Origin: a virus
Reading direction: 5' to 3' (one strand)
IMG/VR virus record: IMGVR_UViG_3300017917_003797
Span: 1-61,069 of that record
DNA length: 61,069 bases
The notes beneath the pieces were generated by a model. The model searched no databases. It saw nothing but the letters and a program-made list of their open reading frames with translations, and had not been told where the DNA came from. The position numbers were made by a program, and so were the translations under genes. Shown here piece after piece: positions 1-61,069 of the stretch. Numbering within the stretch: position 1 is the first letter of the stretch; the number at the start of each line of letters is the position of its first letter.

Positions 1-2037
1 ATTTTCTAGATTGTCGATGAATTTTTTTCCGCTACCACCTTTTCCTTTATTAGGAAGATCTGCCATATTAGCTGATTTAGATTTAACTCCTCTTCCAGTT
101 AAAGGTGCTGATTTACCACTCTTAGGTAAACCTGCCATAGTTCCTTTTTCATTGTTTATGAATTTAGATGAGGATCCAGTTTTTTTATCTGGGGCTTGAG
201 CCATATGCTTTTTAGAAAGACTTTCAATTCTAGAATCTTTGTGTGATCCTCCTCTGTTACCAGGAGCATTTGCAAAGTTCTGATTTGATTCATTAGTGTA
301 TTCTAAATCAAGATCAGGAGCTTTAATATCGTAACGATCAATCTCGTCTTCTAAATCCTCAACATCAGAGAAGAAATATTCACCAGTTTTACCTTCTTTA
401 AAAAGAATAGTGTAAGTTTTAGAGCTTCCGTCTACTCCAATAACTCTACCTTTGTTTCCATTTCTTTTAATTCTAACCTCAGTATCGATAGGATACCCAA
501 GATCTTCATTAACCGAAGGAACCTCTTTAGCCTTGTTTTCAAATCTTGTAATTTCAAGATTAATTTGATTCCATCTATCTTGTAGTGAAGAGATTTCGTT
601 GTGTATACTTTCTTCTAGAGTAACAAGCTCATCTGAATTATTAAGCAAAGGATTATCTCTCTTAGCTATATCTAATTTTCTAAGCTGATTTTCTAGGATC
701 TCTATATTTTTAATGATCTCTTTCTTGTCGTTTTTCATAACGCTTAAGAAAGCTTGTTCTCCTTCTAAGAACTCTGTTAGAGATTCAGAAATATCATATT
801 TAATAAAATCCTTAACTATATTAATTGCTTGAGTTGCATTAGCTTCGTAGATTTTATTTAATCTCATAGCTGGATTAACAGTTTGAACGTAAATTCCCGC
901 TTCGGTCTTAAATATATTAGCTTCTACGTTTTCGTATACTTTAGATTTGATTTTTTTACCAAAATCGATATCAACGATATCTTCTGCATTTTTAGCTACG
1001 AAAACTGCTTTGTTTATTTTATGATTTGAGCTTTCTAAAAGATTATTAGTTGAAACGCTAACTGCAAGTGGAAGATCTTCTTCGTTTATTCTTTTACCAT
1101 CGAAATAAACTTCCTTAGATTCGTTTGTAAATACGATCTCTACCTTGTTATTTCCGATATTTAATGAAATCTTATTGTTATCAATTTTTACGTCTCTATC
1201 GGTAACTATTTCAGCTCTATCTGCAAGTTCTTCTGGTACTTCGTCCATGTTACATTCCTGAATTACACCAGACTCATGATCTATCTTTAAGAATTTACCT
1301 GAAGAATAGAATAGTGTTTCATTCTCGTTAACTGTAATAGGAGAATAAAGATTGTCTATCTTACAAACGTTATTATCAAATCCTACATGGAATTTACCAG
1401 TATTCTCGTTTTCGTAAAGAGATAAAAAGCTAACTAAATTTCTAACCAATGGATTAAATCCAAAGCTTTTAAGACCATGGATAAGTGTATCGCTAGATTT
1501 ATTTTCTGCAAGCAACCAGTTTTTCATTTGCGAGGTAGCATCAGAGAAAAGCTCTCTTCCTGGAGCATTTTTTATAGATTCGTAAGTCTTAAGTACTTCT
1601 ATCTCCCTTCTTCTATTTTCAAAAATTCTATTAAGATTGTCTAATGCCTCAGATACTGAATTCTCCCAAGAGAAAGATTGAAGATCATTTAAAAATCCTT
1701 CGAAAACAAAAGCTTCTGATATACCTTTTCCTAATAGTATATGCTCATATTTTTCAAGAAGTATCTTACCAGCAGGTAAATCACCTAATGATGAATTTTT
1801 CAATGCAGAAACTGTATTAACTAGACCAAAGCTAAAAACAACGTTATTTTTAGGCGTTGTAGAAACGTCTGGCATTTGTGATTCTTTAAGCATTTGGGAT
1901 GTAGCCCCACTAAGGAATGAAGATGCAACAGGAGATTTTGAAGCTCCTAATCCAGCCCATTCTCTTAAAGAATCTGCAGCATTTTTAGAAGTCTCCATAT
2001 TTAATCTATTGATCTCTGGATTAATATTTTTTTCCAT
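1..2037 (-). CDS. Large probable virion protein, C-terminus beyond the window
   Basis: An open frame starts at ATG 2037 and runs without a stop to base 1, giving 679 residues so far. I do not recognise the family. Roughly residues 425-520 are charged and heptad-like, so a coiled coil is likely. Residues of about 545-595 read like a small SH3/KOW-type barrel (VRIKRNGNKGRVIGVDG followed by YTILFKEGKTGEYFF). The last 80 residues are rich in Ser, Lys and Gly, with PNKGKGG and LPKSGKS motifs. It is the last gene of the leftward fibre block, so a structural or internal virion role is inferred. The start follows an A/T-rich leader, as in most genes here. Confidence 0.75.
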   Translation of the reverse strand, partial: MEKNINPEINRLNMETSKNAADSLREWAGLGASKSPVASSFLSGATSQMLKESQMPDVSTTPKNNVVFSFGLVNTVSALKNSSLGDLPAGKILLEKYEHILLGKGISEAFVFEGFLNDLQSFSWENSVSEALDNLNRIFENRRREIEVLKTYESIKNAPGRELFSDATSQMKNWLLAENKSSDTLIHGLKSFGFNPLVRNLVSFLSLYENENTGKFHVGFDNNVCKIDNLYSPITVNENETLFYSSGKFLKIDHESGVIQECNMDEVPEELADRAEIVTDRDVKIDNNKISLNIGNNKVEIVFTNESKEVYFDGKRINEEDLPLAVSVSTNNLLESSNHKINKAVFVAKNAEDIVDIDFGKKIKSKVYENVEANIFKTEAGIYVQTVNPAMRLNKIYEANATQAINIVKDFIKYDISESLTEFLEGEQAFLSVMKNDKKEIIKNIEILENQLRKLDIAKRDNPLLNNSDELVTLEESIHNEISSLQDRWNQINLEITRFENKAKEVPSVNEDLGYPIDTEVRIKRNGNKGRVIGVDGSSKTYTILFKEGKTGEYFFSDVEDLEDEIDRYDIKAPDLDLEYTNESNQNFANAPGNRGGSHKDSRIESLSKKHMAQAPDKKTGSSSKFINNEKGTMAGLPKSGKSAPLTGRGVKSKSANMADLPNKGKGGSGKKFIDNLEN

Positions 2038-2088
2038 TTGTAATTTGCTTTTTTAGTATATATCCAATCTTTTATAGATTCCTTCTTA

Positions 2089-2331
2089 TTATTTATTTCT
2101 TAATAAATCAATAAGCTCTTTCTTTTCTTCTTGAGTTATTGGTTTGCTTTTAGACATATTTAATATTTCTTTTATATCGTCAGAAGAATAACTATTAAGT
2201 AAGGATTCTTTAGCATTCTCGCATTCTCTGTAAGTCATTTCAAAAGCATCTTTAATATCATCAGTCCATGTATCATTTTCTAATGACTGAAGATATTTGT
2301 TATCTGTTTTTCTTTTTATATACTTTATCAT
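2089..2331 (-). CDS. Small hypothetical protein (80 aa)
   Basis: This short, charged, probably helical protein has no recognised motif. Its start lies in an A/T-rich leader and it sits 17 bases downstream of the structural gene at 2349-3329, so it is probably co-transcribed with the fibre block. Function unknown. Confidence 0.6.
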   Translation of the reverse strand: MIKYIKRKTDNKYLQSLENDTWTDDIKDAFEMTYRECENAKESLLNSYSSDDIKEILNMSKSKPITQEEKKELIDLLRNK

Positions 2332-2348
2332 TTTTATTTTTTTTTATT

Positions 2349-3329
2349 TTAGTCATTGAAAATCTCAAAGGTTAAAGTATTATCCGGAGATGTTTGATCT
2401 TTTAAATTAGCTGGCATTGACAAAAATATGTCACCCTCAATATTAAAACTATAAGTACCTAGATAGCTAGTTGCAGGATCAGCATTAAGAAATGCTACTA
2501 ATTCTTCTAGATTGTTAACTAATTGTCCTTGACTATATATTGTACCTATAGAATCGCCCCCACTAAATAAAGATACTGAAACATTTGAAAAGGGATATCC
2601 TGATTCAACTGTTCCATTCAATAAAACTGGGGTAGTGTTCAGGTTCTGTTTAATCCTAATCTCGACAGGAGCATAATAAAGTGAATCTTGGGCAGGAGTA
2701 TCATTAGTCCAATCGTAAACGCCTAGGAATATAACATCATCAACTTCATTAAGAGTACCTGATCCTCCTACTGTTTGTAGCAATCTACCTGATCCGTATA
2801 TATTAAATGAATTTATCTGAGAAAACAATTGTAATTTATTTCTTGGAAATGTGTTCGATACATAGCTATTTATAAGATTATCTCTAAATCCTATATAAGC
2901 CCCAGCGCCTATAAAAGAAAACCAAGAAATATCATATCCTAAATTGTTTTCTAAAACTGTAACAACTAAATCCCCCTGTGATGTTAATTCTGATCCGTTT
3001 GACCACGTTGCTGGTATTTTTCCCTCTGCAATGAAAACACATCCTGTTTCATTTATATTTCCGGATACTATATCAGCAATATTACCAAAATCGTCCCCTG
3101 CTACATAATTTGTAATGGTATATTTCTCTCCTATAATTAATCCTCCGTCAAAACTAGAAATATTCGTACCTACAACTATACCAGTTTGATTAAATATAGC
3201 TCTGTATACTCCAATTGTATTATCTGAGCCATCTGTTACTGTCAATCCCCCGTCAATTTTTAATTGACCTGTTATAGTTTGATTAGGTACATTATCAGCA
3301 ATATATTTTTTAGGTGATAAATCTGGCAT
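2349..3329 (-). CDS. Hypothetical beta-rich virion protein (326 aa)
   Basis: The sequence is Gly/Asn/Thr rich with alternating hydrophobic residues, typical of beta-structured phage appendage proteins. The N-terminus (residues 1-50) contains ITGQLKIDGGLTVTDGSDNT, like the shaft repeats of tail fibres. Its stop-to-start distance to the giant fibre gene upstream is 6 bases, so the two are probably translated from one message. A fibre tip or adhesin role is inferred from this position; no specific family is recognised. Confidence 0.7.
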   Translation of the reverse strand: MPDLSPKKYIADNVPNQTITGQLKIDGGLTVTDGSDNTIGVYRAIFNQTGIVVGTNISSFDGGLIIGEKYTITNYVAGDDFGNIADIVSGNINETGCVFIAEGKIPATWSNGSELTSQGDLVVTVLENNLGYDISWFSFIGAGAYIGFRDNLINSYVSNTFPRNKLQLFSQINSFNIYGSGRLLQTVGGSGTLNEVDDVIFLGVYDWTNDTPAQDSLYYAPVEIRIKQNLNTTPVLLNGTVESGYPFSNVSVSLFSGGDSIGTIYSQGQLVNNLEELVAFLNADPATSYLGTYSFNIEGDIFLSMPANLKDQTSPDNTLTFEIFND

Positions 3330-3335
3330 ATCTTA

Positions 3336-7256
<3,921 letters not shown>

Positions 7257-7269
7257 TTAATTTATTTAT

Positions 7270-7824
7270 TTAAAAAATTATAAAGTCGCCATCTTCTGTA
7301 ACTAAGATGTTACCATTTTGATCAGTAAGATATTCTGTAATTTCGCTACTTACTAGTCCCTCACCTATTATAACTTCCACATTAACTCTAATTGAATGTG
7401 GATTATATAGTAGCATACCACCTTGTTCAAAATAAGGGGATTCTATATCGCTTCCATTAGGATCTAAATCCCATCCTCCAAATATATAATTGCTATTTCC
7501 AGTCAATATCGTTAGATTTGCCATGGGTAAATAGCTACCATTATATAGAATATTTATGAATCTATTAGAAACTGGTAAGGATGTTGGATATGTTGCCTTA
7601 ATCATTACAAAGTCAACATTATTTAATCCTTCAGCACTAAGTAGTAAAGATGAATTTCCGTAAACACATCCACTGAATGATGTGTAATTATTGAGTGTTA
7701 TATCAGTATCACAAAAGCTTATTTCTCTAATAACTTTAGTCCCATTGACTATTTGAAGGTTGCATCTTTGAAAGATAGCACCTTCGAATTGTATCGTATC
7801 ACATACTAGAGGTGGTGTAGCCAT
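7270..7824 (-). CDS. Hypothetical structural protein, paralogue of the upstream gene (184 aa)
   Basis: This protein aligns by eye with the product of 7824-8408. Shared blocks are F-Q-x-C-N-L near residue 18, S/F-C-D about 20 residues later, L-x-x-LTG near residue 100, GWDL shortly after it, and a GG-x-x-x-x-N block near the C-terminus. The two genes overlap by one base, so they look like a tandem duplication. Placed between the membrane protein and the giant fibre, it is probably an appendage or adaptor component. No known family is recognised. Confidence 0.7.
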   Translation of the reverse strand: MATPPLVCDTIQFEGAIFQRCNLQIVNGTKVIREISFCDTDITLNNYTSFSGCVYGNSSLLLSAEGLNNVDFVMIKATYPTSLPVSNRFINILYNGSYLPMANLTILTGNSNYIFGGWDLDPNGSDIESPYFEQGGMLLYNPHSIRVNVEVIIGEGLVSSEITEYLTDQNGNILVTEDGDFIIF

Positions 7825-8408
7825 TAGTTAAAAACAAATATTTCTAATTCCGTACTATATGTATCGCTAAGATTACTAAACATAATACCACCAAATGAAG
7901 GATTCGGTGAAGATACAACCGGATAAAGGTGAGGACTGAAAGTAGGGCTAGGAGGATTGTTAGAATAATAGCTAAGATCCCATCCTTGCCAAGGTATTTC
8001 TGCCTCCGTTCTTCCAGTTAGAACCATTAGACTTCTAATAGGATAAGTTTGACCCTTATACTCCCATGTCAAAAACCTTTCCTCTTCTGGATGTTCCTTC
8101 TGATATCTAACCTTTACAACTATCATCTGAACCTCTCCTTGAGCTTGTCCTATTTCAGGAGCGGTCAGCGTATAGTTACTAGAGGGGGAAAGTGTTACGC
8201 TTCTTTTAAGAGATCCTCCGCATCCACCCATTTCAGAGCTTCCTAGTGATTCTAATTTAAAATCACAAAGAGAAACACTAGAAAGTATGCTAGATCCTTG
8301 CTTGATGTCTAAATTACAGGATTGGAAATAAACCCTTCTATAAACTGCAGGATTACAATCTAGGTGTTCTATGTACCTTTGATCTGTGGTATAAACTTTT
8401 CCAATCAT
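7824..8408 (-). CDS. Hypothetical structural protein, paralogue of the downstream gene (194 aa)
   Basis: It shares the FQSCNL, SLCD, LTG, GWDL and GG-x-MFSNL blocks with the product of 7270-7824. The protein is beta-rich and Ser/Pro-rich, without signal peptide or membrane segment. Its end overlaps the start of its paralogue by one base and its start overlaps the end of the membrane protein gene by four bases, which points to translational coupling. A virion appendage role is inferred from context only. Confidence 0.7.
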   Translation of the reverse strand: MIGKVYTTDQRYIEHLDCNPAVYRRVYFQSCNLDIKQGSSILSSVSLCDFKLESLGSSEMGGCGGSLKRSVTLSPSSNYTLTAPEIGQAQGEVQMIVVKVRYQKEHPEEERFLTWEYKGQTYPIRSLMVLTGRTEAEIPWQGWDLSYYSNNPPSPTFSPHLYPVVSSPNPSFGGIMFSNLSDTYSTELEIFVFN

Positions 8409-9676
8409 CTTAAACTTAAGGGATTTTCATCTCCCGTGTTATTTCTAATTCCTTGTCTAGAGTTTTTAATATCGGGATTTCCTCTAAATTTGTCCCTTAC
8501 ACTTTTAACTCTATTTTGTTTGATAGGATTCTTATCATATTTATCCGGATTCTCCTCTTTATTCTCCTCTTTTTTAGAATCTTCTACGATCTCATTTTTT
8601 ATTTCTTCCTTAGATTCCTCCTCAGTTTGTTCTGTAATAATCTCTTCTTCTGTTTCGATAGAATCGATAACCTCTGGTTTATCATCCTCCTGATATGCTA
8701 AATGGTTGTTTATTGCTGGTTCTTCCTCTAGAATATTTTCTATATCCTCGTGATTCTCTACTTTTTCCTCGGAAAATTTATTTTTTCTATGTATGATATT
8801 TTTCCAGAATTTTTTTATTTTATTTTCTTTTTCTTCCATTTCTTCCTCTTTATTATTTTCTTTTTCCGACATTTCAAATGCAAAGTTTGCTGCAATAACT
8901 AATGCAATAGCTAAAGGATCGAAAACAAACATTAAAACTATTATATACCAATTAACTACACTGTCTATATTGCTTCCAGTCAATTTTGCAATATATTTTA
9001 GTGGACCTACTTCTTTAGCAAGATCTGCATTAGATGAAACACCAAATTTTTGCTGCTCGATAGAAGCTATTCTTGTATTTTTAGAAGATATGGAATCATT
9101 TAAAACAGATATCTCCGAGTCCATTCTTTTTATTTCCGAATCTATATCCTTGATCTGTTGTCTAACAGCATTTGTAGACTTTGATTTCTCTATAAGTACA
9201 TCTTGTGTCGATTGAAGATTTGTTCTTATAGTAGTTAATTGTCCAAGTCTATCATTCTTTTGCTTTATCTGTGATTCGAAATTAGATATTTCTGTTTTTA
9301 TTATGGATATATTTTTATCCAATATTTCTATATTCTTATCCTGATTCTGTACTTTGAATGACGTTTCTTGATAAGCAGAAGATAAAAATCCATATATCCC
9401 AGCAGACGTTATAATTATTAATATTAATGTTGCTATAGAAAGATAGATTTTTAATCCAAGATTAAGCTTTTTCCAGTATTGATATAGAAGGGATGCAGTA
9501 ACTAGTTTAGCAAATTCTAAACTCCCAGCTAGTATCATAACTTGTAACGAAGCGCCAGCAAACATTTTTCCCAATCCAGATACTGAATAAAAAGCAGCCG
9601 ATCCTGAAACTGATAATGCCGATAAAGCAATTATCCAGGGTAATAATTTCTTTTTCATACTTAAGTATATATCCAC
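8405..9676 (-). CDS. Membrane protein with long coiled coil and acidic C-terminal tail (423 aa)
   Basis: Three hydrophobic segments lie in about residues 14-110 (starting LLPWIIALSALSVSGSAAF), followed by a coiled coil of roughly 110 residues rich in K, E, N, S and I. A fourth membrane segment lies near residues 240-265 (WYIIVLMFVFDPLAIALVIA). The C-terminal 150 residues are highly charged (E/K-rich). The ATG at 9676 and an in-frame ATG six codons later (MKKKLLPW) are both plausible starts. The topology resembles large membrane coiled-coil proteins found in other big phages. An infected-cell envelope role is inferred; function unknown. Confidence 0.75.
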   Translation of the reverse strand: MDIYLSMKKKLLPWIIALSALSVSGSAAFYSVSGLGKMFAGASLQVMILAGSLEFAKLVTASLLYQYWKKLNLGLKIYLSIATLILIIITSAGIYGFLSSAYQETSFKVQNQDKNIEILDKNISIIKTEISNFESQIKQKNDRLGQLTTIRTNLQSTQDVLIEKSKSTNAVRQQIKDIDSEIKRMDSEISVLNDSISSKNTRIASIEQQKFGVSSNADLAKEVGPLKYIAKLTGSNIDSVVNWYIIVLMFVFDPLAIALVIAANFAFEMSEKENNKEEEMEEKENKIKKFWKNIIHRKNKFSEEKVENHEDIENILEEEPAINNHLAYQEDDKPEVIDSIETEEEIITEQTEEESKEEIKNEIVEDSKKEENKEENPDKYDKNPIKQNRVKSVRDKFRGNPDIKNSRQGIRNNTGDENPLSLR

Positions 9677-9677
9677 A

Positions 9678-9705
9678 AAAAAAGACTGGCATTAATACCA
9701 GTCTT
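9678..9705 (-). terminator. Rho-independent terminator after 9734-10231
   Basis: The minus strand reads AAAGACTGG, an 8-nt loop, CCAGTCTTT, then a run of seven T. The perfect 9-bp stem and T tract lie 30 bases past the stop of the 165-aa gene. Confidence 0.8.
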
Positions 9706-9733
9706 TATATCTTATATTATTTGTAGAGTAGGG

Positions 9734-10231
9734 TTATTCCAATTCTATTCCTTGCTCAGCAGCAGCAAGTTGTTTCTCTAGATCCTTAACTACTACATTA
9801 TCTTGCTGAATTAACATTAAGGTTTCTTCGAATGTTTTCCAAAGGGTTACAAATGATTCGATTTCTTTTTCACCTTTTCCTTCCATTTTTAAGATAAAGT
9901 AATGGGATGCTTCAACTTCTAAATTAGTGAAGTAAACAACACCATCTTTAATACCCTCAGATTTTACCTCTTCAATTCTTTTTAGGATCTCCTTAACACC
10001 GAGAGCTTCTTTAGATCTCCATTGAACTTCCTCTTTCATATATGTTTCAAATCTATGTAGAAGAGAATCGCTCATAGATACTGCATATTCCTTATTTTTA
10101 AGGCTTGCTTTATAATTTTCAAGATCCTCCTTGATAGATTTTACTTTTTCTGTATCGACACTACTGATAAATTTTTCCAATTTAGCTTCGTTTTGATCTT
10201 CCAATACAGTTTCTGGTTGTTTCTTTGCCAT
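9734..10231 (-). CDS. Hypothetical charged helical protein (165 aa)
   Basis: The protein is Lys/Glu-rich and predicted mostly helical, with heptad-like segments at residues 20-60 and 120-160. There is no recognised motif, signal peptide or membrane segment. It sits alone between the nuclease gene upstream and a strong terminator downstream. Function unknown. Confidence 0.65.
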   Translation of the reverse strand: MAKKQPETVLEDQNEAKLEKFISSVDTEKVKSIKEDLENYKASLKNKEYAVSMSDSLLHRFETYMKEEVQWRSKEALGVKEILKRIEEVKSEGIKDGVVYFTNLEVEASHYFILKMEGKGEKEIESFVTLWKTFEETLMLIQQDNVVVKDLEKQLAAAEQGIELE

Positions 10232-10274
10232 TTTATTTTTTATTTTTTATAGTGATTAAATATTAGTAAGTTTC

Positions 10275-11030
10275 TTATATTCCGTGAATTTCTCTGAATT
10301 TTTTAGCAAGATCTATAAATTGTCCAAGATAATCTTTTAACTCATAATCATGTACTATGAAAGTTTGTATATCTGATGTTTGTTCATTCGCTATCCTTAT
10401 TCTTCCTAACTTAGGAACTTCTTGATATTTTTCAGCACACATAAACATATATGCAGAAATTTGTAATTTATAGCTTAGAATGTCCTCCTCGTCCTTTGGC
10501 GATGTAGAAGATTTAAAATCATCTACTATTAAATAATGATCCTTGCTTCTATAAACAAAATCACACGCCCCTGCCCATCCGCCTTTAAAAGTAGTGTATA
10601 AAAAAGCTTCGTTATCTACTACTTCTTCTATTTCATCCCAGAAGTTAGTATGGTAAAAATTCCAGAAAAGATCCCTTCCCTTATTTACGTATTTAAGATA
10701 TTTACCATCATCTCTTCTTGATTCTTCTATGGCAAATATTTGTGCTTTTTTTAATGATCTATCAACGTCTTTTTCCTTAGCCCATTCAAGAAGAAATAAT
10801 TCTAACATTCTGTGCATTACAGTTCCTCTCTCTGCTGCATCGTGTAATATTTTATTCCATCTATCTTCACCAAACTCTTCCCTTAATTTTTCGTACTTCT
10901 CGTTCTTTACTAGTTTTAGTATAGTAGTAACAGAGGGTAAAATTAAAGGAGCTTCACCAGCTCCTTCTACCACATAAGCTCTACCCCAAGGGAAAGCTTG
11001 TCGATTTATTTGTATATCAGAAGATAACAT
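10275..11030 (-). CDS. PD-(D/E)XK (RecB/Cas4-like) nuclease (251 aa)
   Basis: Residues of about 155-190 contain GACDFVYRS, then YLIVDDFKSS, then a downstream LQISAYMF segment. This is the order of the PD-(D/E)XK motifs II and III and the Q-x-x-x-Y motif of RecB/Cas4-type nucleases. The N-terminal part has a helical HDAAERGTVMH region carrying a candidate motif I histidine. DNA processing during recombination or repair is likely. The start overlaps the end of the upstream membrane-anchored protein by 14 bases. Confidence 0.75.
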   Translation of the reverse strand: MLSSDIQINRQAFPWGRAYVVEGAGEAPLILPSVTTILKLVKNEKYEKLREEFGEDRWNKILHDAAERGTVMHRMLELFLLEWAKEKDVDRSLKKAQIFAIEESRRDDGKYLKYVNKGRDLFWNFYHTNFWDEIEEVVDNEAFLYTTFKGGWAGACDFVYRSKDHYLIVDDFKSSTSPKDEEDILSYKLQISAYMFMCAEKYQEVPKLGRIRIANEQTSDIQTFIVHDYELKDYLGQFIDLAKKFREIHGI

Positions 11031-11478
11031 TCCATAGATATTTAAATCCTCCTAAGACCCAACTTACAAATCCAAATTTATATTGGAGCCAGATTAAGAT
11101 AAGGATAAGTATAATTCGGTAGATTATCCATCTTATAGACAATCTCTGAAAATAAGGACTGTAAACGATTAAATAAGAAACAGAGTTAGGGATTGGAGAT
11201 ATTTTAGGCATTACTACCTCCTGCAAATTTAAAGAAGTTAGATACTCGTTAAGAGGTCTAGATTCTTCTAAAATATATGCTGGTCTAATCTCTTCAGGAG
11301 AATCTGGGGAGTAAATAACCTCTGGTGGGAGATTAACTACTGTGTATATTCTTCCTATCCAATCTACTCTAAGTTTAAATTTTTCCCATTGAATAGATCC
11401 TGTATTTTTCTTTATAGTTCTTCTTATAAAGAAATAGTTTCTAATGTCCGTTATAACTCTTTTAAAAGGATAATTCAT
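11017..11478 (-). CDS. Hypothetical protein with C-terminal membrane anchor (153 aa)
   Basis: Residues 1-115 are soluble and basic at the N-terminus. Residues of about 118-150 form a strongly hydrophobic segment (IIYRIILILILIWL, then FGFVSWVLGG). The gene overlaps the nuclease gene downstream by 14 bases. No family recognised; a tail-anchored membrane protein is the safest description. Confidence 0.6.
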   Translation of the reverse strand: MNYPFKRVITDIRNYFFIRRTIKKNTGSIQWEKFKLRVDWIGRIYTVVNLPPEVIYSPDSPEEIRPAYILEESRPLNEYLTSLNLQEVVMPKISPIPNSVSYLIVYSPYFQRLSIRWIIYRIILILILIWLQYKFGFVSWVLGGFKYLWNVIF

Positions 11479-11512
11479 ATCAATTATATCTATCTATTAG
11501 GAAAAGTTACGA

Positions 11513-12142
11513 TCAATCATTAAAAGTTAAATTAACACCAGGAAACATCTCTCTAACTTTCAATCTTGCTCTTCTGATTCTTGTTGCAATAGCTCTTTTC
11601 TTCATTCCATATTTGTCAGCTATGTCTTGGTATTTCATTCTCAATATCTCTCTATCAAAAAGAATATCTTTATAAATTTCAGGAAGACCTTTCATTTTTT
11701 CTATAACGTTATCGTATAGATCCTCCATCTCGTCGTTCTCAGTATTTATATAATCAAATTCAGCTTCTAACGTGGCTGGAGAAGATGTTATGGATGGATA
11801 TACTGAAACTGAATCATCGGACTCATCGTTACTTCTTACCACCTCGTGTATCATAGGTAAGTATCGATCCTCATTCTTCTTAATTCCTAATGACTCGTTT
11901 CTAGCAATGTTGTATACCCATGTGGAAAAATTTCCACGAGATGGGTCATACTGTGATATCTTAGTCCATATTTTAGCCATTGTATTTGAAACAGCATCTT
12001 CTGCTGCATCCTGCTCAATCAATATAGATTTACAATGATTTAATAGACCGGGTTTAATTCTTTTATATAATTCGACGAAGTCTTTCTCCGACGATGTTCT
12101 CATAAAACTTTCTGCCAATTCCTGAATGTTCTTTACTGCCAT
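11513..12142 (-). CDS. RNA polymerase sigma factor, ECF/sigma-70 type (209 aa)
   Basis: Residues of about 20-90 match sigma region 2, with the segment QDAAEDAVSNTMAKIW followed by FSTWVYNIARNE, the core-binding and -10 recognition helices. Residues of about 150-200 match region 4, a helix-turn-helix with LRM-YQDIADKYGMKKRAIATR. Regions 1.1 and 3 are absent, so it is ECF-like. By analogy with T4 gp55 it may direct the host polymerase to phage late promoters, although gp55 itself is a different subfamily. The downstream dCMP deaminase gene lies on the same strand 16 bases upstream of the start. Confidence 0.88.
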   Translation of the reverse strand: MAVKNIQELAESFMRTSSEKDFVELYKRIKPGLLNHCKSILIEQDAAEDAVSNTMAKIWTKISQYDPSRGNFSTWVYNIARNESLGIKKNEDRYLPMIHEVVRSNDESDDSVSVYPSITSSPATLEAEFDYINTENDEMEDLYDNVIEKMKGLPEIYKDILFDREILRMKYQDIADKYGMKKRAIATRIRRARLKVREMFPGVNLTFND

Positions 12143-12158
12143 AATTCCCTATTATTTT

Positions 12159-12596
12159 TTAAATGTTTATCTTTTTAATTTCTATTCCTGCCTCCTCGAA
12201 AAGTTCAAAAGAATCTGTTTTTCTGTACGTCTCAGAATAAACAATTCTTTTAATACCTGCTTGTATGATTAGTTTAGCACAATCAAAACACGGGGACAGA
12301 GTGACATAAAGGGTAGAACCCTCTGCACTATTCGTACTCTTAGCTATTTTAGTTATGGCATTGGCTTCTGCATGTAACACTGTAGGAAGTGTATTATTAT
12401 TGCAGTCTTCGCACTCATTAGAAAATCCAGATGGCGTTCCGTTATATCCGTCCGATATTATTTGTCGATCTTTTACTATTAAGCAACCTACCTTATTTCT
12501 CTTACAGTGTGAATTCTCTGACCAAACATTGGCCATTCTTAAATAGAGTGTATCGATTTTATCCTGCTTGTGATGCGGTAGGCTCTGATTGTTCAT
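12159..12596 (-). CDS. Deoxycytidylate (dCMP) deaminase (145 aa)
   Basis: This is a zinc-dependent cytidine/deoxycytidylate deaminase. The HAEANAI motif carries the zinc-binding His and the catalytic Glu, and LSPCFDCAKLI carries the PCxxC zinc ligands. An extra CKRNKVGC and C-E-D-C segment in the N-terminal half fits the second zinc site seen in phage and eukaryotic dCMP deaminases. It converts dCMP to dUMP, feeding the thymidylate synthase whose C-terminal part lies at 60531-61069. The start overlaps the upstream 91-aa gene by 38 bases. Confidence 0.92.
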   Translation of the reverse strand: MNNQSLPHHKQDKIDTLYLRMANVWSENSHCKRNKVGCLIVKDRQIISDGYNGTPSGFSNECEDCNNNTLPTVLHAEANAITKIAKSTNSAEGSTLYVTLSPCFDCAKLIIQAGIKRIVYSETYRKTDSFELFEEAGIEIKKINI

Positions 12597-12834
12597 CAGT
12601 CTCCTTGGATTTTAGAGGTGTAACTTCTATTTTAAATCTCTCTACTATATGGAAAGTGTCCATAAGTCTAAATATTCCAAGAAGATTCAGCATTTGATTT
12701 ATTTCTTCCTCAGTAAATTCAGTTTTTCCTTCATTTTCCAAATTTTCCAAACATTCTTTGTAGCCTCCATAGGCATTTAAGAACTCAACCAAAGTGGCTC
12801 TGAGTTCTTTGGTAATTTCATAATTGTTACTCAT
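12559..12834 (-). CDS. Hypothetical helical protein (91 aa)
   Basis: A small acidic protein, mostly helical, with no known motif. Its 3' end overlaps the start of the dCMP deaminase gene by 38 bases in a different frame, so the two may be translationally coupled. Function unknown. Confidence 0.6.
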   Translation of the reverse strand: MSNNYEITKELRATLVEFLNAYGGYKECLENLENEGKTEFTEEEINQMLNLLGIFRLMDTFHIVERFKIEVTPLKSKETDEQSEPTASQAG

Positions 12835-12896
12835 AATTTATTATTTAGGTTTATTTTGTACAAATATAATAAATCCCTATTAAAAAGTAAACCCCC

Positions 12897-14642
12897 TTAA
12901 TGGAATTTTTTATTGTTAGGGATAACCATAAGAGGATTTTTTAACGTGTTGTTTAGCTGAGTTAGTAATGCTACCATAGATTTCATGTTGTCGCTCATCT
13001 CTTTGTTAATTTTATCCTGATCCTCTTTTTTTGTTTTATCCTCAGATTCTTTTTGCGCTTCCGAAGTGGTTTTCACATCGTTTGGCTCTTCTGTTTTTTT
13101 GTCCGTTGTATTATTTTCTGTAGTTGTAGTTGTAGTTGTTTTATTATCTTCCTTATTGTCTTCTTTTTTTGTGTTATCCGGCGTGCTTACACTAGATAAG
13201 TTTTGTGTCTGTGTTTCTTTTATAGGCGTAGAAGTGGTAGAAGTTTCAGATTTTTTATCAGTATTTCCTGAAACTTTTTCTTCTAATTTGGTTTCTTTCT
13301 TTTCTGTCTTAGATTTATTATCACTTTTCCCTTTGTCTCCACCAGATTCTCCCTCCTTAGGTTTAACAAATCCCATTTCTTCTAGATTTTTGTCTACCTG
13401 TGCACTCCCTGTAGTGATTCCTTTCCCTTTCCCTTTATCTCCTTCTCCTTTATCTCCTTCACCCTCTTTAGCAGCCGGAGCTTTTATACCTAGCATGTCC
13501 AATATACCTTTTACTGGTTCGCTGAACGTAGGTTCTTTTTCTTTTCCTTTACTCTTTCCTTTTGTTCCTTCGTCTTTTTTTCCTTCTACCGTTCCCGTAG
13601 ATTCTTTCTTTTCCTCTGGTTTTTTTTCCTCCAGCTTTTGCTCTGCGGTTTTAACTTCCGGTTCTTTTTTTTCTTCTGTCTTTTTGGGTTCTTCTGGTGT
13701 TGGAGTTGCGGTAGGTGCTTCTTTAGGCTGATCTACTTTCGCATCTTTATTTTCAGATGCTAGTTCTTTTTTTGGCTCCTCCGCTTTCTTTTCTTCTAAC
13801 TTTTGTTCTTCTGTTTTAGTAGCAGTCTCTTCTTTTTTTGCTTCCTCTCCTGCCTTTTTTATTACATCCTCCGCTTTTACTCCCTGATCCTTCTCAGAAA
13901 GTACTAGCATATGTTTATCATAGGATTCTGCCGCTTTTTTAACATAATCGTTATCGAACCCTTCGCCTTTTAATATCTTAGCGAATGCTGCTAATATAGC
14001 TCTATTCTCGTCAGTATACAATTTACTAGCATATTGACTAGCTAACGTTGAATCCTTCTCATTAAAATAAGAAATAATTTTCTCCAAGTTACCCTCTAGA
14101 TATTCGAATTTAAATTTTTCATTTTTCTTAATTTTAGAATCAAAGTCATCCTTAACTTCCTCATATAGGGAGAAATCTTTTATACTGCCTAAACCTAAAC
14201 TTTCTATTATTTCTGTTACTTTTCCGTTTTTAAGCTTATTTGCATTCTCTATTCTTTGTTCAGCAGTTTTTTTAGACATATCGAATATCTCTTTACCGTC
14301 TAAAGCTTCTCCTTTGTCTATCCTCTTTTCTATTTCCCTACTAGGTGAACCTGTATCTGCAGATGATGACCTGTAGTATATAGATTTAGGATCTATATCT
14401 TTGCTTAGTTCCTTTAAGTTTTTTTCGTAAGATGAATAAAAGAAATCTTTAGCTGCTTCTATTACAGTATTAGCAGCTTTCATTTTCTCGGCAGCATCAC
14501 TGTCAACAACTTTTCCTTGACTCTCCTTTAACTGCTGATTAAATTTAGCTCTGTCAAAGGCTCCTTCCTCGGATTTAAAAATAGGATACCCAGATGTTCC
14601 CGATGCTCCTGATGTTCCCGATGTTCCTGATGTTTCTGCCAA
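12897..14642 (-). CDS. Low-complexity, Lys/Glu-rich protein with (GTSG)n start (581 aa)
   Basis: Residues 3-18 are GTS/GAS repeats. Residues 20-270 are a helical, more ordered domain. Residues of about 270-540 are strongly biased to K, E, T, P and S and look disordered, with repeated blocks such as KTEEQKLEEKK and KTAEQKLEEKK. The C-terminus ends in a short ordered segment (MVALLTQLNNTLKNPLMVIP). It lies just downstream of the gp26-like chaperone gene, where the tail tape-measure or hub proteins of other phages are found. It has no long hydrophobic or heptad tape-like pattern, so the function is left open. Confidence 0.7.
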   Translation of the reverse strand: MAETSGTSGTSGASGTSGYPIFKSEEGAFDRAKFNQQLKESQGKVVDSDAAEKMKAANTVIEAAKDFFYSSYEKNLKELSKDIDPKSIYYRSSSADTGSPSREIEKRIDKGEALDGKEIFDMSKKTAEQRIENANKLKNGKVTEIIESLGLGSIKDFSLYEEVKDDFDSKIKKNEKFKFEYLEGNLEKIISYFNEKDSTLASQYASKLYTDENRAILAAFAKILKGEGFDNDYVKKAAESYDKHMLVLSEKDQGVKAEDVIKKAGEEAKKEETATKTEEQKLEEKKAEEPKKELASENKDAKVDQPKEAPTATPTPEEPKKTEEKKEPEVKTAEQKLEEKKPEEKKESTGTVEGKKDEGTKGKSKGKEKEPTFSEPVKGILDMLGIKAPAAKEGEGDKGEGDKGKGKGITTGSAQVDKNLEEMGFVKPKEGESGGDKGKSDNKSKTEKKETKLEEKVSGNTDKKSETSTTSTPIKETQTQNLSSVSTPDNTKKEDNKEDNKTTTTTTTENNTTDKKTEEPNDVKTTSEAQKESEDKTKKEDQDKINKEMSDNMKSMVALLTQLNNTLKNPLMVIPNNKKFH

Positions 14643-14678
14643 AATTGTTTTTATTTATATACCTAAAAAGCCAAAAAG

Positions 14679-14910
14679 TTATCTTTTTGGCTTTGAAAAT
14701 GCAAATGCTTCTACTAAGTCACCTTGCTCGTTTTTCTTATTTTCTCTTTCTATTTTTTCGTTTAATTTATCTATAAACAATTGATACTCATAGAAAGGTA
14801 ATTCTTCTAAATGATCTATAGACAATTTAAATTCATCCCAAAGTCTAAATTTAATATCAAAGTAGTTGGCTAAAGATATCTGAAATAACGAAAAGAGATC
14901 TGTACCCTCC
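14679..14910 (-). CDS. Frameshifted C-terminal extension of the gp26-like protein
   Basis: This frame continues the gp26-like protein after a +1 shift at 14910-14916, adding 76 residues (EGTDLFSLFQ to KPKR). It contains LPFYEYQLFIDKLNEKIE, a helical ending typical of tail-assembly chaperones. An ATG exists at 14984 in this frame (a 101-aa ORF), but its first 25 residues overlap the conserved zinc-ribbon part of the other frame and look non-biological. I therefore treat the frame as the second half of a fusion of about 404 residues spanning 14679-15894. Confidence 0.65.
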
Positions 14911-15894
14911 GGGAAAGGAAATCTCTGCTGTGACCTCCCCCTCACAGCTTTCACATTTACTATTAATTCTTGATTTTGTTGCAAAGTTTATCTTCTCTGT
15001 TATTTGATCTGCAATAGAGAATTGTAGAGGAGACCATTCTGAGGAAGCTCTCTCGTATTGGTCATATACAGATTCATCAAGTCCTCTCCAATCTGGTATT
15101 ATAAAAGAAGCAACTTTAGCAAAGCTTTCATCGAAGCTTTTTCCTTTTCTTCTTTTATCTGATAGAATCTTTCTACAAATTGTTGTAACTCCTACAGTGG
15201 GAATATAAAGATCCATTTCTGGACTTCCGTCTTTAGGAATAAATTTAAAAGAATAGCTTTCTCTGCTATATCTTTTAAGTATCTCAGGATCTACAACAAA
15301 GCTATCTAAAAGATTAGATCTTAGCTCTATCATATCTGGTACATTACAATCAGGTTTTGTACAATTCTTTTCTACTGGAAGAAGTATTTTGTTTTCTCCT
15401 CTCAGGAAGGTCATATCACGAATAGACATTATAATATAAAATCTATCCTCATACCAAAGATCGTATGATTCTAAAAATCCTCCATTCCATCTTATTTTCA
15501 TACACTTTGAAAGAATGGTATTTAGCTTATCATCTAAATCTATTCTATCATCTTCGTCTACTGTGGAAAATTGTCTGATTTCTTTAACTCCTGCTGCTTT
15601 TATTGCAATTTCAAATCCTTCTGGATATCCAAATCCTTTTGATGGGAGATTCTCTACTGGAATATTTTTCCAGTCGTTCTCCATACCCATAGGAGTTCTT
15701 GTAACGTTTACCTTTCCTAGATTATTCGCTTGGTTTTGAACTGGTTGAGGATTTTGATTTGGATTAGCTTCCTTATCAATCCATTCAGGTATTGTATAAG
15801 ATCCAACATCTGGATCCTGATCATACTGGAATTTAGATTCCGCTTCTTTTCTGCTAAGATGCTTTAGCAATTCATCGTCCATGTTTTGTTCCAT
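14857..15894 (-). CDS. T4 gp26-like baseplate/tail assembly protein, zero-frame product (345 aa)
   Basis: Residues 1-85 are a flexible N-terminus. Residues of about 85-325 resemble the T4 baseplate family typified by gp26 (SKCMKIRWNGGF, then an SIRDMTFLRGENKI segment, and CTKPDCN). A CxxC pair near residues 318-321 (CESCEGEV) suggests a zinc knuckle. In the zero frame the protein stops 17 residues after the likely slippery site, with the unconvincing tail GGYRSLFVISDIFSQLL. T4 gp26 and gp51 are assembly factors for the baseplate hub. Assignment to this family is from remembered motifs and is moderate. Confidence 0.7.
   Translation of the reverse strand: MEQNMDDELLKHLSRKEAESKFQYDQDPDVGSYTIPEWIDKEANPNQNPQPVQNQANNLGKVNVTRTPMGMENDWKNIPVENLPSKGFGYPEGFEIAIKAAGVKEIRQFSTVDEDDRIDLDDKLNTILSKCMKIRWNGGFLESYDLWYEDRFYIIMSIRDMTFLRGENKILLPVEKNCTKPDCNVPDMIELRSNLLDSFVVDPEILKRYSRESYSFKFIPKDGSPEMDLYIPTVGVTTICRKILSDKRRKGKSFDESFAKVASFIIPDWRGLDESVYDQYERASSEWSPLQFSIADQITEKINFATKSRINSKCESCEGEVTAEISFPGGYRSLFVISDIFSQLL
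14907..14916 (-). promoter_or_regulatory. Candidate +1 ribosomal frameshift site
   Basis: The minus strand reads TTT-CCC-GGA in the zero frame (codons 327-329). Slippage of tRNA-Pro from CCC to the overlapping CCG moves into the +1 frame and reads CCG-GAG-GGT, continuing SFP-EGTDLF. C-rich CCC-N sites are known +1 shift sites. A simple sequencing error would look the same. Confidence 0.55.
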
Positions 15895-15902
15895 ACTATT
15901 TC

Positions 15903-16130
15903 TTATATCTCTTTTACTTTTTCTTTTGACTTTAGTTTCTTATTTGCTGACAAAAAGAAGTAAAAACCAAAGAAAAGCCCCGAAAGGAAGTAAAAAATTG
16001 CTACTGTATGCCAGTAGGAATTTGTCCATTTCATTATCGTTGCAAAAAGGATATCGAATCCGAAGGGATTGAAGAAAGTTGCTAAAACTAAACAAACTGA
16101 AGCTATTCTTGTTCTTCTTTTCTGATTCAC
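15903..16130 (-). CDS. Small two-helix membrane protein (75 aa)
   Basis: Two hydrophobic helices are visible, about residues 10-32 (ASVCLVLATFFNPFG) and 42-62 (AIFYFLSGLFFGFYFFL), with a basic C-terminus (KKLKSKEKVK). The frame opens at GTG 16130. A better-placed ATG at 16143 reads a different frame without this membrane pattern. Holin or envelope functions are possible but not shown. Confidence 0.5.
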   Translation of the reverse strand: MNQKRRTRIASVCLVLATFFNPFGFDILFATIMKWTNSYWHTVAIFYFLSGLFFGFYFFLSANKKLKSKEKVKEI

Positions 16131-16181
16131 AATCGTCGTTCATATTATTTTAATTTAACATTCTAAGTTTTAACAAAAAAC

Positions 16182-16212
16182 AAAAAATGGAGACTTTGTT
16201 GAGCCTCCATTT
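16182..16212 (-). terminator. Terminator after the distal tail-tube gene
   Basis: On the minus strand AAATGGAG and CTCCATTT form an 8-bp stem, followed by TTTTGTTTTTTGTT. It lies 21 bases past the stop of 16233-16811. Confidence 0.75.
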
Positions 16213-16232
16213 ATATATTACGTTAAATAAAA

Positions 16233-16811
16233 TTAATTAAAAACGTCTTCGAAATAATCCGCTCTGAAAGATAGAGCAATTTTATAAGGTGTAGTACCGT
16301 TTGTGTAATCAAGATCTAAAGACTTAATCTGATCAACAGGAAAGCAATTTAACAATTTAATTCTTCTGAATACATCTCCTTGTTTATTAAATACAGATAT
16401 TAGAATATAAGTACCTCCTGCATAAGTAGATTTAATACCAGTAGCACCTGTTAGTGGATTATAAACTAGATCTGACCATTGACGTAATGTTTTAAAAACA
16501 TAGTTACTGTTGTTATCATTAAGGTTAGTTTCAAACTCAATTCTAACCTTAACTCCAGTATCGTCAATAGCACCAGCTGCATATCTTCTTCTAGAAAATT
16601 TGTACCTTTGTTCAGTTATTCCTGGATTTTTATCAATTGTTAAACCTGAAACGGATAAAACGTTTTCTACAAGGAGAGTTCTACCTCCGTTACCTTGTTC
16701 GTTTGCAACTCCAGCTGGAGGTTGTATAATAACCTCAAATTGGTTAAGGTATACCGGTTCGTACAATTGTACCGCCGCCTTTGCTGATGTAAAATGTGGT
16801 AATCCTGCCAT
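16233..16811 (-). CDS. Tail tube protein, gp19 family, copy B (192 aa)
   Basis: It has the gp19-family pattern: an N-terminal MAGLPHFTS, then LNQFEVIIQPP, VSGLTIDKNPG, and a C-terminal segment FRRIKLLNCFPVDQI with a final LSFRADYFEDVF. These hexamerise to form the inner tube of contractile tails. It is a close paralogue of 16822-17394, and the two are separated by 10 bases. T4 has only one gp19 gene, so a second tube-like protein is notable. It may form the tube end or be a baseplate-proximal ring. Confidence 0.88.
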   Translation of the reverse strand: MAGLPHFTSAKAAVQLYEPVYLNQFEVIIQPPAGVANEQGNGGRTLLVENVLSVSGLTIDKNPGITEQRYKFSRRRYAAGAIDDTGVKVRIEFETNLNDNNSNYVFKTLRQWSDLVYNPLTGATGIKSTYAGGTYILISVFNKQGDVFRRIKLLNCFPVDQIKSLDLDYTNGTTPYKIALSFRADYFEDVFN

Positions 16812-16821
16812 TTTTTAATTT

Positions 16822-17394
16822 TTATATAAACACATCATCAAAATAATCAACTGCCCATTGTAGAGTCAATTTGAATATGGAAGTTTGTGTGTAGTTCAAT
16901 GCCATTTCATTGATCGGTGTCATCGGGAAGCAATCTCTAAGATTTATTTTTCTAAATATATCTCCTTGTTTATTGAAGACGTTTATTAAAACATTTCCAG
17001 TGTAATCTTTTTTAAGACCCATAGCACCTGTTAGTGGATTATAAATTAAATCTGACCATTGGCGTAGTGTTTTAAAAACATACATAGAGTTGTTCTCGTT
17101 TAGGTTAACCTCAAATTCCATATCGACATCTAAACCTGTTTTTGCAGGTGCAGCTCCGGCATAATATCTTTTAGCAAATTTGTATTGCTGTGTTATTTCA
17201 CCGGGGTTCTGATCAACCTGTAATCCAGATACTCTTGTTACTTGTTCTAATAATATATTAGAGCTTCCTGGATTTCCAGCTTGAACCGGTATAGCAGCAG
17301 GAGGTGTAATAATAACCTCAAACTGGTTAAGGAAAACCGGTTCGAATTTGTTAATCGAAGCTTTCGAACTTGTATAATGTGGTAAGCCTGCCAT
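16822..17394 (-). CDS. Tail tube protein, gp19 family, copy A (190 aa)
   Basis: It shows the same family pattern as copy B: MAGLPHYTS, LNQFEVIITPP, VSGLQVDQNPG, FRKINLRDCFPMTPI and a C-terminal LQWAVDYFDDVF. It directly follows the sheath gene, as in T4 (18 then 19), so copy A is the more likely main tube subunit. The internal block SMYVFKTLRQWSDLIYNPLT is almost identical in both copies, showing a recent or strongly constrained duplication. Confidence 0.9.
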   Translation of the reverse strand: MAGLPHYTSSKASINKFEPVFLNQFEVIITPPAAIPVQAGNPGSSNILLEQVTRVSGLQVDQNPGEITQQYKFAKRYYAGAAPAKTGLDVDMEFEVNLNENNSMYVFKTLRQWSDLIYNPLTGAMGLKKDYTGNVLINVFNKQGDIFRKINLRDCFPMTPINEMALNYTQTSIFKLTLQWAVDYFDDVFI

Positions 17395-17439
17395 GTTTTT
17401 ATTTTATATATTTACATTCGAGAATTGTCTCCAAATTTA

Positions 17440-20400
17440 TTAGCTAAATTGGATAAATCCTCCTGAAGCGATACCTCCTGTTCTAGTAACTGTCATTCTA
17501 TTGATGAACTTGTGAATACCTCTTGCAGGTTCGATTATTACATCGATAATACCGATATTCTGATCGATAATTGCAGGAGTGTTATTCGAAGAGTCCATAA
17601 TAGTTAAGTAGTTATAGATACCTCCAACAGATCTTACTCCAGTTAAGTAGTTGTCTACTAATGTTTTAATCTCAAGTCTAACATTGTCTTCATTGAAATC
17701 AAATACGTAGTTAGAAAGTATTTCTTCAATTGCACTTTCTACTGTAATTAGTAAGTCTCTTACATGTAAGTTATTGAATGCGGAGTTTGTTCTTTGGTAG
17801 CTTGTTTGGTTACCATAGATAACTATACCAACACCTCTCTTACGAATTATAGGGTTAACTCCAAATGGCTCTAGATATTCTCTATCTTGTAAGTCGAAGT
17901 CGTATTCTAATCCTACTAAGTTGTTAGCAGAGATAATACCTCTTTTAAGACCAGCTACGATTGAATAAGGTTCACCTGTAATAAACTTACGAATGAAGTT
18001 ATTAGAAACGTAAGGTGAAGGTGGTACATCCAAATTCTTGTTGTTTTCTCTAATTGTTAAGAAAGGAGCAAAGAATCCTGAGAATTTAGCTCCTAGATCC
18101 TCGTCTGGTAAAGAGAAAGTAAACGAAGGATTTAAGCTTAAGTTACCTCCGTCTGCAATGTATCTAGCTTGTAAAAGTGGAGCTGGATCTGTTGCAGTTG
18201 GTGCAGAAGTAAATCTAGGATCAATTGATTCAGAGAACTTCTTCATAGAAGGTAAGTTACAAATTGCTAAACATTTTTGTCTGTTCTTAGCAAGTTTAGT
18301 AAGCTGATATTTACAGTTTGGTTGTATACCTCCGTCAAATGTATCAACGATATATCTAAACGTAATTACATCCGTATCTGCTAATGTTCTAGCAAGATTA
18401 GTATTGTAAAGAACGTCTAAGATTTCATTCATTCTTGTGTCTGTTCCATTAGGCATAGAAGCCGCCTTGATATCAGCACCTGGAAGATAAGTAAAATTAA
18501 ATGTTCTTACAAATTCTTGGATATTTTTAAATTTCCAAACTCTTGTAGTAGTTCCTGGGTATAACTTAATAGGTCTTTCAGTTTTAACTTGTACTGTGTA
18601 AACTCCAGGGGATGTTGCAGAAGCTACAGTTTTAACCTCTAATACTCTGGTTAATCTAGATTGTAGATTCTCAGTTAAAGGATTGTCATAGATCTGAAGG
18701 TCAGTAGATACTAATAGATCTCCAACTTTTATTCCAGAAGAATCTGCAACTGCTGTTGTTAATTCTACTACGTTAGGTTGAAGCTGAGTTATGATGTCTA
18801 CAAAGTCACTTATGTTACCAGCTGTAGATACGATATTAAAGCTTTCCCCTGTAGTTTGGTTAGTACCAATAGGAAGGGAGCTAACATACGTAGTATCCCA
18901 AGTAGCAATGGATTCTGGTGTTGTAAATGTATCATCAGCAAACGCTCTACAAACTAGGATATTGTAACCGTCTCTATCTACATTTACTTCAAATTTTAGG
19001 TATTGCAGAAGAGTTCCTGTGTCATCCTTCCAGTCTATATCACCGTCCCCAATATTTCCTTTTACCCAATCTCTATACATAGCAGAGTTTTCATATGCTA
19101 GATATGAATCTGTACCTACAGGGATATCTGGTGAGAAGTAAACATCATCATTATCGAAGTAATCTGGATTACCTATTTGGTAAGCAGCAACCGAGCTCTT
19201 ATTAGTTATGTCGTAAGGCTCAACATAAGTTGTTGAAGGAGTAGATCCTACTAGAGGATGTTTTAATTTCAATCTAACCTGTGTTCTAACGCCAGATGGC
19301 AATGTAGAATTAGTTATTGTTTTAGCTTCTGTTATTCTAAGCTTAACTAAATCACCTTCGTAGAATCCAAGATATCCAGGAGTTGGAAGGTTTGAAGTAA
19401 CTTTACCAAGTACCCATTTAGCTGCAGGAGCATCGTTAGAGATTGAAACGAAATCATCTAATGTCGTGATTTGGTCATCGTGTAAAGTAGGTGAAGTAAA
19501 TAATGTATCTATATAAATAGCTCCGCCATCTCTAGCAGCAGGATTATATGTGTCCCAAAGTGATGTAGGAATACCAGCATCTCCTGTTGCATTGTATAAA
19601 GAATCTAAAAGAAGAGTACCAGTTTCAGGTAAAAGATCCATACCTGGGTTAGAAGGTGAAAGATTATCCTGTATCTCAGTACCTCCGGTTGATCCGTCTA
19701 TATTCTTATAATATGTGTAATCTGCAAATAGATTTTGGTTATAAGATAAGAAATTAAGATTTTTAGGAACTACTGTAATATCAGCATCTGGACCTATCTC
19801 ATCAATTAGGTGGTGACCAACTAAATCAAATACTGATGAGTTATCTACTAGATCGTCTAAAGCTTCTTCATTAACAGCACAGAAAATACCAGTAGTTGGT
19901 GTTTGGTTATTAATCAACGTCTGGATGTATCTTAGAGTACCGTTTTGATCCGTAAAGTTAGGAATTATAGTACCAGTAACGGTTAATACTATATTAACTC
20001 CATCAAGGGCTAAGAAATTATCTATTTGGGATTTAATAAATCCTTTAGATGTAAAGTATTGACTGTAAACTGGATCATTAGCTAAAGCTTGATAATCTGT
20101 CCAGTTACCACTAATTGCTATAACATCAATAAACCAATCTGAAAGATAATCGTATTGGTTCATATAAGAAGGAACGTTATCCGGGCCAAAATATTCTCTA
20201 GCTGTTATGTCGAATCCTCTTAAAGGGAATCTAGAATCTAAAGATTTTCTTACTATGATACTTACAGGACCCTGACCAATATTAACTATGCTGAATAATT
20301 TTCTTGAATCAGGCTGAGCACCAGAATTATCTTCAGTAGCTAATAAATATGTTGTATCAGGGAACCAGAATTTCTCCTTATTATAATAAGATGATAATAA

Positions 20401-20841
20401 TTTATCTTGTTTTGTTAAAGGATCTGAATATCCACCTGTAGCATTAGCTCCATTTTGCTCTTCTGTATCCATAGAGAATGCTCTATATCTAGCTACATCT
20501 GCTCCAGAAGCATAATCAGGATCACCATTCTGATCTACAGTATTGTTTAGAAGTCTTAGGTTAAGAGCAAATATAGGTCCGCTTTGTAGACAAACCAATG
20601 CAGATCTGTGGAAGAAAGATCCTTTCTTCTCCATAGTCTTTTCTATTCCTCCAAATACTGATTGGAAAGTCGTAATATCCGGACAATAAACTGGTGTATT
20701 GAAAGGTCCAACGCTAGAATAACCTACCACCAATCTAATCGTGGAAGGATTGATAATAATGTTTTCACTAGCATCAAATTCTAATGTATAAACACCAGAT
20801 GCTTTAAATTGGGATAAATCAAGTTTGACTTGTTTTGCCAT
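17440..20841 (-). CDS. Contractile tail sheath protein, gp18-like (1133 aa)
   Basis: The C-terminal 250 residues follow the conserved sheath core: YSIVAGLKRGIISANNLVGLEY, then FGVNPIIRKRGVGIVIYGNQT, then NNLHVRDLLITVESAIEEIL, ending in FINRMTVTRTGG near the terminus. The N-terminus has the usual strand-exchange type start and a PVYCPD region. At 1133 residues it is far longer than T4 gp18 (659), because of large inserted beta-rich domains between about residues 230 and 850, probably surface decorations. It polymerises around the tube and contracts during infection. Neighbours gp17 and gp19 confirm the order. Confidence 0.93.
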   Translation of the reverse strand: MAKQVKLDLSQFKASGVYTLEFDASENIIINPSTIRLVVGYSSVGPFNTPVYCPDITTFQSVFGGIEKTMEKKGSFFHRSALVCLQSGPIFALNLRLLNNTVDQNGDPDYASGADVARYRAFSMDTEEQNGANATGGYSDPLTKQDKLLSSYYNKEKFWFPDTTYLLATEDNSGAQPDSRKLFSIVNIGQGPVSIIVRKSLDSRFPLRGFDITAREYFGPDNVPSYMNQYDYLSDWFIDVIAISGNWTDYQALANDPVYSQYFTSKGFIKSQIDNFLALDGVNIVLTVTGTIIPNFTDQNGTLRYIQTLINNQTPTTGIFCAVNEEALDDLVDNSSVFDLVGHHLIDEIGPDADITVVPKNLNFLSYNQNLFADYTYYKNIDGSTGGTEIQDNLSPSNPGMDLLPETGTLLLDSLYNATGDAGIPTSLWDTYNPAARDGGAIYIDTLFTSPTLHDDQITTLDDFVSISNDAPAAKWVLGKVTSNLPTPGYLGFYEGDLVKLRITEAKTITNSTLPSGVRTQVRLKLKHPLVGSTPSTTYVEPYDITNKSSVAAYQIGNPDYFDNDDVYFSPDIPVGTDSYLAYENSAMYRDWVKGNIGDGDIDWKDDTGTLLQYLKFEVNVDRDGYNILVCRAFADDTFTTPESIATWDTTYVSSLPIGTNQTTGESFNIVSTAGNISDFVDIITQLQPNVVELTTAVADSSGIKVGDLLVSTDLQIYDNPLTENLQSRLTRVLEVKTVASATSPGVYTVQVKTERPIKLYPGTTTRVWKFKNIQEFVRTFNFTYLPGADIKAASMPNGTDTRMNEILDVLYNTNLARTLADTDVITFRYIVDTFDGGIQPNCKYQLTKLAKNRQKCLAICNLPSMKKFSESIDPRFTSAPTATDPAPLLQARYIADGGNLSLNPSFTFSLPDEDLGAKFSGFFAPFLTIRENNKNLDVPPSPYVSNNFIRKFITGEPYSIVAGLKRGIISANNLVGLEYDFDLQDREYLEPFGVNPIIRKRGVGIVIYGNQTSYQRTNSAFNNLHVRDLLITVESAIEEILSNYVFDFNEDNVRLEIKTLVDNYLTGVRSVGGIYNYLTIMDSSNNTPAIIDQNIGIIDVIIEPARGIHKFINRMTVTRTGGIASGGFIQFS

Positions 20842-20911
20842 TTTTAATTTTTATTTATATTCTAAGAAGTTATCCTATGACTTCTTTTTCTATGTATATA
20901 TCATTCTTCTT

Positions 20912-22717
20912 CTAAGAATCAAGGAGTCCGTTTAAGAAAGTATAGTTTGAAAGATCGCTAGTTTTGTTTTGAGCAGCTTCTGTGTTTTCAGAAAGCCTTT
21001 CTTCTATCAGTTTTCTAAACTTTTCGGGGATAATATCATAAAGATCCATTACAGTTTCTTGAAAGTCTCCCCCATCGAAAACACAATTTATATTAACTAA
21101 TGTCATGGCTTCATCATCTTTTCCTATTTGACTAGAGAAGCTTCCATTGGGATTTATTCCAAAATTTGCTAATTCGTGTATACCATTCTTATTTGATGGT
21201 ATTATTCTGTAGGATCTTGTGTTTATTTTTAAATCATAGCAGAATTTTTCTTTATTCTTTACAGTTAGTTTAACCCCTGGTTTTAATTTAGTGCTCGCCT
21301 CAGAATGCTTTGTATAAACGAACATTTCATCAAAGAAATCTTCGGAATCTAGTAATTTATCCATTAGCATTTCACCTTTGTGATCTAGCTCTAAAACTAT
21401 TCTTGTATTGTCTACTCCTAATACATCTACTATAAGAATCTCTAAAAATGCTTTAAACTCATCTATTTCGATAACATTAGATCTAAATATTCCAACTTGA
21501 AGTAAGCAAAAGAAATCGCTTTCGTCTTCAAAAAATCTTTTATTTTTTATTACGCTGCTAGGCATAGGTGCAACTTTAAAAATATTAGCAACAGAGTAGT
21601 CTCCTCCTCCACCACCAGCTGTATCTATAGAAATATAGAATTTCTGTCCGTCTTTTTCAAATATAGAGGTCGGATCAAATTTAGGATGCCATAAAAGATT
21701 AGAATAATCTATAGGACTTCTCTCAAATGGAGATAACTCATGAAATGTAAATTGTTCCTCCGCGCTTTTTAATCTTTTTAATGTATTTGAATCTAAAAGT
21801 AATCTGGACGATGATAAAAATTGACATCCGTACTCCTGATTAAAATCCTCCTCTGATCCCAGAGCAGCAATCTCTTTTTTCTTCCATTCCTCATCTCTTC
21901 CAGGAACTTGCCACCATTCTACCCTTATCGGATTAAATTCATTCTCTCCTTCTACTGCACCTTTGTAAATCTCCCAGAATTTATTCATTCCGTTAGGAGT
22001 GGATGTTATAATAACCCTGGCAATTTGTGAAGATGATATAGTAGGATAAACGGATTTAAAGAATTGGTTAATGAAGTTTGGATTAATATGAGCGAACTCA
22101 TCCATGTATAACATGTGGATTGTATAACCGATAGACGATGTTTTAGTTGTCGTCTTAGCCATTATTCTACATCCGTTATCAAACTTCATGGTCATTACGT
22201 TATAAACAACTAGACCGGGCTTTAAAAAGAAAGGTAATCCCTTCATGATAACCTTTATCTTATCCATTAATTCCGCTGCTGTATCTCCGATGTTTGCCAT
22301 AATCATGGCATTTTTTTCAAAATTAAATAGGAGATACCACAATAGAAATATAGATGATGTAATTGTTTTTCCTGATTGTCTTGGAGATACGAATACGTTT
22401 TTTCTGTGGTGTTGATATTGGTTTAGTATCTGGATTTGATAATCTCTTAACAATATTTGTCTAATACCTTCGTCGGTCATAACGTGACAGTAGGTATTTG
22501 CAAAATAAACTACGTCCTCAGCACATTTTTTAATCTCTTCTAATTCCCATTCGGTATATTCAAAAAGAATGTTACCTTTTCTTAACTCAGGATCGTTTTC
22601 GTGGAATGGATTATCAACATCTTTATAATCTATACCATTTTCTTCAGCGTCATATACTAGTCTTTCAACTTTAGCACTGGACCAGAAATTACTTGACTTT
22701 TCTTCCTTAACACTCAT
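20912..22717 (-). CDS. Terminase large subunit, gp17-like (601 aa)
   Basis: This is the ATP-driven packaging motor and nuclease. The Walker A motif SPRQSGKT is at residues 111-118. The Walker B motif LYMDE is at 203-207, with the catalytic Glu at 207. A coupling motif follows (IITSTPNG near residue 240). The C-terminal RNase-H-like nuclease begins near residue 362 with ISIDTAGGG, and further acidic residues follow in VLELDHKGE. The length is close to T4 gp17 (610). The stop is 70 bases before the sheath start, and the start is two bases after the stop of the probable small subunit. Confidence 0.95.
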   Translation of the reverse strand: MSVKEEKSSNFWSSAKVERLVYDAEENGIDYKDVDNPFHENDPELRKGNILFEYTEWELEEIKKCAEDVVYFANTYCHVMTDEGIRQILLRDYQIQILNQYQHHRKNVFVSPRQSGKTITSSIFLLWYLLFNFEKNAMIMANIGDTAAELMDKIKVIMKGLPFFLKPGLVVYNVMTMKFDNGCRIMAKTTTKTSSIGYTIHMLYMDEFAHINPNFINQFFKSVYPTISSSQIARVIITSTPNGMNKFWEIYKGAVEGENEFNPIRVEWWQVPGRDEEWKKKEIAALGSEEDFNQEYGCQFLSSSRLLLDSNTLKRLKSAEEQFTFHELSPFERSPIDYSNLLWHPKFDPTSIFEKDGQKFYISIDTAGGGGGDYSVANIFKVAPMPSSVIKNKRFFEDESDFFCLLQVGIFRSNVIEIDEFKAFLEILIVDVLGVDNTRIVLELDHKGEMLMDKLLDSEDFFDEMFVYTKHSEASTKLKPGVKLTVKNKEKFCYDLKINTRSYRIIPSNKNGIHELANFGINPNGSFSSQIGKDDEAMTLVNINCVFDGGDFQETVMDLYDIIPEKFRKLIEERLSENTEAAQNKTSDLSNYTFLNGLLDS

Positions 22718-22719
22718 AA

Positions 22720-23487
22720 TTATTCAAATATGTCGTCGTCTAGCTCAAAGTCTACGTCTTCTTCACCTCCCATTAAATCGGACGTTCCTCCAAATTTTGT
22801 TCTAGGATTTATTAAACTATCATCGGGAGTAACTATTTCAGCATCTTTTACCATGTTTCCGTTCTTCATTACATTCTGAAGATTTTCCATTAGGCTCCTA
22901 GTTCCTCTAGCTTTTAAAAGATCCTCGTTTTCTTTGGATTGTATTATATTTCCGTTTTCATCAAACTGTATATCACCTCCTCCTTTTTTGATCTCCTCTG
23001 ATTCAGATTTTAACTGCTTGTAATTTTTCTCCATCTGAGTCATATAGGATGAAAAATTCTTAGGCATTTGCATAACTTGATTTTGTAGCTGTGCTAGAAC
23101 TTCAAAAAGTCTAGGTTCTACTCTTCCAGAATCGATCTCCTCTATAAGCTTAGCTATGGCGTGTTGGGCAGTTCTTATCTGAAAAGCCATTGTAGAGATG
23201 CTCATAGCGTCTATTTTCTGCTTGTGTTTAATGTATGAATCTTCTGATATGTTCTCCACATCGTTATAAAACTTTGATAGGGATTCAAGAATAGCTCTTG
23301 CTTCCATTTCAACCTCGCTTTTAACAACATCCACCTTTAACTCACGATGTGGCTTTATAGGGGGAATATCCGGTGTACCTAGTCCAGATAGCATTTCATC
23401 AGCTAGTATAATACTATCCAATTTATCCTTAAGGTTAAGTTCCTGTTCTTTAGATAAATTGTGATTTTTTGGTTTTCTTCTTGGCAT
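22720..23487 (-). CDS. Probable terminase small subunit, gp16-like (255 aa)
   Basis: It directly precedes the large terminase gene with a two-base gap, as gene 16 precedes 17 in T4. The protein is mostly helical. Residues 70-150 form a long coiled-coil hairpin that would fit the oligomerisation core of small terminases. The C-terminus is very acidic (EEDVDFELDDDIFE), reminiscent of a tail that contacts the large subunit. No clear helix-turn-helix is visible, so the assignment rests mainly on position. Confidence 0.6.
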   Translation of the reverse strand: MPRRKPKNHNLSKEQELNLKDKLDSIILADEMLSGLGTPDIPPIKPHRELKVDVVKSEVEMEARAILESLSKFYNDVENISEDSYIKHKQKIDAMSISTMAFQIRTAQHAIAKLIEEIDSGRVEPRLFEVLAQLQNQVMQMPKNFSSYMTQMEKNYKQLKSESEEIKKGGGDIQFDENGNIIQSKENEDLLKARGTRSLMENLQNVMKNGNMVKDAEIVTPDDSLINPRTKFGGTSDLMGGEEDVDFELDDDIFE

Positions 23488-23490
23488 AAA

Positions 23491-25680
23491 TTATCTGTTT
23501 CTGGCAACTTTTGGAAGTTTCAGTACAGGCTTAGCATTATCTATAATAATTGCTAATTGTGCATCACCTACAATATTTTGGTTAAGCATAGTTGACTGTT
23601 TTTCCTCTTCTACCATTTGTTTAAAAAATCTATAGTTTGTTGCCCATAATGGACATGATCTAGTTTTGTACGAATAATTATTAGTTCCATAAAAAGGACT
23701 ATCATAATCTTCTTCTATTACTGGAGGTATATCAAAAGTATAAGCCTGTGTTGTAACGCCATCTAATGAATGGACTAGACTTAGATCAGAAGTTTGTGTT
23801 GCAGGATTATCTGGATCATAGGTTAATCTCCAAACTTTTATCGAGTATTGTCTAAATATATTAGAGAAATTAAACACAAATCCATACCAATCATCGGTTG
23901 TTGGTATAAATTCTCCTATTGTACTAGGTATTCCTGCTCCAAAAGGAGATAATATCTCTAGATTGTTTATCATAACTCTTATACTACCAGATTGTAAATA
24001 GCTGTTATCTGTTGGACTCGTAACCGCATTAGATCCGCTCCATATTATATCTATCATTATCCCTTGACCGTTATAATATCCGTCAAACAATATTCTAGAT
24101 TGTGCTTTTTGCATTTTCCATCCTGCAGTTGTTACAGGAGCAGCAGCTCCTTCATCTTTAATTGTAAATCTAAATTGATCATCCACAGATAATAATTCAA
24201 ATCCGCCAGACCTATTTCCATCTGCTAGTATAGAAACGAATCCGTTGGGATTTTCTCCCATAGATAATTTATGAACAATAGGATAAGTGCTATATGTTAT
24301 CTGTCCCGCTCCTATATTATCTATAGTAATTGGTATTTTAGGGGCGGGCTTAGGCACTAGCTTACTTCTATCTAAGTAATTTCTCATCCTAAACCAACAA
24401 AGAAATGATCTCTCCTCGTTTTCGGTTAAAACAGGATCAGCTTTCCATCTTACTGCATCTCTTTCCATTACTAATAGTGCTGGTGATGCAGGATCTACTT
24501 GCCCTTGAGCATCTATAAATATTTTATCCAGATCGTAATAATTATTAAAAACTATTGTCCAGTTATTATTAAGGTCATATTCTATTATAGGGAGATCTTT
24601 ATTTATATAGGATCTTATAGGATCTTCCAATCTTCTTTGTGATGTGATAGCATACTGTTGTGGTTTGGTCAATTCTATCTCCTCGTTTTTAACCTCTTCT
24701 CCAAACAATTCTTTAGTATTAACAGTGTAATCTAATAAAGCAGATTCGGCTTGCGGGTCTAAGAAAGTTGTATTTTTCTTAACCTCGTATTTAGTTAATT
24801 GTATTTTAAAATATACTGGATAATTGTTAATATCTCTAAATACGTACATAGAATCTATTTGATAAATTCTATTAGTTATTGGGAAATAGATAATATCTCT
24901 TTTTCTTGGCTGTGATCCTTTCCCGAATATACTCTCGAAATATTTTCTATCTATATGGATTTCAAAAGGCTGATTAAAGTTTAATCCCCACGAATCGAAT
25001 GTTAAAGCAGCATCAGGGAACTGGTTATTAGGTACCATGACCTTAACACATTTCTCATCCACAACATTAAATATATTGTACTCCTTAAGAACTACGTCTC
25101 TTCCTCTTCCTTGTGGTTGTACGGAATAGTAAACAACCTCATGACCAAATACATTATTTACTATCTTACTTAGATCCTGATACATGTTTATAGATCTGTT
25201 AATATCATATGGTCTAAAAGTAAAATCGCAATCGGAGAAAACTATAGGATAATTCGTCAGCTCTTTACTACATAAAGGAGCAGGTGGAGCACTCATCAGA
25301 TCTCTAGGATCCACAGTTTTATATTGTAGATCTAGCTCAAAATCTAATAAAACTATCGGTGGACTTAAAGAAGTACCAGGAGGATAATAAGGACTAGAAT
25401 CCTCATCAGATACAGCAGTTAATCTTACCTCTATCCAGAAAGGATTATCTGGTGAAATAGGAATACCTGAAATAGATTCTTGCGTTAAAGGAGACCAAAG
25501 CGACCAATTGGAACCATTTATACTCCATCTATATTCTAGATATAGGTATACGTGAGGAGGATTTTCCCCACTAGTATCTATTACCCATCCATTAAAAGAC
25601 TGTACATTTTTGAATGGTTCTGACCAGGATATAATTCTATAATTCCCTATTGCAGAAAAATCTATCGGGCTATCTGCCAT
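23491..25680 (-). CDS. Neck/appendage protein with gp14-like segment and lectin-like C-terminus (729 aa)
   Basis: Residues of about 150-310 read like the T4 neck protein gp14: FEIHIDRKYFESIFGKG, then PRKRDIIYFPITNRIYQID, then YFKIQLTKYEV. Its position before gp16/gp17 matches gene 14/15. Residues 1-120 look like a fibronectin-type or beta-sandwich domain (SWSEPFKNVQSFNGW). Residues of about 370-690 look like a jelly-roll or concanavalin-type domain. The protein is almost three times longer than T4 gp14 (256), so it appears to be a neck protein with extra surface domains. The assignment is moderate. Confidence 0.6.
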   Translation of the reverse strand: MADSPIDFSAIGNYRIISWSEPFKNVQSFNGWVIDTSGENPPHVYLYLEYRWSINGSNWSLWSPLTQESISGIPISPDNPFWIEVRLTAVSDEDSSPYYPPGTSLSPPIVLLDFELDLQYKTVDPRDLMSAPPAPLCSKELTNYPIVFSDCDFTFRPYDINRSINMYQDLSKIVNNVFGHEVVYYSVQPQGRGRDVVLKEYNIFNVVDEKCVKVMVPNNQFPDAALTFDSWGLNFNQPFEIHIDRKYFESIFGKGSQPRKRDIIYFPITNRIYQIDSMYVFRDINNYPVYFKIQLTKYEVKKNTTFLDPQAESALLDYTVNTKELFGEEVKNEEIELTKPQQYAITSQRRLEDPIRSYINKDLPIIEYDLNNNWTIVFNNYYDLDKIFIDAQGQVDPASPALLVMERDAVRWKADPVLTENEERSFLCWFRMRNYLDRSKLVPKPAPKIPITIDNIGAGQITYSTYPIVHKLSMGENPNGFVSILADGNRSGGFELLSVDDQFRFTIKDEGAAAPVTTAGWKMQKAQSRILFDGYYNGQGIMIDIIWSGSNAVTSPTDNSYLQSGSIRVMINNLEILSPFGAGIPSTIGEFIPTTDDWYGFVFNFSNIFRQYSIKVWRLTYDPDNPATQTSDLSLVHSLDGVTTQAYTFDIPPVIEEDYDSPFYGTNNYSYKTRSCPLWATNYRFFKQMVEEEKQSTMLNQNIVGDAQLAIIIDNAKPVLKLPKVARNR

Positions 25681-25719
25681 TTTGGAGCAATGTTTTTAAT
25701 ATATATCAGAAAAAACAAT

Positions 25720-26037
25720 ATGAAAAAATTCAGAGCAGCTATGGAGAAGTTTAGCTTTGCGCAACTTACTTCAAATTCAGACGGTAAAACATCAGGAAGT
25801 GGTACTGCAGGGCTTTACGTGGTTTTTATAGGTGGTATATGCTTTCTATTGGGATGTATAGATAAAATGTTCTTAGGTAATAACGTGGATATCTTAACAC
25901 AGTCTATTATATTCGTATCTATAGGATCTGCGCTTCTAGGATACAGAAAATCTAAAGATTCAGGAGTTTCTGAAATGGAAGAATCTGCTAAAGAAGTAGT
26001 AGAGGAAAATAGAGAGGACCAGCCACTAAATTCTTAA
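25720..26037 (+). CDS. Small two-helix membrane protein on the plus strand; possible holin (105 aa)
   Basis: I choose ATG 25720 (MKKFRAAMEKFSF) because it follows an A-rich leader; an upstream in-frame ATG at 25690 overlaps the start region of the opposite gene. There are two membrane helices at about residues 34-52 (GLYVVFIGGICFLLGCI) and 60-80 (LTQSIIFVSIGSALLGY), then a charged, acidic tail. It is one of only five plus-strand genes. The size and topology would fit a class II holin, but no lysis gene is adjacent. It converges with 26034-26870, overlapping by four bases. Confidence 0.65.
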   Translation: MKKFRAAMEKFSFAQLTSNSDGKTSGSGTAGLYVVFIGGICFLLGCIDKMFLGNNVDILTQSIIFVSIGSALLGYRKSKDSGVSEMEESAKEVVEENREDQPLNS

Positions 26038-26870
26038 GGATTTGAAGGAGCTTCACCAGTTGCTCCAGTTGCCCCGGTTATATCCTTCTTTATATCGTAT
26101 ATCCCTAATCCTGATATTATTGTGCTATTATCCGGAGGTGCTGTTCCTAATTCAACATTAAGTTTTATTCCGCCCTGCATTAGATTCCCTCTAAATCTTT
26201 CGGTTGTTTGATCTATATCAGGTAAATATGTTTCAAGTTCCATTGAAAAACTTAATGTTATACCCTCGCCTCTTTGAGATCCATATGACATTTGGAAGTT
26301 ATTAGGTTGTTTATCTGGCGGGGCATCTCCCAAGCTTACTTGAACTGGGATTCTAAATCCTTTATAGTAAAAGTAATAAACGAATCTTTTATAGATTATT
26401 TCTAATACACTTTGCTGTATTTTAAAAGCGTCTAGAGTTGTATCTGCTTTTATTTTTGCGTTTACTGATATACCTAAGGGAATTGGATAGAAATAAGATG
26501 AATAAGTAACCATCTCGCTCCCGTGCTCTTTTTCTATTTCCTTAGCATAAGATCCTCTAACGAATTTAGTAGTTGCTGATCCTGTGTCTATTCTTATAGA
26601 TCCCATTTCTAAAACACCTCTAGGAATCACATCGTAGTTTCCCTCTGCAAAAGCAGGCTTACCGTCGCAATCTTCGTACGATAAATAAAAATCCTGTAGG
26701 AAAGGCTCATCCCCTACCATAGAATAGAAAAAAGGTATAAAGATCTTGGAAACGTTCTGTTCGCTATCAACTTGCTCGTAAGTTATAACCTCATTTAGTT
26801 TACTTAAAAGACCTATTATTATGCCTCTAAAAAATACGTCGTCTGTGTTATATTTTTCTAAAAAATTCAT
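26034..26870 (-). CDS. Tail sheath stabiliser/terminator, gp15-like (278 aa)
   Basis: The pattern fits T4 gp15: an N-terminal FFRGIIIGLLSKLNEVITY, then KIFIPFFYSMVGDEPFL, a central IPRGVLEMGS, then YFYPIPLGISVNAKIKA followed by AFKIQQSVLEIIYKRF. gp15 caps the finished tail tube and sheath and binds the head neck. The length matches T4 gp15 (272). The C-terminus ends with a short collagen-like [10 protein letters not shown] tag, which is not part of gp15 in T4. Gene order (15-like, 14-like, 16, 17, 18, 19) supports the call. Confidence 0.7.
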   Translation of the reverse strand: MNFLEKYNTDDVFFRGIIIGLLSKLNEVITYEQVDSEQNVSKIFIPFFYSMVGDEPFLQDFYLSYEDCDGKPAFAEGNYDVIPRGVLEMGSIRIDTGSATTKFVRGSYAKEIEKEHGSEMVTYSSYFYPIPLGISVNAKIKADTTLDAFKIQQSVLEIIYKRFVYYFYYKGFRIPVQVSLGDAPPDKQPNNFQMSYGSQRGEGITLSFSMELETYLPDIDQTTERFRGNLMQGGIKLNVELGTAPPDNSTIISGLGIYDIKKDITGATGATGEAPSNP

Positions 26871-26872
26871 TA

Positions 26873-27301
26873 TTAATTATTATCTAGTATTACTGAGGTT
26901 TTATCCCTTATTATCGGTTTACTTCCATATTGATAAGGGTCCTTTTCTAAATCTATAACTCTTATTTGAGATTGAATATAAATAGGGATCTCTCTCATTT
27001 TAAATCTTAAAGGCTGTTTAGAAGAATTTGTATAATCTGGATGATAAAAATCTCCTGTAGCATATTCAAGATCTGAAAGTTCTCTACATTCGTAAACAAG
27101 AGAAGCTGTTACAAATTTGAAATATTTCTTAAGTTGTGATATTCCATCTTTTTTGTTAACGGGAACTTTAAATCTGTAAACAAAATATTCTTTCTGTGGT
27201 ATATCGTCTGCTAACGAATCACCTTTTACAACAAGAAAATAGTTAAATGTCTGGGTGAGATTTCTTATCGATTCTGTACCTGCTGGATATATTTCTGCCA
27301 T
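26873..27301 (-). CDS. Hypothetical structural protein (142 aa)
   Basis: The protein is beta-rich with a conserved-looking start (AEIYPAGTESIRNLTQTF) and no catalytic motif. The gap to the gp15-like gene is two bases, so co-translation is likely. It lies between recombination genes and the neck block, and a tail/neck completion role is inferred. I do not recognise the family. Confidence 0.6.
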   Translation of the reverse strand: MAEIYPAGTESIRNLTQTFNYFLVVKGDSLADDIPQKEYFVYRFKVPVNKKDGISQLKKYFKFVTASLVYECRELSDLEYATGDFYHPDYTNSSKQPLRFKMREIPIYIQSQIRVIDLEKDPYQYGSKPIIRDKTSVILDNN

Positions 27302-27313
27302 GTTTTATATATC

Positions 27314-28981
27314 CTATGACATCTTTTCGAAAATAATATCTGAAAAATTATTCTTTTTAGATATTTCTATCTTATAATCAAATATTTCAGTAGGCATTGG
27401 AGCATGATTTATTACAAATATATTCATGCTAAGATCATCTGATAGTTTTCTTAACGTACTAAGTATGCTATGAACTCCATCCGGATCTACTGAACTAAAT
27501 ATTTCATCAAGGAAAAGTATGTTTACTGAAGAGAATCTTATTTTCATTAGCTTTATCACTGCTATAAGAACTGCAAAATCTACTTTTTTCATTTCTCCTG
27601 TCGAAAGTGTTTGTGGAGATATCTCCTCGCCTAGGTGAAAAATCTGAGCATTGAACTCCTCGTTAAAAACAACTTTATAAGGTAAGTGCAAAGATAGGAG
27701 TGTATTTAGTATCTCATTATTCAAGGAAGGCAATATAGATTTTATAGCTAATTGTTTTACTCCTTTTTCACTAAGTACTTCGTCTAAAGTTTTTATCCAT
27801 CCCTGTTTTTCTTCGAATAAAGATTTCTCTTGGTTGAAACTAGTTAAATCCTCATTTGCCTGCGACAACAACTTCCTTATAGAATTAGCTTCGTCATTGT
27901 TTTTAGCAGTTTTAAGATCTTTTATTTTACTTTGAAGAGTTTTTATACCTGTTTCAATTTTACTTCCTTTAGAGAAAAGATCGTTCTTCGTTTCTGTTAT
28001 TTTATTTTGTGCTTTTTTTGCATCCTCGTAGTTGCTTTTTAGAACTTTTACATCATCCTGATATTTTTCTTTAAGCTTACATAGATCGTCAAATATAGAT
28101 TTATGAAATTCAGTAGATAGATCTGAGGAACAAGTTGGACATTTATCCTGATTGTATAAATTTATCTTGGTATCTAATTCCTTCATTTTTGAAACTAGAT
28201 CGCTATACTTTTCATAGGAAGTTGTTACTGATTTATTTACTTGATTTTCCTTTGTTCTAAAAGATTTTATTTTATCGGTGTGTATTTCAAGAAGAGATTT
28301 ATAATTTTCTAGCTGTTCTTCAGTTTTTTCTATTTCACTACCGGAATTTTCTATTATTTTCTGCTGTAGTTCCTCTAATTCTTTTTGAGAAGCTGCTATA
28401 GATCTTCCAGTAGCAAATATCTCACCAGACAATCTATCAATAGAGGACTTTATACTTTTGCTCTCTTCTTTTAAAATATCCCTCATCTCATTTAGAATAT
28501 AGAATCCGAATATCTTGTCTATTATAAGCTTCTTATCTGCAGTGCTCATTTTTAGAAAGCTCTTAAAATCGTTTATCGATAAAGATATGGTGTTATTAAA
28601 AACATAGTATGGAATTTTTAAAATATCATCGCTTAAATAATCTTGTACATTATTCTTTCCTGCCTGATCATAGTTATTACCATCTATTGATAGCTGGAAA
28701 ATAGATGGCTCTAAACCTCTTTCAACCTCGTATGTTTTCCCGTCCTGCTCGAAAGTTATTTTCATCCAAGCATTCTTATTAGATCTATTAGGTATATCCT
28801 TTAATTTTTTACCCTCTAATTTACCATAAAGACCGAAAGTGATTACATCGGATATAGTAGATTTTCCTACCCCATTCTCTCCAACCACCTGTATTAAACC
28901 TGATTTTTCTGGTAATTCTAATTTTTGGAGCTTGTTACCATAAGAGGCAACGTTTCTCCATTCAATCTTCTTGATCTTCAT
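27314..28981 (-). CDS. SbcC/Rad50-like recombination ATPase, gp46-like (555 aa)
   Basis: Walker A GENGVGKST is at residues 34-42. A long coiled coil surrounds a zinc hook CPTC near residue 278. The C-terminal lobe has the ABC signature-like LSTGEMKK, Walker B ILFLDEIFSSVD and a His switch (INHAP). With the gp47-like nuclease it forms the complex that resects DNA ends for recombination-dependent replication. The start overlaps the gp47-like gene end by 20 bases, as expected for stoichiometric partners. Confidence 0.95.
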   Translation of the reverse strand: MKIKKIEWRNVASYGNKLQKLELPEKSGLIQVVGENGVGKSTISDVITFGLYGKLEGKKLKDIPNRSNKNAWMKITFEQDGKTYEVERGLEPSIFQLSIDGNNYDQAGKNNVQDYLSDDILKIPYYVFNNTISLSINDFKSFLKMSTADKKLIIDKIFGFYILNEMRDILKEESKSIKSSIDRLSGEIFATGRSIAASQKELEELQQKIIENSGSEIEKTEEQLENYKSLLEIHTDKIKSFRTKENQVNKSVTTSYEKYSDLVSKMKELDTKINLYNQDKCPTCSSDLSTEFHKSIFDDLCKLKEKYQDDVKVLKSNYEDAKKAQNKITETKNDLFSKGSKIETGIKTLQSKIKDLKTAKNNDEANSIRKLLSQANEDLTSFNQEKSLFEEKQGWIKTLDEVLSEKGVKQLAIKSILPSLNNEILNTLLSLHLPYKVVFNEEFNAQIFHLGEEISPQTLSTGEMKKVDFAVLIAVIKLMKIRFSSVNILFLDEIFSSVDPDGVHSILSTLRKLSDDLSMNIFVINHAPMPTEIFDYKIEISKKNNFSDIIFEKMS

Positions 28982-30074
28982 TTTCCTTAACTTGTACGGA
29001 TATTTTATGTAATAGTTTTTCTATTGCGTTGTATATTTTGGTTTTCTTCTCTTCCTCATAATTGCACTTTTCTAAATAAAGTCTAGTAAGATCTAGTATA
29101 GAAAAGCTCTTCCCCTCCAAATCGTGAAATCCTTCATCTACAACTTCTTGGTCTGGATTTGTTATAGGAGTAAAAGATATCTTAAGTGGAGGATTCACAT
29201 ATTCAGTTAACAATCCTAAAGGAGCTTTTACCGCTAATTCTGGATCTACAAGTATATCAATAAAATTGTTTTTAAATATAGGATTTAATTCAGATGGATT
29301 AGAATTTAATACCTTATCAAAAGTCATTCTTATAAACTTAGGAGAATAGTCATTATCGTAATAATCCTCATAACCAGTCTCCAGATCCAAAACTGTTATT
29401 CCCTTGGGGTTATCCGTATCAGATCTTGTAAGCTGATAAGGTGATCCTAGCATTCTCATTTTTCCAAAAGTCTGAGAATAGTGAATATGCCCAGAATATA
29501 CTCTTTCAAATTTATCTATGTCTGTATATTCTAATCCTTCGTCTATTCTAACAAACTTATTAAACATTAAGCCTTTTAGATCTGTATGGCAAAACATATA
29601 ATTGTGAGGCTCGCTTACTTTATTTAAGGTCTCTCTTTCAGCCTCGTGGTCTTTCCTCCAAGGCATAAGAAAAACTTTTCTTTCACCCATTATTATAGAT
29701 TCTGGCTCTTCATATATTTTTATTCTAGGAATCCATTTTAAAGATTTTAGTGAGTTTACCTCGTTTGTATTTTTTCCATATATGTCATGATTACCACATA
29801 TTATAAAAATACCATCCTTAAAAATACCTGATAGCTCCTCAAATATTTCTATTCCCAAATTAAGAACTCTAAGATTTAATGATTGCCTGCTATCATATAC
29901 ATCTCCTAGGTGTACAAGACAATCACCAGGCCTATAAATTTTCTTACATAAAGGTATAAACCAATTCTTAAAATAATTTTCATGTATCTCAATCCAATCG
30001 TTAGAATTATTTCTAACCCCTAGATGCGTATCAGTAATAAATATTATTCTTTTAATATTGGGAAATTTCTCCAT
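28962..30074 (-). CDS. SbcD/Mre11-like nuclease, gp47-like (370 aa)
   Basis: This is a metallophosphoesterase with the motifs in order: ITDTHLGVRNN (residue 13 on), VHLGDVYDS (near 55), CGNHDIYG (near 95), FCHTDLKG (near 167) and YSGHIHYSQ (near 192). These place the Asp, His and Asn metal ligands of Mre11/SbcD. A C-terminal capping region of about 150 residues follows. It is the nuclease partner of the 27314-28981 product. The stop of the gene upstream and this start overlap by one base. Confidence 0.94.
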   Translation of the reverse strand: MEKFPNIKRIIFITDTHLGVRNNSNDWIEIHENYFKNWFIPLCKKIYRPGDCLVHLGDVYDSRQSLNLRVLNLGIEIFEELSGIFKDGIFIICGNHDIYGKNTNEVNSLKSLKWIPRIKIYEEPESIIMGERKVFLMPWRKDHEAERETLNKVSEPHNYMFCHTDLKGLMFNKFVRIDEGLEYTDIDKFERVYSGHIHYSQTFGKMRMLGSPYQLTRSDTDNPKGITVLDLETGYEDYYDNDYSPKFIRMTFDKVLNSNPSELNPIFKNNFIDILVDPELAVKAPLGLLTEYVNPPLKISFTPITNPDQEVVDEGFHDLEGKSFSILDLTRLYLEKCNYEEEKKTKIYNAIEKLLHKISVQVKENEDQED

Positions 30075-30547
30075 TAAAATATCTTTTTGATTCCTTTCTT
30101 ACCTAAAATACCATATTTTTGATCCATTTCTTGCACTATAAGCTCTTTATATTTCATATGAATAGATTCATAAGCTTTCTGATAATTTATCGCCGTATAG
30201 TCACAAATAGCAACAAATTTTTCAACCATACTAAATTCAGTACTCTCTAGCTCTTTTAGTATATCTTGAAAAATTAGTGGGATAAGATCCTTTGGGATTT
30301 TCTTACTTGGACTTATTACCGTCCATCTAGATGCTTGAAATATCTCGTCTATCTTATCATTTAAATTACAAGAATATATGTAATCCTCATCCTCGTAAGT
30401 GACAACTGATTGCAAGTTCCTATAGTCTAAAGATGGATCAATTTCGAATTCTTCATCCTCAGCATCATCTTTTTTCGAATCCTCTAATTCCCCATCTATG
30501 TTAAGGTCATCTTTTTCATCTTCGATTAGCTTTTTTTGTTTTTTCAT
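30074..30547 (-). CDS. Hypothetical acidic protein between helicase and nuclease genes (157 aa)
   Basis: Residues 1-50 are highly acidic and probably disordered (EDEKDDLN, then EDEEFEIDP). Residues 60-150 form a helical domain with EFSMVEKFVAICDYTAINYQKAYE split over two helices. It is sandwiched by one-base overlaps with helicase and gp47-like genes, so it is part of the same replication operon. A replication or late-transcription accessory role is possible; the family is not recognised. Confidence 0.65.
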   Translation of the reverse strand: MKKQKKLIEDEKDDLNIDGELEDSKKDDAEDEEFEIDPSLDYRNLQSVVTYEDEDYIYSCNLNDKIDEIFQASRWTVISPSKKIPKDLIPLIFQDILKELESTEFSMVEKFVAICDYTAINYQKAYESIHMKYKELIVQEMDQKYGILGKKGIKKIF

Positions 30548-31848
30548 TAATCATTCATTATTTGAGAATTGGGATCCTCTGAAATTCTCATGTGATTGTA
30601 GTCAACAATAAATTTCTTGTAGGAATTTTTATATCCCTCGTCCCTATTTGCTAATAACTTTAGCTTATATTCGTTATTCGTGTACATCATAGGATCTTGA
30701 ATAATACCAAACATCCCATCTACAGTAGCAACTAATCCTGATGATTCAGATGCTGAATTCATACTTAAATCTGTTGCATCAAATTCGCTTTGTTTTGTTT
30801 GAGTTGCAGTAACAATAGCCCAGTGGTTTCTTTGAGCTGCAGCTCTTAAATCTTCTGCGATTTGCTTGATCTTCATATATGTATTTTCAGAATTTGGATT
30901 TCTCCAGTTCTTCATGATATTAATATAGTCGATAATAACTATTTTAAATTTAATACCCATTATCTGTTCAACTTTAGTCAGCCAATTTTCTACGTCTATA
31001 GCGGATGCCTGAGATGTTGGAAATTCTTTAACTATCAATTCACCAGGAGTTCTTAGATTTTCAAAAGCTAAATTGGTAATTTTCTTTTTTATAAGAGCAT
31101 CATTTTCAGCAGACTCTTTGTATTCAGACATTCTAATACCAAGAAGATTAGATCCTAATCTTTTCATATATTTAGTATCACCCAGCTCTAGCGTAATGAT
31201 AGCAACATTATTAGATGCACGAATAGCTTGAGTTGCTATGTTACCTAGCCATAGTGTTTTACCTACCTTAGGTTGACCTAAGAAAACATATAGGCCTTTT
31301 GCTGAAAATCCACCTCCTAAACAGAAATCAATATAATCATATCCACTAGAAAATGTTAGGTTAGCAGGCTGCTTGTGTGATTCAGGATCTCTGAAGTTAA
31401 GTCCCATATCAAAAGAAAAGTCGACCTTATTCCTGTCGACTACAATTGATTTATAGGTATTAATTACATCTTTGATATTATCGGGAGTTACTTCAGTACT
31501 TCTTATATAATTTATTGAATCAACTGCACTTTTTTCTAATGTTTTCCATTCGATCCAGGATTCTACATTCTGTTGAAGCCATTCATTATCATAATCCTCC
31601 AGATTTATCAACCACATTGAATCTAATAAAGAATCCGTTAGTCTATCATCTATCTTTAAAAGTTTTGCTGATTCTCTTACTTGTACTTTACTAGGTATCT
31701 GTTGATATTTTTTCCAGAAAGATTTTATAACTTTGAATGCTTCCTGATAGTCTGTGTTTTTAAAAAAACTAACATCAGTAGCATCTATATAAGCCGGATT
31801 ATCTATAACCGCTCTAAACCAAATATTTTCTAAGTGTTGATTCTGCAT
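30547..31848 (-). CDS. Replicative DNA helicase, DnaB/gp41-like (433 aa)
   Basis: The RecA-type C-terminal domain has Walker A GQPKVGKT at residues 191-198, a following helix-loop ATQAIRASNNVAIITLE (motif 1a), Walker B KIVIIDYINIM (near 305), and motif H3 AIVTATQTKQSEF near 347. The N-terminal domain is helical, as in gp41/DnaB. It would unwind the fork as a hexamer with a primase not seen in this window. It sits between UvsX and gp47-like genes. Confidence 0.93.
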   Translation of the reverse strand: MQNQHLENIWFRAVIDNPAYIDATDVSFFKNTDYQEAFKVIKSFWKKYQQIPSKVQVRESAKLLKIDDRLTDSLLDSMWLINLEDYDNEWLQQNVESWIEWKTLEKSAVDSINYIRSTEVTPDNIKDVINTYKSIVVDRNKVDFSFDMGLNFRDPESHKQPANLTFSSGYDYIDFCLGGGFSAKGLYVFLGQPKVGKTLWLGNIATQAIRASNNVAIITLELGDTKYMKRLGSNLLGIRMSEYKESAENDALIKKKITNLAFENLRTPGELIVKEFPTSQASAIDVENWLTKVEQIMGIKFKIVIIDYINIMKNWRNPNSENTYMKIKQIAEDLRAAAQRNHWAIVTATQTKQSEFDATDLSMNSASESSGLVATVDGMFGIIQDPMMYTNNEYKLKLLANRDEGYKNSYKKFIVDYNHMRISEDPNSQIMND

Positions 31849-31851
31849 TTT

Positions 31852-32145
31852 CTAATAATGTGGATTGTCCTTTATTTTATACCAATTTTTATTCCCTATA
31901 CTTTTCTCTGTTTTCTCAAATACTCCAGTTTCTATTAATTCTTTTACCATTTTTCCCTGATTAGTTTTCTCCCATCCAGGATTTAAAAATGAATTAAATG
32001 TTTGATCTGAAAATTCACCATCAGGTCTTCCGTCTCTAACTAGGTAGGAATTTAATTCGTAGATTATATCTTCCTTAGTTGGGTATTCAGGAAGATCTTT
32101 CCATATACCTAGGAGATATTTCATTTTAAGCTTACTCTTCTCCAT
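31852..32145 (-). CDS. Hypothetical protein (97 aa), possible winged-helix
   Basis: The sequence shows three helices followed by a short beta hairpin (KNWYKIKDNPHY), which could be a winged-helix fold. It overlaps the end of uvsX by 14 bases and is followed four bases later by the helicase gene. A DNA-binding or helicase-loading role is only a guess from context. Confidence 0.6.
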   Translation of the reverse strand: MEKSKLKMKYLLGIWKDLPEYPTKEDIIYELNSYLVRDGRPDGEFSDQTFNSFLNPGWEKTNQGKMVKELIETGVFEKTEKSIGNKNWYKIKDNPHY

Positions 32146-33304
32146 TCTCTTCTATTTCTTCTTCACTCTCTGGATTAGCCAAGATTGCTAATTCGTTATC
32201 ATCGAAAAGATCTGGTAATAAGAAATGCGGCTTAATTGCTTTCTCATCAATCATATGTAATACCTCATCAGTAAATATTTCAGATGTGAATAACTGTGAA
32301 GAAGTAACAGTTTTTCCTAAGTGCTTAATTGCCCAACGAGTTGAAGAAGCATTAGGAGTAAATTCCATTTCTCCTGTTTTCTTATCTACTTCAAGTTTTC
32401 CTCTCTCGATTCCACAAATGTCCCAAGATACAAAGTCTTGTAATCCGACATACGGATTCATACCATTCATGAATGAAATATGGAATTTAACTGCGTATGG
32501 TCTAGTAAATCTTGCTTTCTTAGGAGTAGATGTAACAACAATACCAGTTCTTGTATTATCGCTTCCTTCTTTTAACTGTGCTTTAGAAAGCATAATTACA
32601 TTACTCATAGAGAAAATAGGTCCATCACCACCTGCAGCTTCTTTTGTTGGCATAAATCCTCCGATGTTTCCTGTAGTAGTGTGATTGGTACAGATTAAAG
32701 GTATTTTAACTGCGGTAAGGTCTAGTGTAATAACACGGAATAATGATCTCATTTCTTTAGATCTAATACCCATATCCATTGCGCTTTTACCTTTTAAAGC
32801 ATCACCTGCTTCTTTATCGGTTGATAGCATACCCAAAGAATCTAAAACCAGAGCAATTTTTGGTTCTGCCCCGTCTTTTCTATATTGTTTAACCTTGTCG
32901 ACTAGATTAGCTACAAAAACTTTGAAATCTGAAATAGTCTTAATCGGCTGATATCTGACCTTGTTTGTGTCGATACCGAATTTTTTTGCACCTGATTTAT
33001 CAATAGCACCTTCTGTATCGCAATAGATTACATTATAATCTTTTTTCTGTGCCTCTCTTACGATATTCATACATAAGAAAGATTTACCTGTTTGTGGATC
33101 TCCTGCAATACCCATCGATCTATTGTTTGCAATACCCCCGAATAAAGTACCAGATAATTGGGCATTTAATAGGTAATTACCAGTAGGAATCCAATCTCCG
33201 ACTTCGGAGAAATCGTTATTTTCTAGAATTGAGCCCATTTCAAATCCTTCTATCTTAGATAGTGATTTGTCTAGTTCTGCGAATGAAAATTCTTTCTTTG
33301 CCAT
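32132..33304 (-). CDS. uvsX: RecA-like recombinase, UvsX family (390 aa)
   Basis: The Walker A motif GDPQTGKS is at residues 68-75. The second strand carries YCDTEGAIDKSGAKKFG. Walker B is KIALVLDSLGMLS near residue 150. The L2-region block NIGGFMPTKEAAGGDGP near 215 resembles UvsX rather than host RecA. The length equals T4 UvsX (about 390). It forms filaments on ssDNA and drives strand exchange for recombination-dependent replication. The C-terminus is acidic, as in other UvsX proteins. Confidence 0.93.
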   Translation of the reverse strand: MAKKEFSFAELDKSLSKIEGFEMGSILENNDFSEVGDWIPTGNYLLNAQLSGTLFGGIANNRSMGIAGDPQTGKSFLCMNIVREAQKKDYNVIYCDTEGAIDKSGAKKFGIDTNKVRYQPIKTISDFKVFVANLVDKVKQYRKDGAEPKIALVLDSLGMLSTDKEAGDALKGKSAMDMGIRSKEMRSLFRVITLDLTAVKIPLICTNHTTTGNIGGFMPTKEAAGGDGPIFSMSNVIMLSKAQLKEGSDNTRTGIVVTSTPKKARFTRPYAVKFHISFMNGMNPYVGLQDFVSWDICGIERGKLEVDKKTGEMEFTPNASSTRWAIKHLGKTVTSSQLFTSEIFTDEVLHMIDEKAIKPHFLLPDLFDDNELAILANPESEEEIEENGEE

Positions 33305-33314
33305 ATTAATTAAA

Positions 33315-33620
33315 TTATTTATTTATTTTACACACTGATCTTCTAATGATTTCAGAATCTCCTAAATTTTCGTTTTCAAATCTTCCATCCATCTCTCTAA
33401 GGATATAAAGATCTTTACCGATTTCTTTTGCTATATTTTCTAATTTGTCTCTTTCTTTTGTTACGTCGATATCTCCATACCAAATTTTCCCCTCTCCCAA
33501 AACAAAAATGTTTGAATTAAAATAAACTTCGTTATCTGGAAATTTATCCATATAACCTGATTTAGAATGAGAAATCATTCTACCTAAATTAAGACCCTCA
33601 AAATCAAAAAAAATACTCAT
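33315..33620 (-). CDS. Hypothetical protein (101 aa)
   Basis: A small mixed alpha/beta protein with an N-terminal beta pair (FFDFEGLNLGRMIS) and a charged helix DVTKERDKLENIAKEIGK. No family is recognised. The gap to uvsX is 10 bases, so it may be the first gene of the replication operon. Confidence 0.6.
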   Translation of the reverse strand: MSIFFDFEGLNLGRMISHSKSGYMDKFPDNEVYFNSNIFVLGEGKIWYGDIDVTKERDKLENIAKEIGKDLYILREMDGRFENENLGDSEIIRRSVCKINK

Positions 33621-33693
33621 GATACCAATTTTTAATTACATATAGATATTATACTATGATTTTTGATTTTGATTCAAAAAACACGAAAATATA

Positions 33694-33951
33694 TTATTTT
33701 ATGCTGTTTTTTAAACGGAGAAGTTTCGAGCAAAGCTCAAAATTTTGATTTATCTCGTTCCATTTTATTAGATAATCCAGTGTTTGTTTAGTGCTATCTG
33801 GATTTTGTTTTAAAGACTCCTCTAGAAGATAAGGAGAAGAAAGCCATAATTTACTTTTCTTTTCTGGATCTATAGAGTACTCAGGTTCCTCTATATGCAA
33901 AAAAAATCTGCCATCAGCAGATTTTTTGATATATCTTTTTCCCTTTCCCAT
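33694..33951 (-). CDS. Small helical protein (85 aa), related to the next gene
   Basis: The C-terminal half (LIKWNEINQNFELCSKLLRL) resembles the end of the 33988-34254 product (LISHFESTEEYEKCAVILKI) and, more weakly, of 55924-56235. These look like one family of tetratricopeptide-like helical hairpins. A strong promoter-like sequence lies immediately upstream. Function unknown. Confidence 0.6.
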   Translation of the reverse strand: MGKGKRYIKKSADGRFFLHIEEPEYSIDPEKKSKLWLSSPYLLEESLKQNPDSTKQTLDYLIKWNEINQNFELCSKLLRLKNSIK

Positions 33952-33955
33952 ATTA

Positions 33956-33984
33956 TATTATATGGGAAATTTAGATAAAGTTTC
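33956..33984 (-). promoter_or_regulatory. Promoter-like sequence before 33694-33951
   Basis: The minus strand reads GAAACTTTATCTAAATTT then CCCATATAATA. The first 18 bases are identical to the sequence in front of the noncoding RNA operon at 52119-52149, and it resembles 46163-46199. The start codon follows within a few bases of the TATAAT-like box. Confidence 0.55.
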
Positions 33985-33987
33985 TTT

Positions 33988-34254
33988 TTATTTTACCTTC
34001 TGTGATATTTTTAAAATCACAGCACATTTCTCATATTCTTCAGTAGATTCGAAGTGAGAAATCAATCGTTCAAAAAGATCGGTTTCTAAGAATTTATACA
34101 AAGGACTTTCTTTCTCAAATGCTTTTTCTCCCTCTCTTTCAATATAAGAATATAACTTTCTAGATTGTTGATCGTACATTTTATCAATTTCTTCTTCGAA
34201 ATTTAAGTGTTTGCTTATTTCTTCTGGTTCCATATTGTTTTTTTTATATACCAA
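33988..34254 (-). CDS. Small helical protein (88 aa)
   Basis: Charged helical protein ending in LFERLISHFESTEEYEKCAV, similar to the 33694-33951 product. The start lies after TATATAAA, itself preceded by ACATTTG, the phage promoter-like pattern (about 34255-34290). Function unknown. Confidence 0.6.
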   Translation of the reverse strand: MVYKKNNMEPEEISKHLNFEEEIDKMYDQQSRKLYSYIEREGEKAFEKESPLYKFLETDLFERLISHFESTEEYEKCAVILKISQKVK

Positions 34255-34291
34255 ATGTAGAGCAAATGGTGGTTTTAAAAAAATGATTCGG

Positions 34292-34636
34292 TTAATATTT
34301 TTGATAATTTGTAAATATTTCTTCCCCCATTTCTATATCCCTTATTGCAAAAAAAATTATTTTGTTTTTTAAAGTATCTGTTTGCCAATCTGCATTGTTT
34401 TCATGATCAGAATGATTAAATATACTTCCATATCCTAAGCATATAGCTAATCCTTCACCACCCTTAGGCCAACTAAAAAAATGTTCATTCAATATTTCAG
34501 GATATTCACCCCGAGGGACTTTTATATAATGACATTCTTCTAATATTTCGCCGCTCTTTATTCTTTCAGAAGCAAAAACCCCTCTCCCATGAACTGGAGA
34601 ATCATCTACATAAATTTTATTAGATCTGTAAAGCAT
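34292..34636 (-). CDS. SET-domain protein, putative lysine methyltransferase (114 aa)
   Basis: The whole protein is a minimal SET domain. GRGVFASERIKSGEILEE (about residues 17-34) is the N-terminal SET core with the SAM-contacting loop. FNHSDHENN (about 73-81) is the RFxNHSxxxN motif that forms the pseudoknot. AIRDIEMGEEIFTNY at the C-terminus is the GEE-x-x-x-x-Y motif with the catalytic Tyr. There is no pre-SET or cysteine-rich post-SET. Such single-domain SET proteins methylate lysines of proteins in bacteria and large viruses. A host or phage protein substrate is inferred. Its size is near the minimum for the fold. Confidence 0.85.
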   Translation of the reverse strand: MLYRSNKIYVDDSPVHGRGVFASERIKSGEILEECHYIKVPRGEYPEILNEHFFSWPKGGEGLAICLGYGSIFNHSDHENNADWQTDTLKNKIIFFAIRDIEMGEEIFTNYQKY

Positions 34637-34697
34637 AATACTTATACAATGTACGAATTAAAAATTTCATAGGATGATATATAGAATAAAAAAAAAT

Positions 34698-35498
34698 ATG
34701 AATAACATTCTCTCTATAGAAAATTATTTATTCGAAAGTGCTCCTATTAACTTTTTTTCGGAGGATCAAATTAAAGAATCTTTAAATTATTTGGAAAGTG
34801 AAGATCCTGCTATAATGGAAGCATGGTATAATACTGTTTTAGACTTTGCTGCTCTTATACCAGGGGTTGGATCAGTAGCGGAGGGAATAAATTTAGTTTC
34901 TTATGCTAAGCAAGGAGAATACTTATTAGCTGGTTTATGTGCTATTGGTTTAATACCAATTTTTGGACAATATATAGGTGCTGGTGGATCTCTCCTAGTT
35001 AAAGCATTAGGGAAAGGTAAAGCTTTAGGATCTACTATACTTAAACCACTAATTAATTTAGTAGCTAAATTTTTTCCTAAGATAACAGCTTTCTTAAAAA
35101 GCTCTAAGTTTATGACTAAATTTTCTGGAATAGGACCTTTTGTAGGTAAAATCATAGGATCTCTTAAAAACTTCGTAATGGGTGGAGGCTCAAAATTAGT
35201 AAAAATGGCATCTGATCCAGCAAAAATAAAATCTTTAAGAGGGATAACACAAGAGGCAAAATTTGCTAAAAAGTCATATGATTGGATGTTTGGAGCTAAA
35301 GATACTCCAAAAATATCAACTACCCCTACAACAGCTGGTTATTCAGGATCAGCAAACATTTCTCCTGAATATCAAATACCGGTTCCTAAAGATGCTTATA
35401 TGGCTTATCAAGGAACTCCACTAAAAAACATAAGACCCTATACAGATAACGAAATATCGCAAGCTGAAATGGCTCAAGATTGGGAAAGATATCTATAA
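34698..35498 (+). CDS. Pre-toxin-like hydrophobic protein with capsid-targeting-like leader (266 aa)
   Basis: I choose ATG 34698, after an A-run, because it gives the leader MNNILSIENYLFES seen in form on other proteins here. Residues of about 45-110 hold DFAALIPGVGSVAEGIN and GLCAIGLIPIFGQYIGAGG, the paired hydrophobic helices with IPGVG/IP-x-x-G typical of the pre-toxin segment of polymorphic toxins. Residues 110-200 are basic and amphipathic (ALGKGKALG, FFPKITAFLKSSKF). The C-terminus is Pro/Tyr-rich. It is a plus-strand gene among minus genes, with its own terminator. I infer an ejected membrane-active or toxin-like protein. There is no recognisable nuclease or peptidase domain. Confidence 0.65.
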   Translation: MNNILSIENYLFESAPINFFSEDQIKESLNYLESEDPAIMEAWYNTVLDFAALIPGVGSVAEGINLVSYAKQGEYLLAGLCAIGLIPIFGQYIGAGGSLLVKALGKGKALGSTILKPLINLVAKFFPKITAFLKSSKFMTKFSGIGPFVGKIIGSLKNFVMGGGSKLVKMASDPAKIKSLRGITQEAKFAKKSYDWMFGAKDTPKISTTPTTAGYSGSANISPEYQIPVPKDAYMAYQGTPLKNIRPYTDNEISQAEMAQDWERYL

Positions 35499-35506
35499 AA
35501 ACTACA

Positions 35507-35532
35507 AACCCAGGATCTCTCCTGGGTTTTTT
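35507..35532 (+). terminator. Terminator after the pre-toxin-like gene
   Basis: AACCCAGGA and TCCTGGGTT form a 9-bp stem with a 4-nt loop, followed by TTTT on the plus strand. It also separates the convergent 35545-36375 gene. Confidence 0.85.
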
Positions 35533-35544
35533 GTGTAGCATGGT

Positions 35545-36375
35545 TTAGATCTTAGTACCACAGCTTGGGCAGAATTTCCAAGATTGCTTTTTCATTCTTG
35601 TTCCACAATTTGTACAATAGTTTCTTATTGAAGATGATTCAATAGGTTTTTGCGATTCTGGTAATAATTTAATAGAGATATTAGAACGTGCAATAGATCG
35701 GAAAGAACCATTTACTGTTTCAAATATCTGATTACTAGAATCTCCTTTTTCTACCCTTCCCGTTTCGATATTATCTAATGAAGATTTAACAGATGAATTT
35801 ACAGAATTGGAAGTGGTGAAAATATTGTTTACTGTGCTACCGCCAAAACTGTCACTATTACCTGAATAATAAAAACTGTCATTAGTACCTGAACAATAAG
35901 TTCCTACAATCCCAGATGGGCCATTATTTCCTGTAATTCCGTAAGTGGAGTAGCTACGGTATGGTCCAGTTCCAGTATTTATAGTAATGGACCCCGGATA
36001 GAAATCATAGGATGAAGTAGTGACTTCATCGTAGAAAAAAACTTCTACTAATCCATTATTCCTAATAGCGTTCATAACTACATTAGAATTTTCAACCTCA
36101 TAGGTTTCAAAAACAAATTTATTATTTGAATCTATAAACCTCTCAAGATATACTCTTTCCCCTGGTTTTAAAACAATACCAGAATCGGAAATACTGTTAC
36201 CATTGATTTGGATTTTTGCAAGTACCCTTGCTGTTGTTGGATTGAATAATTCAATCTCGAAATTCTCTCCGTCTTTTAGATAAACGGAATCGCCATAAAT
36301 TTTGGCTCTGTTTCTGTTTCTTGTGATGTTTGCGGTACATCCGCCCACATTCACGCTTGGCGTTGAATAATACAT
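35545..36375 (-). CDS. Putative virion protein with C-terminal zinc ribbon (276 aa)
   Basis: Residues 1-120 are a beta-sandwich-like domain (FEIELFNPTTARVLAKI). Residues 125-190 are Gly/Ser/Tyr/Asn-rich and look flexible. The last 25 residues carry CTNCGTRMKKQSWKFCPSCG, a double CxxCG zinc ribbon of the zinc-ribbon/rubredoxin type. The domain order is unusual: zinc ribbon at the end of a structural-looking protein. Function unknown. About 110 bases upstream without genes contain only an ACTAGA/TCTAGT hairpin. Confidence 0.65.
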   Translation of the reverse strand: MYYSTPSVNVGGCTANITRNRNRAKIYGDSVYLKDGENFEIELFNPTTARVLAKIQINGNSISDSGIVLKPGERVYLERFIDSNNKFVFETYEVENSNVVMNAIRNNGLVEVFFYDEVTTSSYDFYPGSITINTGTGPYRSYSTYGITGNNGPSGIVGTYCSGTNDSFYYSGNSDSFGGSTVNNIFTTSNSVNSSVKSSLDNIETGRVEKGDSSNQIFETVNGSFRSIARSNISIKLLPESQKPIESSSIRNYCTNCGTRMKKQSWKFCPSCGTKI

Positions 36376-36484
36376 AAAGATTATTTTATTTGGCCCCTTC
36401 CTTTGCTTCCATTTCTGAAAACTCTACGGTTTGTTGACCGGGAAGTGACTAGAAACCTCTAGTTCTATTATTATATAACTTTAT

Positions 36485-36766
36485 TTAATAAAAGTTCCCG
36501 AATTTTGCTACTGGAATATATTCTTTTACTAGATCTGCGTGTATGACTTGTGGTATTCTTTTATATTCTTTATACCATTTATTGCAGACATAAATATCTT
36601 TTCCGTCTGGAGCATCTATTATTTCTACTATATCATACTCTCCCTCTTCGAAAGGACCAATAGGATGAGTAATAACCTTTCCTATTATTGGCATTTTTGT
36701 AACGTCCTCGCCGCTGTATTCTAGATTTTCTTTTATTGAAAATTCTTTTATTCTTTTTAGTCTCAT
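36485..36766 (-). CDS. Hypothetical protein with leader-like N-terminus (93 aa)
   Basis: The N-terminus MRLKRIKEFSIKEN resembles the capsid-targeting-like leader of neighbours. The rest is beta-rich (GKVITHPIGPFEEGEYDIVEI), probably a small barrel. Its start overlaps the end of the transglycosylase gene by four bases, so both may be packaged proteins. Confidence 0.6.
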   Translation of the reverse strand: MRLKRIKEFSIKENLEYSGEDVTKMPIIGKVITHPIGPFEEGEYDIVEIIDAPDGKDIYVCNKWYKEYKRIPQVIHADLVKEYIPVAKFGNFY

Positions 36767-37605
36767 TTTACTGCATTTATTCCTAGTGGGACAGTGTTAG
36801 CATTAACCTGTTTATTTTTTTCAGTATTTGCTAGGTCCTGTTGTTGTATCTCTTGATTTAAAGTAGGATCTTCTATTGAATCGAGTACACCTCTATAATA
36901 TTCTAATGGCTTTTTTTCCCTATATGATTGTGGATCAGCAAAAGCACCAGTAAAGTTTCCTAAAATATAATTGTTATTATCATCTTGCTCAACATCACTA
37001 TTAAATACCTGATCTACGTATTCATAGTAATCTTTTTTAGATTTGCCTCCTCCTGATGGAAATTTTTTAAAAGTTTCTACGTTCTTATCTACAACATAAG
37101 AAGGAAATTCCCATTTCCAATCTTTTCTGATAGTTTCTGGATAAAAAGTTATAGAAGCAAAATCCCCTGGAGATATCTCACCTTTAAGATTCATTTCACT
37201 AAGCCATGTTTTATAAAAAGATCTAACTAGATCTAACTGATCGACATTACTCATCTCCAATACATCGTTTGGACTGTAATTTTTACCAGTGTCTGGATTT
37301 ATAAAATTTTTTAAAACTGAGGGAAGGAAGGATAATAACCCAACTTGACCTGACATTTCGTCTTTGTATTTTGGATCAAATCTACTCTCGTGAAATATAG
37401 TGTGTAATAACCATTGGGGTTTTATCCCAAGCTCTTCGGATATTTTAATTAATTTTTTTAAGAAATTATTACGATTTTCCTCTATGTAGCTCATATAAGG
37501 TAATTCAGTAACAGTTTCCATCTTATATGAGGCGGGTTCCATTTTTTCCACCTTCATATTTTCGAATAAGGAGAAGCTCTTGAAGTCTTTTAGATGTCTC
37601 AACAT
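36763..37605 (-). CDS. Lytic transglycosylase-like (SLT) virion protein with leader (280 aa)
   Basis: Residues 1-16 (MLRHLKDFKSFSLFEN) form a capsid-targeting-like leader. Residues of about 45-170 fit a soluble lytic transglycosylase fold: GIKPQWLLHTIFHESRFDP with the catalytic Glu in HES-R-F-D-P, then GQVGLLSFLPSVL in place of the G-x-x-Q/GLMQ block, then FASITFYPETI. The remaining C-terminal 80 residues are low-complexity and polar. It would open peptidoglycan locally during genome entry. The leader suggests it rides in the capsid rather than in the baseplate. Confidence 0.75.
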   Translation of the reverse strand: MLRHLKDFKSFSLFENMKVEKMEPASYKMETVTELPYMSYIEENRNNFLKKLIKISEELGIKPQWLLHTIFHESRFDPKYKDEMSGQVGLLSFLPSVLKNFINPDTGKNYSPNDVLEMSNVDQLDLVRSFYKTWLSEMNLKGEISPGDFASITFYPETIRKDWKWEFPSYVVDKNVETFKKFPSGGGKSKKDYYEYVDQVFNSDVEQDDNNNYILGNFTGAFADPQSYREKKPLEYYRGVLDSIEDPTLNQEIQQQDLANTEKNKQVNANTVPLGINAVK

Positions 37606-37617
37606 CTAATATATATC

Positions 37618-38418
37618 CTAAAGCAAATTCTTAAGCATTGGTTTTTCTGAAGCCCAAGCATGTAAGGATGTTATGTGCATTGTTAGCATACCTGGTTTAA
37701 CATTTTCCCAGTTTTCTGGATCTTTTTTCTTACACTGTTCAATAAGCCAAAATACCTTTCTAGCACAAAGATAAATGTCATCTCTAAAGTGTCTGAAAAA
37801 ATCGCAGGATCTTATATAATAAACAACGTGTACCCAATCGCCTCTTCTTATAAAGTGGTATCCTATAGTACAAGGAACTCTTTCTCCGTGGACTGATCCA
37901 GTATCTTCTGGATACCATATCGGTAAAAATGCTTGTCTGGTGAAAGGTTCCCTAACCATAAGATTAATAACATCTGCAAAATCCCCATAGTGGTATCTGA
38001 TGCCTTTTAACGTGCATCCCGTATAATGTGTTGCTGATTCAGCCTCACCATATTTGCCCCAAATTCTTTCAGGATATGTATGTGAGAATTTTTCATTTCC
38101 ACCGAATTCTGCATTATTTTTTTGTGCATATGGCCATCGAACATGAGAAGGCGGAGGATTAAGGGGATATCCGCCAACTCTTTCTTCGAAGTGTTCATCT
38201 GCCCATTCAAAATTGGGTTTAATTTGTTCTCCGATAGCTTTAATATCGGGATCCATTTGACAAGAGAATGAAAGATTTAATGTTTCAATCATAGCATATC
38301 TAGGATCATGTTTAATCTCCTTTCCTTGCCATTTTTCAGTATGAACAATATAGGAGTAATCATACATCTGTTGAGCAGTCCATTTGATCACATCATTAAA
38401 CCTTCCAAATTTTTTCAT
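37618..38418 (-). CDS. Thymidylate-synthase-fold enzyme, candidate dCMP hydroxymethylase (266 aa)
   Basis: The C-terminal half keeps thymidylate-synthase landmarks: VPCTIGYHF with the nucleophile Cys183, then YIRSCDFF with Arg203, Ser204 and Asp206 (RSxD), then MLTMHITSLHAW with His253 in the GDxHxY position. The FN pair that reads dUMP in thymidylate synthase is replaced by RD (about 212-213). An Asp at this place is the hallmark of dCMP hydroxymethylases such as T4 gp42. The Gly-Asp of GDxH is also lost. A separate canonical thymidylate synthase is present at 60531-61069, so this copy probably makes a modified pyrimidine nucleotide. Confidence 0.65.
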   Translation of the reverse strand: MKKFGRFNDVIKWTAQQMYDYSYIVHTEKWQGKEIKHDPRYAMIETLNLSFSCQMDPDIKAIGEQIKPNFEWADEHFEERVGGYPLNPPPSHVRWPYAQKNNAEFGGNEKFSHTYPERIWGKYGEAESATHYTGCTLKGIRYHYGDFADVINLMVREPFTRQAFLPIWYPEDTGSVHGERVPCTIGYHFIRRGDWVHVVYYIRSCDFFRHFRDDIYLCARKVFWLIEQCKKKDPENWENVKPGMLTMHITSLHAWASEKPMLKNLL

Positions 38419-38461
38419 CTAGATCTTTTCTTTATTATATGGTACTTTTTTTAAAGGTTTC

Positions 38462-44045: not shown

Positions 44046-44432
44046 TTATTCTTCCTGCTCTTCTTCTTCCTCTTCCTCTATTATTTCCAATTCTGATATT
44101 ATACCTTCGGTGGTTTCTCCTTCTATTTCATCCCATGAATATTCAACTTTGGTTGAATCCCATAAAGAATTTCTATCAGTGGATATTTTTCCCTCCGCTA
44201 AAAGTTTTATCTCCTCTGATGTGAATTGTCCTTCGGCCATTTCTAAGGCTTCCGTGTAATCAGAAATACCTTCAAAGCTTATTCCGTTCATTACATTTAA
44301 AAAAGATCCTAAAGCAAAGATAGAAGCTTCATTTCTATCTTTCCCTATTCCTGTAACTGTAAAATTAACGTCGGCATCGGGATTAACATGAGCTACCTTC
44401 ATTGTAACTCTGCTCATTTTTTGTGGTTCCAT
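44046..44432 (-). CDS. Hypothetical protein with very acidic C-terminus (128 aa)
   Basis: Starts at 44432 (MEPQKM) or 44417 (MSRVTMKVAHVNPD). The first 60 residues are an alpha/beta segment (MKVAHVNPDADVNFTVTGIG). The last 15 are almost all Glu. A TTTG/TTATAAAA promoter-like sequence lies upstream. No family recognised. Confidence 0.65.
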   Translation of the reverse strand: MEPQKMSRVTMKVAHVNPDADVNFTVTGIGKDRNEASIFALGSFLNVMNGISFEGISDYTEALEMAEGQFTSEEIKLLAEGKISTDRNSLWDSTKVEYSWDEIEGETTEGIISELEIIEEEEEEEQEE

Positions 44433-44504
44433 AATAAAAATTTTATAATTTAGGTTGCAAAGTTAGAGATCAAATGAATAATAAGAAAATGATTTTTTTT
44501 AAAA

Positions 44505-45023
44505 TTACGTTAAAAATTTTAGTATTTTTTCTTTTACTCCTGATTGTTTTATCCCTTCGTTATAAGGTTTTGTTGTCATTACAAAGTTATCTAACTTAGA
44601 AAGATCCATATCATCTACAGCAACCCAATGAGTTACTTCCGGATGATCTTCCAACCATTTTTTAATCTCTATTACTCTGATAGCTTCGTATAGATTTTTC
44701 CATTTAAACATACCGAATCCGCCTTCATCGAAATCTTTCATATTAGGAGTAAGATCTATAGGAGGTTTAATACCTCTAGTAATATACATTTCTCTCATTT
44801 TCTCTAGATTACCCCAGTTTTTCCAATCTGAAGAAACTACTATCTCACATCCTGTCTCTTCTATAATATCGTTTAGTACCTTAACAGCTTTACTATCAAA
44901 ACTATCCATACGTATATCTAATGGAGTTTCAGGATTACTATCGTATCCTTTTTTCTTAAATCGGCCACCCCACTGCGGGGATAAGCAAATTACTCCATCA
45001 TGATCTAAGAATAATACTTTCAT
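44505..45023 (-). CDS. HAD-family phosphatase of the RNA-repair-associated (SAK) type (172 aa)
   Basis: I choose ATG 45023 (MKVLFLDHDGVI) because the longer frame runs into tRNA-Leu. Asp7 and Asp9 in LDHDGV are the HAD nucleophile and acid. The second motif is IVVSSDWKNW, and the later VAVDDMDLS is motif IV. The pattern FDSKAVKVLNDIIEETGCEIVVSS is typical of the small HAD family found in 'Swiss-army-knife' RNA repair proteins. It may remove phosphates from damaged RNA ends, but the substrate is not shown. It lies inside the tRNA island. Confidence 0.75.
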   Translation of the reverse strand: MKVLFLDHDGVICLSPQWGGRFKKKGYDSNPETPLDIRMDSFDSKAVKVLNDIIEETGCEIVVSSDWKNWGNLEKMREMYITRGIKPPIDLTPNMKDFDEGGFGMFKWKNLYEAIRVIEIKKWLEDHPEVTHWVAVDDMDLSKLDNFVMTTKPYNEGIKQSGVKEKILKFLT

Positions 45024-45043
45024 TTTTTTAATTATTAAATGTG

Positions 45044-45123
45044 TACCCTCGGAGAGACTCGAACTCTCACGCTTTCGCACTAGATCCTAAGTCTAGCGTG
45101 TCTACCAATTCCACCACGAGGGC
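45044..45123 (-). tRNA. tRNA-Leu(TAG)
   Basis: Class II tRNA. Acceptor GCCCTCG/CGAGGGT, anticodon loop CTTAGGA in stem CTAGA/TCTAG, variable hairpin, T-loop TTCGAGT, discriminator A. Reads CTA. Confidence 0.93.
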
Positions 45124-45126
45124 AAT

Positions 45127-45407
45127 TGAGGATGAGAAGGCCTCTGTGTTGTAGGATTATGTTCACTTCGGTTTAAGTCCTATTTGCTCAATTCCTTTCT
45201 CAAGGGAACAACACAATATTATTTGCTATCTATGAAGATAAGGCCAGAATTAACCGGTGATAGCTAGCCCCTTTGCCTCGTAATTTATCTCAGGACTTCA
45301 TCTATAGTGCAAGTGTACTTGCATTACCTCATAGAAGGTTCTTCTTATAAATGGGATCTCTCACACGGATTTGTGCCCTGAGGCCATATTATATACATCG
45401 AACTTTT
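45127..45407 (-). ncRNA. Large structured noncoding RNA (about 280 nt) before tRNA-Leu
   Basis: This 280-base gap has no gene but rich pairing on the minus strand. A long-range GGCCTC/GAGGCC helix closes it (45394-45389 with 45143-45138 region). Inside are GCTATC/GATAGC with a CCGG/CTGG cap, GTGTTGT/ACAACAC enclosing a CCTT-GAGA-AAGG hairpin with a GNRA-type loop, GCAAGT/ACTTGC, and CACA/TGTG. A boxA-like signal starts the transcript. I do not recognise RNase P, tmRNA or a group I intron core. A novel phage ncRNA is likely. Confidence 0.6.
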
Positions 45408-45426
45408 CGCAAATATTTCAAAGAAC
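45408..45426 (-). promoter_or_regulatory. boxA-like signal before the 280-nt RNA
   Basis: The minus strand reads GTTCTTTGAAATATTTGCG, immediately downstream of the first initiator tRNA. Best match of the set to rRNA-leader boxA plus flank. Confidence 0.6.
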
Positions 45427-45433
45427 TTATCAG

Positions 45434-45506
45434 TAGCGAGAGCAGGATTCGAACCTGCGTCCTCGGGTTATGAGCCCGCCGAGAAAACCATCTTCTCCAT
45501 CTCGCA
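45434..45506 (-). tRNA. Initiator tRNA-fMet(CAT), copy 1
   Basis: Initiator hallmarks are visible: T-T mismatch at 1-72, A11-T24 in the D-stem, and three G-C pairs next to the anticodon loop CTCATAA (GGG/CCC). Acceptor otherwise GCGAGA/TCTCGC, T-loop TTCGAAT. Confidence 0.9.
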
Positions 45507-45511
45507 ATATA

Positions 45512-45614
45512 GTTGACTTGTCAGTACTCGAAGCTGACCCCTGCGTCCCCTTTCCCCGCCCTCATGTGGACTGTCAGTACTCCGTTCTGCTGTGCACCCC
45601 TACACCATAGCCAA
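45512..45614 (-). tRNA. Non-canonical tRNA-like gene, 103 nt
   Basis: The acceptor TTGGCTA pairs with AAGTCAA (6 of 7), the D-arm is GTGT-AGGGGT-GCAC, and the T-arm is TCAGC-TTCGAGT-ACTGA. Between D and T arms lie about 50 G-rich bases instead of the usual 25-40, without a clear anticodon stem; CATGAG occurs there. It may be a decayed, intron-bearing or specialised tRNA. Confidence 0.5.
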
Positions 45615-45663
45615 TCGGTAGTTTCGAACCTACCAGTCTCAAGTTAATTACTCTTGAGGTTTG
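45615..45663 (-). other. T-arm-like hairpin and spacer
   Basis: The minus strand holds CTCAAG/CTTGAG and GGTAG-GTTCGAAA-CTACC hairpins. It resembles the 3' part of a tRNA whose 5' half is missing; the presumptive acceptor overlaps the next tRNA-like gene. Confidence 0.4.
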
Positions 45664-45759
45664 TAGCGATAGAGGGATTCGAACCTTTGAAAGAATCTCA
45701 TGAAATCCTTTCCTCTGCTCCGATGCTCATGACTGCAATCGGATCTCCAAGATATCGCC
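45664..45759 (-). tRNA. Non-canonical tRNA-like gene, 96 nt
   Basis: The acceptor GGCGATA pairs with TATCGCT and a T-loop TTCGAAT is present, but the T-stem is disrupted. Two internal hairpins, TCCGAT/ATCGGA and AAAGGATT/GATTCTTT, both carry TCATGA(G) in their loops. It does not fit a normal D/anticodon layout. Confidence 0.5.
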
Positions 45760-45765
45760 ATTTAG

Positions 45766-45838
45766 TAGCGGGGGCAGGACTCGAACCTGCGACCTCTGGG
45801 TTATGAGCCCAGCGAGCTACCAACCGCTCCACCCCACA
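45766..45838 (-). tRNA. Initiator tRNA-fMet(CAT), copy 2
   Basis: It has the same initiator hallmarks as copy 1: T-T mismatch at 1-72, A11-T24 in GAGC/GCTC, and CTGGG/CCCAG around loop CTCATAA. Acceptor GTGGGG/CCCCGC. Two initiator tRNAs in one phage is unusual. Confidence 0.9.
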
Positions 45839-45843
45839 ATGTG

Positions 45844-45917
45844 CGGTCCTAGCGGGACTCGAACCCGCGATCTCCGCCGTGACAGGGCGGCGTCCACTCC
45901 AACTGGACTGTAGGACC
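45844..45917 (-). tRNA. tRNA-Asp(GTC)
   Basis: Acceptor GGTCCTA/TAGGACC, anticodon loop CTGTCAC in stem CCGCC/GGCGG, T-loop TTCGAGT, discriminator G as usual for Asp. Confidence 0.94.
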
Positions 45918-45925
45918 TTAATTGG

Positions 45926-45997
45926 TAGTCCCTAGGGGAATCGAACCCCTCTTTCTAGGATGAAAACCTAACGTCCTAACCGATAGACGAAGGGACC
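45926..45997 (-). tRNA. tRNA-Glu(TTC)
   Basis: Acceptor GGTCCCT/AGGGACT, anticodon loop TTTTCAT in stem TTAGG/CCTAG, T-loop TTCGATT, discriminator A. First tRNA of this sub-array, directly after a boxA-like signal. Confidence 0.93.
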
Positions 45998-46012
45998 GTA
46001 ATTTCAAAGAGC
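45996..46012 (-). promoter_or_regulatory. boxA-like signal before tRNA-Glu
   Basis: The minus strand reads GCTCTTTGAAATTACGG, whose first 11 bases match the boxA consensus at nearly every place. It lies 10 bases past a terminator hairpin. Confidence 0.6.
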
Positions 46013-46021
46013 GTATAAAAC

Positions 46022-46050
46022 AAAAAAACCTCTGAGGTTATCAGAGGTTT
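46022..46050 (-). terminator. Hairpin terminator before the tRNA-Glu array
   Basis: AAACCTCTGA and TCAGAGGTTT form a 10-bp stem with a 5-base loop, followed by TTTTG on the minus strand. Confidence 0.8.
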
Positions 46051-46071
46051 AAATTATATCGTTATATTAAT

Positions 46072-46149
46072 TTAATTCCTCTGACACTTTCCAATATCCT
46101 CAAGACGATCGAGTTGAACCTCTGTTGCGATATTTAGAAATTGTTGCAT
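46072..46149 (-). CDS. Possible leader peptide (25 aa) before terminator and tRNA array
   Basis: ATG 46149 to TAA 46072 encodes MQQFLNIATEVQLDRLED then IGKCQRN. It lies 22 bases before the terminator stem and just after a promoter-like sequence. It could also be part of a small RNA. Confidence 0.4.
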   Translation of the reverse strand: MQQFLNIATEVQLDRLEDIGKCQRN

Positions 46150-46162
46150 TGAATTTTTCTTT

Positions 46163-46199
46163 GTTTTATTTATATACTCCAAATGTACAGAAAAGTTTC
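46163..46199 (-). promoter_or_regulatory. Promoter-like sequence before leader 2
   Basis: The minus strand reads GAAACTTTTCTGTACATTTG then GAGTATATAAAT. It matches the upstream regions of 33694-33951 and of the Y-RNA operon (GAAACTTTATCTAAATTT, TATATTA). Confidence 0.55.
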
Positions 46200-46228
46200 T
46201 TATTAAAAAAACGATTTCTGATTTTTTT

Positions 46229-46507
46229 TTACAAATTCCAAGCTGGATTAGCTACAATTAGCATACCTCCTTCAACTCTTGGTATTTGTTTAGTTGAATA
46301 AACATCATCATATTGGATTTGATCCGGATAGAACTTTTGTCCTTGGAACATGATGTAATTTTCTTCATCTTTACCTCTGTGACTCCATCCTTGACCTCTC
46401 ATTTGATCATGAGCAGCATCATCAACAGTAGGTCTACCAAAAAGAGAATCCCAGAATCCTTCGTTGATTTTAGATGTATTATCTTTATATTTCTTTAGAT
46501 GCTTCAT
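46229..46507 (-). CDS. Hypothetical protein with capsid-targeting-like leader (92 aa)
   Basis: The start MKHLKKYKDNTSKINEGF resembles the leader shared by packaged-protein candidates here. The rest is Gly/Asp/Tyr-rich without a known motif (WDSLFGRPTVDDAAHDQMRG, split by context). It lies between two tRNA sub-arrays. An internal head protein role is inferred from the leader. Confidence 0.65.
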   Translation of the reverse strand: MKHLKKYKDNTSKINEGFWDSLFGRPTVDDAAHDQMRGQGWSHRGKDEENYIMFQGQKFYPDQIQYDDVYSTKQIPRVEGGMLIVANPAWNL

Positions 46508-46547
46508 TTCTTTTTTTTTAATATATATATCTGTATATTAAAAAAAG

Positions 46548-46650
46548 TACAAGAGGCTGGACTTGAACCAGCATGAACTTTCGTTCTCGGGCATGCCACC
46601 CTAGCGTCTATCCATCGGACCATAAAAGATCTCGCTTCCGCCACTCTTAT
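46548..46650 (-). tRNA. Non-canonical class-II tRNA-like gene, 103 nt
   Basis: Acceptor ATAAGAG/CTCTTGT, T-arm GCTGG-TTCAAGT-CCAGC and variable hairpin GAAC-GAAA-GTTC are intact. The D region is Leu-like (TGGCGGAA then TGGATAGACGC) with about 21 extra bases inside the D-loop. The anticodon loop would be TGGCATG, lacking T33. Possibly a specialised or decayed Leu-type tRNA. Confidence 0.55.
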
Positions 46651-46653
46651 ATA

Positions 46654-46752
46654 TACAAGAGACAGGATTCGAACCTGCGGTCATCAGGGTATAGGACTAT
46701 GTTCCACCCTTCAGACTATTCATAGTTAGCATTTCCTCTCTGCCACTCTTGT
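46654..46752 (-). tRNA. Non-canonical class-II tRNA-like gene, 99 nt
   Basis: Acceptor ACAAGAG/CTCTTGT, a Ser-like D-arm GCAGAGAGGAAATGC and T-loop TTCGAAT are clear. The middle part is about 14 bases too long and offers competing stems, ACTATG/CATAGT and GGGT/ACCC, with no normal anticodon arm. Confidence 0.55.
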
Positions 46753-46757
46753 ATTTG

Positions 46758-46840
46758 TACCCGGAGAGGGACTTGAACCCTCACGACCAATGGCCAACGG
46801 ATTTTAAGTCCGTCTTGTCTACCTATTCCAACATCCGGGC
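46758..46840 (-). tRNA. tRNA-Leu(TAA)
   Basis: Class II tRNA. Acceptor GCCCGGA/TCCGGGT, anticodon loop CTTAAAA in stem ACGGA/TCCGT, T-loop TTCAAGT, discriminator A. Reads TTA. Confidence 0.93.
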
Positions 46841-46849
46841 AGACTTTTG

Positions 46850-46923
46850 TGGTCCCTCACGGGCTCGAACCGTGGACCTACTGATTATGAGTCAGTTGCT
46901 CTAACCTACTGAGCTAAGGGACC
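46850..46923 (-). tRNA. tRNA with CAT anticodon (elongator Met or Ile2)
   Basis: Acceptor GGTCCCT/AGGGACC fully paired, anticodon loop CTCATAA in stem ACTGA/TCAGT, T-loop TTCGAGC, discriminator A. It lacks initiator features. Because tRNA-Ile(TAT) follows, this one is more likely elongator Met. Confidence 0.9.
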
Positions 46924-46927
46924 TAAG

Positions 46928-47001
46928 TAGAGACTATGGGAGTCGAACCCATGACCGCATGCGTATAAGGCATGTGCTCTAACCAATTGAGCTAAGTCTC
47001 T
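46928..47001 (-). tRNA. tRNA-Ile(TAT)
   Basis: Acceptor AGAGACT/AGTCTCT, anticodon loop CTTATAC in stem CATGC/GCATG, T-loop TTCGACT, discriminator A. TAT anticodons for ATA codons are rare in bacteria, which normally use lysidine-CAT. Confidence 0.92.
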
Positions 47002-47006
47002 ATGGT

Positions 47007-47065
47007 CGGAGGGATTTAAAGATGTCATCCTTTAAATTCTTCACTGTTTGACCTTACAGCCTCCG
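47007..47065 (-). ncRNA. Small three-way-junction RNA between tRNA-Pro and tRNA-Ile
   Basis: CGGAGG pairs with CCTCCG at the ends. Inside are CTGT-8-ACAG and ATTTAAAG-8-CTTTAAAT hairpins (4 and 8 bp). It is 59 nt long, looks like a tRNA lacking one arm, and has no T-loop. Function unknown. Confidence 0.5.
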
Positions 47066-47068
47066 TAG

Positions 47069-47141
47069 TCGGGATACCAGGACTCGAACCTGGGGCCTCC
47101 TGGTCCCAAACCAGGCGATCTACCAACTGATCTACATCCCG
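47069..47141 (-). tRNA. tRNA-Pro(TGG)
   Basis: Acceptor CGGGATG/TATCCCG, anticodon loop TTTGGGA in stem CCTGG/CCAGG, T-loop TTCGAGT, discriminator A. Reads CCA. Confidence 0.94.
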
Positions 47142-47308
47142 AAATTGTATGTCTTTAAGTATCACCAGAACATACAAACTGTGCCAACCAACGATTTGGA
47201 GAATAAGTGTGCATATCATTAAAGAATACCGAGATATCCTACCTGTCTACGGTGTAGAGGCCTATTCCATCTTCGATCCATACCCAGCGCTAGATAGAGG
47301 GATTTGTG
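47142..47308 (-). ncRNA. Structured noncoding RNA between tRNA-Arg and tRNA-Pro
   Basis: No gene is seen in 167 bases. The minus strand has TGTATGT/ACATACA near its end and several weaker helices, and is richer in GC than nearby intergenic DNA. A TTATTCTCC segment recalls the Y-RNA-like 3' loop, but no GAAGCGG partner is found. Confidence 0.45.
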
Positions 47309-47382
47309 TGATCCGAGCAGGATTCGAACCTGCGACCTACTGCTTAGAAGGCAGTTGCTCTATCCAGCTGAGCTATCGGACC
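47309..47382 (-). tRNA. tRNA-Arg(TCT)
   Basis: Acceptor GGTCCGA/TCGGATC, anticodon loop CTTCTAA in stem ACTGC/GCAGT, T-loop TTCGAAT, discriminator A. Reads AGA. Confidence 0.94.
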
Positions 47383-47385
47383 AAT

Positions 47386-47474
47386 TGGCGGAGAGGGAGG
47401 GATTCGAACCCCCGGTAACTTTCGCTACGCCGGTTTTCAAGACCGGTGCATTAAACCAGCTCTGCCACCTCTCC
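47386..47474 (-). tRNA. tRNA-Ser(TGA)
   Basis: Class II tRNA. Acceptor GGAGAGG/CCTCTCC, anticodon loop CTTGAAA in stem CCGGT/ACCGG, long variable arm, T-loop TTCGAAT, discriminator G. The next bases are CCA (47388-47386), so the CCA end may be encoded here. Confidence 0.93.
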
Positions 47475-47480
47475 AATTCA

Positions 47481-47497
47481 TCATTATTTCAAAGACC
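47481..47497 (-). promoter_or_regulatory. boxA-like signal before tRNA-Ser(TGA)
   Basis: The minus strand reads GGTCTTTGAAATAATGA, matching TCTTTGAAATA of the other sites, immediately after a terminator hairpin. Confidence 0.55.
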
Positions 47498-47499
47498 AT

Positions 47500-47533
47500 A
47501 AAAAAACCGGGACTTTTAAAGGTCCCGGTTTTA
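47500..47533 (-). terminator. Hairpin terminator before the tRNA-Ser array
   Basis: AAAACCGGGAC and GTCCCGGTTTT (with a CTTTAAAA-type loop) form an 11-bp stem followed by TTT on the minus strand. Confidence 0.8.
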
Positions 47534-47552
47534 GTTTAGTATATATTGAAAA

Positions 47553-47627
47553 CTAACACAGGACCTTTAGAGATCGTCTTATCGACGGTCTTGATATTAA
47601 AGGTAATATGTTGTTTAGGTTTTTCAT
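47553..47627 (-). CDS. Possible leader peptide (24 aa) before terminator and tRNA array
   Basis: ATG 47627 to TAG 47553 encodes MKNLNNILPLISRPSIRR then SLKVLC. It ends 20 bases before the terminator, like leaders 1 and 2. Coding status is uncertain. Confidence 0.4.
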   Translation of the reverse strand: MKNLNNILPLISRPSIRRSLKVLC

Positions 47628-47634
47628 ATATCTG

Positions 47635-47670
47635 TTATATATCGTTCCTTTTGTTTTGTTTCACAAATAT
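47635..47670 (-). promoter_or_regulatory. Promoter-like sequence before leader 3
   Basis: ATATTTGTGAAACAA, 13 bases, GATATATAA on the minus strand, the same pair of blocks and spacing as at 43958-43998. Confidence 0.55.
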
Positions 47671-47708
47671 AGATCTTTTTATTTGATAAAAAAAATGATT
47701 CTCTGAAA

Positions 47709-48638
47709 TTATTTATCTTTTTTTCCAAATACTGAGCTCCATATATGTTTGCTCTTATCTGCTATTATTTTTCCGGTAGGAGCTATTCTATCCTGTGCAG
47801 CTTTAAGAGCATCTGCAGAGTCCTTATTTAATCTAGCCCCAAATATTGTAGATTTTCTTATTCCTTTATCTATAATGTTTGATAATTTTTCCATTCCGTC
47901 CTCTATAGTTTTAACAATAGGAACTTTTAAATTCTCGAGTGTATTAGAACAAACTTTATAAAAGTCTTCGATATTCTGTCCAACCTTTACTGATTTTAGA
48001 TTTAGGTCCTTCGCAGTTTTATAAATACAATCTTCTAAAAAATTGGGTATAGTTTTAAAGGAAGTTGGCGAGGATTTATAAGCAGCAACAGTTAAAATAG
48101 AAACTGCTTCTGAAGCTTTAGGTGAAGAATCTGCTAATGTGTATAATTCCTTCATTACTTTCTTAAATAATCCAGCGGGATCTTCTTTCATATTGTTGAA
48201 AGGCTCTGCTCCTTTATTGTTGAAATAGATATTCATTCTATTGAAGGTATATCCTACACTAACCCCAGCAGTTATAGAACCCTCATTTAAATAAGAGAAT
48301 ATCGAGGAGGTCAAAGAAACTATGCCATTGAAAACTGCTTCTGAAACGATATAAATTCCTTCATCAGTAAAAACTAATGTTTTATCTTTCTTAGATGCAA
48401 TTTTACTTAACACATCTCCATATTCTTTATTTTTTTCTGCCACATTCTTAGCATAAGCTTCCATCCCACTTCCTACACAAAAAAATGTATATTGATTTTT
48501 ATTAATAGTAAGGCTTCTTAAATCTTTTATTGTTCTGAAGACAAGTTTATTGTCCATATCAAAAAGATTCTTTTTATTCTCTGGTTTATTCTCTTCTTCG
48601 AATAAAACAAAATCATTAAAGTTTAACAGGTTATCCAT
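47709..48638 (-). CDS. Candidate internal head protein with leader (309 aa)
   Basis: The N-terminus MDNLLNFNDFVLFEEEN resembles the capsid-targeting-like leader. The rest is alpha/beta with a soluble, moderately hydrophobic core (SIFSYLNEGSITAGVSVGYTF) and a helical C-terminus that ends in basic residues (SSVFGKKDK). No catalytic motif is seen. It is followed four bases later by the acidic 97-aa gene upstream. Packaging in the head is inferred from the leader only. Confidence 0.65.
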   Translation of the reverse strand: MDNLLNFNDFVLFEEENKPENKKNLFDMDNKLVFRTIKDLRSLTINKNQYTFFCVGSGMEAYAKNVAEKNKEYGDVLSKIASKKDKTLVFTDEGIYIVSEAVFNGIVSLTSSIFSYLNEGSITAGVSVGYTFNRMNIYFNNKGAEPFNNMKEDPAGLFKKVMKELYTLADSSPKASEAVSILTVAAYKSSPTSFKTIPNFLEDCIYKTAKDLNLKSVKVGQNIEDFYKVCSNTLENLKVPIVKTIEDGMEKLSNIIDKGIRKSTIFGARLNKDSADALKAAQDRIAPTGKIIADKSKHIWSSVFGKKDK

Positions 48639-48642
48639 TTAA

Positions 48643-48936
48643 TTAAATTACGTAAAATAGAACTTTATGAAGGTCAGGAATATAAATTCTTTTAAATTTA
48701 CCTAGATATCCTGATATATCCTCTGCATTTTCTTCGTCCTCTAAATCTGATACAATGTAAAATGCGGAGGAATCAATAAAATCTTGTGCTTTAGAATCAT
48801 AAAAAAATATATCATCGGATTCTGCATCCTCTGATTCTTCTTCGTATGATGATTCATCATCGAGTCCTATGCAATCACACAATTCTGGTTCTTCGTATTT
48901 AAATTCATCGTACCCAGAATAGATCTTAATAGACAT
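48643..48936 (-). CDS. Hypothetical acidic protein (97 aa)
   Basis: About one third of the residues are Asp or Glu (EESEDAESDDIFF). The C-terminal YIPDLHKVLFYVI is hydrophobic. It is one base from the next gene. Anti-restriction DNA mimicry would be a guess from acidity alone, so none is claimed. Confidence 0.6.
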   Translation of the reverse strand: MSIKIYSGYDEFKYEEPELCDCIGLDDESSYEEESEDAESDDIFFYDSKAQDFIDSSAFYIVSDLEDEENAEDISGYLGKFKRIYIPDLHKVLFYVI

Positions 48937-48937
48937 T

Positions 48938-49297
48938 TTATCCCTCTATAAGAACTTTTTTAAGTTCATACGCTCCAGCGGTTTCTGGTATTTCGTCGTA
49001 ATATCCAACGAAAGAATATTCTTTTCCGTCAGAGCTTGAATCTGGTATCATCTCGATAGAGCTGATCATTTTTTTACCTACGTATTCAGGATCTACTGCA
49101 TGACCTATTGTAGCAGTAACTTCCTCTCCGTCAAGATTAACAAATTTTACTATATAGTCACCCTCCTCCTCTTCTTTTGTTGGAATAAAGTCTACAGACT
49201 CGGTTTCAAAATTACCGGTTCCTTCCATAGGAATCTCTCTTCCTACTTGTGGTTCAACTTCACCGACAAAGTTCTCGTATATTCTAAGGTATTTCAT
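48938..49297 (-). CDS. Hypothetical protein with capsid-targeting-like leader (119 aa)
   Basis: The start MKYLRIYENFVGEVEPQVG is the clearest leader of the set, with Y-E-N-F and a following Glu. The body is beta-rich and acidic (GDYIVKFVNLDGEEVTATIG). A cleavage after VGE, as by T4 gp21-type protease, would be possible. Probably a packaged protein. Confidence 0.65.
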   Translation of the reverse strand: MKYLRIYENFVGEVEPQVGREIPMEGTGNFETESVDFIPTKEEEEGDYIVKFVNLDGEEVTATIGHAVDPEYVGKKMISSIEMIPDSSSDGKEYSFVGYYDEIPETAGAYELKKVLIEG

Positions 49298-49318
49298 CTT
49301 TTTATATTATATATCTTT

Positions 49319-49465
49319 TTATCTGCCCTGAGATTTATAAGCCTTTTTATAGTGCTTAGCTTTTTTACTTACACTTGTTTTACACTTAGAGTGTATGCCT
49401 GGTCTTTTCTTTTTAGCCTTTCTTATGTGGCTTTTTGATGAGTCTGAGGATTTAGGTTTTGCCAT
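49319..49465 (-). CDS. Small very basic protein (48 aa)
   Basis: ATG 49465 to TAA 49319. It begins MAKPKSSDSSKSHIRK and ends KAYKSQGR, with KRPGIHSKCKTSVSKKAKHYKK between. This Lys-rich form with a C-terminal QGR recalls a small conserved phage protein seen in many large phages (from memory). The stop of the next gene overlaps its ATG. Confidence 0.7.
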   Translation of the reverse strand: MAKPKSSDSSKSHIRKAKKKRPGIHSKCKTSVSKKAKHYKKAYKSQGR

Positions 49466-49647
49466 TACTTAGATTTTATTTTATCTTTTGATCCTATTGA
49501 GGATTCAAATATTACTCTTTGAATAATATCGTAAAATTTCTTTTTTCTTATTGGATCATCAGATATGGAACTGTTAACAACAAAAAGCTTTATGTCGTTT
49601 CTTGTTTTTTCTGATAGTATATCCAAAACCTTAATTTGATCTTCCAT
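49465..49647 (-). CDS. Hypothetical helical protein (60 aa)
   Basis: A small helical protein (MEDQIKVLDILSEKTRN) without known motif. Its stop overlaps the start of the basic 48-aa gene by one base, indicating coupling. Confidence 0.55.
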   Translation of the reverse strand: MEDQIKVLDILSEKTRNDIKLFVVNSSISDDPIRKKKFYDIIQRVIFESSIGSKDKIKSK

Positions 49648-49660
49648 ATTTTAAAATATT

Positions 49661-49912
49661 TTATATAGATCCTATGTAGCCTCTCTGGTTAAACATATTT
49701 TGATTTACCCTTATTGTTGATCCATCCTCTACAGATCTTAATAGTAAGGAATATTCATCTACTCTATCTACAATAAAAGGTCCTCCTAAATAAGTTAATT
49801 TGTCGCCAATTTTAAGGTTTGTTAATGGAAATGACTCACCATATTTTTTTATCGGCTCATTTCTTTCCATATCTATAACATTGTAACTTTCGAATGTCTT
49901 TATATTTTTCAT
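49661..49912 (-). CDS. Hypothetical protein with capsid-targeting-like leader (83 aa)
   Basis: I choose ATG 49912 (MKNIKTFESYNVIDME), which gives a leader like its neighbours; an upstream ATG at 49945 adds 11 unlikely residues. The body is a small beta barrel (GDKLTYLGGPFIVDRVDEYS), similar to SH3-type folds. Packaged protein inferred. Confidence 0.6.
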   Translation of the reverse strand: MKNIKTFESYNVIDMERNEPIKKYGESFPLTNLKIGDKLTYLGGPFIVDRVDEYSLLLRSVEDGSTIRVNQNMFNQRGYIGSI

Positions 49913-49945
49913 ATAAGTATTTATCCTATTTGTAGAAAAAAACAC

Positions 49946-49972
49946 AAAAAAAATCCCTATTTCTAGGGATTT
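49946..49972 (-). terminator. Terminator after the Ro60-like gene
   Basis: AAATCCCTA and TAGGGATTT form a 9-bp stem followed by TTTTTTG on the minus strand, 25 bases past the TROVE gene stop. Confidence 0.85.
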
Positions 49973-49996
49973 AAATTTATTGGTTTAATTATATGA

Positions 49997-51622
49997 TTAA
50001 GATTCTATAGAATCCCAAGCTTCAATGATTGCGTTAGCAAATATTGGCTCCTTACCCGTCCATCCGGCAAGTATTGCTCCTCTATATAAATTTTCAGGTA
50101 AAACTGAATTATTATATCCTGCTACTTGTACGGAGAAAACATTAACCCTAGGATTTACAGTTCTTCTATACTCTTGTACCATTGCTAATACGTCTACGTG
50201 GGTATCTCCCTTACTACCGAAACCATAAGGAGAACTTCCTACTGTATGACGGTGTCCGTATAATCCTCCGTGACCTGCCTGCATATCTGAGTATATAAAA
50301 ACCGTATCGTAATGAGTTTTATTTTTTATTGCTTCATCCCAGAATATCCAAATACCATTTTCTGTTCCCCCACCTTGTTTTCTTCCTCTTTCAGAAGTTT
50401 CTTTTAATTGTGTTAGAAGACCATTTCTTTTGGATACTGGCTGTAATGATAATTCGTCACCAAATACTCCAACTATACCTTCATCAGATTGTAGAGCAGT
50501 AATAAGAGATGATAAGTTAGCAATCTCAGCTACTGTCACTGTTCCATACTCACTATTACATGTACCCCATGCAGATCCAGAATTGTCAGATAAACAAGCC
50601 ACTCTTCCTTTTAATTTTGGCATATTTTCTACAGATTGATCTATACACTCCTCAAGGGTATCTAAGATAGCTTGCTTGTTGTGTACATCTGAACTTTGTA
50701 TTGCTTTATAAGCAGACCAATATCTGAAAGGGAATTGTTTACCCTTTTCTACACCACCCTTTAATTGTGCTAATATTCTAGCAGCTATTGTTCTATCTTC
50801 AATCTCTGTGAATATACCTCTAAGATTTCTTAGAAGAGCCATATGAGGAATAAGAATAGTGTCTGTTATTTCTTTCCAAGTTTTACCCTCAGATCTTAAA
50901 GACTCCCAAGTTTTCTCTGATTCTTTAACCTCGAGCTTTCCTGTTCTCATTAGCTCACTAATATCATCATTAGAAGCATGTGAGATACGAACAAGGTCAA
51001 TAAGCTTTTTACCCTTATATTTGTTTAATTGGTATCTGCTAAACTCCTCTAATCGTTCAGCCCATGTTCTTTTAACAAGGGAGGGCAGCTTCGATTTGCT
51101 CTTGTTCTTGAACATATAGTATTCAAATTGATTAGTTAAATCGTCAGGCCTTTCAGCAATTTTCTTCCCGATGGATTTCATATATCCTGGAACCATCTCG
51201 TTGAATTCGATCCTATTTGGATGTTGTGAAGCTCTTACAAATATAACAGAAGGATTAAGTCTCATGAAGAATTTAGTTCTTAACTCTAAAGCAAGATCCA
51301 AAGTTCCTTTGAAATCGTAATCCAGAGAAGAGTCTATGGCTTTTTCAAAAATATCAACAGCACTTTCACCAGATTCAAACATTTCGTGAAATATAGAATA
51401 CTTAGTTAGTGTATGTAGATTACTAGGTGAATTTAATCCGTCTCTATAATACTGGGGCTCTCCAAATATAGAAGAAGCAGCTATGATCCTAAGAGTATCT
51501 AGCGGATTAATCGTATACGATGTTCCACCCATGAAGTTCTCTACTGCAAAAGCACCGTACGTAGAATTTTGTACAATTGCCATTGCTGTTTTTTTGTCTG
51601 CAAATTCACTTAATCTTGACAT
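49997..51622 (-). CDS. TROVE-domain Ro60/Rsr-like RNA-binding protein (541 aa)
   Basis: Residues 1-330 form the HEAT-like TROVE ring: NSTYGAFAVENFMGG, DTLRIIAASSIFGEP with YRDG, LALELRTKFFMRLNPSVIFV, then MVPGYMKSIGKKI. Residues of about 340-541 are a von Willebrand A domain with the metal-site motif DNSGSAWG (D-x-S-x-S, near 345) and a later IFWDEAIKNK and IYSDMQAG. The length equals bacterial Rsr (about 530-540). Ro60/Rsr proteins bind Y RNAs and misfolded RNAs and link to exonucleases. Structured RNA elements upstream (51693-52096) are the likely partners. Confidence 0.92.
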   Translation of the reverse strand: MSRLSEFADKKTAMAIVQNSTYGAFAVENFMGGTSYTINPLDTLRIIAASSIFGEPQYYRDGLNSPSNLHTLTKYSIFHEMFESGESAVDIFEKAIDSSLDYDFKGTLDLALELRTKFFMRLNPSVIFVRASQHPNRIEFNEMVPGYMKSIGKKIAERPDDLTNQFEYYMFKNKSKSKLPSLVKRTWAERLEEFSRYQLNKYKGKKLIDLVRISHASNDDISELMRTGKLEVKESEKTWESLRSEGKTWKEITDTILIPHMALLRNLRGIFTEIEDRTIAARILAQLKGGVEKGKQFPFRYWSAYKAIQSSDVHNKQAILDTLEECIDQSVENMPKLKGRVACLSDNSGSAWGTCNSEYGTVTVAEIANLSSLITALQSDEGIVGVFGDELSLQPVSKRNGLLTQLKETSERGRKQGGGTENGIWIFWDEAIKNKTHYDTVFIYSDMQAGHGGLYGHRHTVGSSPYGFGSKGDTHVDVLAMVQEYRRTVNPRVNVFSVQVAGYNNSVLPENLYRGAILAGWTGKEPIFANAIIEAWDSIES

Positions 51623-51647
51623 ATATCTATTTTTAATAATTACACAA

Positions 51648-51685
51648 TAAAAAAGGGGTTCAGTCGCTTAGCGTCCAAACCCCTT
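51648..51685 (-). terminator. Terminator of the Y-RNA-like operon
   Basis: AAGGGGTT and AACCCCTT form an 8-bp stem around a 17-base loop that contains CGC/GCG, followed by TTTTTTATTGTG on the minus strand. It ends 26 bases before the Ro60-like ATG, so the RNAs and the protein are separate transcripts or read-through products. Confidence 0.8.
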
Positions 51686-51692
51686 AAAGTTA

Positions 51693-51774
51693 TATTCTGA
51701 GAATTTTTGATTCGTGGATTTTTTTTGGTGTCTAACAATCATTTCGAAGTATCCCCCAATCCCGCTTCAGAATA
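51693..51774 (-). ncRNA. Y-RNA-like element 3
   Basis: P1 TATTCTGA pairs with TCAGAATA. The 5' loop is AGCGG, P2 GATTGGGGGAT pairs with ATCCACGAATC at 9 of 11 positions, and the 3' loop is AAAAATTC. The apical segment is ACTTCGAAATGATTG and an A-rich stretch. It differs in stem sequence from the other copies yet keeps the fold. Confidence 0.7.
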
Positions 51775-51780
51775 AAATTT

Positions 51781-51859
51781 AAAATCCGAGAATATTAAAC
51801 GAGGGGTTTTTTTCGTTTTTCTATAATTTGAAGTATCCCTCATTCCCGCTTCGGAGTTT
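51781..51859 (-). ncRNA. Y-RNA-like element 4
   Basis: P1 is AAACTCCGA with TCGGATTTT (8 of 9 pairs), the 5' loop AGCGG, P2 GAATGAGGG with CCCTCGTTT (9 pairs including two G-T), and the 3' loop AATATTC. The apical loop is A-rich (about 25 bases). It lies 6 bases from element 3 in tandem. Confidence 0.7.
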
Positions 51860-51874
51860 ATTTTTATAATAATA

Positions 51875-52096
51875 CTTTCTTGAGAAATCTTTAAAGAGTG
51901 GTCCCTCATTACGTGAGGTAATCGTTCCCGAATTTCTAGTCAGGTGAATTAAACCGGATATCTACCTTTAGTTCCATTTCTGGCGCTTTCAGATTAATAA
52001 AGTAATTAGCCTTTATTTAGATTGGATCTTGAGATCCAATCCTATCGCTGTATAATTGATCTTATTGAAGTAACCCTTTAAACCGCTTCAAGAAAA
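51875..52096 (-). ncRNA. Y-RNA-like element 5 with a long insert
   Basis: P1 TTTCTTGA (52095-52088) pairs with TCAAGAAA (51883-51876). P2 TTTAAAGGGT (52082-52073) pairs with ACTCTTTAAA (51899-51890). The 5' loop is AGCGG and the 3' loop GATTTC. The insert of about 170 bases contains a perfect GATTGGATCT/AGATCCAATC hairpin, a CCTCA/TGAGG hairpin and a segment (CCGGTTTAATTCACC and on) that resembles the D-to-anticodon part of the tRNA-Ser in this genome. First RNA of the operon, directly after boxA. Confidence 0.65.
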
Positions 52097-52099
52097 TAA

Positions 52100-52114
52100 G
52101 TATGTTAAAGAACG
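52100..52114 (-). promoter_or_regulatory. boxA-like signal of the Y-RNA-like operon
   Basis: The minus strand reads CGTTCTTTAACATAC, closest of all sites to the classic boxA TGCTCTTTAACA. It lies four bases before P1 of element 5. Confidence 0.65.
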
Positions 52115-52118
52115 TTTT

Positions 52119-52149
52119 ATTAATATATTGCAAATTTAGATAAAGTTTC
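52119..52149 (-). promoter_or_regulatory. Promoter-like sequence of the Y-RNA-like operon
   Basis: The minus strand reads GAAACTTTATCTAAATTTG then CAATATATTAAT. It begins at the thioredoxin stop codon. Its first 18 bases are identical to the sequence at 33956-33984 and very similar to 46163-46199. Confidence 0.6.
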
Positions 52150-52468
52150 AATTTAAAACCAGATGTTCTTCAAGAAATTTTTTAATTTGTTCATCATTTT
52201 TTACTCCGGAGAATCTAGCTATCTCGTTTTCCCCCTGTATAAGTACACAAGTTGGTATATTTCTTATGTTAAATTTCTTTGCTCCTACTTCTGCTTCACT
52301 AATATCAGCTTTTACTATTTTTACTGATTCACCTAATTCTTTTTCTATTTTCTCAAGAGTTGGTTTGATTATCTTGCATGGTCCACACCAATCTGCAGAA
52401 AAAAGGACTAGAGTTTTGTCTCCGCTTTTAATTGATTCGTTTAACTGTTCATCGTTAATAATTTTCAT
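52148..52468 (-). CDS. Thioredoxin (106 aa)
   Basis: The redox-active WCGPC is at residues 27-31. The cis-Pro follows in IRNIPTCVL, and the usual SADWCGPCKIIKP core and C-terminal helix are present. It has full thioredoxin length and no signal peptide. It could reduce the phage or host ribonucleotide reductase, or act as a polymerase processivity factor as in T7; neither partner is visible here. Confidence 0.95.
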   Translation of the reverse strand: MKIINDEQLNESIKSGDKTLVLFSADWCGPCKIIKPTLEKIEKELGESVKIVKADISEAEVGAKKFNIRNIPTCVLIQGENEIARFSGVKNDEQIKKFLEEHLVLN

Positions 52469-52509
52469 GTGATTTGATTATTTGATATGGTATATAACCA
52501 TTAGAACAC

Positions 52510-52540
52510 AATAAATCCCACCAAAAAGACGGGATTTATT
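52510..52540 (-). terminator. Terminator after the 117-aa gene
   Basis: AATAAATCCC and GGGATTTATT form a 10-bp stem around an 11-base loop. The stem ends in A/T on both sides and lies 7 bases past the stop of 52547-52900. Confidence 0.7.
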
Positions 52541-52546
52541 TATGAT

Positions 52547-52900
52547 TTAAATTTCGGAAGAAACTGGACCTTGATCCTTATTTTCTTCTTCTTTTTCTAG
52601 GGTCACCCCTTCCTTTTTTTCTTGATTCTCAGATTTATCCTCCTCTGATAAAACTGGTCCCTCTTTTATATTTTCAGATGATATAACATTCATTTTTTTT
52701 ATAAATTCCGGAGATATTAACAATTCACCTCCATCTTCTCTAGTTTCTGGTATTTCCTTAGGACCTTCTTGAGCTATTTTTTGCTGTTCCTGGATCATTT
52801 CCATGATCTTTTTCATTTGGGTCTTAGACATACCCTTTGGTTTCGGCTTATACTTTACCGGTTTACCATTTTTCTTTCTTACTCGACTTTTAGTAGCCAT
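52547..52900 (-). CDS. Hypothetical basic/acidic bipartite protein (117 aa)
   Basis: Residues 1-25 are very basic (KSRVRKKNGKPVKYKPKPKG). Residues 25-45 form a helix and the C-terminal 50 residues are acidic and probably disordered. The basic N-terminus suggests nucleic-acid binding. Function unknown. Confidence 0.6.
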   Translation of the reverse strand: MATKSRVRKKNGKPVKYKPKPKGMSKTQMKKIMEMIQEQQKIAQEGPKEIPETREDGGELLISPEFIKKMNVISSENIKEGPVLSEEDKSENQEKKEGVTLEKEEENKDQGPVSSEI

Positions 52901-52958
52901 ATTTTTTTATTTATCATAGATTTATAAATATCTATAGTTTCGTAAAAATTGGATTTTC

Positions 52959-53561
52959 TTAGATAATTTTTAATCCCTTCCAAGTGCTTTCCCAGCTTTC
53001 TGATGAGTTACATCTGAGTATATCTTCGTCTCGTTTAAAGTGTATATAATCACTTTCAAACACATCATTAACTAATACCTTAGGTATATCGATTAAATCA
53101 GCTATAAAGTCACCGTATTGCTCCATATCAGAAGGCTTCTCACCTTCGGTTCTTATAAATATTCCGGATAAATTGTGGGAATATCCATTAACAATATCCT
53201 CGACATATATTCTGTTCGCTGTCTTTACTTTATCTAATTGTGGATTTACTGATTTCTCTAATATTCTATCATTTACGAACCACCAAGAATCAGTTGTTTC
53301 TTCGTGTATATAAACACCTATCTTTTGAGATATTAATCTTAAAAATGATGCTTGTAAATTGGAGGGATGATAAAAAGTATCTATAAAGTCACCTTTACTC
53401 TTAGTTTCCCTTTTGTATTTTCCCTCATATACGAATTTAGGATTTCTTTCAGAATCTAATAATATTGCATCGATATCAAATAAGCAGAAATTACTAGGAA
53501 GATATGATCTATGACCCTCCGAAAAGATATTAGATATTCCCCAATTTCTATTTTTTGACAT
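52959..53561 (-). CDS. Possible PD-(D/E)XK-type nuclease-like protein (200 aa)
   Basis: I choose ATG 53561 (MSKNRNWGISNIF); the earlier ATG 53645 overlaps the upstream gene by 47 bases. CLFDIDAILLDSERNPKF then VYEGKYKRE gives an acidic residue followed by E-x-K, the order of the PD-(D/E)XK core. A later QASFLRLISQKIG helix would fit too. The similarity is weak, so this is tentative. Confidence 0.5.
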   Translation of the reverse strand: MSKNRNWGISNIFSEGHRSYLPSNFCLFDIDAILLDSERNPKFVYEGKYKRETKSKGDFIDTFYHPSNLQASFLRLISQKIGVYIHEETTDSWWFVNDRILEKSVNPQLDKVKTANRIYVEDIVNGYSHNLSGIFIRTEGEKPSDMEQYGDFIADLIDIPKVLVNDVFESDYIHFKRDEDILRCNSSESWESTWKGLKII

Positions 53562-53598
53562 AAAATTTATATCAAAATTAATGAATTTGTTTCGTATA

Positions 53599-53856
53599 TT
53601 AGTAATTGTTAGGAAGAATTCCAGCTTCGTATTGAGATTTTCCATTTTTTAATAGATACTCCAATTGTATCCATTGTTTATTGGAAAGATATCTCTTATC
53701 CTTAGCCTGATTCCATAGTTTAAGAAAGAACTGATTAAATCTATATTTTTGAGGTAACCAGTCCCACAATTTTTGATAATAAGCTATTTCTGAATCAGTG
53801 AATTCTTTCCTAGCGGGGAATGAACTAAAATTTTCGTATATCTCTATATGTTTCAT
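53599..53856 (-). CDS. Hypothetical protein with capsid-targeting-like leader (85 aa)
   Basis: The start MKHIEIYENFSSFPARKEF carries the Y-E-N-F core of the leader. The rest is helical and aromatic (YYQKLWDWLPQKYRFNQFF). No known motif. A packaged protein is inferred. Confidence 0.6.
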   Translation of the reverse strand: MKHIEIYENFSSFPARKEFTDSEIAYYQKLWDWLPQKYRFNQFFLKLWNQAKDKRYLSNKQWIQLEYLLKNGKSQYEAGILPNNY

Positions 53857-53893
53857 TAAAGTATATATTCTAAAATCTTCAGATATATAAGTT

Positions 53894-54646
53894 ATGGTTG
53901 CAGATCAAACACAAGGATTAATAGAATATCTTTCTGGAAAAAAGAAAGTTCTATTTTTGACTACGTCTAATAGATGGGAAGGGAGCAAAGAAATCCCTAA
54001 ATCCACATTATTAGCAATGGACATTAAATCTAAACTAGAAGAAAGAACTGAGGTTACTCTCTTAGAAATACCTAAGTTAAAAATATATCCATGTGAAGGA
54101 AACGTATCTGGTGTAGATGGAAACAATTGTGGGATTAAAGATTCATTACTAAAAGATGCTGAGAAAGATCCTTCAGGAAATCATAGATGTTGGGCTTCTA
54201 TTAATAATAAGGATGATGAATTATGGAAAGTTTCCAAAGAGCTTTTCGAATCTGATGCTGTGATTTTCTTTATAAGCGTAAGATGGGGACAAGCTAATGC
54301 TTTTTATCAAAAACTTATAGAAAGACTTAATTGGATAGAAAATAGACATACGACATTAGGGGAGGATAATATAGTTGCTAATATAGATGCTGGTTGTGTT
54401 ATAATAGGACAAAACTGGAATGGTGAACAAGTTTTAGAAACACAAAAACAGGTATACGAATTTTACGGATTCAATGTTCCTGATGAAATTTGTTTTTATT
54501 GGCAATACACGCAGGATTCTAATGATGAAACACAGGAATCTTATAAAGATGCACCTAAAACTTTCGGTAAAGAATTTGAAATCTCTATTACCAAATTAAA
54601 AGAATCTCTGGTTTTCAGAGGTCTTAAAAGATTGTTTGATTTTTAA
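53894..54646 (+). CDS. NAD(P)H-dependent FMN-reductase/flavodoxin-like protein (250 aa)
   Basis: The flavodoxin-fold start VLFLTTSNRWEGSKEIPKST carries the S/T-x-S/T-R FMN phosphate loop. Then come LEIPKLKIYPCEGNVS with Cys and the second strand AVIFFISVRWGQANAFYQKLIERL, the FMN-binding loop and helix. It is plus-strand, in a block of minus-strand genes, flanked by convergent gene ends. A redox role in host physiology or nucleotide metabolism is possible. Its extra acidic loop with CWASINNKDDE is unusual. Confidence 0.75.
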   Translation: MVADQTQGLIEYLSGKKKVLFLTTSNRWEGSKEIPKSTLLAMDIKSKLEERTEVTLLEIPKLKIYPCEGNVSGVDGNNCGIKDSLLKDAEKDPSGNHRCWASINNKDDELWKVSKELFESDAVIFFISVRWGQANAFYQKLIERLNWIENRHTTLGEDNIVANIDAGCVIIGQNWNGEQVLETQKQVYEFYGFNVPDEICFYWQYTQDSNDETQESYKDAPKTFGKEFEISITKLKESLVFRGLKRLFDF

Positions 54647-55041
54647 GAGGGAAACTTAATACCTCCTAATGTTTTCCACACTTCTTCTACTCTAAGTTCA
54701 AAAAATGCTATATTTAATTCTGCATTTTCCTCTGTTCTGAAATCCCATTGTATCGCTTCTAATCCTATAATACCTATTCCAGCGTTAAGCTGAACTTCAA
54801 AAGAGAATTCGAAAATCTCAGGATTTGGTACTATATCTTTTAGATCATAGCAATAACAATAGATGGTGTATTTAAGCCCGTCGCTGTCGTTAAAATCTTT
54901 ATGATAAGCATCATAACATATTTCTCCTTTTATAGGCTTACCGTCAAATTTTCTATATCCTCTTTCAACAAGTTTTTTTCTGAAACTATCAGAAACAGGA
55001 GTTCCTTTTTGCATATTACTAATAGAGAGAAAATCTTCCAT
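54643..55041 (-). CDS. Hypothetical beta-rich protein (132 aa)
   Basis: The protein has YTIYCYCYDLKDIV and FEFSFEVQLNAGIGIIGLE strands, suggesting a small sandwich. Its start overlaps the phosphoesterase gene by 23 bases and its end overlaps the convergent flavodoxin-like gene by four bases. Not recognised. Confidence 0.6.
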   Translation of the reverse strand: MEDFLSISNMQKGTPVSDSFRKKLVERGYRKFDGKPIKGEICYDAYHKDFNDSDGLKYTIYCYCYDLKDIVPNPEIFEFSFEVQLNAGIGIIGLEAIQWDFRTEENAELNIAFFELRVEEVWKTLGGIKFPS

Positions 55042-55678
55042 CTTCGTATAATACTTCTATAGGTTTATTCTGTATTGAGTATCTTCTGTTTAAAATACTG
55101 CAGTTCATGTATATCACACCATCCTCTTCGGATGTTCCATATCCTTCGTGAATATGCCCGAATGCACTAATCTTGGGTTTTACTCTTTGTATTGCCCTAT
55201 ATAGATCCTCACATCCTACATCTTCACCCTCTAATACCATTGACAAATAATTTTGTATATAAGCTGGTGGTCCATGTGTTAATAAAACATCTATGCCCTC
55301 CGGTATTTTGTTCCAGTGTTGTTCAATGGAAGATCCACGATACCTATTGAAAGCCCAATTATGAAAATATGGGGTTATTGGCGATCCCCAAAAATTTATT
55401 CCTTCTATTTCTATACCACTATCAATTAAACACACAATTCCTCTGGAATCTACCATATTTTTAGCAGTATCATAATATTCTTCAAAAAGAAAATCGTGGT
55501 TACCTGGAATCATTATTTTGTGTCTGTGGGGTAATTCAGAAAACCAATCAAGGAAAGATTCTATTTCGCTTTTATATCCTCTACCAGAAACATCACCACA
55601 GTGTATAATAAAATCCCCGTCAGGAACATTTATATTCTTGTGTTGATTGTGTGTGTCTGATATAAATACTAGCTTCAT
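55019..55678 (-). CDS. Metallophosphoesterase (219 aa)
   Basis: Calcineurin-like motifs appear in order: FISDTHNQH (residues 5-13), HCGDVSGRG (near 27), PGNHDFLF (near 58), LLTHGPP (near 133) and FGHIHEGYG (near 174). These supply the two-metal site. The family includes phosphodiesterases for nucleic-acid ends and cyclic nucleotides. The gene is separate from the gp47-like nuclease and short, so it is not an Mre11. The substrate is not visible. Confidence 0.9.
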   Translation of the reverse strand: MKLVFISDTHNQHKNINVPDGDFIIHCGDVSGRGYKSEIESFLDWFSELPHRHKIMIPGNHDFLFEEYYDTAKNMVDSRGIVCLIDSGIEIEGINFWGSPITPYFHNWAFNRYRGSSIEQHWNKIPEGIDVLLTHGPPAYIQNYLSMVLEGEDVGCEDLYRAIQRVKPKISAFGHIHEGYGTSEEDGVIYMNCSILNRRYSIQNKPIEVLYEDGRFSLY

Positions 55679-55683
55679 AATTA

Positions 55684-55842
55684 TTAATTATTCTTATCCT
55701 CTAATATATCTGATATTTCCATATAAGATTTTTTCTTGTAAATCTCCATAAGCATTTCGAATTTCATCGCATCTTCCAATGTTTCTATTTTAATCTCACT
55801 TAGGTGATTAATACAAGAGGGTAAAATTATTGAATTTTCCAT
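55684..55842 (-). CDS. Small hypothetical protein (52 aa)
   Basis: ATG 55842 to TAA 55684. Starts MENSIILPSCINHLSEIK and is mainly helical after that (AMKFEMLMEIYKKKSYME). A/T-rich leader, located directly upstream of the phosphoesterase gene. Function unknown. Confidence 0.55.
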   Translation of the reverse strand: MENSIILPSCINHLSEIKIETLEDAMKFEMLMEIYKKKSYMEISDILEDKNN

Positions 55843-55923
55843 AAGATTTATTTTTCCATCTTTTTATTCCTAGTATTAGTTTTAGTTTCGGAACAAAATA
55901 TGTTTATCGGGGTATGAATTTAT

Positions 55924-56235
55924 ATGATTGAAGAAATAGAAATGATAAACAAAGTTAATCCGGATCATTTGGAAGAATGGTTAATAAATAATCCTGGTAA
56001 AGTTTATAAAAGATCCGTTGAAACTGCTCTATACTTAGCCAAAAATAACGAACTCACCGAAGAATCCTTTATGGAGTTTATGTGGGAGAATGAGGTTTAT
56101 TCTAAAATATACATGAAAAGAAGTGATATTCCTAAGGCTATGGATAAAGCTATAGAGTATTTTGTTAAAATGGAGTTGTACGAGTACGCTCAAATGGCAA
56201 AAGAAGCAAAAGATCACTTCCAAAACATCACCTAA
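55924..56235 (+). CDS. Small helical protein (103 aa)
   Basis: Plus-strand helical protein. The end (DKAIEYFVKMELYEYAQMAK) resembles the C-terminal hairpins of the 33694 and 33988 gene products. A hairpin terminator follows. The start is the ATG in TATATG after an A/T leader. Function unknown. Confidence 0.6.
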   Translation: MIEEIEMINKVNPDHLEEWLINNPGKVYKRSVETALYLAKNNELTEESFMEFMWENEVYSKIYMKRSDIPKAMDKAIEYFVKMELYEYAQMAKEAKDHFQNIT

Positions 56236-56249
56236 TTGATGTTTTTTGA
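56225..56249 (+). terminator. Terminator after 55924-56235
   Basis: AACATCA and TGATGTT form a 7-bp stem followed by TTTT on the plus strand, overlapping the last codons. Confidence 0.7.
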
Positions 56250-56349
56250 TAAAAATAATATAAAAAGCTTCGGTTTTATTTTTTTTATTAACAATAAGAT
56301 GTTAATTTAGCATTATTAAAGTTATTAAGTTTAACTAAAAACTAAAAAA

Positions 56350-56559
56350 ATGTTACCAAAAGATTCCTCAAAAAACGAGGGAATTAACGTAAGAGACGAA
56401 AAAGAATTTAAACTTTGGGTTAAATTCATAGCATCTATTCAAAAAGACGGGGGCAATATAAGTAAGCCTTTAGAGATTCTTTGGAATAGCGTAAAAGAAG
56501 AATTTGATTTATTGGATAGAAAATCTAGAAGTAGATCAAGATACACTACTCATAACTAG
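56350..56559 (+). CDS. Small hypothetical protein (69 aa)
   Basis: Plus-strand gene starting MLPKDSSKNEGINVRDEK after the A-rich leader AAAAACTAAAAAA. Helical middle (FKLWVKFIASIQK) and a basic Arg/Ser C-terminus. Converges with the glycosyltransferase-like gene, overlapping by four bases. Function unknown. Confidence 0.55.
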   Translation: MLPKDSSKNEGINVRDEKEFKLWVKFIASIQKDGGNISKPLEILWNSVKEEFDLLDRKSRSRSRYTTHN

Positions 56560-57098
56560 TCAGTAAATCCTCCGACTTTTATACCCTTAGATAGATCATT
56601 AAATGATATTTCTGGATCCTGATCGTCGTGTCCATAATCTAATATGTTTATGACCTCAGTTTTAGAAAATACAGCATCTACCTTTCTTCTATTTTTTATA
56701 AATTTAGATACTAGATCATTTATGATGTTGTGTCTTCTTAGATAAGCTATAGGATAAGATGTTTTTGATATTTCATTAACACCAGAGATTAATAAATCCT
56801 GGTCTTTAAAAGTTGACCCAGGTTTCATAACTAAAATATAAGGGGTATCAATTAAATCTAATGCGTCCTTAATTGTTTTACCCTCCTCCATTTTTATAGA
56901 TTCTATTCTAAGAATTCTAGATAATTCAGCAGAAGATTGCGCTGCATATTGATATGACCCGTCTATAGATCCGAAATCTAGAATTAAAACCCTAGTTCCT
57001 TTTACTTTTGTTTTTTTTGTTATATCCTCTACAGTTTTTTTAAGATCTCTTACTGAATTTTTGCAAGGGATAACTATAGTTAAAAGAGTGTCTATCAT
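56556..57098 (-). CDS. GT-A type glycosyltransferase-like protein (180 aa)
   Basis: The N-terminus TIVIPCKNSVRDLKKTVED followed by VLILDFGSIDGSYQYA fits the nucleotide-binding first half of family-2 glycosyltransferases (D-G-S motif). ILVMKPGSTF takes the place of the DxD strand (Asp replaced). At 180 residues it lacks the acceptor-binding half. It may modify DNA or surface glycans, or be a degenerate domain. Interesting in view of a possible modified pyrimidine from 37618-38418. Confidence 0.6.
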   Translation of the reverse strand: MIDTLLTIVIPCKNSVRDLKKTVEDITKKTKVKGTRVLILDFGSIDGSYQYAAQSSAELSRILRIESIKMEEGKTIKDALDLIDTPYILVMKPGSTFKDQDLLISGVNEISKTSYPIAYLRRHNIINDLVSKFIKNRRKVDAVFSKTEVINILDYGHDDQDPEISFNDLSKGIKVGGFTD

Positions 57099-57100
57099 TC

Positions 57101-57418
57101 TTAAAAATTAAAAAATATGTAGTGTAATGAAAAAGATACAGACCAAACAAATATTATTCTAAATAATCTATTTGCACTTAATGAAATAATAGAAGGAAAA
57201 AGTTCTTTCTCCTCTTCAGAATCTATCCTAATTCTATTCCTAGTTATCATTATTATAAAGCTTATTCCTATAATTTGATAATAATGGAATTTTATTAAAT
57301 AAGGAATTTCATAAAGATTTATAATAGAATATACTGCTAAAGCTTCCAGCATAGATAATGGAAGGGATATCATTAAAGATAAAGCAATCGCCGATGATAA
57401 TTTTTTTATAAATTCCAT
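57101..57418 (-). CDS. Membrane protein with three helices (105 aa)
   Basis: Hydrophobic segments lie at about residues 8-32 (AIALSLMISLPLSMLEALAV), 40-58 (YYQIIGISFIIMI) and 85-104 (LFRIIFVWSVSFSLHYIFF). There is no signal for a specific family. Its stop lies two bases before the glycosyltransferase-like start, and such pairs can be membrane partners, but no link is shown. Confidence 0.65.
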   Translation of the reverse strand: MEFIKKLSSAIALSLMISLPLSMLEALAVYSIINLYEIPYLIKFHYYQIIGISFIIMITRNRIRIDSEEEKELFPSIISLSANRLFRIIFVWSVSFSLHYIFFNF

Positions 57419-57428
57419 ATACTATATA

Positions 57429-61069: not shown

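Follow-up and report, generated by a model that had tools for sequence, protein, structure and literature searches.

In phage lambda and its long-tailed counterparts, the tail-assembly chaperones come from a single gene that directly follows the tail tube gene: gpG is its short product and gpGT a longer one extended by a 3' frameshift. Passages of the review by Atkins et al. (PMC5009743) describe this G-T frameshifting as conserved in long-tailed phages 'except T4'. In T4, gp26 and gp51 are both listed as hub-assembly chaperones (PMC3004832, Table 2). The gp51 of cyanophages and marine vibriophages lacks about the first 200 residues (Sullivan et al., PMC3037559); no mention of a frameshift was found in that paper, and no report of a gp26/gp51 frameshift was found in the literature searched, which did not cover subscription papers. 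Frameshifting in the +1 direction on a rare CCC is described for Listeria phages PSA, A118 and A500, in major capsid and tail genes where the CCC precedes a stop or a pseudoknot; the passages of PMC5009743 on these phages do not mention a 5' hairpin.

Here we analyze a gp26-like gene of the window, the whole 61,069-nt stretch of viral DNA under study (IMG/VR record IMGVR_UViG_3300017917_003797). As with lambda gpG/gpGT, a short and a longer product would be made from one gene located just downstream of tail-tube-like genes, here with homology to hub-assembly chaperones. In contrast to lambda, the protein family is a different one (PF12322), the shift would be +1 at TTT CCC rather than -1 at a heptamer, and the gene falls in the T4 superfamily, the exception named in the passages of PMC5009743. 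T4 gp26 and gp51 belong to the same PF12322 family, gp26 ending like the short form and gp51 having the same extension, but they are encoded by two divergent genes instead of one frameshifted gene. In cyanophages, HTVC008M, KVP40, phiM12 and phiW-14, a PF12322 gene is likewise followed by a short homologous tail ORF out of frame; there, however, the tail is in the -1 frame at T TTT TTY. The classical -1 heptamer X XXY YYZ is present in the cyanophage-type relatives and absent from the window and both clades described below. What the locus would share with the Listeria phages is +1 shifting at a rare CCC within a gene for phage structure or assembly; in the present case, there is a 5' hairpin. 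The locus departs from RF2-type +1 frameshifting, which combines a stop codon in the A site with a Shine-Dalgarno (SD) sequence ~3 nt ahead of the shift codon: here CCC takes the A site, and GGAGGU precedes TTT by 16 nt.

Results

Two overlapping frames at the gp26-like gene

The features of the locus are given below. The W clade is that of the window; the M clade comprises the kin of megaphages LR756502 and LR745206 and is ~26% identical to W.

14857..15894, minus strand: zero-frame ORF of 345 aa (short form), gp26-like, with a C-terminal zinc knuckle
14679-14984, minus strand: 101-aa ORF in the +1 frame, overlapping the 345-aa ORF
14679..14915, minus strand: +1-frame extension of 78 codons and a stop, gp51-like helical tail (phrog_634)
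14911..14916, minus strand: putative slip site TTT CCC, followed by G (14910); both codons are invariant in two clades
14890..14895, minus strand: CTT TTC, the point at which W-clade constraint leaves the zero frame for the +1 frame
14857..14859, minus strand: zero-frame stop TGA, conserved in position
14927..14948, minus strand: 5' hairpin GCUGUGA-[GGGGGAGG]-UCACAGC, with a 10-nt spacer to the slip site
14933..14941, minus strand: SD-like GGGGGAGG in the hairpin loop
16233..17394, minus strand: two tandem tail-tube-like genes immediately upstream of the gp26-like gene
17440-20841: tail sheath gene, preceding the tube-like genes
47068..47141, minus strand: phage tRNA-Pro with anticodon UGG; no other Pro tRNA was found in the window

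A first-pass annotation had proposed a +1 frameshift joining the gp26-like protein to a chaperone-type tail. Re-reading the ORFs in the window confirmed its coordinates, its frame direction and the length of the predicted fusion, and TTT-CCC-G stands at the junction as claimed (14916-14910, minus strand). When CCCG is read as a single Pro, translation across the junction gives one open frame of 404 aa. The presence of TTT CCC at the junction exceeds what chance would give: in frame, it is found at 2 of the 12,299 codon pairs in the minus-strand ORFs of the window. The 17-residue zero-frame tail, which had been called poor, is instead conserved up to an invariant Phe335 and dual-coded.

The tube-like paralogues (16233-16811 and 16822-17394) both match phrog_32623, and KVP40 likewise carries a duplicated tube-like gene directly before gp26. 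No tape measure gene was identified in the window, in which the two tube-like genes and the sheath gene are directly upstream of the gp26-like gene. A 75-aa membrane-protein-like ORF (15903-16130), which separates the gp26-like gene from the tube-like gene, has no PHROG match. A 581-aa low-complexity ORF rich in E, K and T (12897-14642), with a TTG start and TSGTSG repeats at its beginning, shares the frame of the +1 tail and matches no family. The window also carries 27 tRNA genes on the minus strand (40307-47474), four with a CAT anticodon and one for Pro (UGG).

Relationship to T4 gp26 and gp51

The zero-frame protein of the window gave no direct match to PF12322 or elsewhere in Pfam, and its PF12322 membership is based on relatives: L061, L056 and Sphingomonas phage PAU pass the gathering cut-off of PF12322 (T4_baseplate). 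An independent profile-profile comparison with T4-type sequences gave an E value of 8e-7 over 91 columns; a second comparison is not independent, as one of its alignments holds cyanophage rows. Modelled with AlphaFold, the short form reached a pLDDT of 78, and the Foldseek hits of this model are predicted hub or hub-assembly proteins of T4-like baseplates. The fusion, modelled from a single sequence, reached a pLDDT of 34. No credible relative was found among solved structures, by sequence or by fold.

The +1 tail of the window matches phrog_634, 'baseplate hub assembly catalyst' (E 3.5e-6), as a gp51-type tail should, and in a small search it matched a profile of the -1 tails and T4 gp51 with an E value of 4e-13. 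T4 gp26 (208 aa) and gp51 (249 aa) each match PF12322 over nearly the whole profile, and the extra C-terminal part of gp51 also matches phrog_634. The C-terminus of T4 gp26, ...GLKEFFELL, is much like the end of the short form. Through its relatives, the gene can probably be assigned to the T4 gp26/gp51 family (PF12322, phrog_150).

Conservation of the arrangement

A scan of viral contigs identified 54 homologues of the gp26-like gene, to which the M clade contributes 80 more loci. Every locus that reaches the junction has a zero-frame stop 17 codons past F-P together with an open +1 frame, and TTT CCC is present in all distinct CDSs (53 in W and 57 in M). A homologous tail in the +1 frame is also carried by PAU, Flavobacterium phage MaF61, Chryseobacterium phage MA9V, Tenacibaculum phage PTm1, the Lak phages and LR756500. 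These distant relatives include some without TTT CCC: the sequence is TTT CAA in LR756500 and Lak and TTT CGA in MaF61, and no clear equivalent was found in MA9V or PTm1. In LR756504, the site reads TAC CCC A. TAG reassignment is known in Lak phages; in Lak-B5, an in-frame TAG (about 5835) breaks the +1 tail at a position where Lak-C1 has GAA, and this TAG may reflect such reassignment. No DNA similarity of the window to phage isolates was found. Because the hosts named in the records of the distant relatives are mostly Bacteroidota, the host of the window phage is probably a member of this phylum.

Position of the probable frame change

Substitutions within the W clade are silent in the zero frame until position -37 relative to the stop; from position -30 onward, they are mostly silent in the +1 frame. 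Synonymous freedom lasts to the codon preceding TTT and ends at TTT CCC, independently in W and M. The Pro of TTT CCC is the sole codon-invariant Pro column (1 of 10 conserved in W and 1 of 8 in M), and the codon-invariant Phe columns are the slip-site Phe and those in the dual-coded overlap; at Phe and Pro codons conserved elsewhere in the gene, codon choice varies. A stop in the +1 frame is found 1-2 codons ahead of TTT CCC in L039, L124, L134, L144 and the M-clade loci L164, L168, L176 and others, the distance being a single codon in L124, L144 and several M-clade loci. In L134, the whole +1 ORF is devoid of ATG, GTG or TTG. In those loci, it is thus very unlikely that the +1 ORF has a start of its own, and the place of the shift has to be TTT or beyond.

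An alternative site is CTT TTC (14890-14895), 21 nt downstream, where the shift could be by +1 on CUU U or by -2 with tRNA-Phe. This is precisely the point at which the +1 frame takes over the constraint from the zero frame in W, and many distant relatives retain YTT TTC. However, synonymous freedom has already gone at TTT CCC in both clades, the M clade constrains both frames from TTT CCC through the stop, and several lineages have +1-frame stops all the way to TTT CCC. Leu-Phe at CTT TTC are the last conserved residues of the zero frame, and dual coding is enough to account for the fixed CTT TTC; for the fixed CCC, there is no explanation other than the shift. A shift at CTT TTC is thus considered unlikely. 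Between the two sites, the zero frame of the W clade is under more constraint than the +1 frame, which is why TTT CCC is given as the putative slip point. By inspection, a -2 shift at TTT CCC was rejected, as no tRNA there re-pairs two bases back.

The +1 ORF might alternatively encode a protein of its own rather than part of a fusion, its translation starting internally or being coupled to the stop upstream. In favour of this, the ORF of the window contains an in-frame TTG further upstream (14984), GGAGG is found upstream, and the annotations of KVP40 and P-SSM2 begin 'gp51' at an ATG close to the gp26 stop. Against this stand the startless +1 ORF of L134 and the loci in which the +1 frame is closed one codon before the site; furthermore, T4 gp51 is a continuous chain with both parts, and a separate protein would leave the invariant TTT CCC unexplained. 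There is little chance that this explanation is correct. Transcriptional slippage would yield the same 404-aa fusion as ribosomal frameshifting, but the site (TTTCCC) has no long homopolymer run and its codon phase is conserved, making slippage highly improbable. A sequencing error or a decayed gene, suggested only by the broken frame itself, can practically be dismissed: over 100 distinct CDSs from two clades have the same arrangement under strong purifying constraint, the relatives read have no indel restoring a single frame, and the same stop and +1 ORF in independent IMG/VR contigs rule out an assembly error.

Combined, the comparative evidence makes it very likely that conserved, functional frameshifting takes place at the gp26-like gene, and the +1 frameshift proposed in the first-pass annotation is the best reading of the locus. 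The gene would thereby have what characterizes a G/GT-type gene, a short and a C-terminally extended product obtained by frameshifting near its 3' end.

A hairpin with a GGAGG loop upstream of the putative slip site

The hairpins of both clades carry GGAGG in the loop, rarely altered, and lie 10 nt before UUU. In the window, GGAGGU extends one base into the 3' arm. The codons of the loop region, GGG GAG GTC, are nearly invariant. M-clade hairpins have GUGUGG-type stems and a 9-nt loop, and the registers of the two clades are one base apart. Pairing is maintained at 100% of the hairpin cells in W (18 distinct sequences) and at 96.7% in M (35 distinct sequences), with compensatory changes on both sides of the stem, such as UA to CG; slid controls were far lower. 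Amino-acid constraint alone does not explain the hairpin: of the sequences recoded synonymously, 4% in W and 12% in M were at least as stable as the native one, so that support for the hairpin is good for W and moderate for M. No convincing conserved structure was found 3' of the slip site (alifold z -0.2 to -2.8, weak).

This hairpin, with GGAGG in its loop, is a probable stimulator of the frameshift. It could refold behind the ribosome, or the loop could pair with the 16S tail, which Bacteroidota ribosomes normally hide (PMC9976891). That an SD-like loop hairpin 10 nt 5' of UUU CCC constitutes a new kind of +1 stimulator is put forward tentatively. A phage bS21 was considered as partner of the SD-like loop and rejected, as none is encoded in the window or in two relatives of ~150 kb. 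The M-group megaphages LR756502.1 and LR745206.1 both carry a gene for ribosomal protein bS21 (PF01165). M-clade loci such as that of LR756502.1 also have an invariant zero-frame ATG 10 nt past GGAGGT and 3 nt before TTT CCC, which is a possible internal start.

Related genes in the T4 superfamily

A single PF12322 gene with a phrog_634 tail in the -1 frame is found in each of S-PM2, P-SSM2, HTVC008M, KVP40, phiM12 and phiW-14. A heptamer, T TTT TTC or T TTT TTT, is found in this group 7-13 nt ahead of the zero-frame stop; in cyanophage-type loci, T TTT TTC is at the same place in 66 of 66 distinct loci, while the Gly, Leu and Gln codons beside it vary. The tail of the -1 group is annotated as a separate gene, gp51, and it may alternatively be made by coupled re-initiation at a nearby ATG. 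In T4, the short and long forms correspond to two divergent paralogous genes, since gp26 and gp51 both match PF12322 and gp51 adds the phrog_634 part. Based on these comparisons, T4 appears to have replaced frameshifting by gene duplication, which would explain the 'except T4' of the review. In Campylobacter phage NCTC12673 (NC_015464, 15482-16794), consecutive ORFs contain at least two PF12322 pieces, which may stem from another, independent duplication of the T4 26/51 kind.

Discussion

We conclude with high confidence, from comparison of sequences, that the locus is best explained as a whole by a +1 frameshift at TTT CCC making a gp26-type short and a gp51-type long chaperone. The gene would yield two proteins with a common N-terminus: the majority of ribosomes would stop at 14857 to give the 345-aa short form, and a fraction would slip +1 at UUU CCC R to give the 404-aa long form. 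Slipping could follow a Phe route, in which peptidyl-tRNA-Phe moves from UUU to UUC during slow decoding of the rare CCC (36 of the 462 Pro codons in the main ORFs of the window), or a Pro route, in which tRNA-Pro(UGG) moves from CCC to CCR; both would give the identical ...EISF-P-EGTDLF... protein. The phage tRNA-Pro(UGG) could decode CCC and favour slipping from CCC to CCR. The TTT CAA of LR756500 and Lak fits the Phe route, and the TAC CCC A of LR756504 fits the Pro route.

The short form would be a gp26-type tail or hub-assembly chaperone and the long form its gp51-type version, with a helical extension recruiting another tail component. Judging from homology and gene position, the two forms most likely act in the manner of lambda G/GT, with many short and few long copies.

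The first-pass annotation regarded frameshifting as not usual in the T4 family. This view needs revision: relatives of T4 appear to frameshift, mostly by -1, and T4 itself has two paralogous genes instead. The comparison suggests that the T4 superfamily has G-T-type frameshifting, -1 in cyanophages, KVP40 and others and +1 in a Bacteroidota-type group, with a gene duplication in its place in T4. The hairpin with its SD-like loop is a new candidate +1 stimulator and, if this is true, the ratio of short to long chaperone would be tied to the anti-SD state of the ribosome. The locus has an unusual reach because it would place the T4 superfamily inside the rule that it was thought to break.
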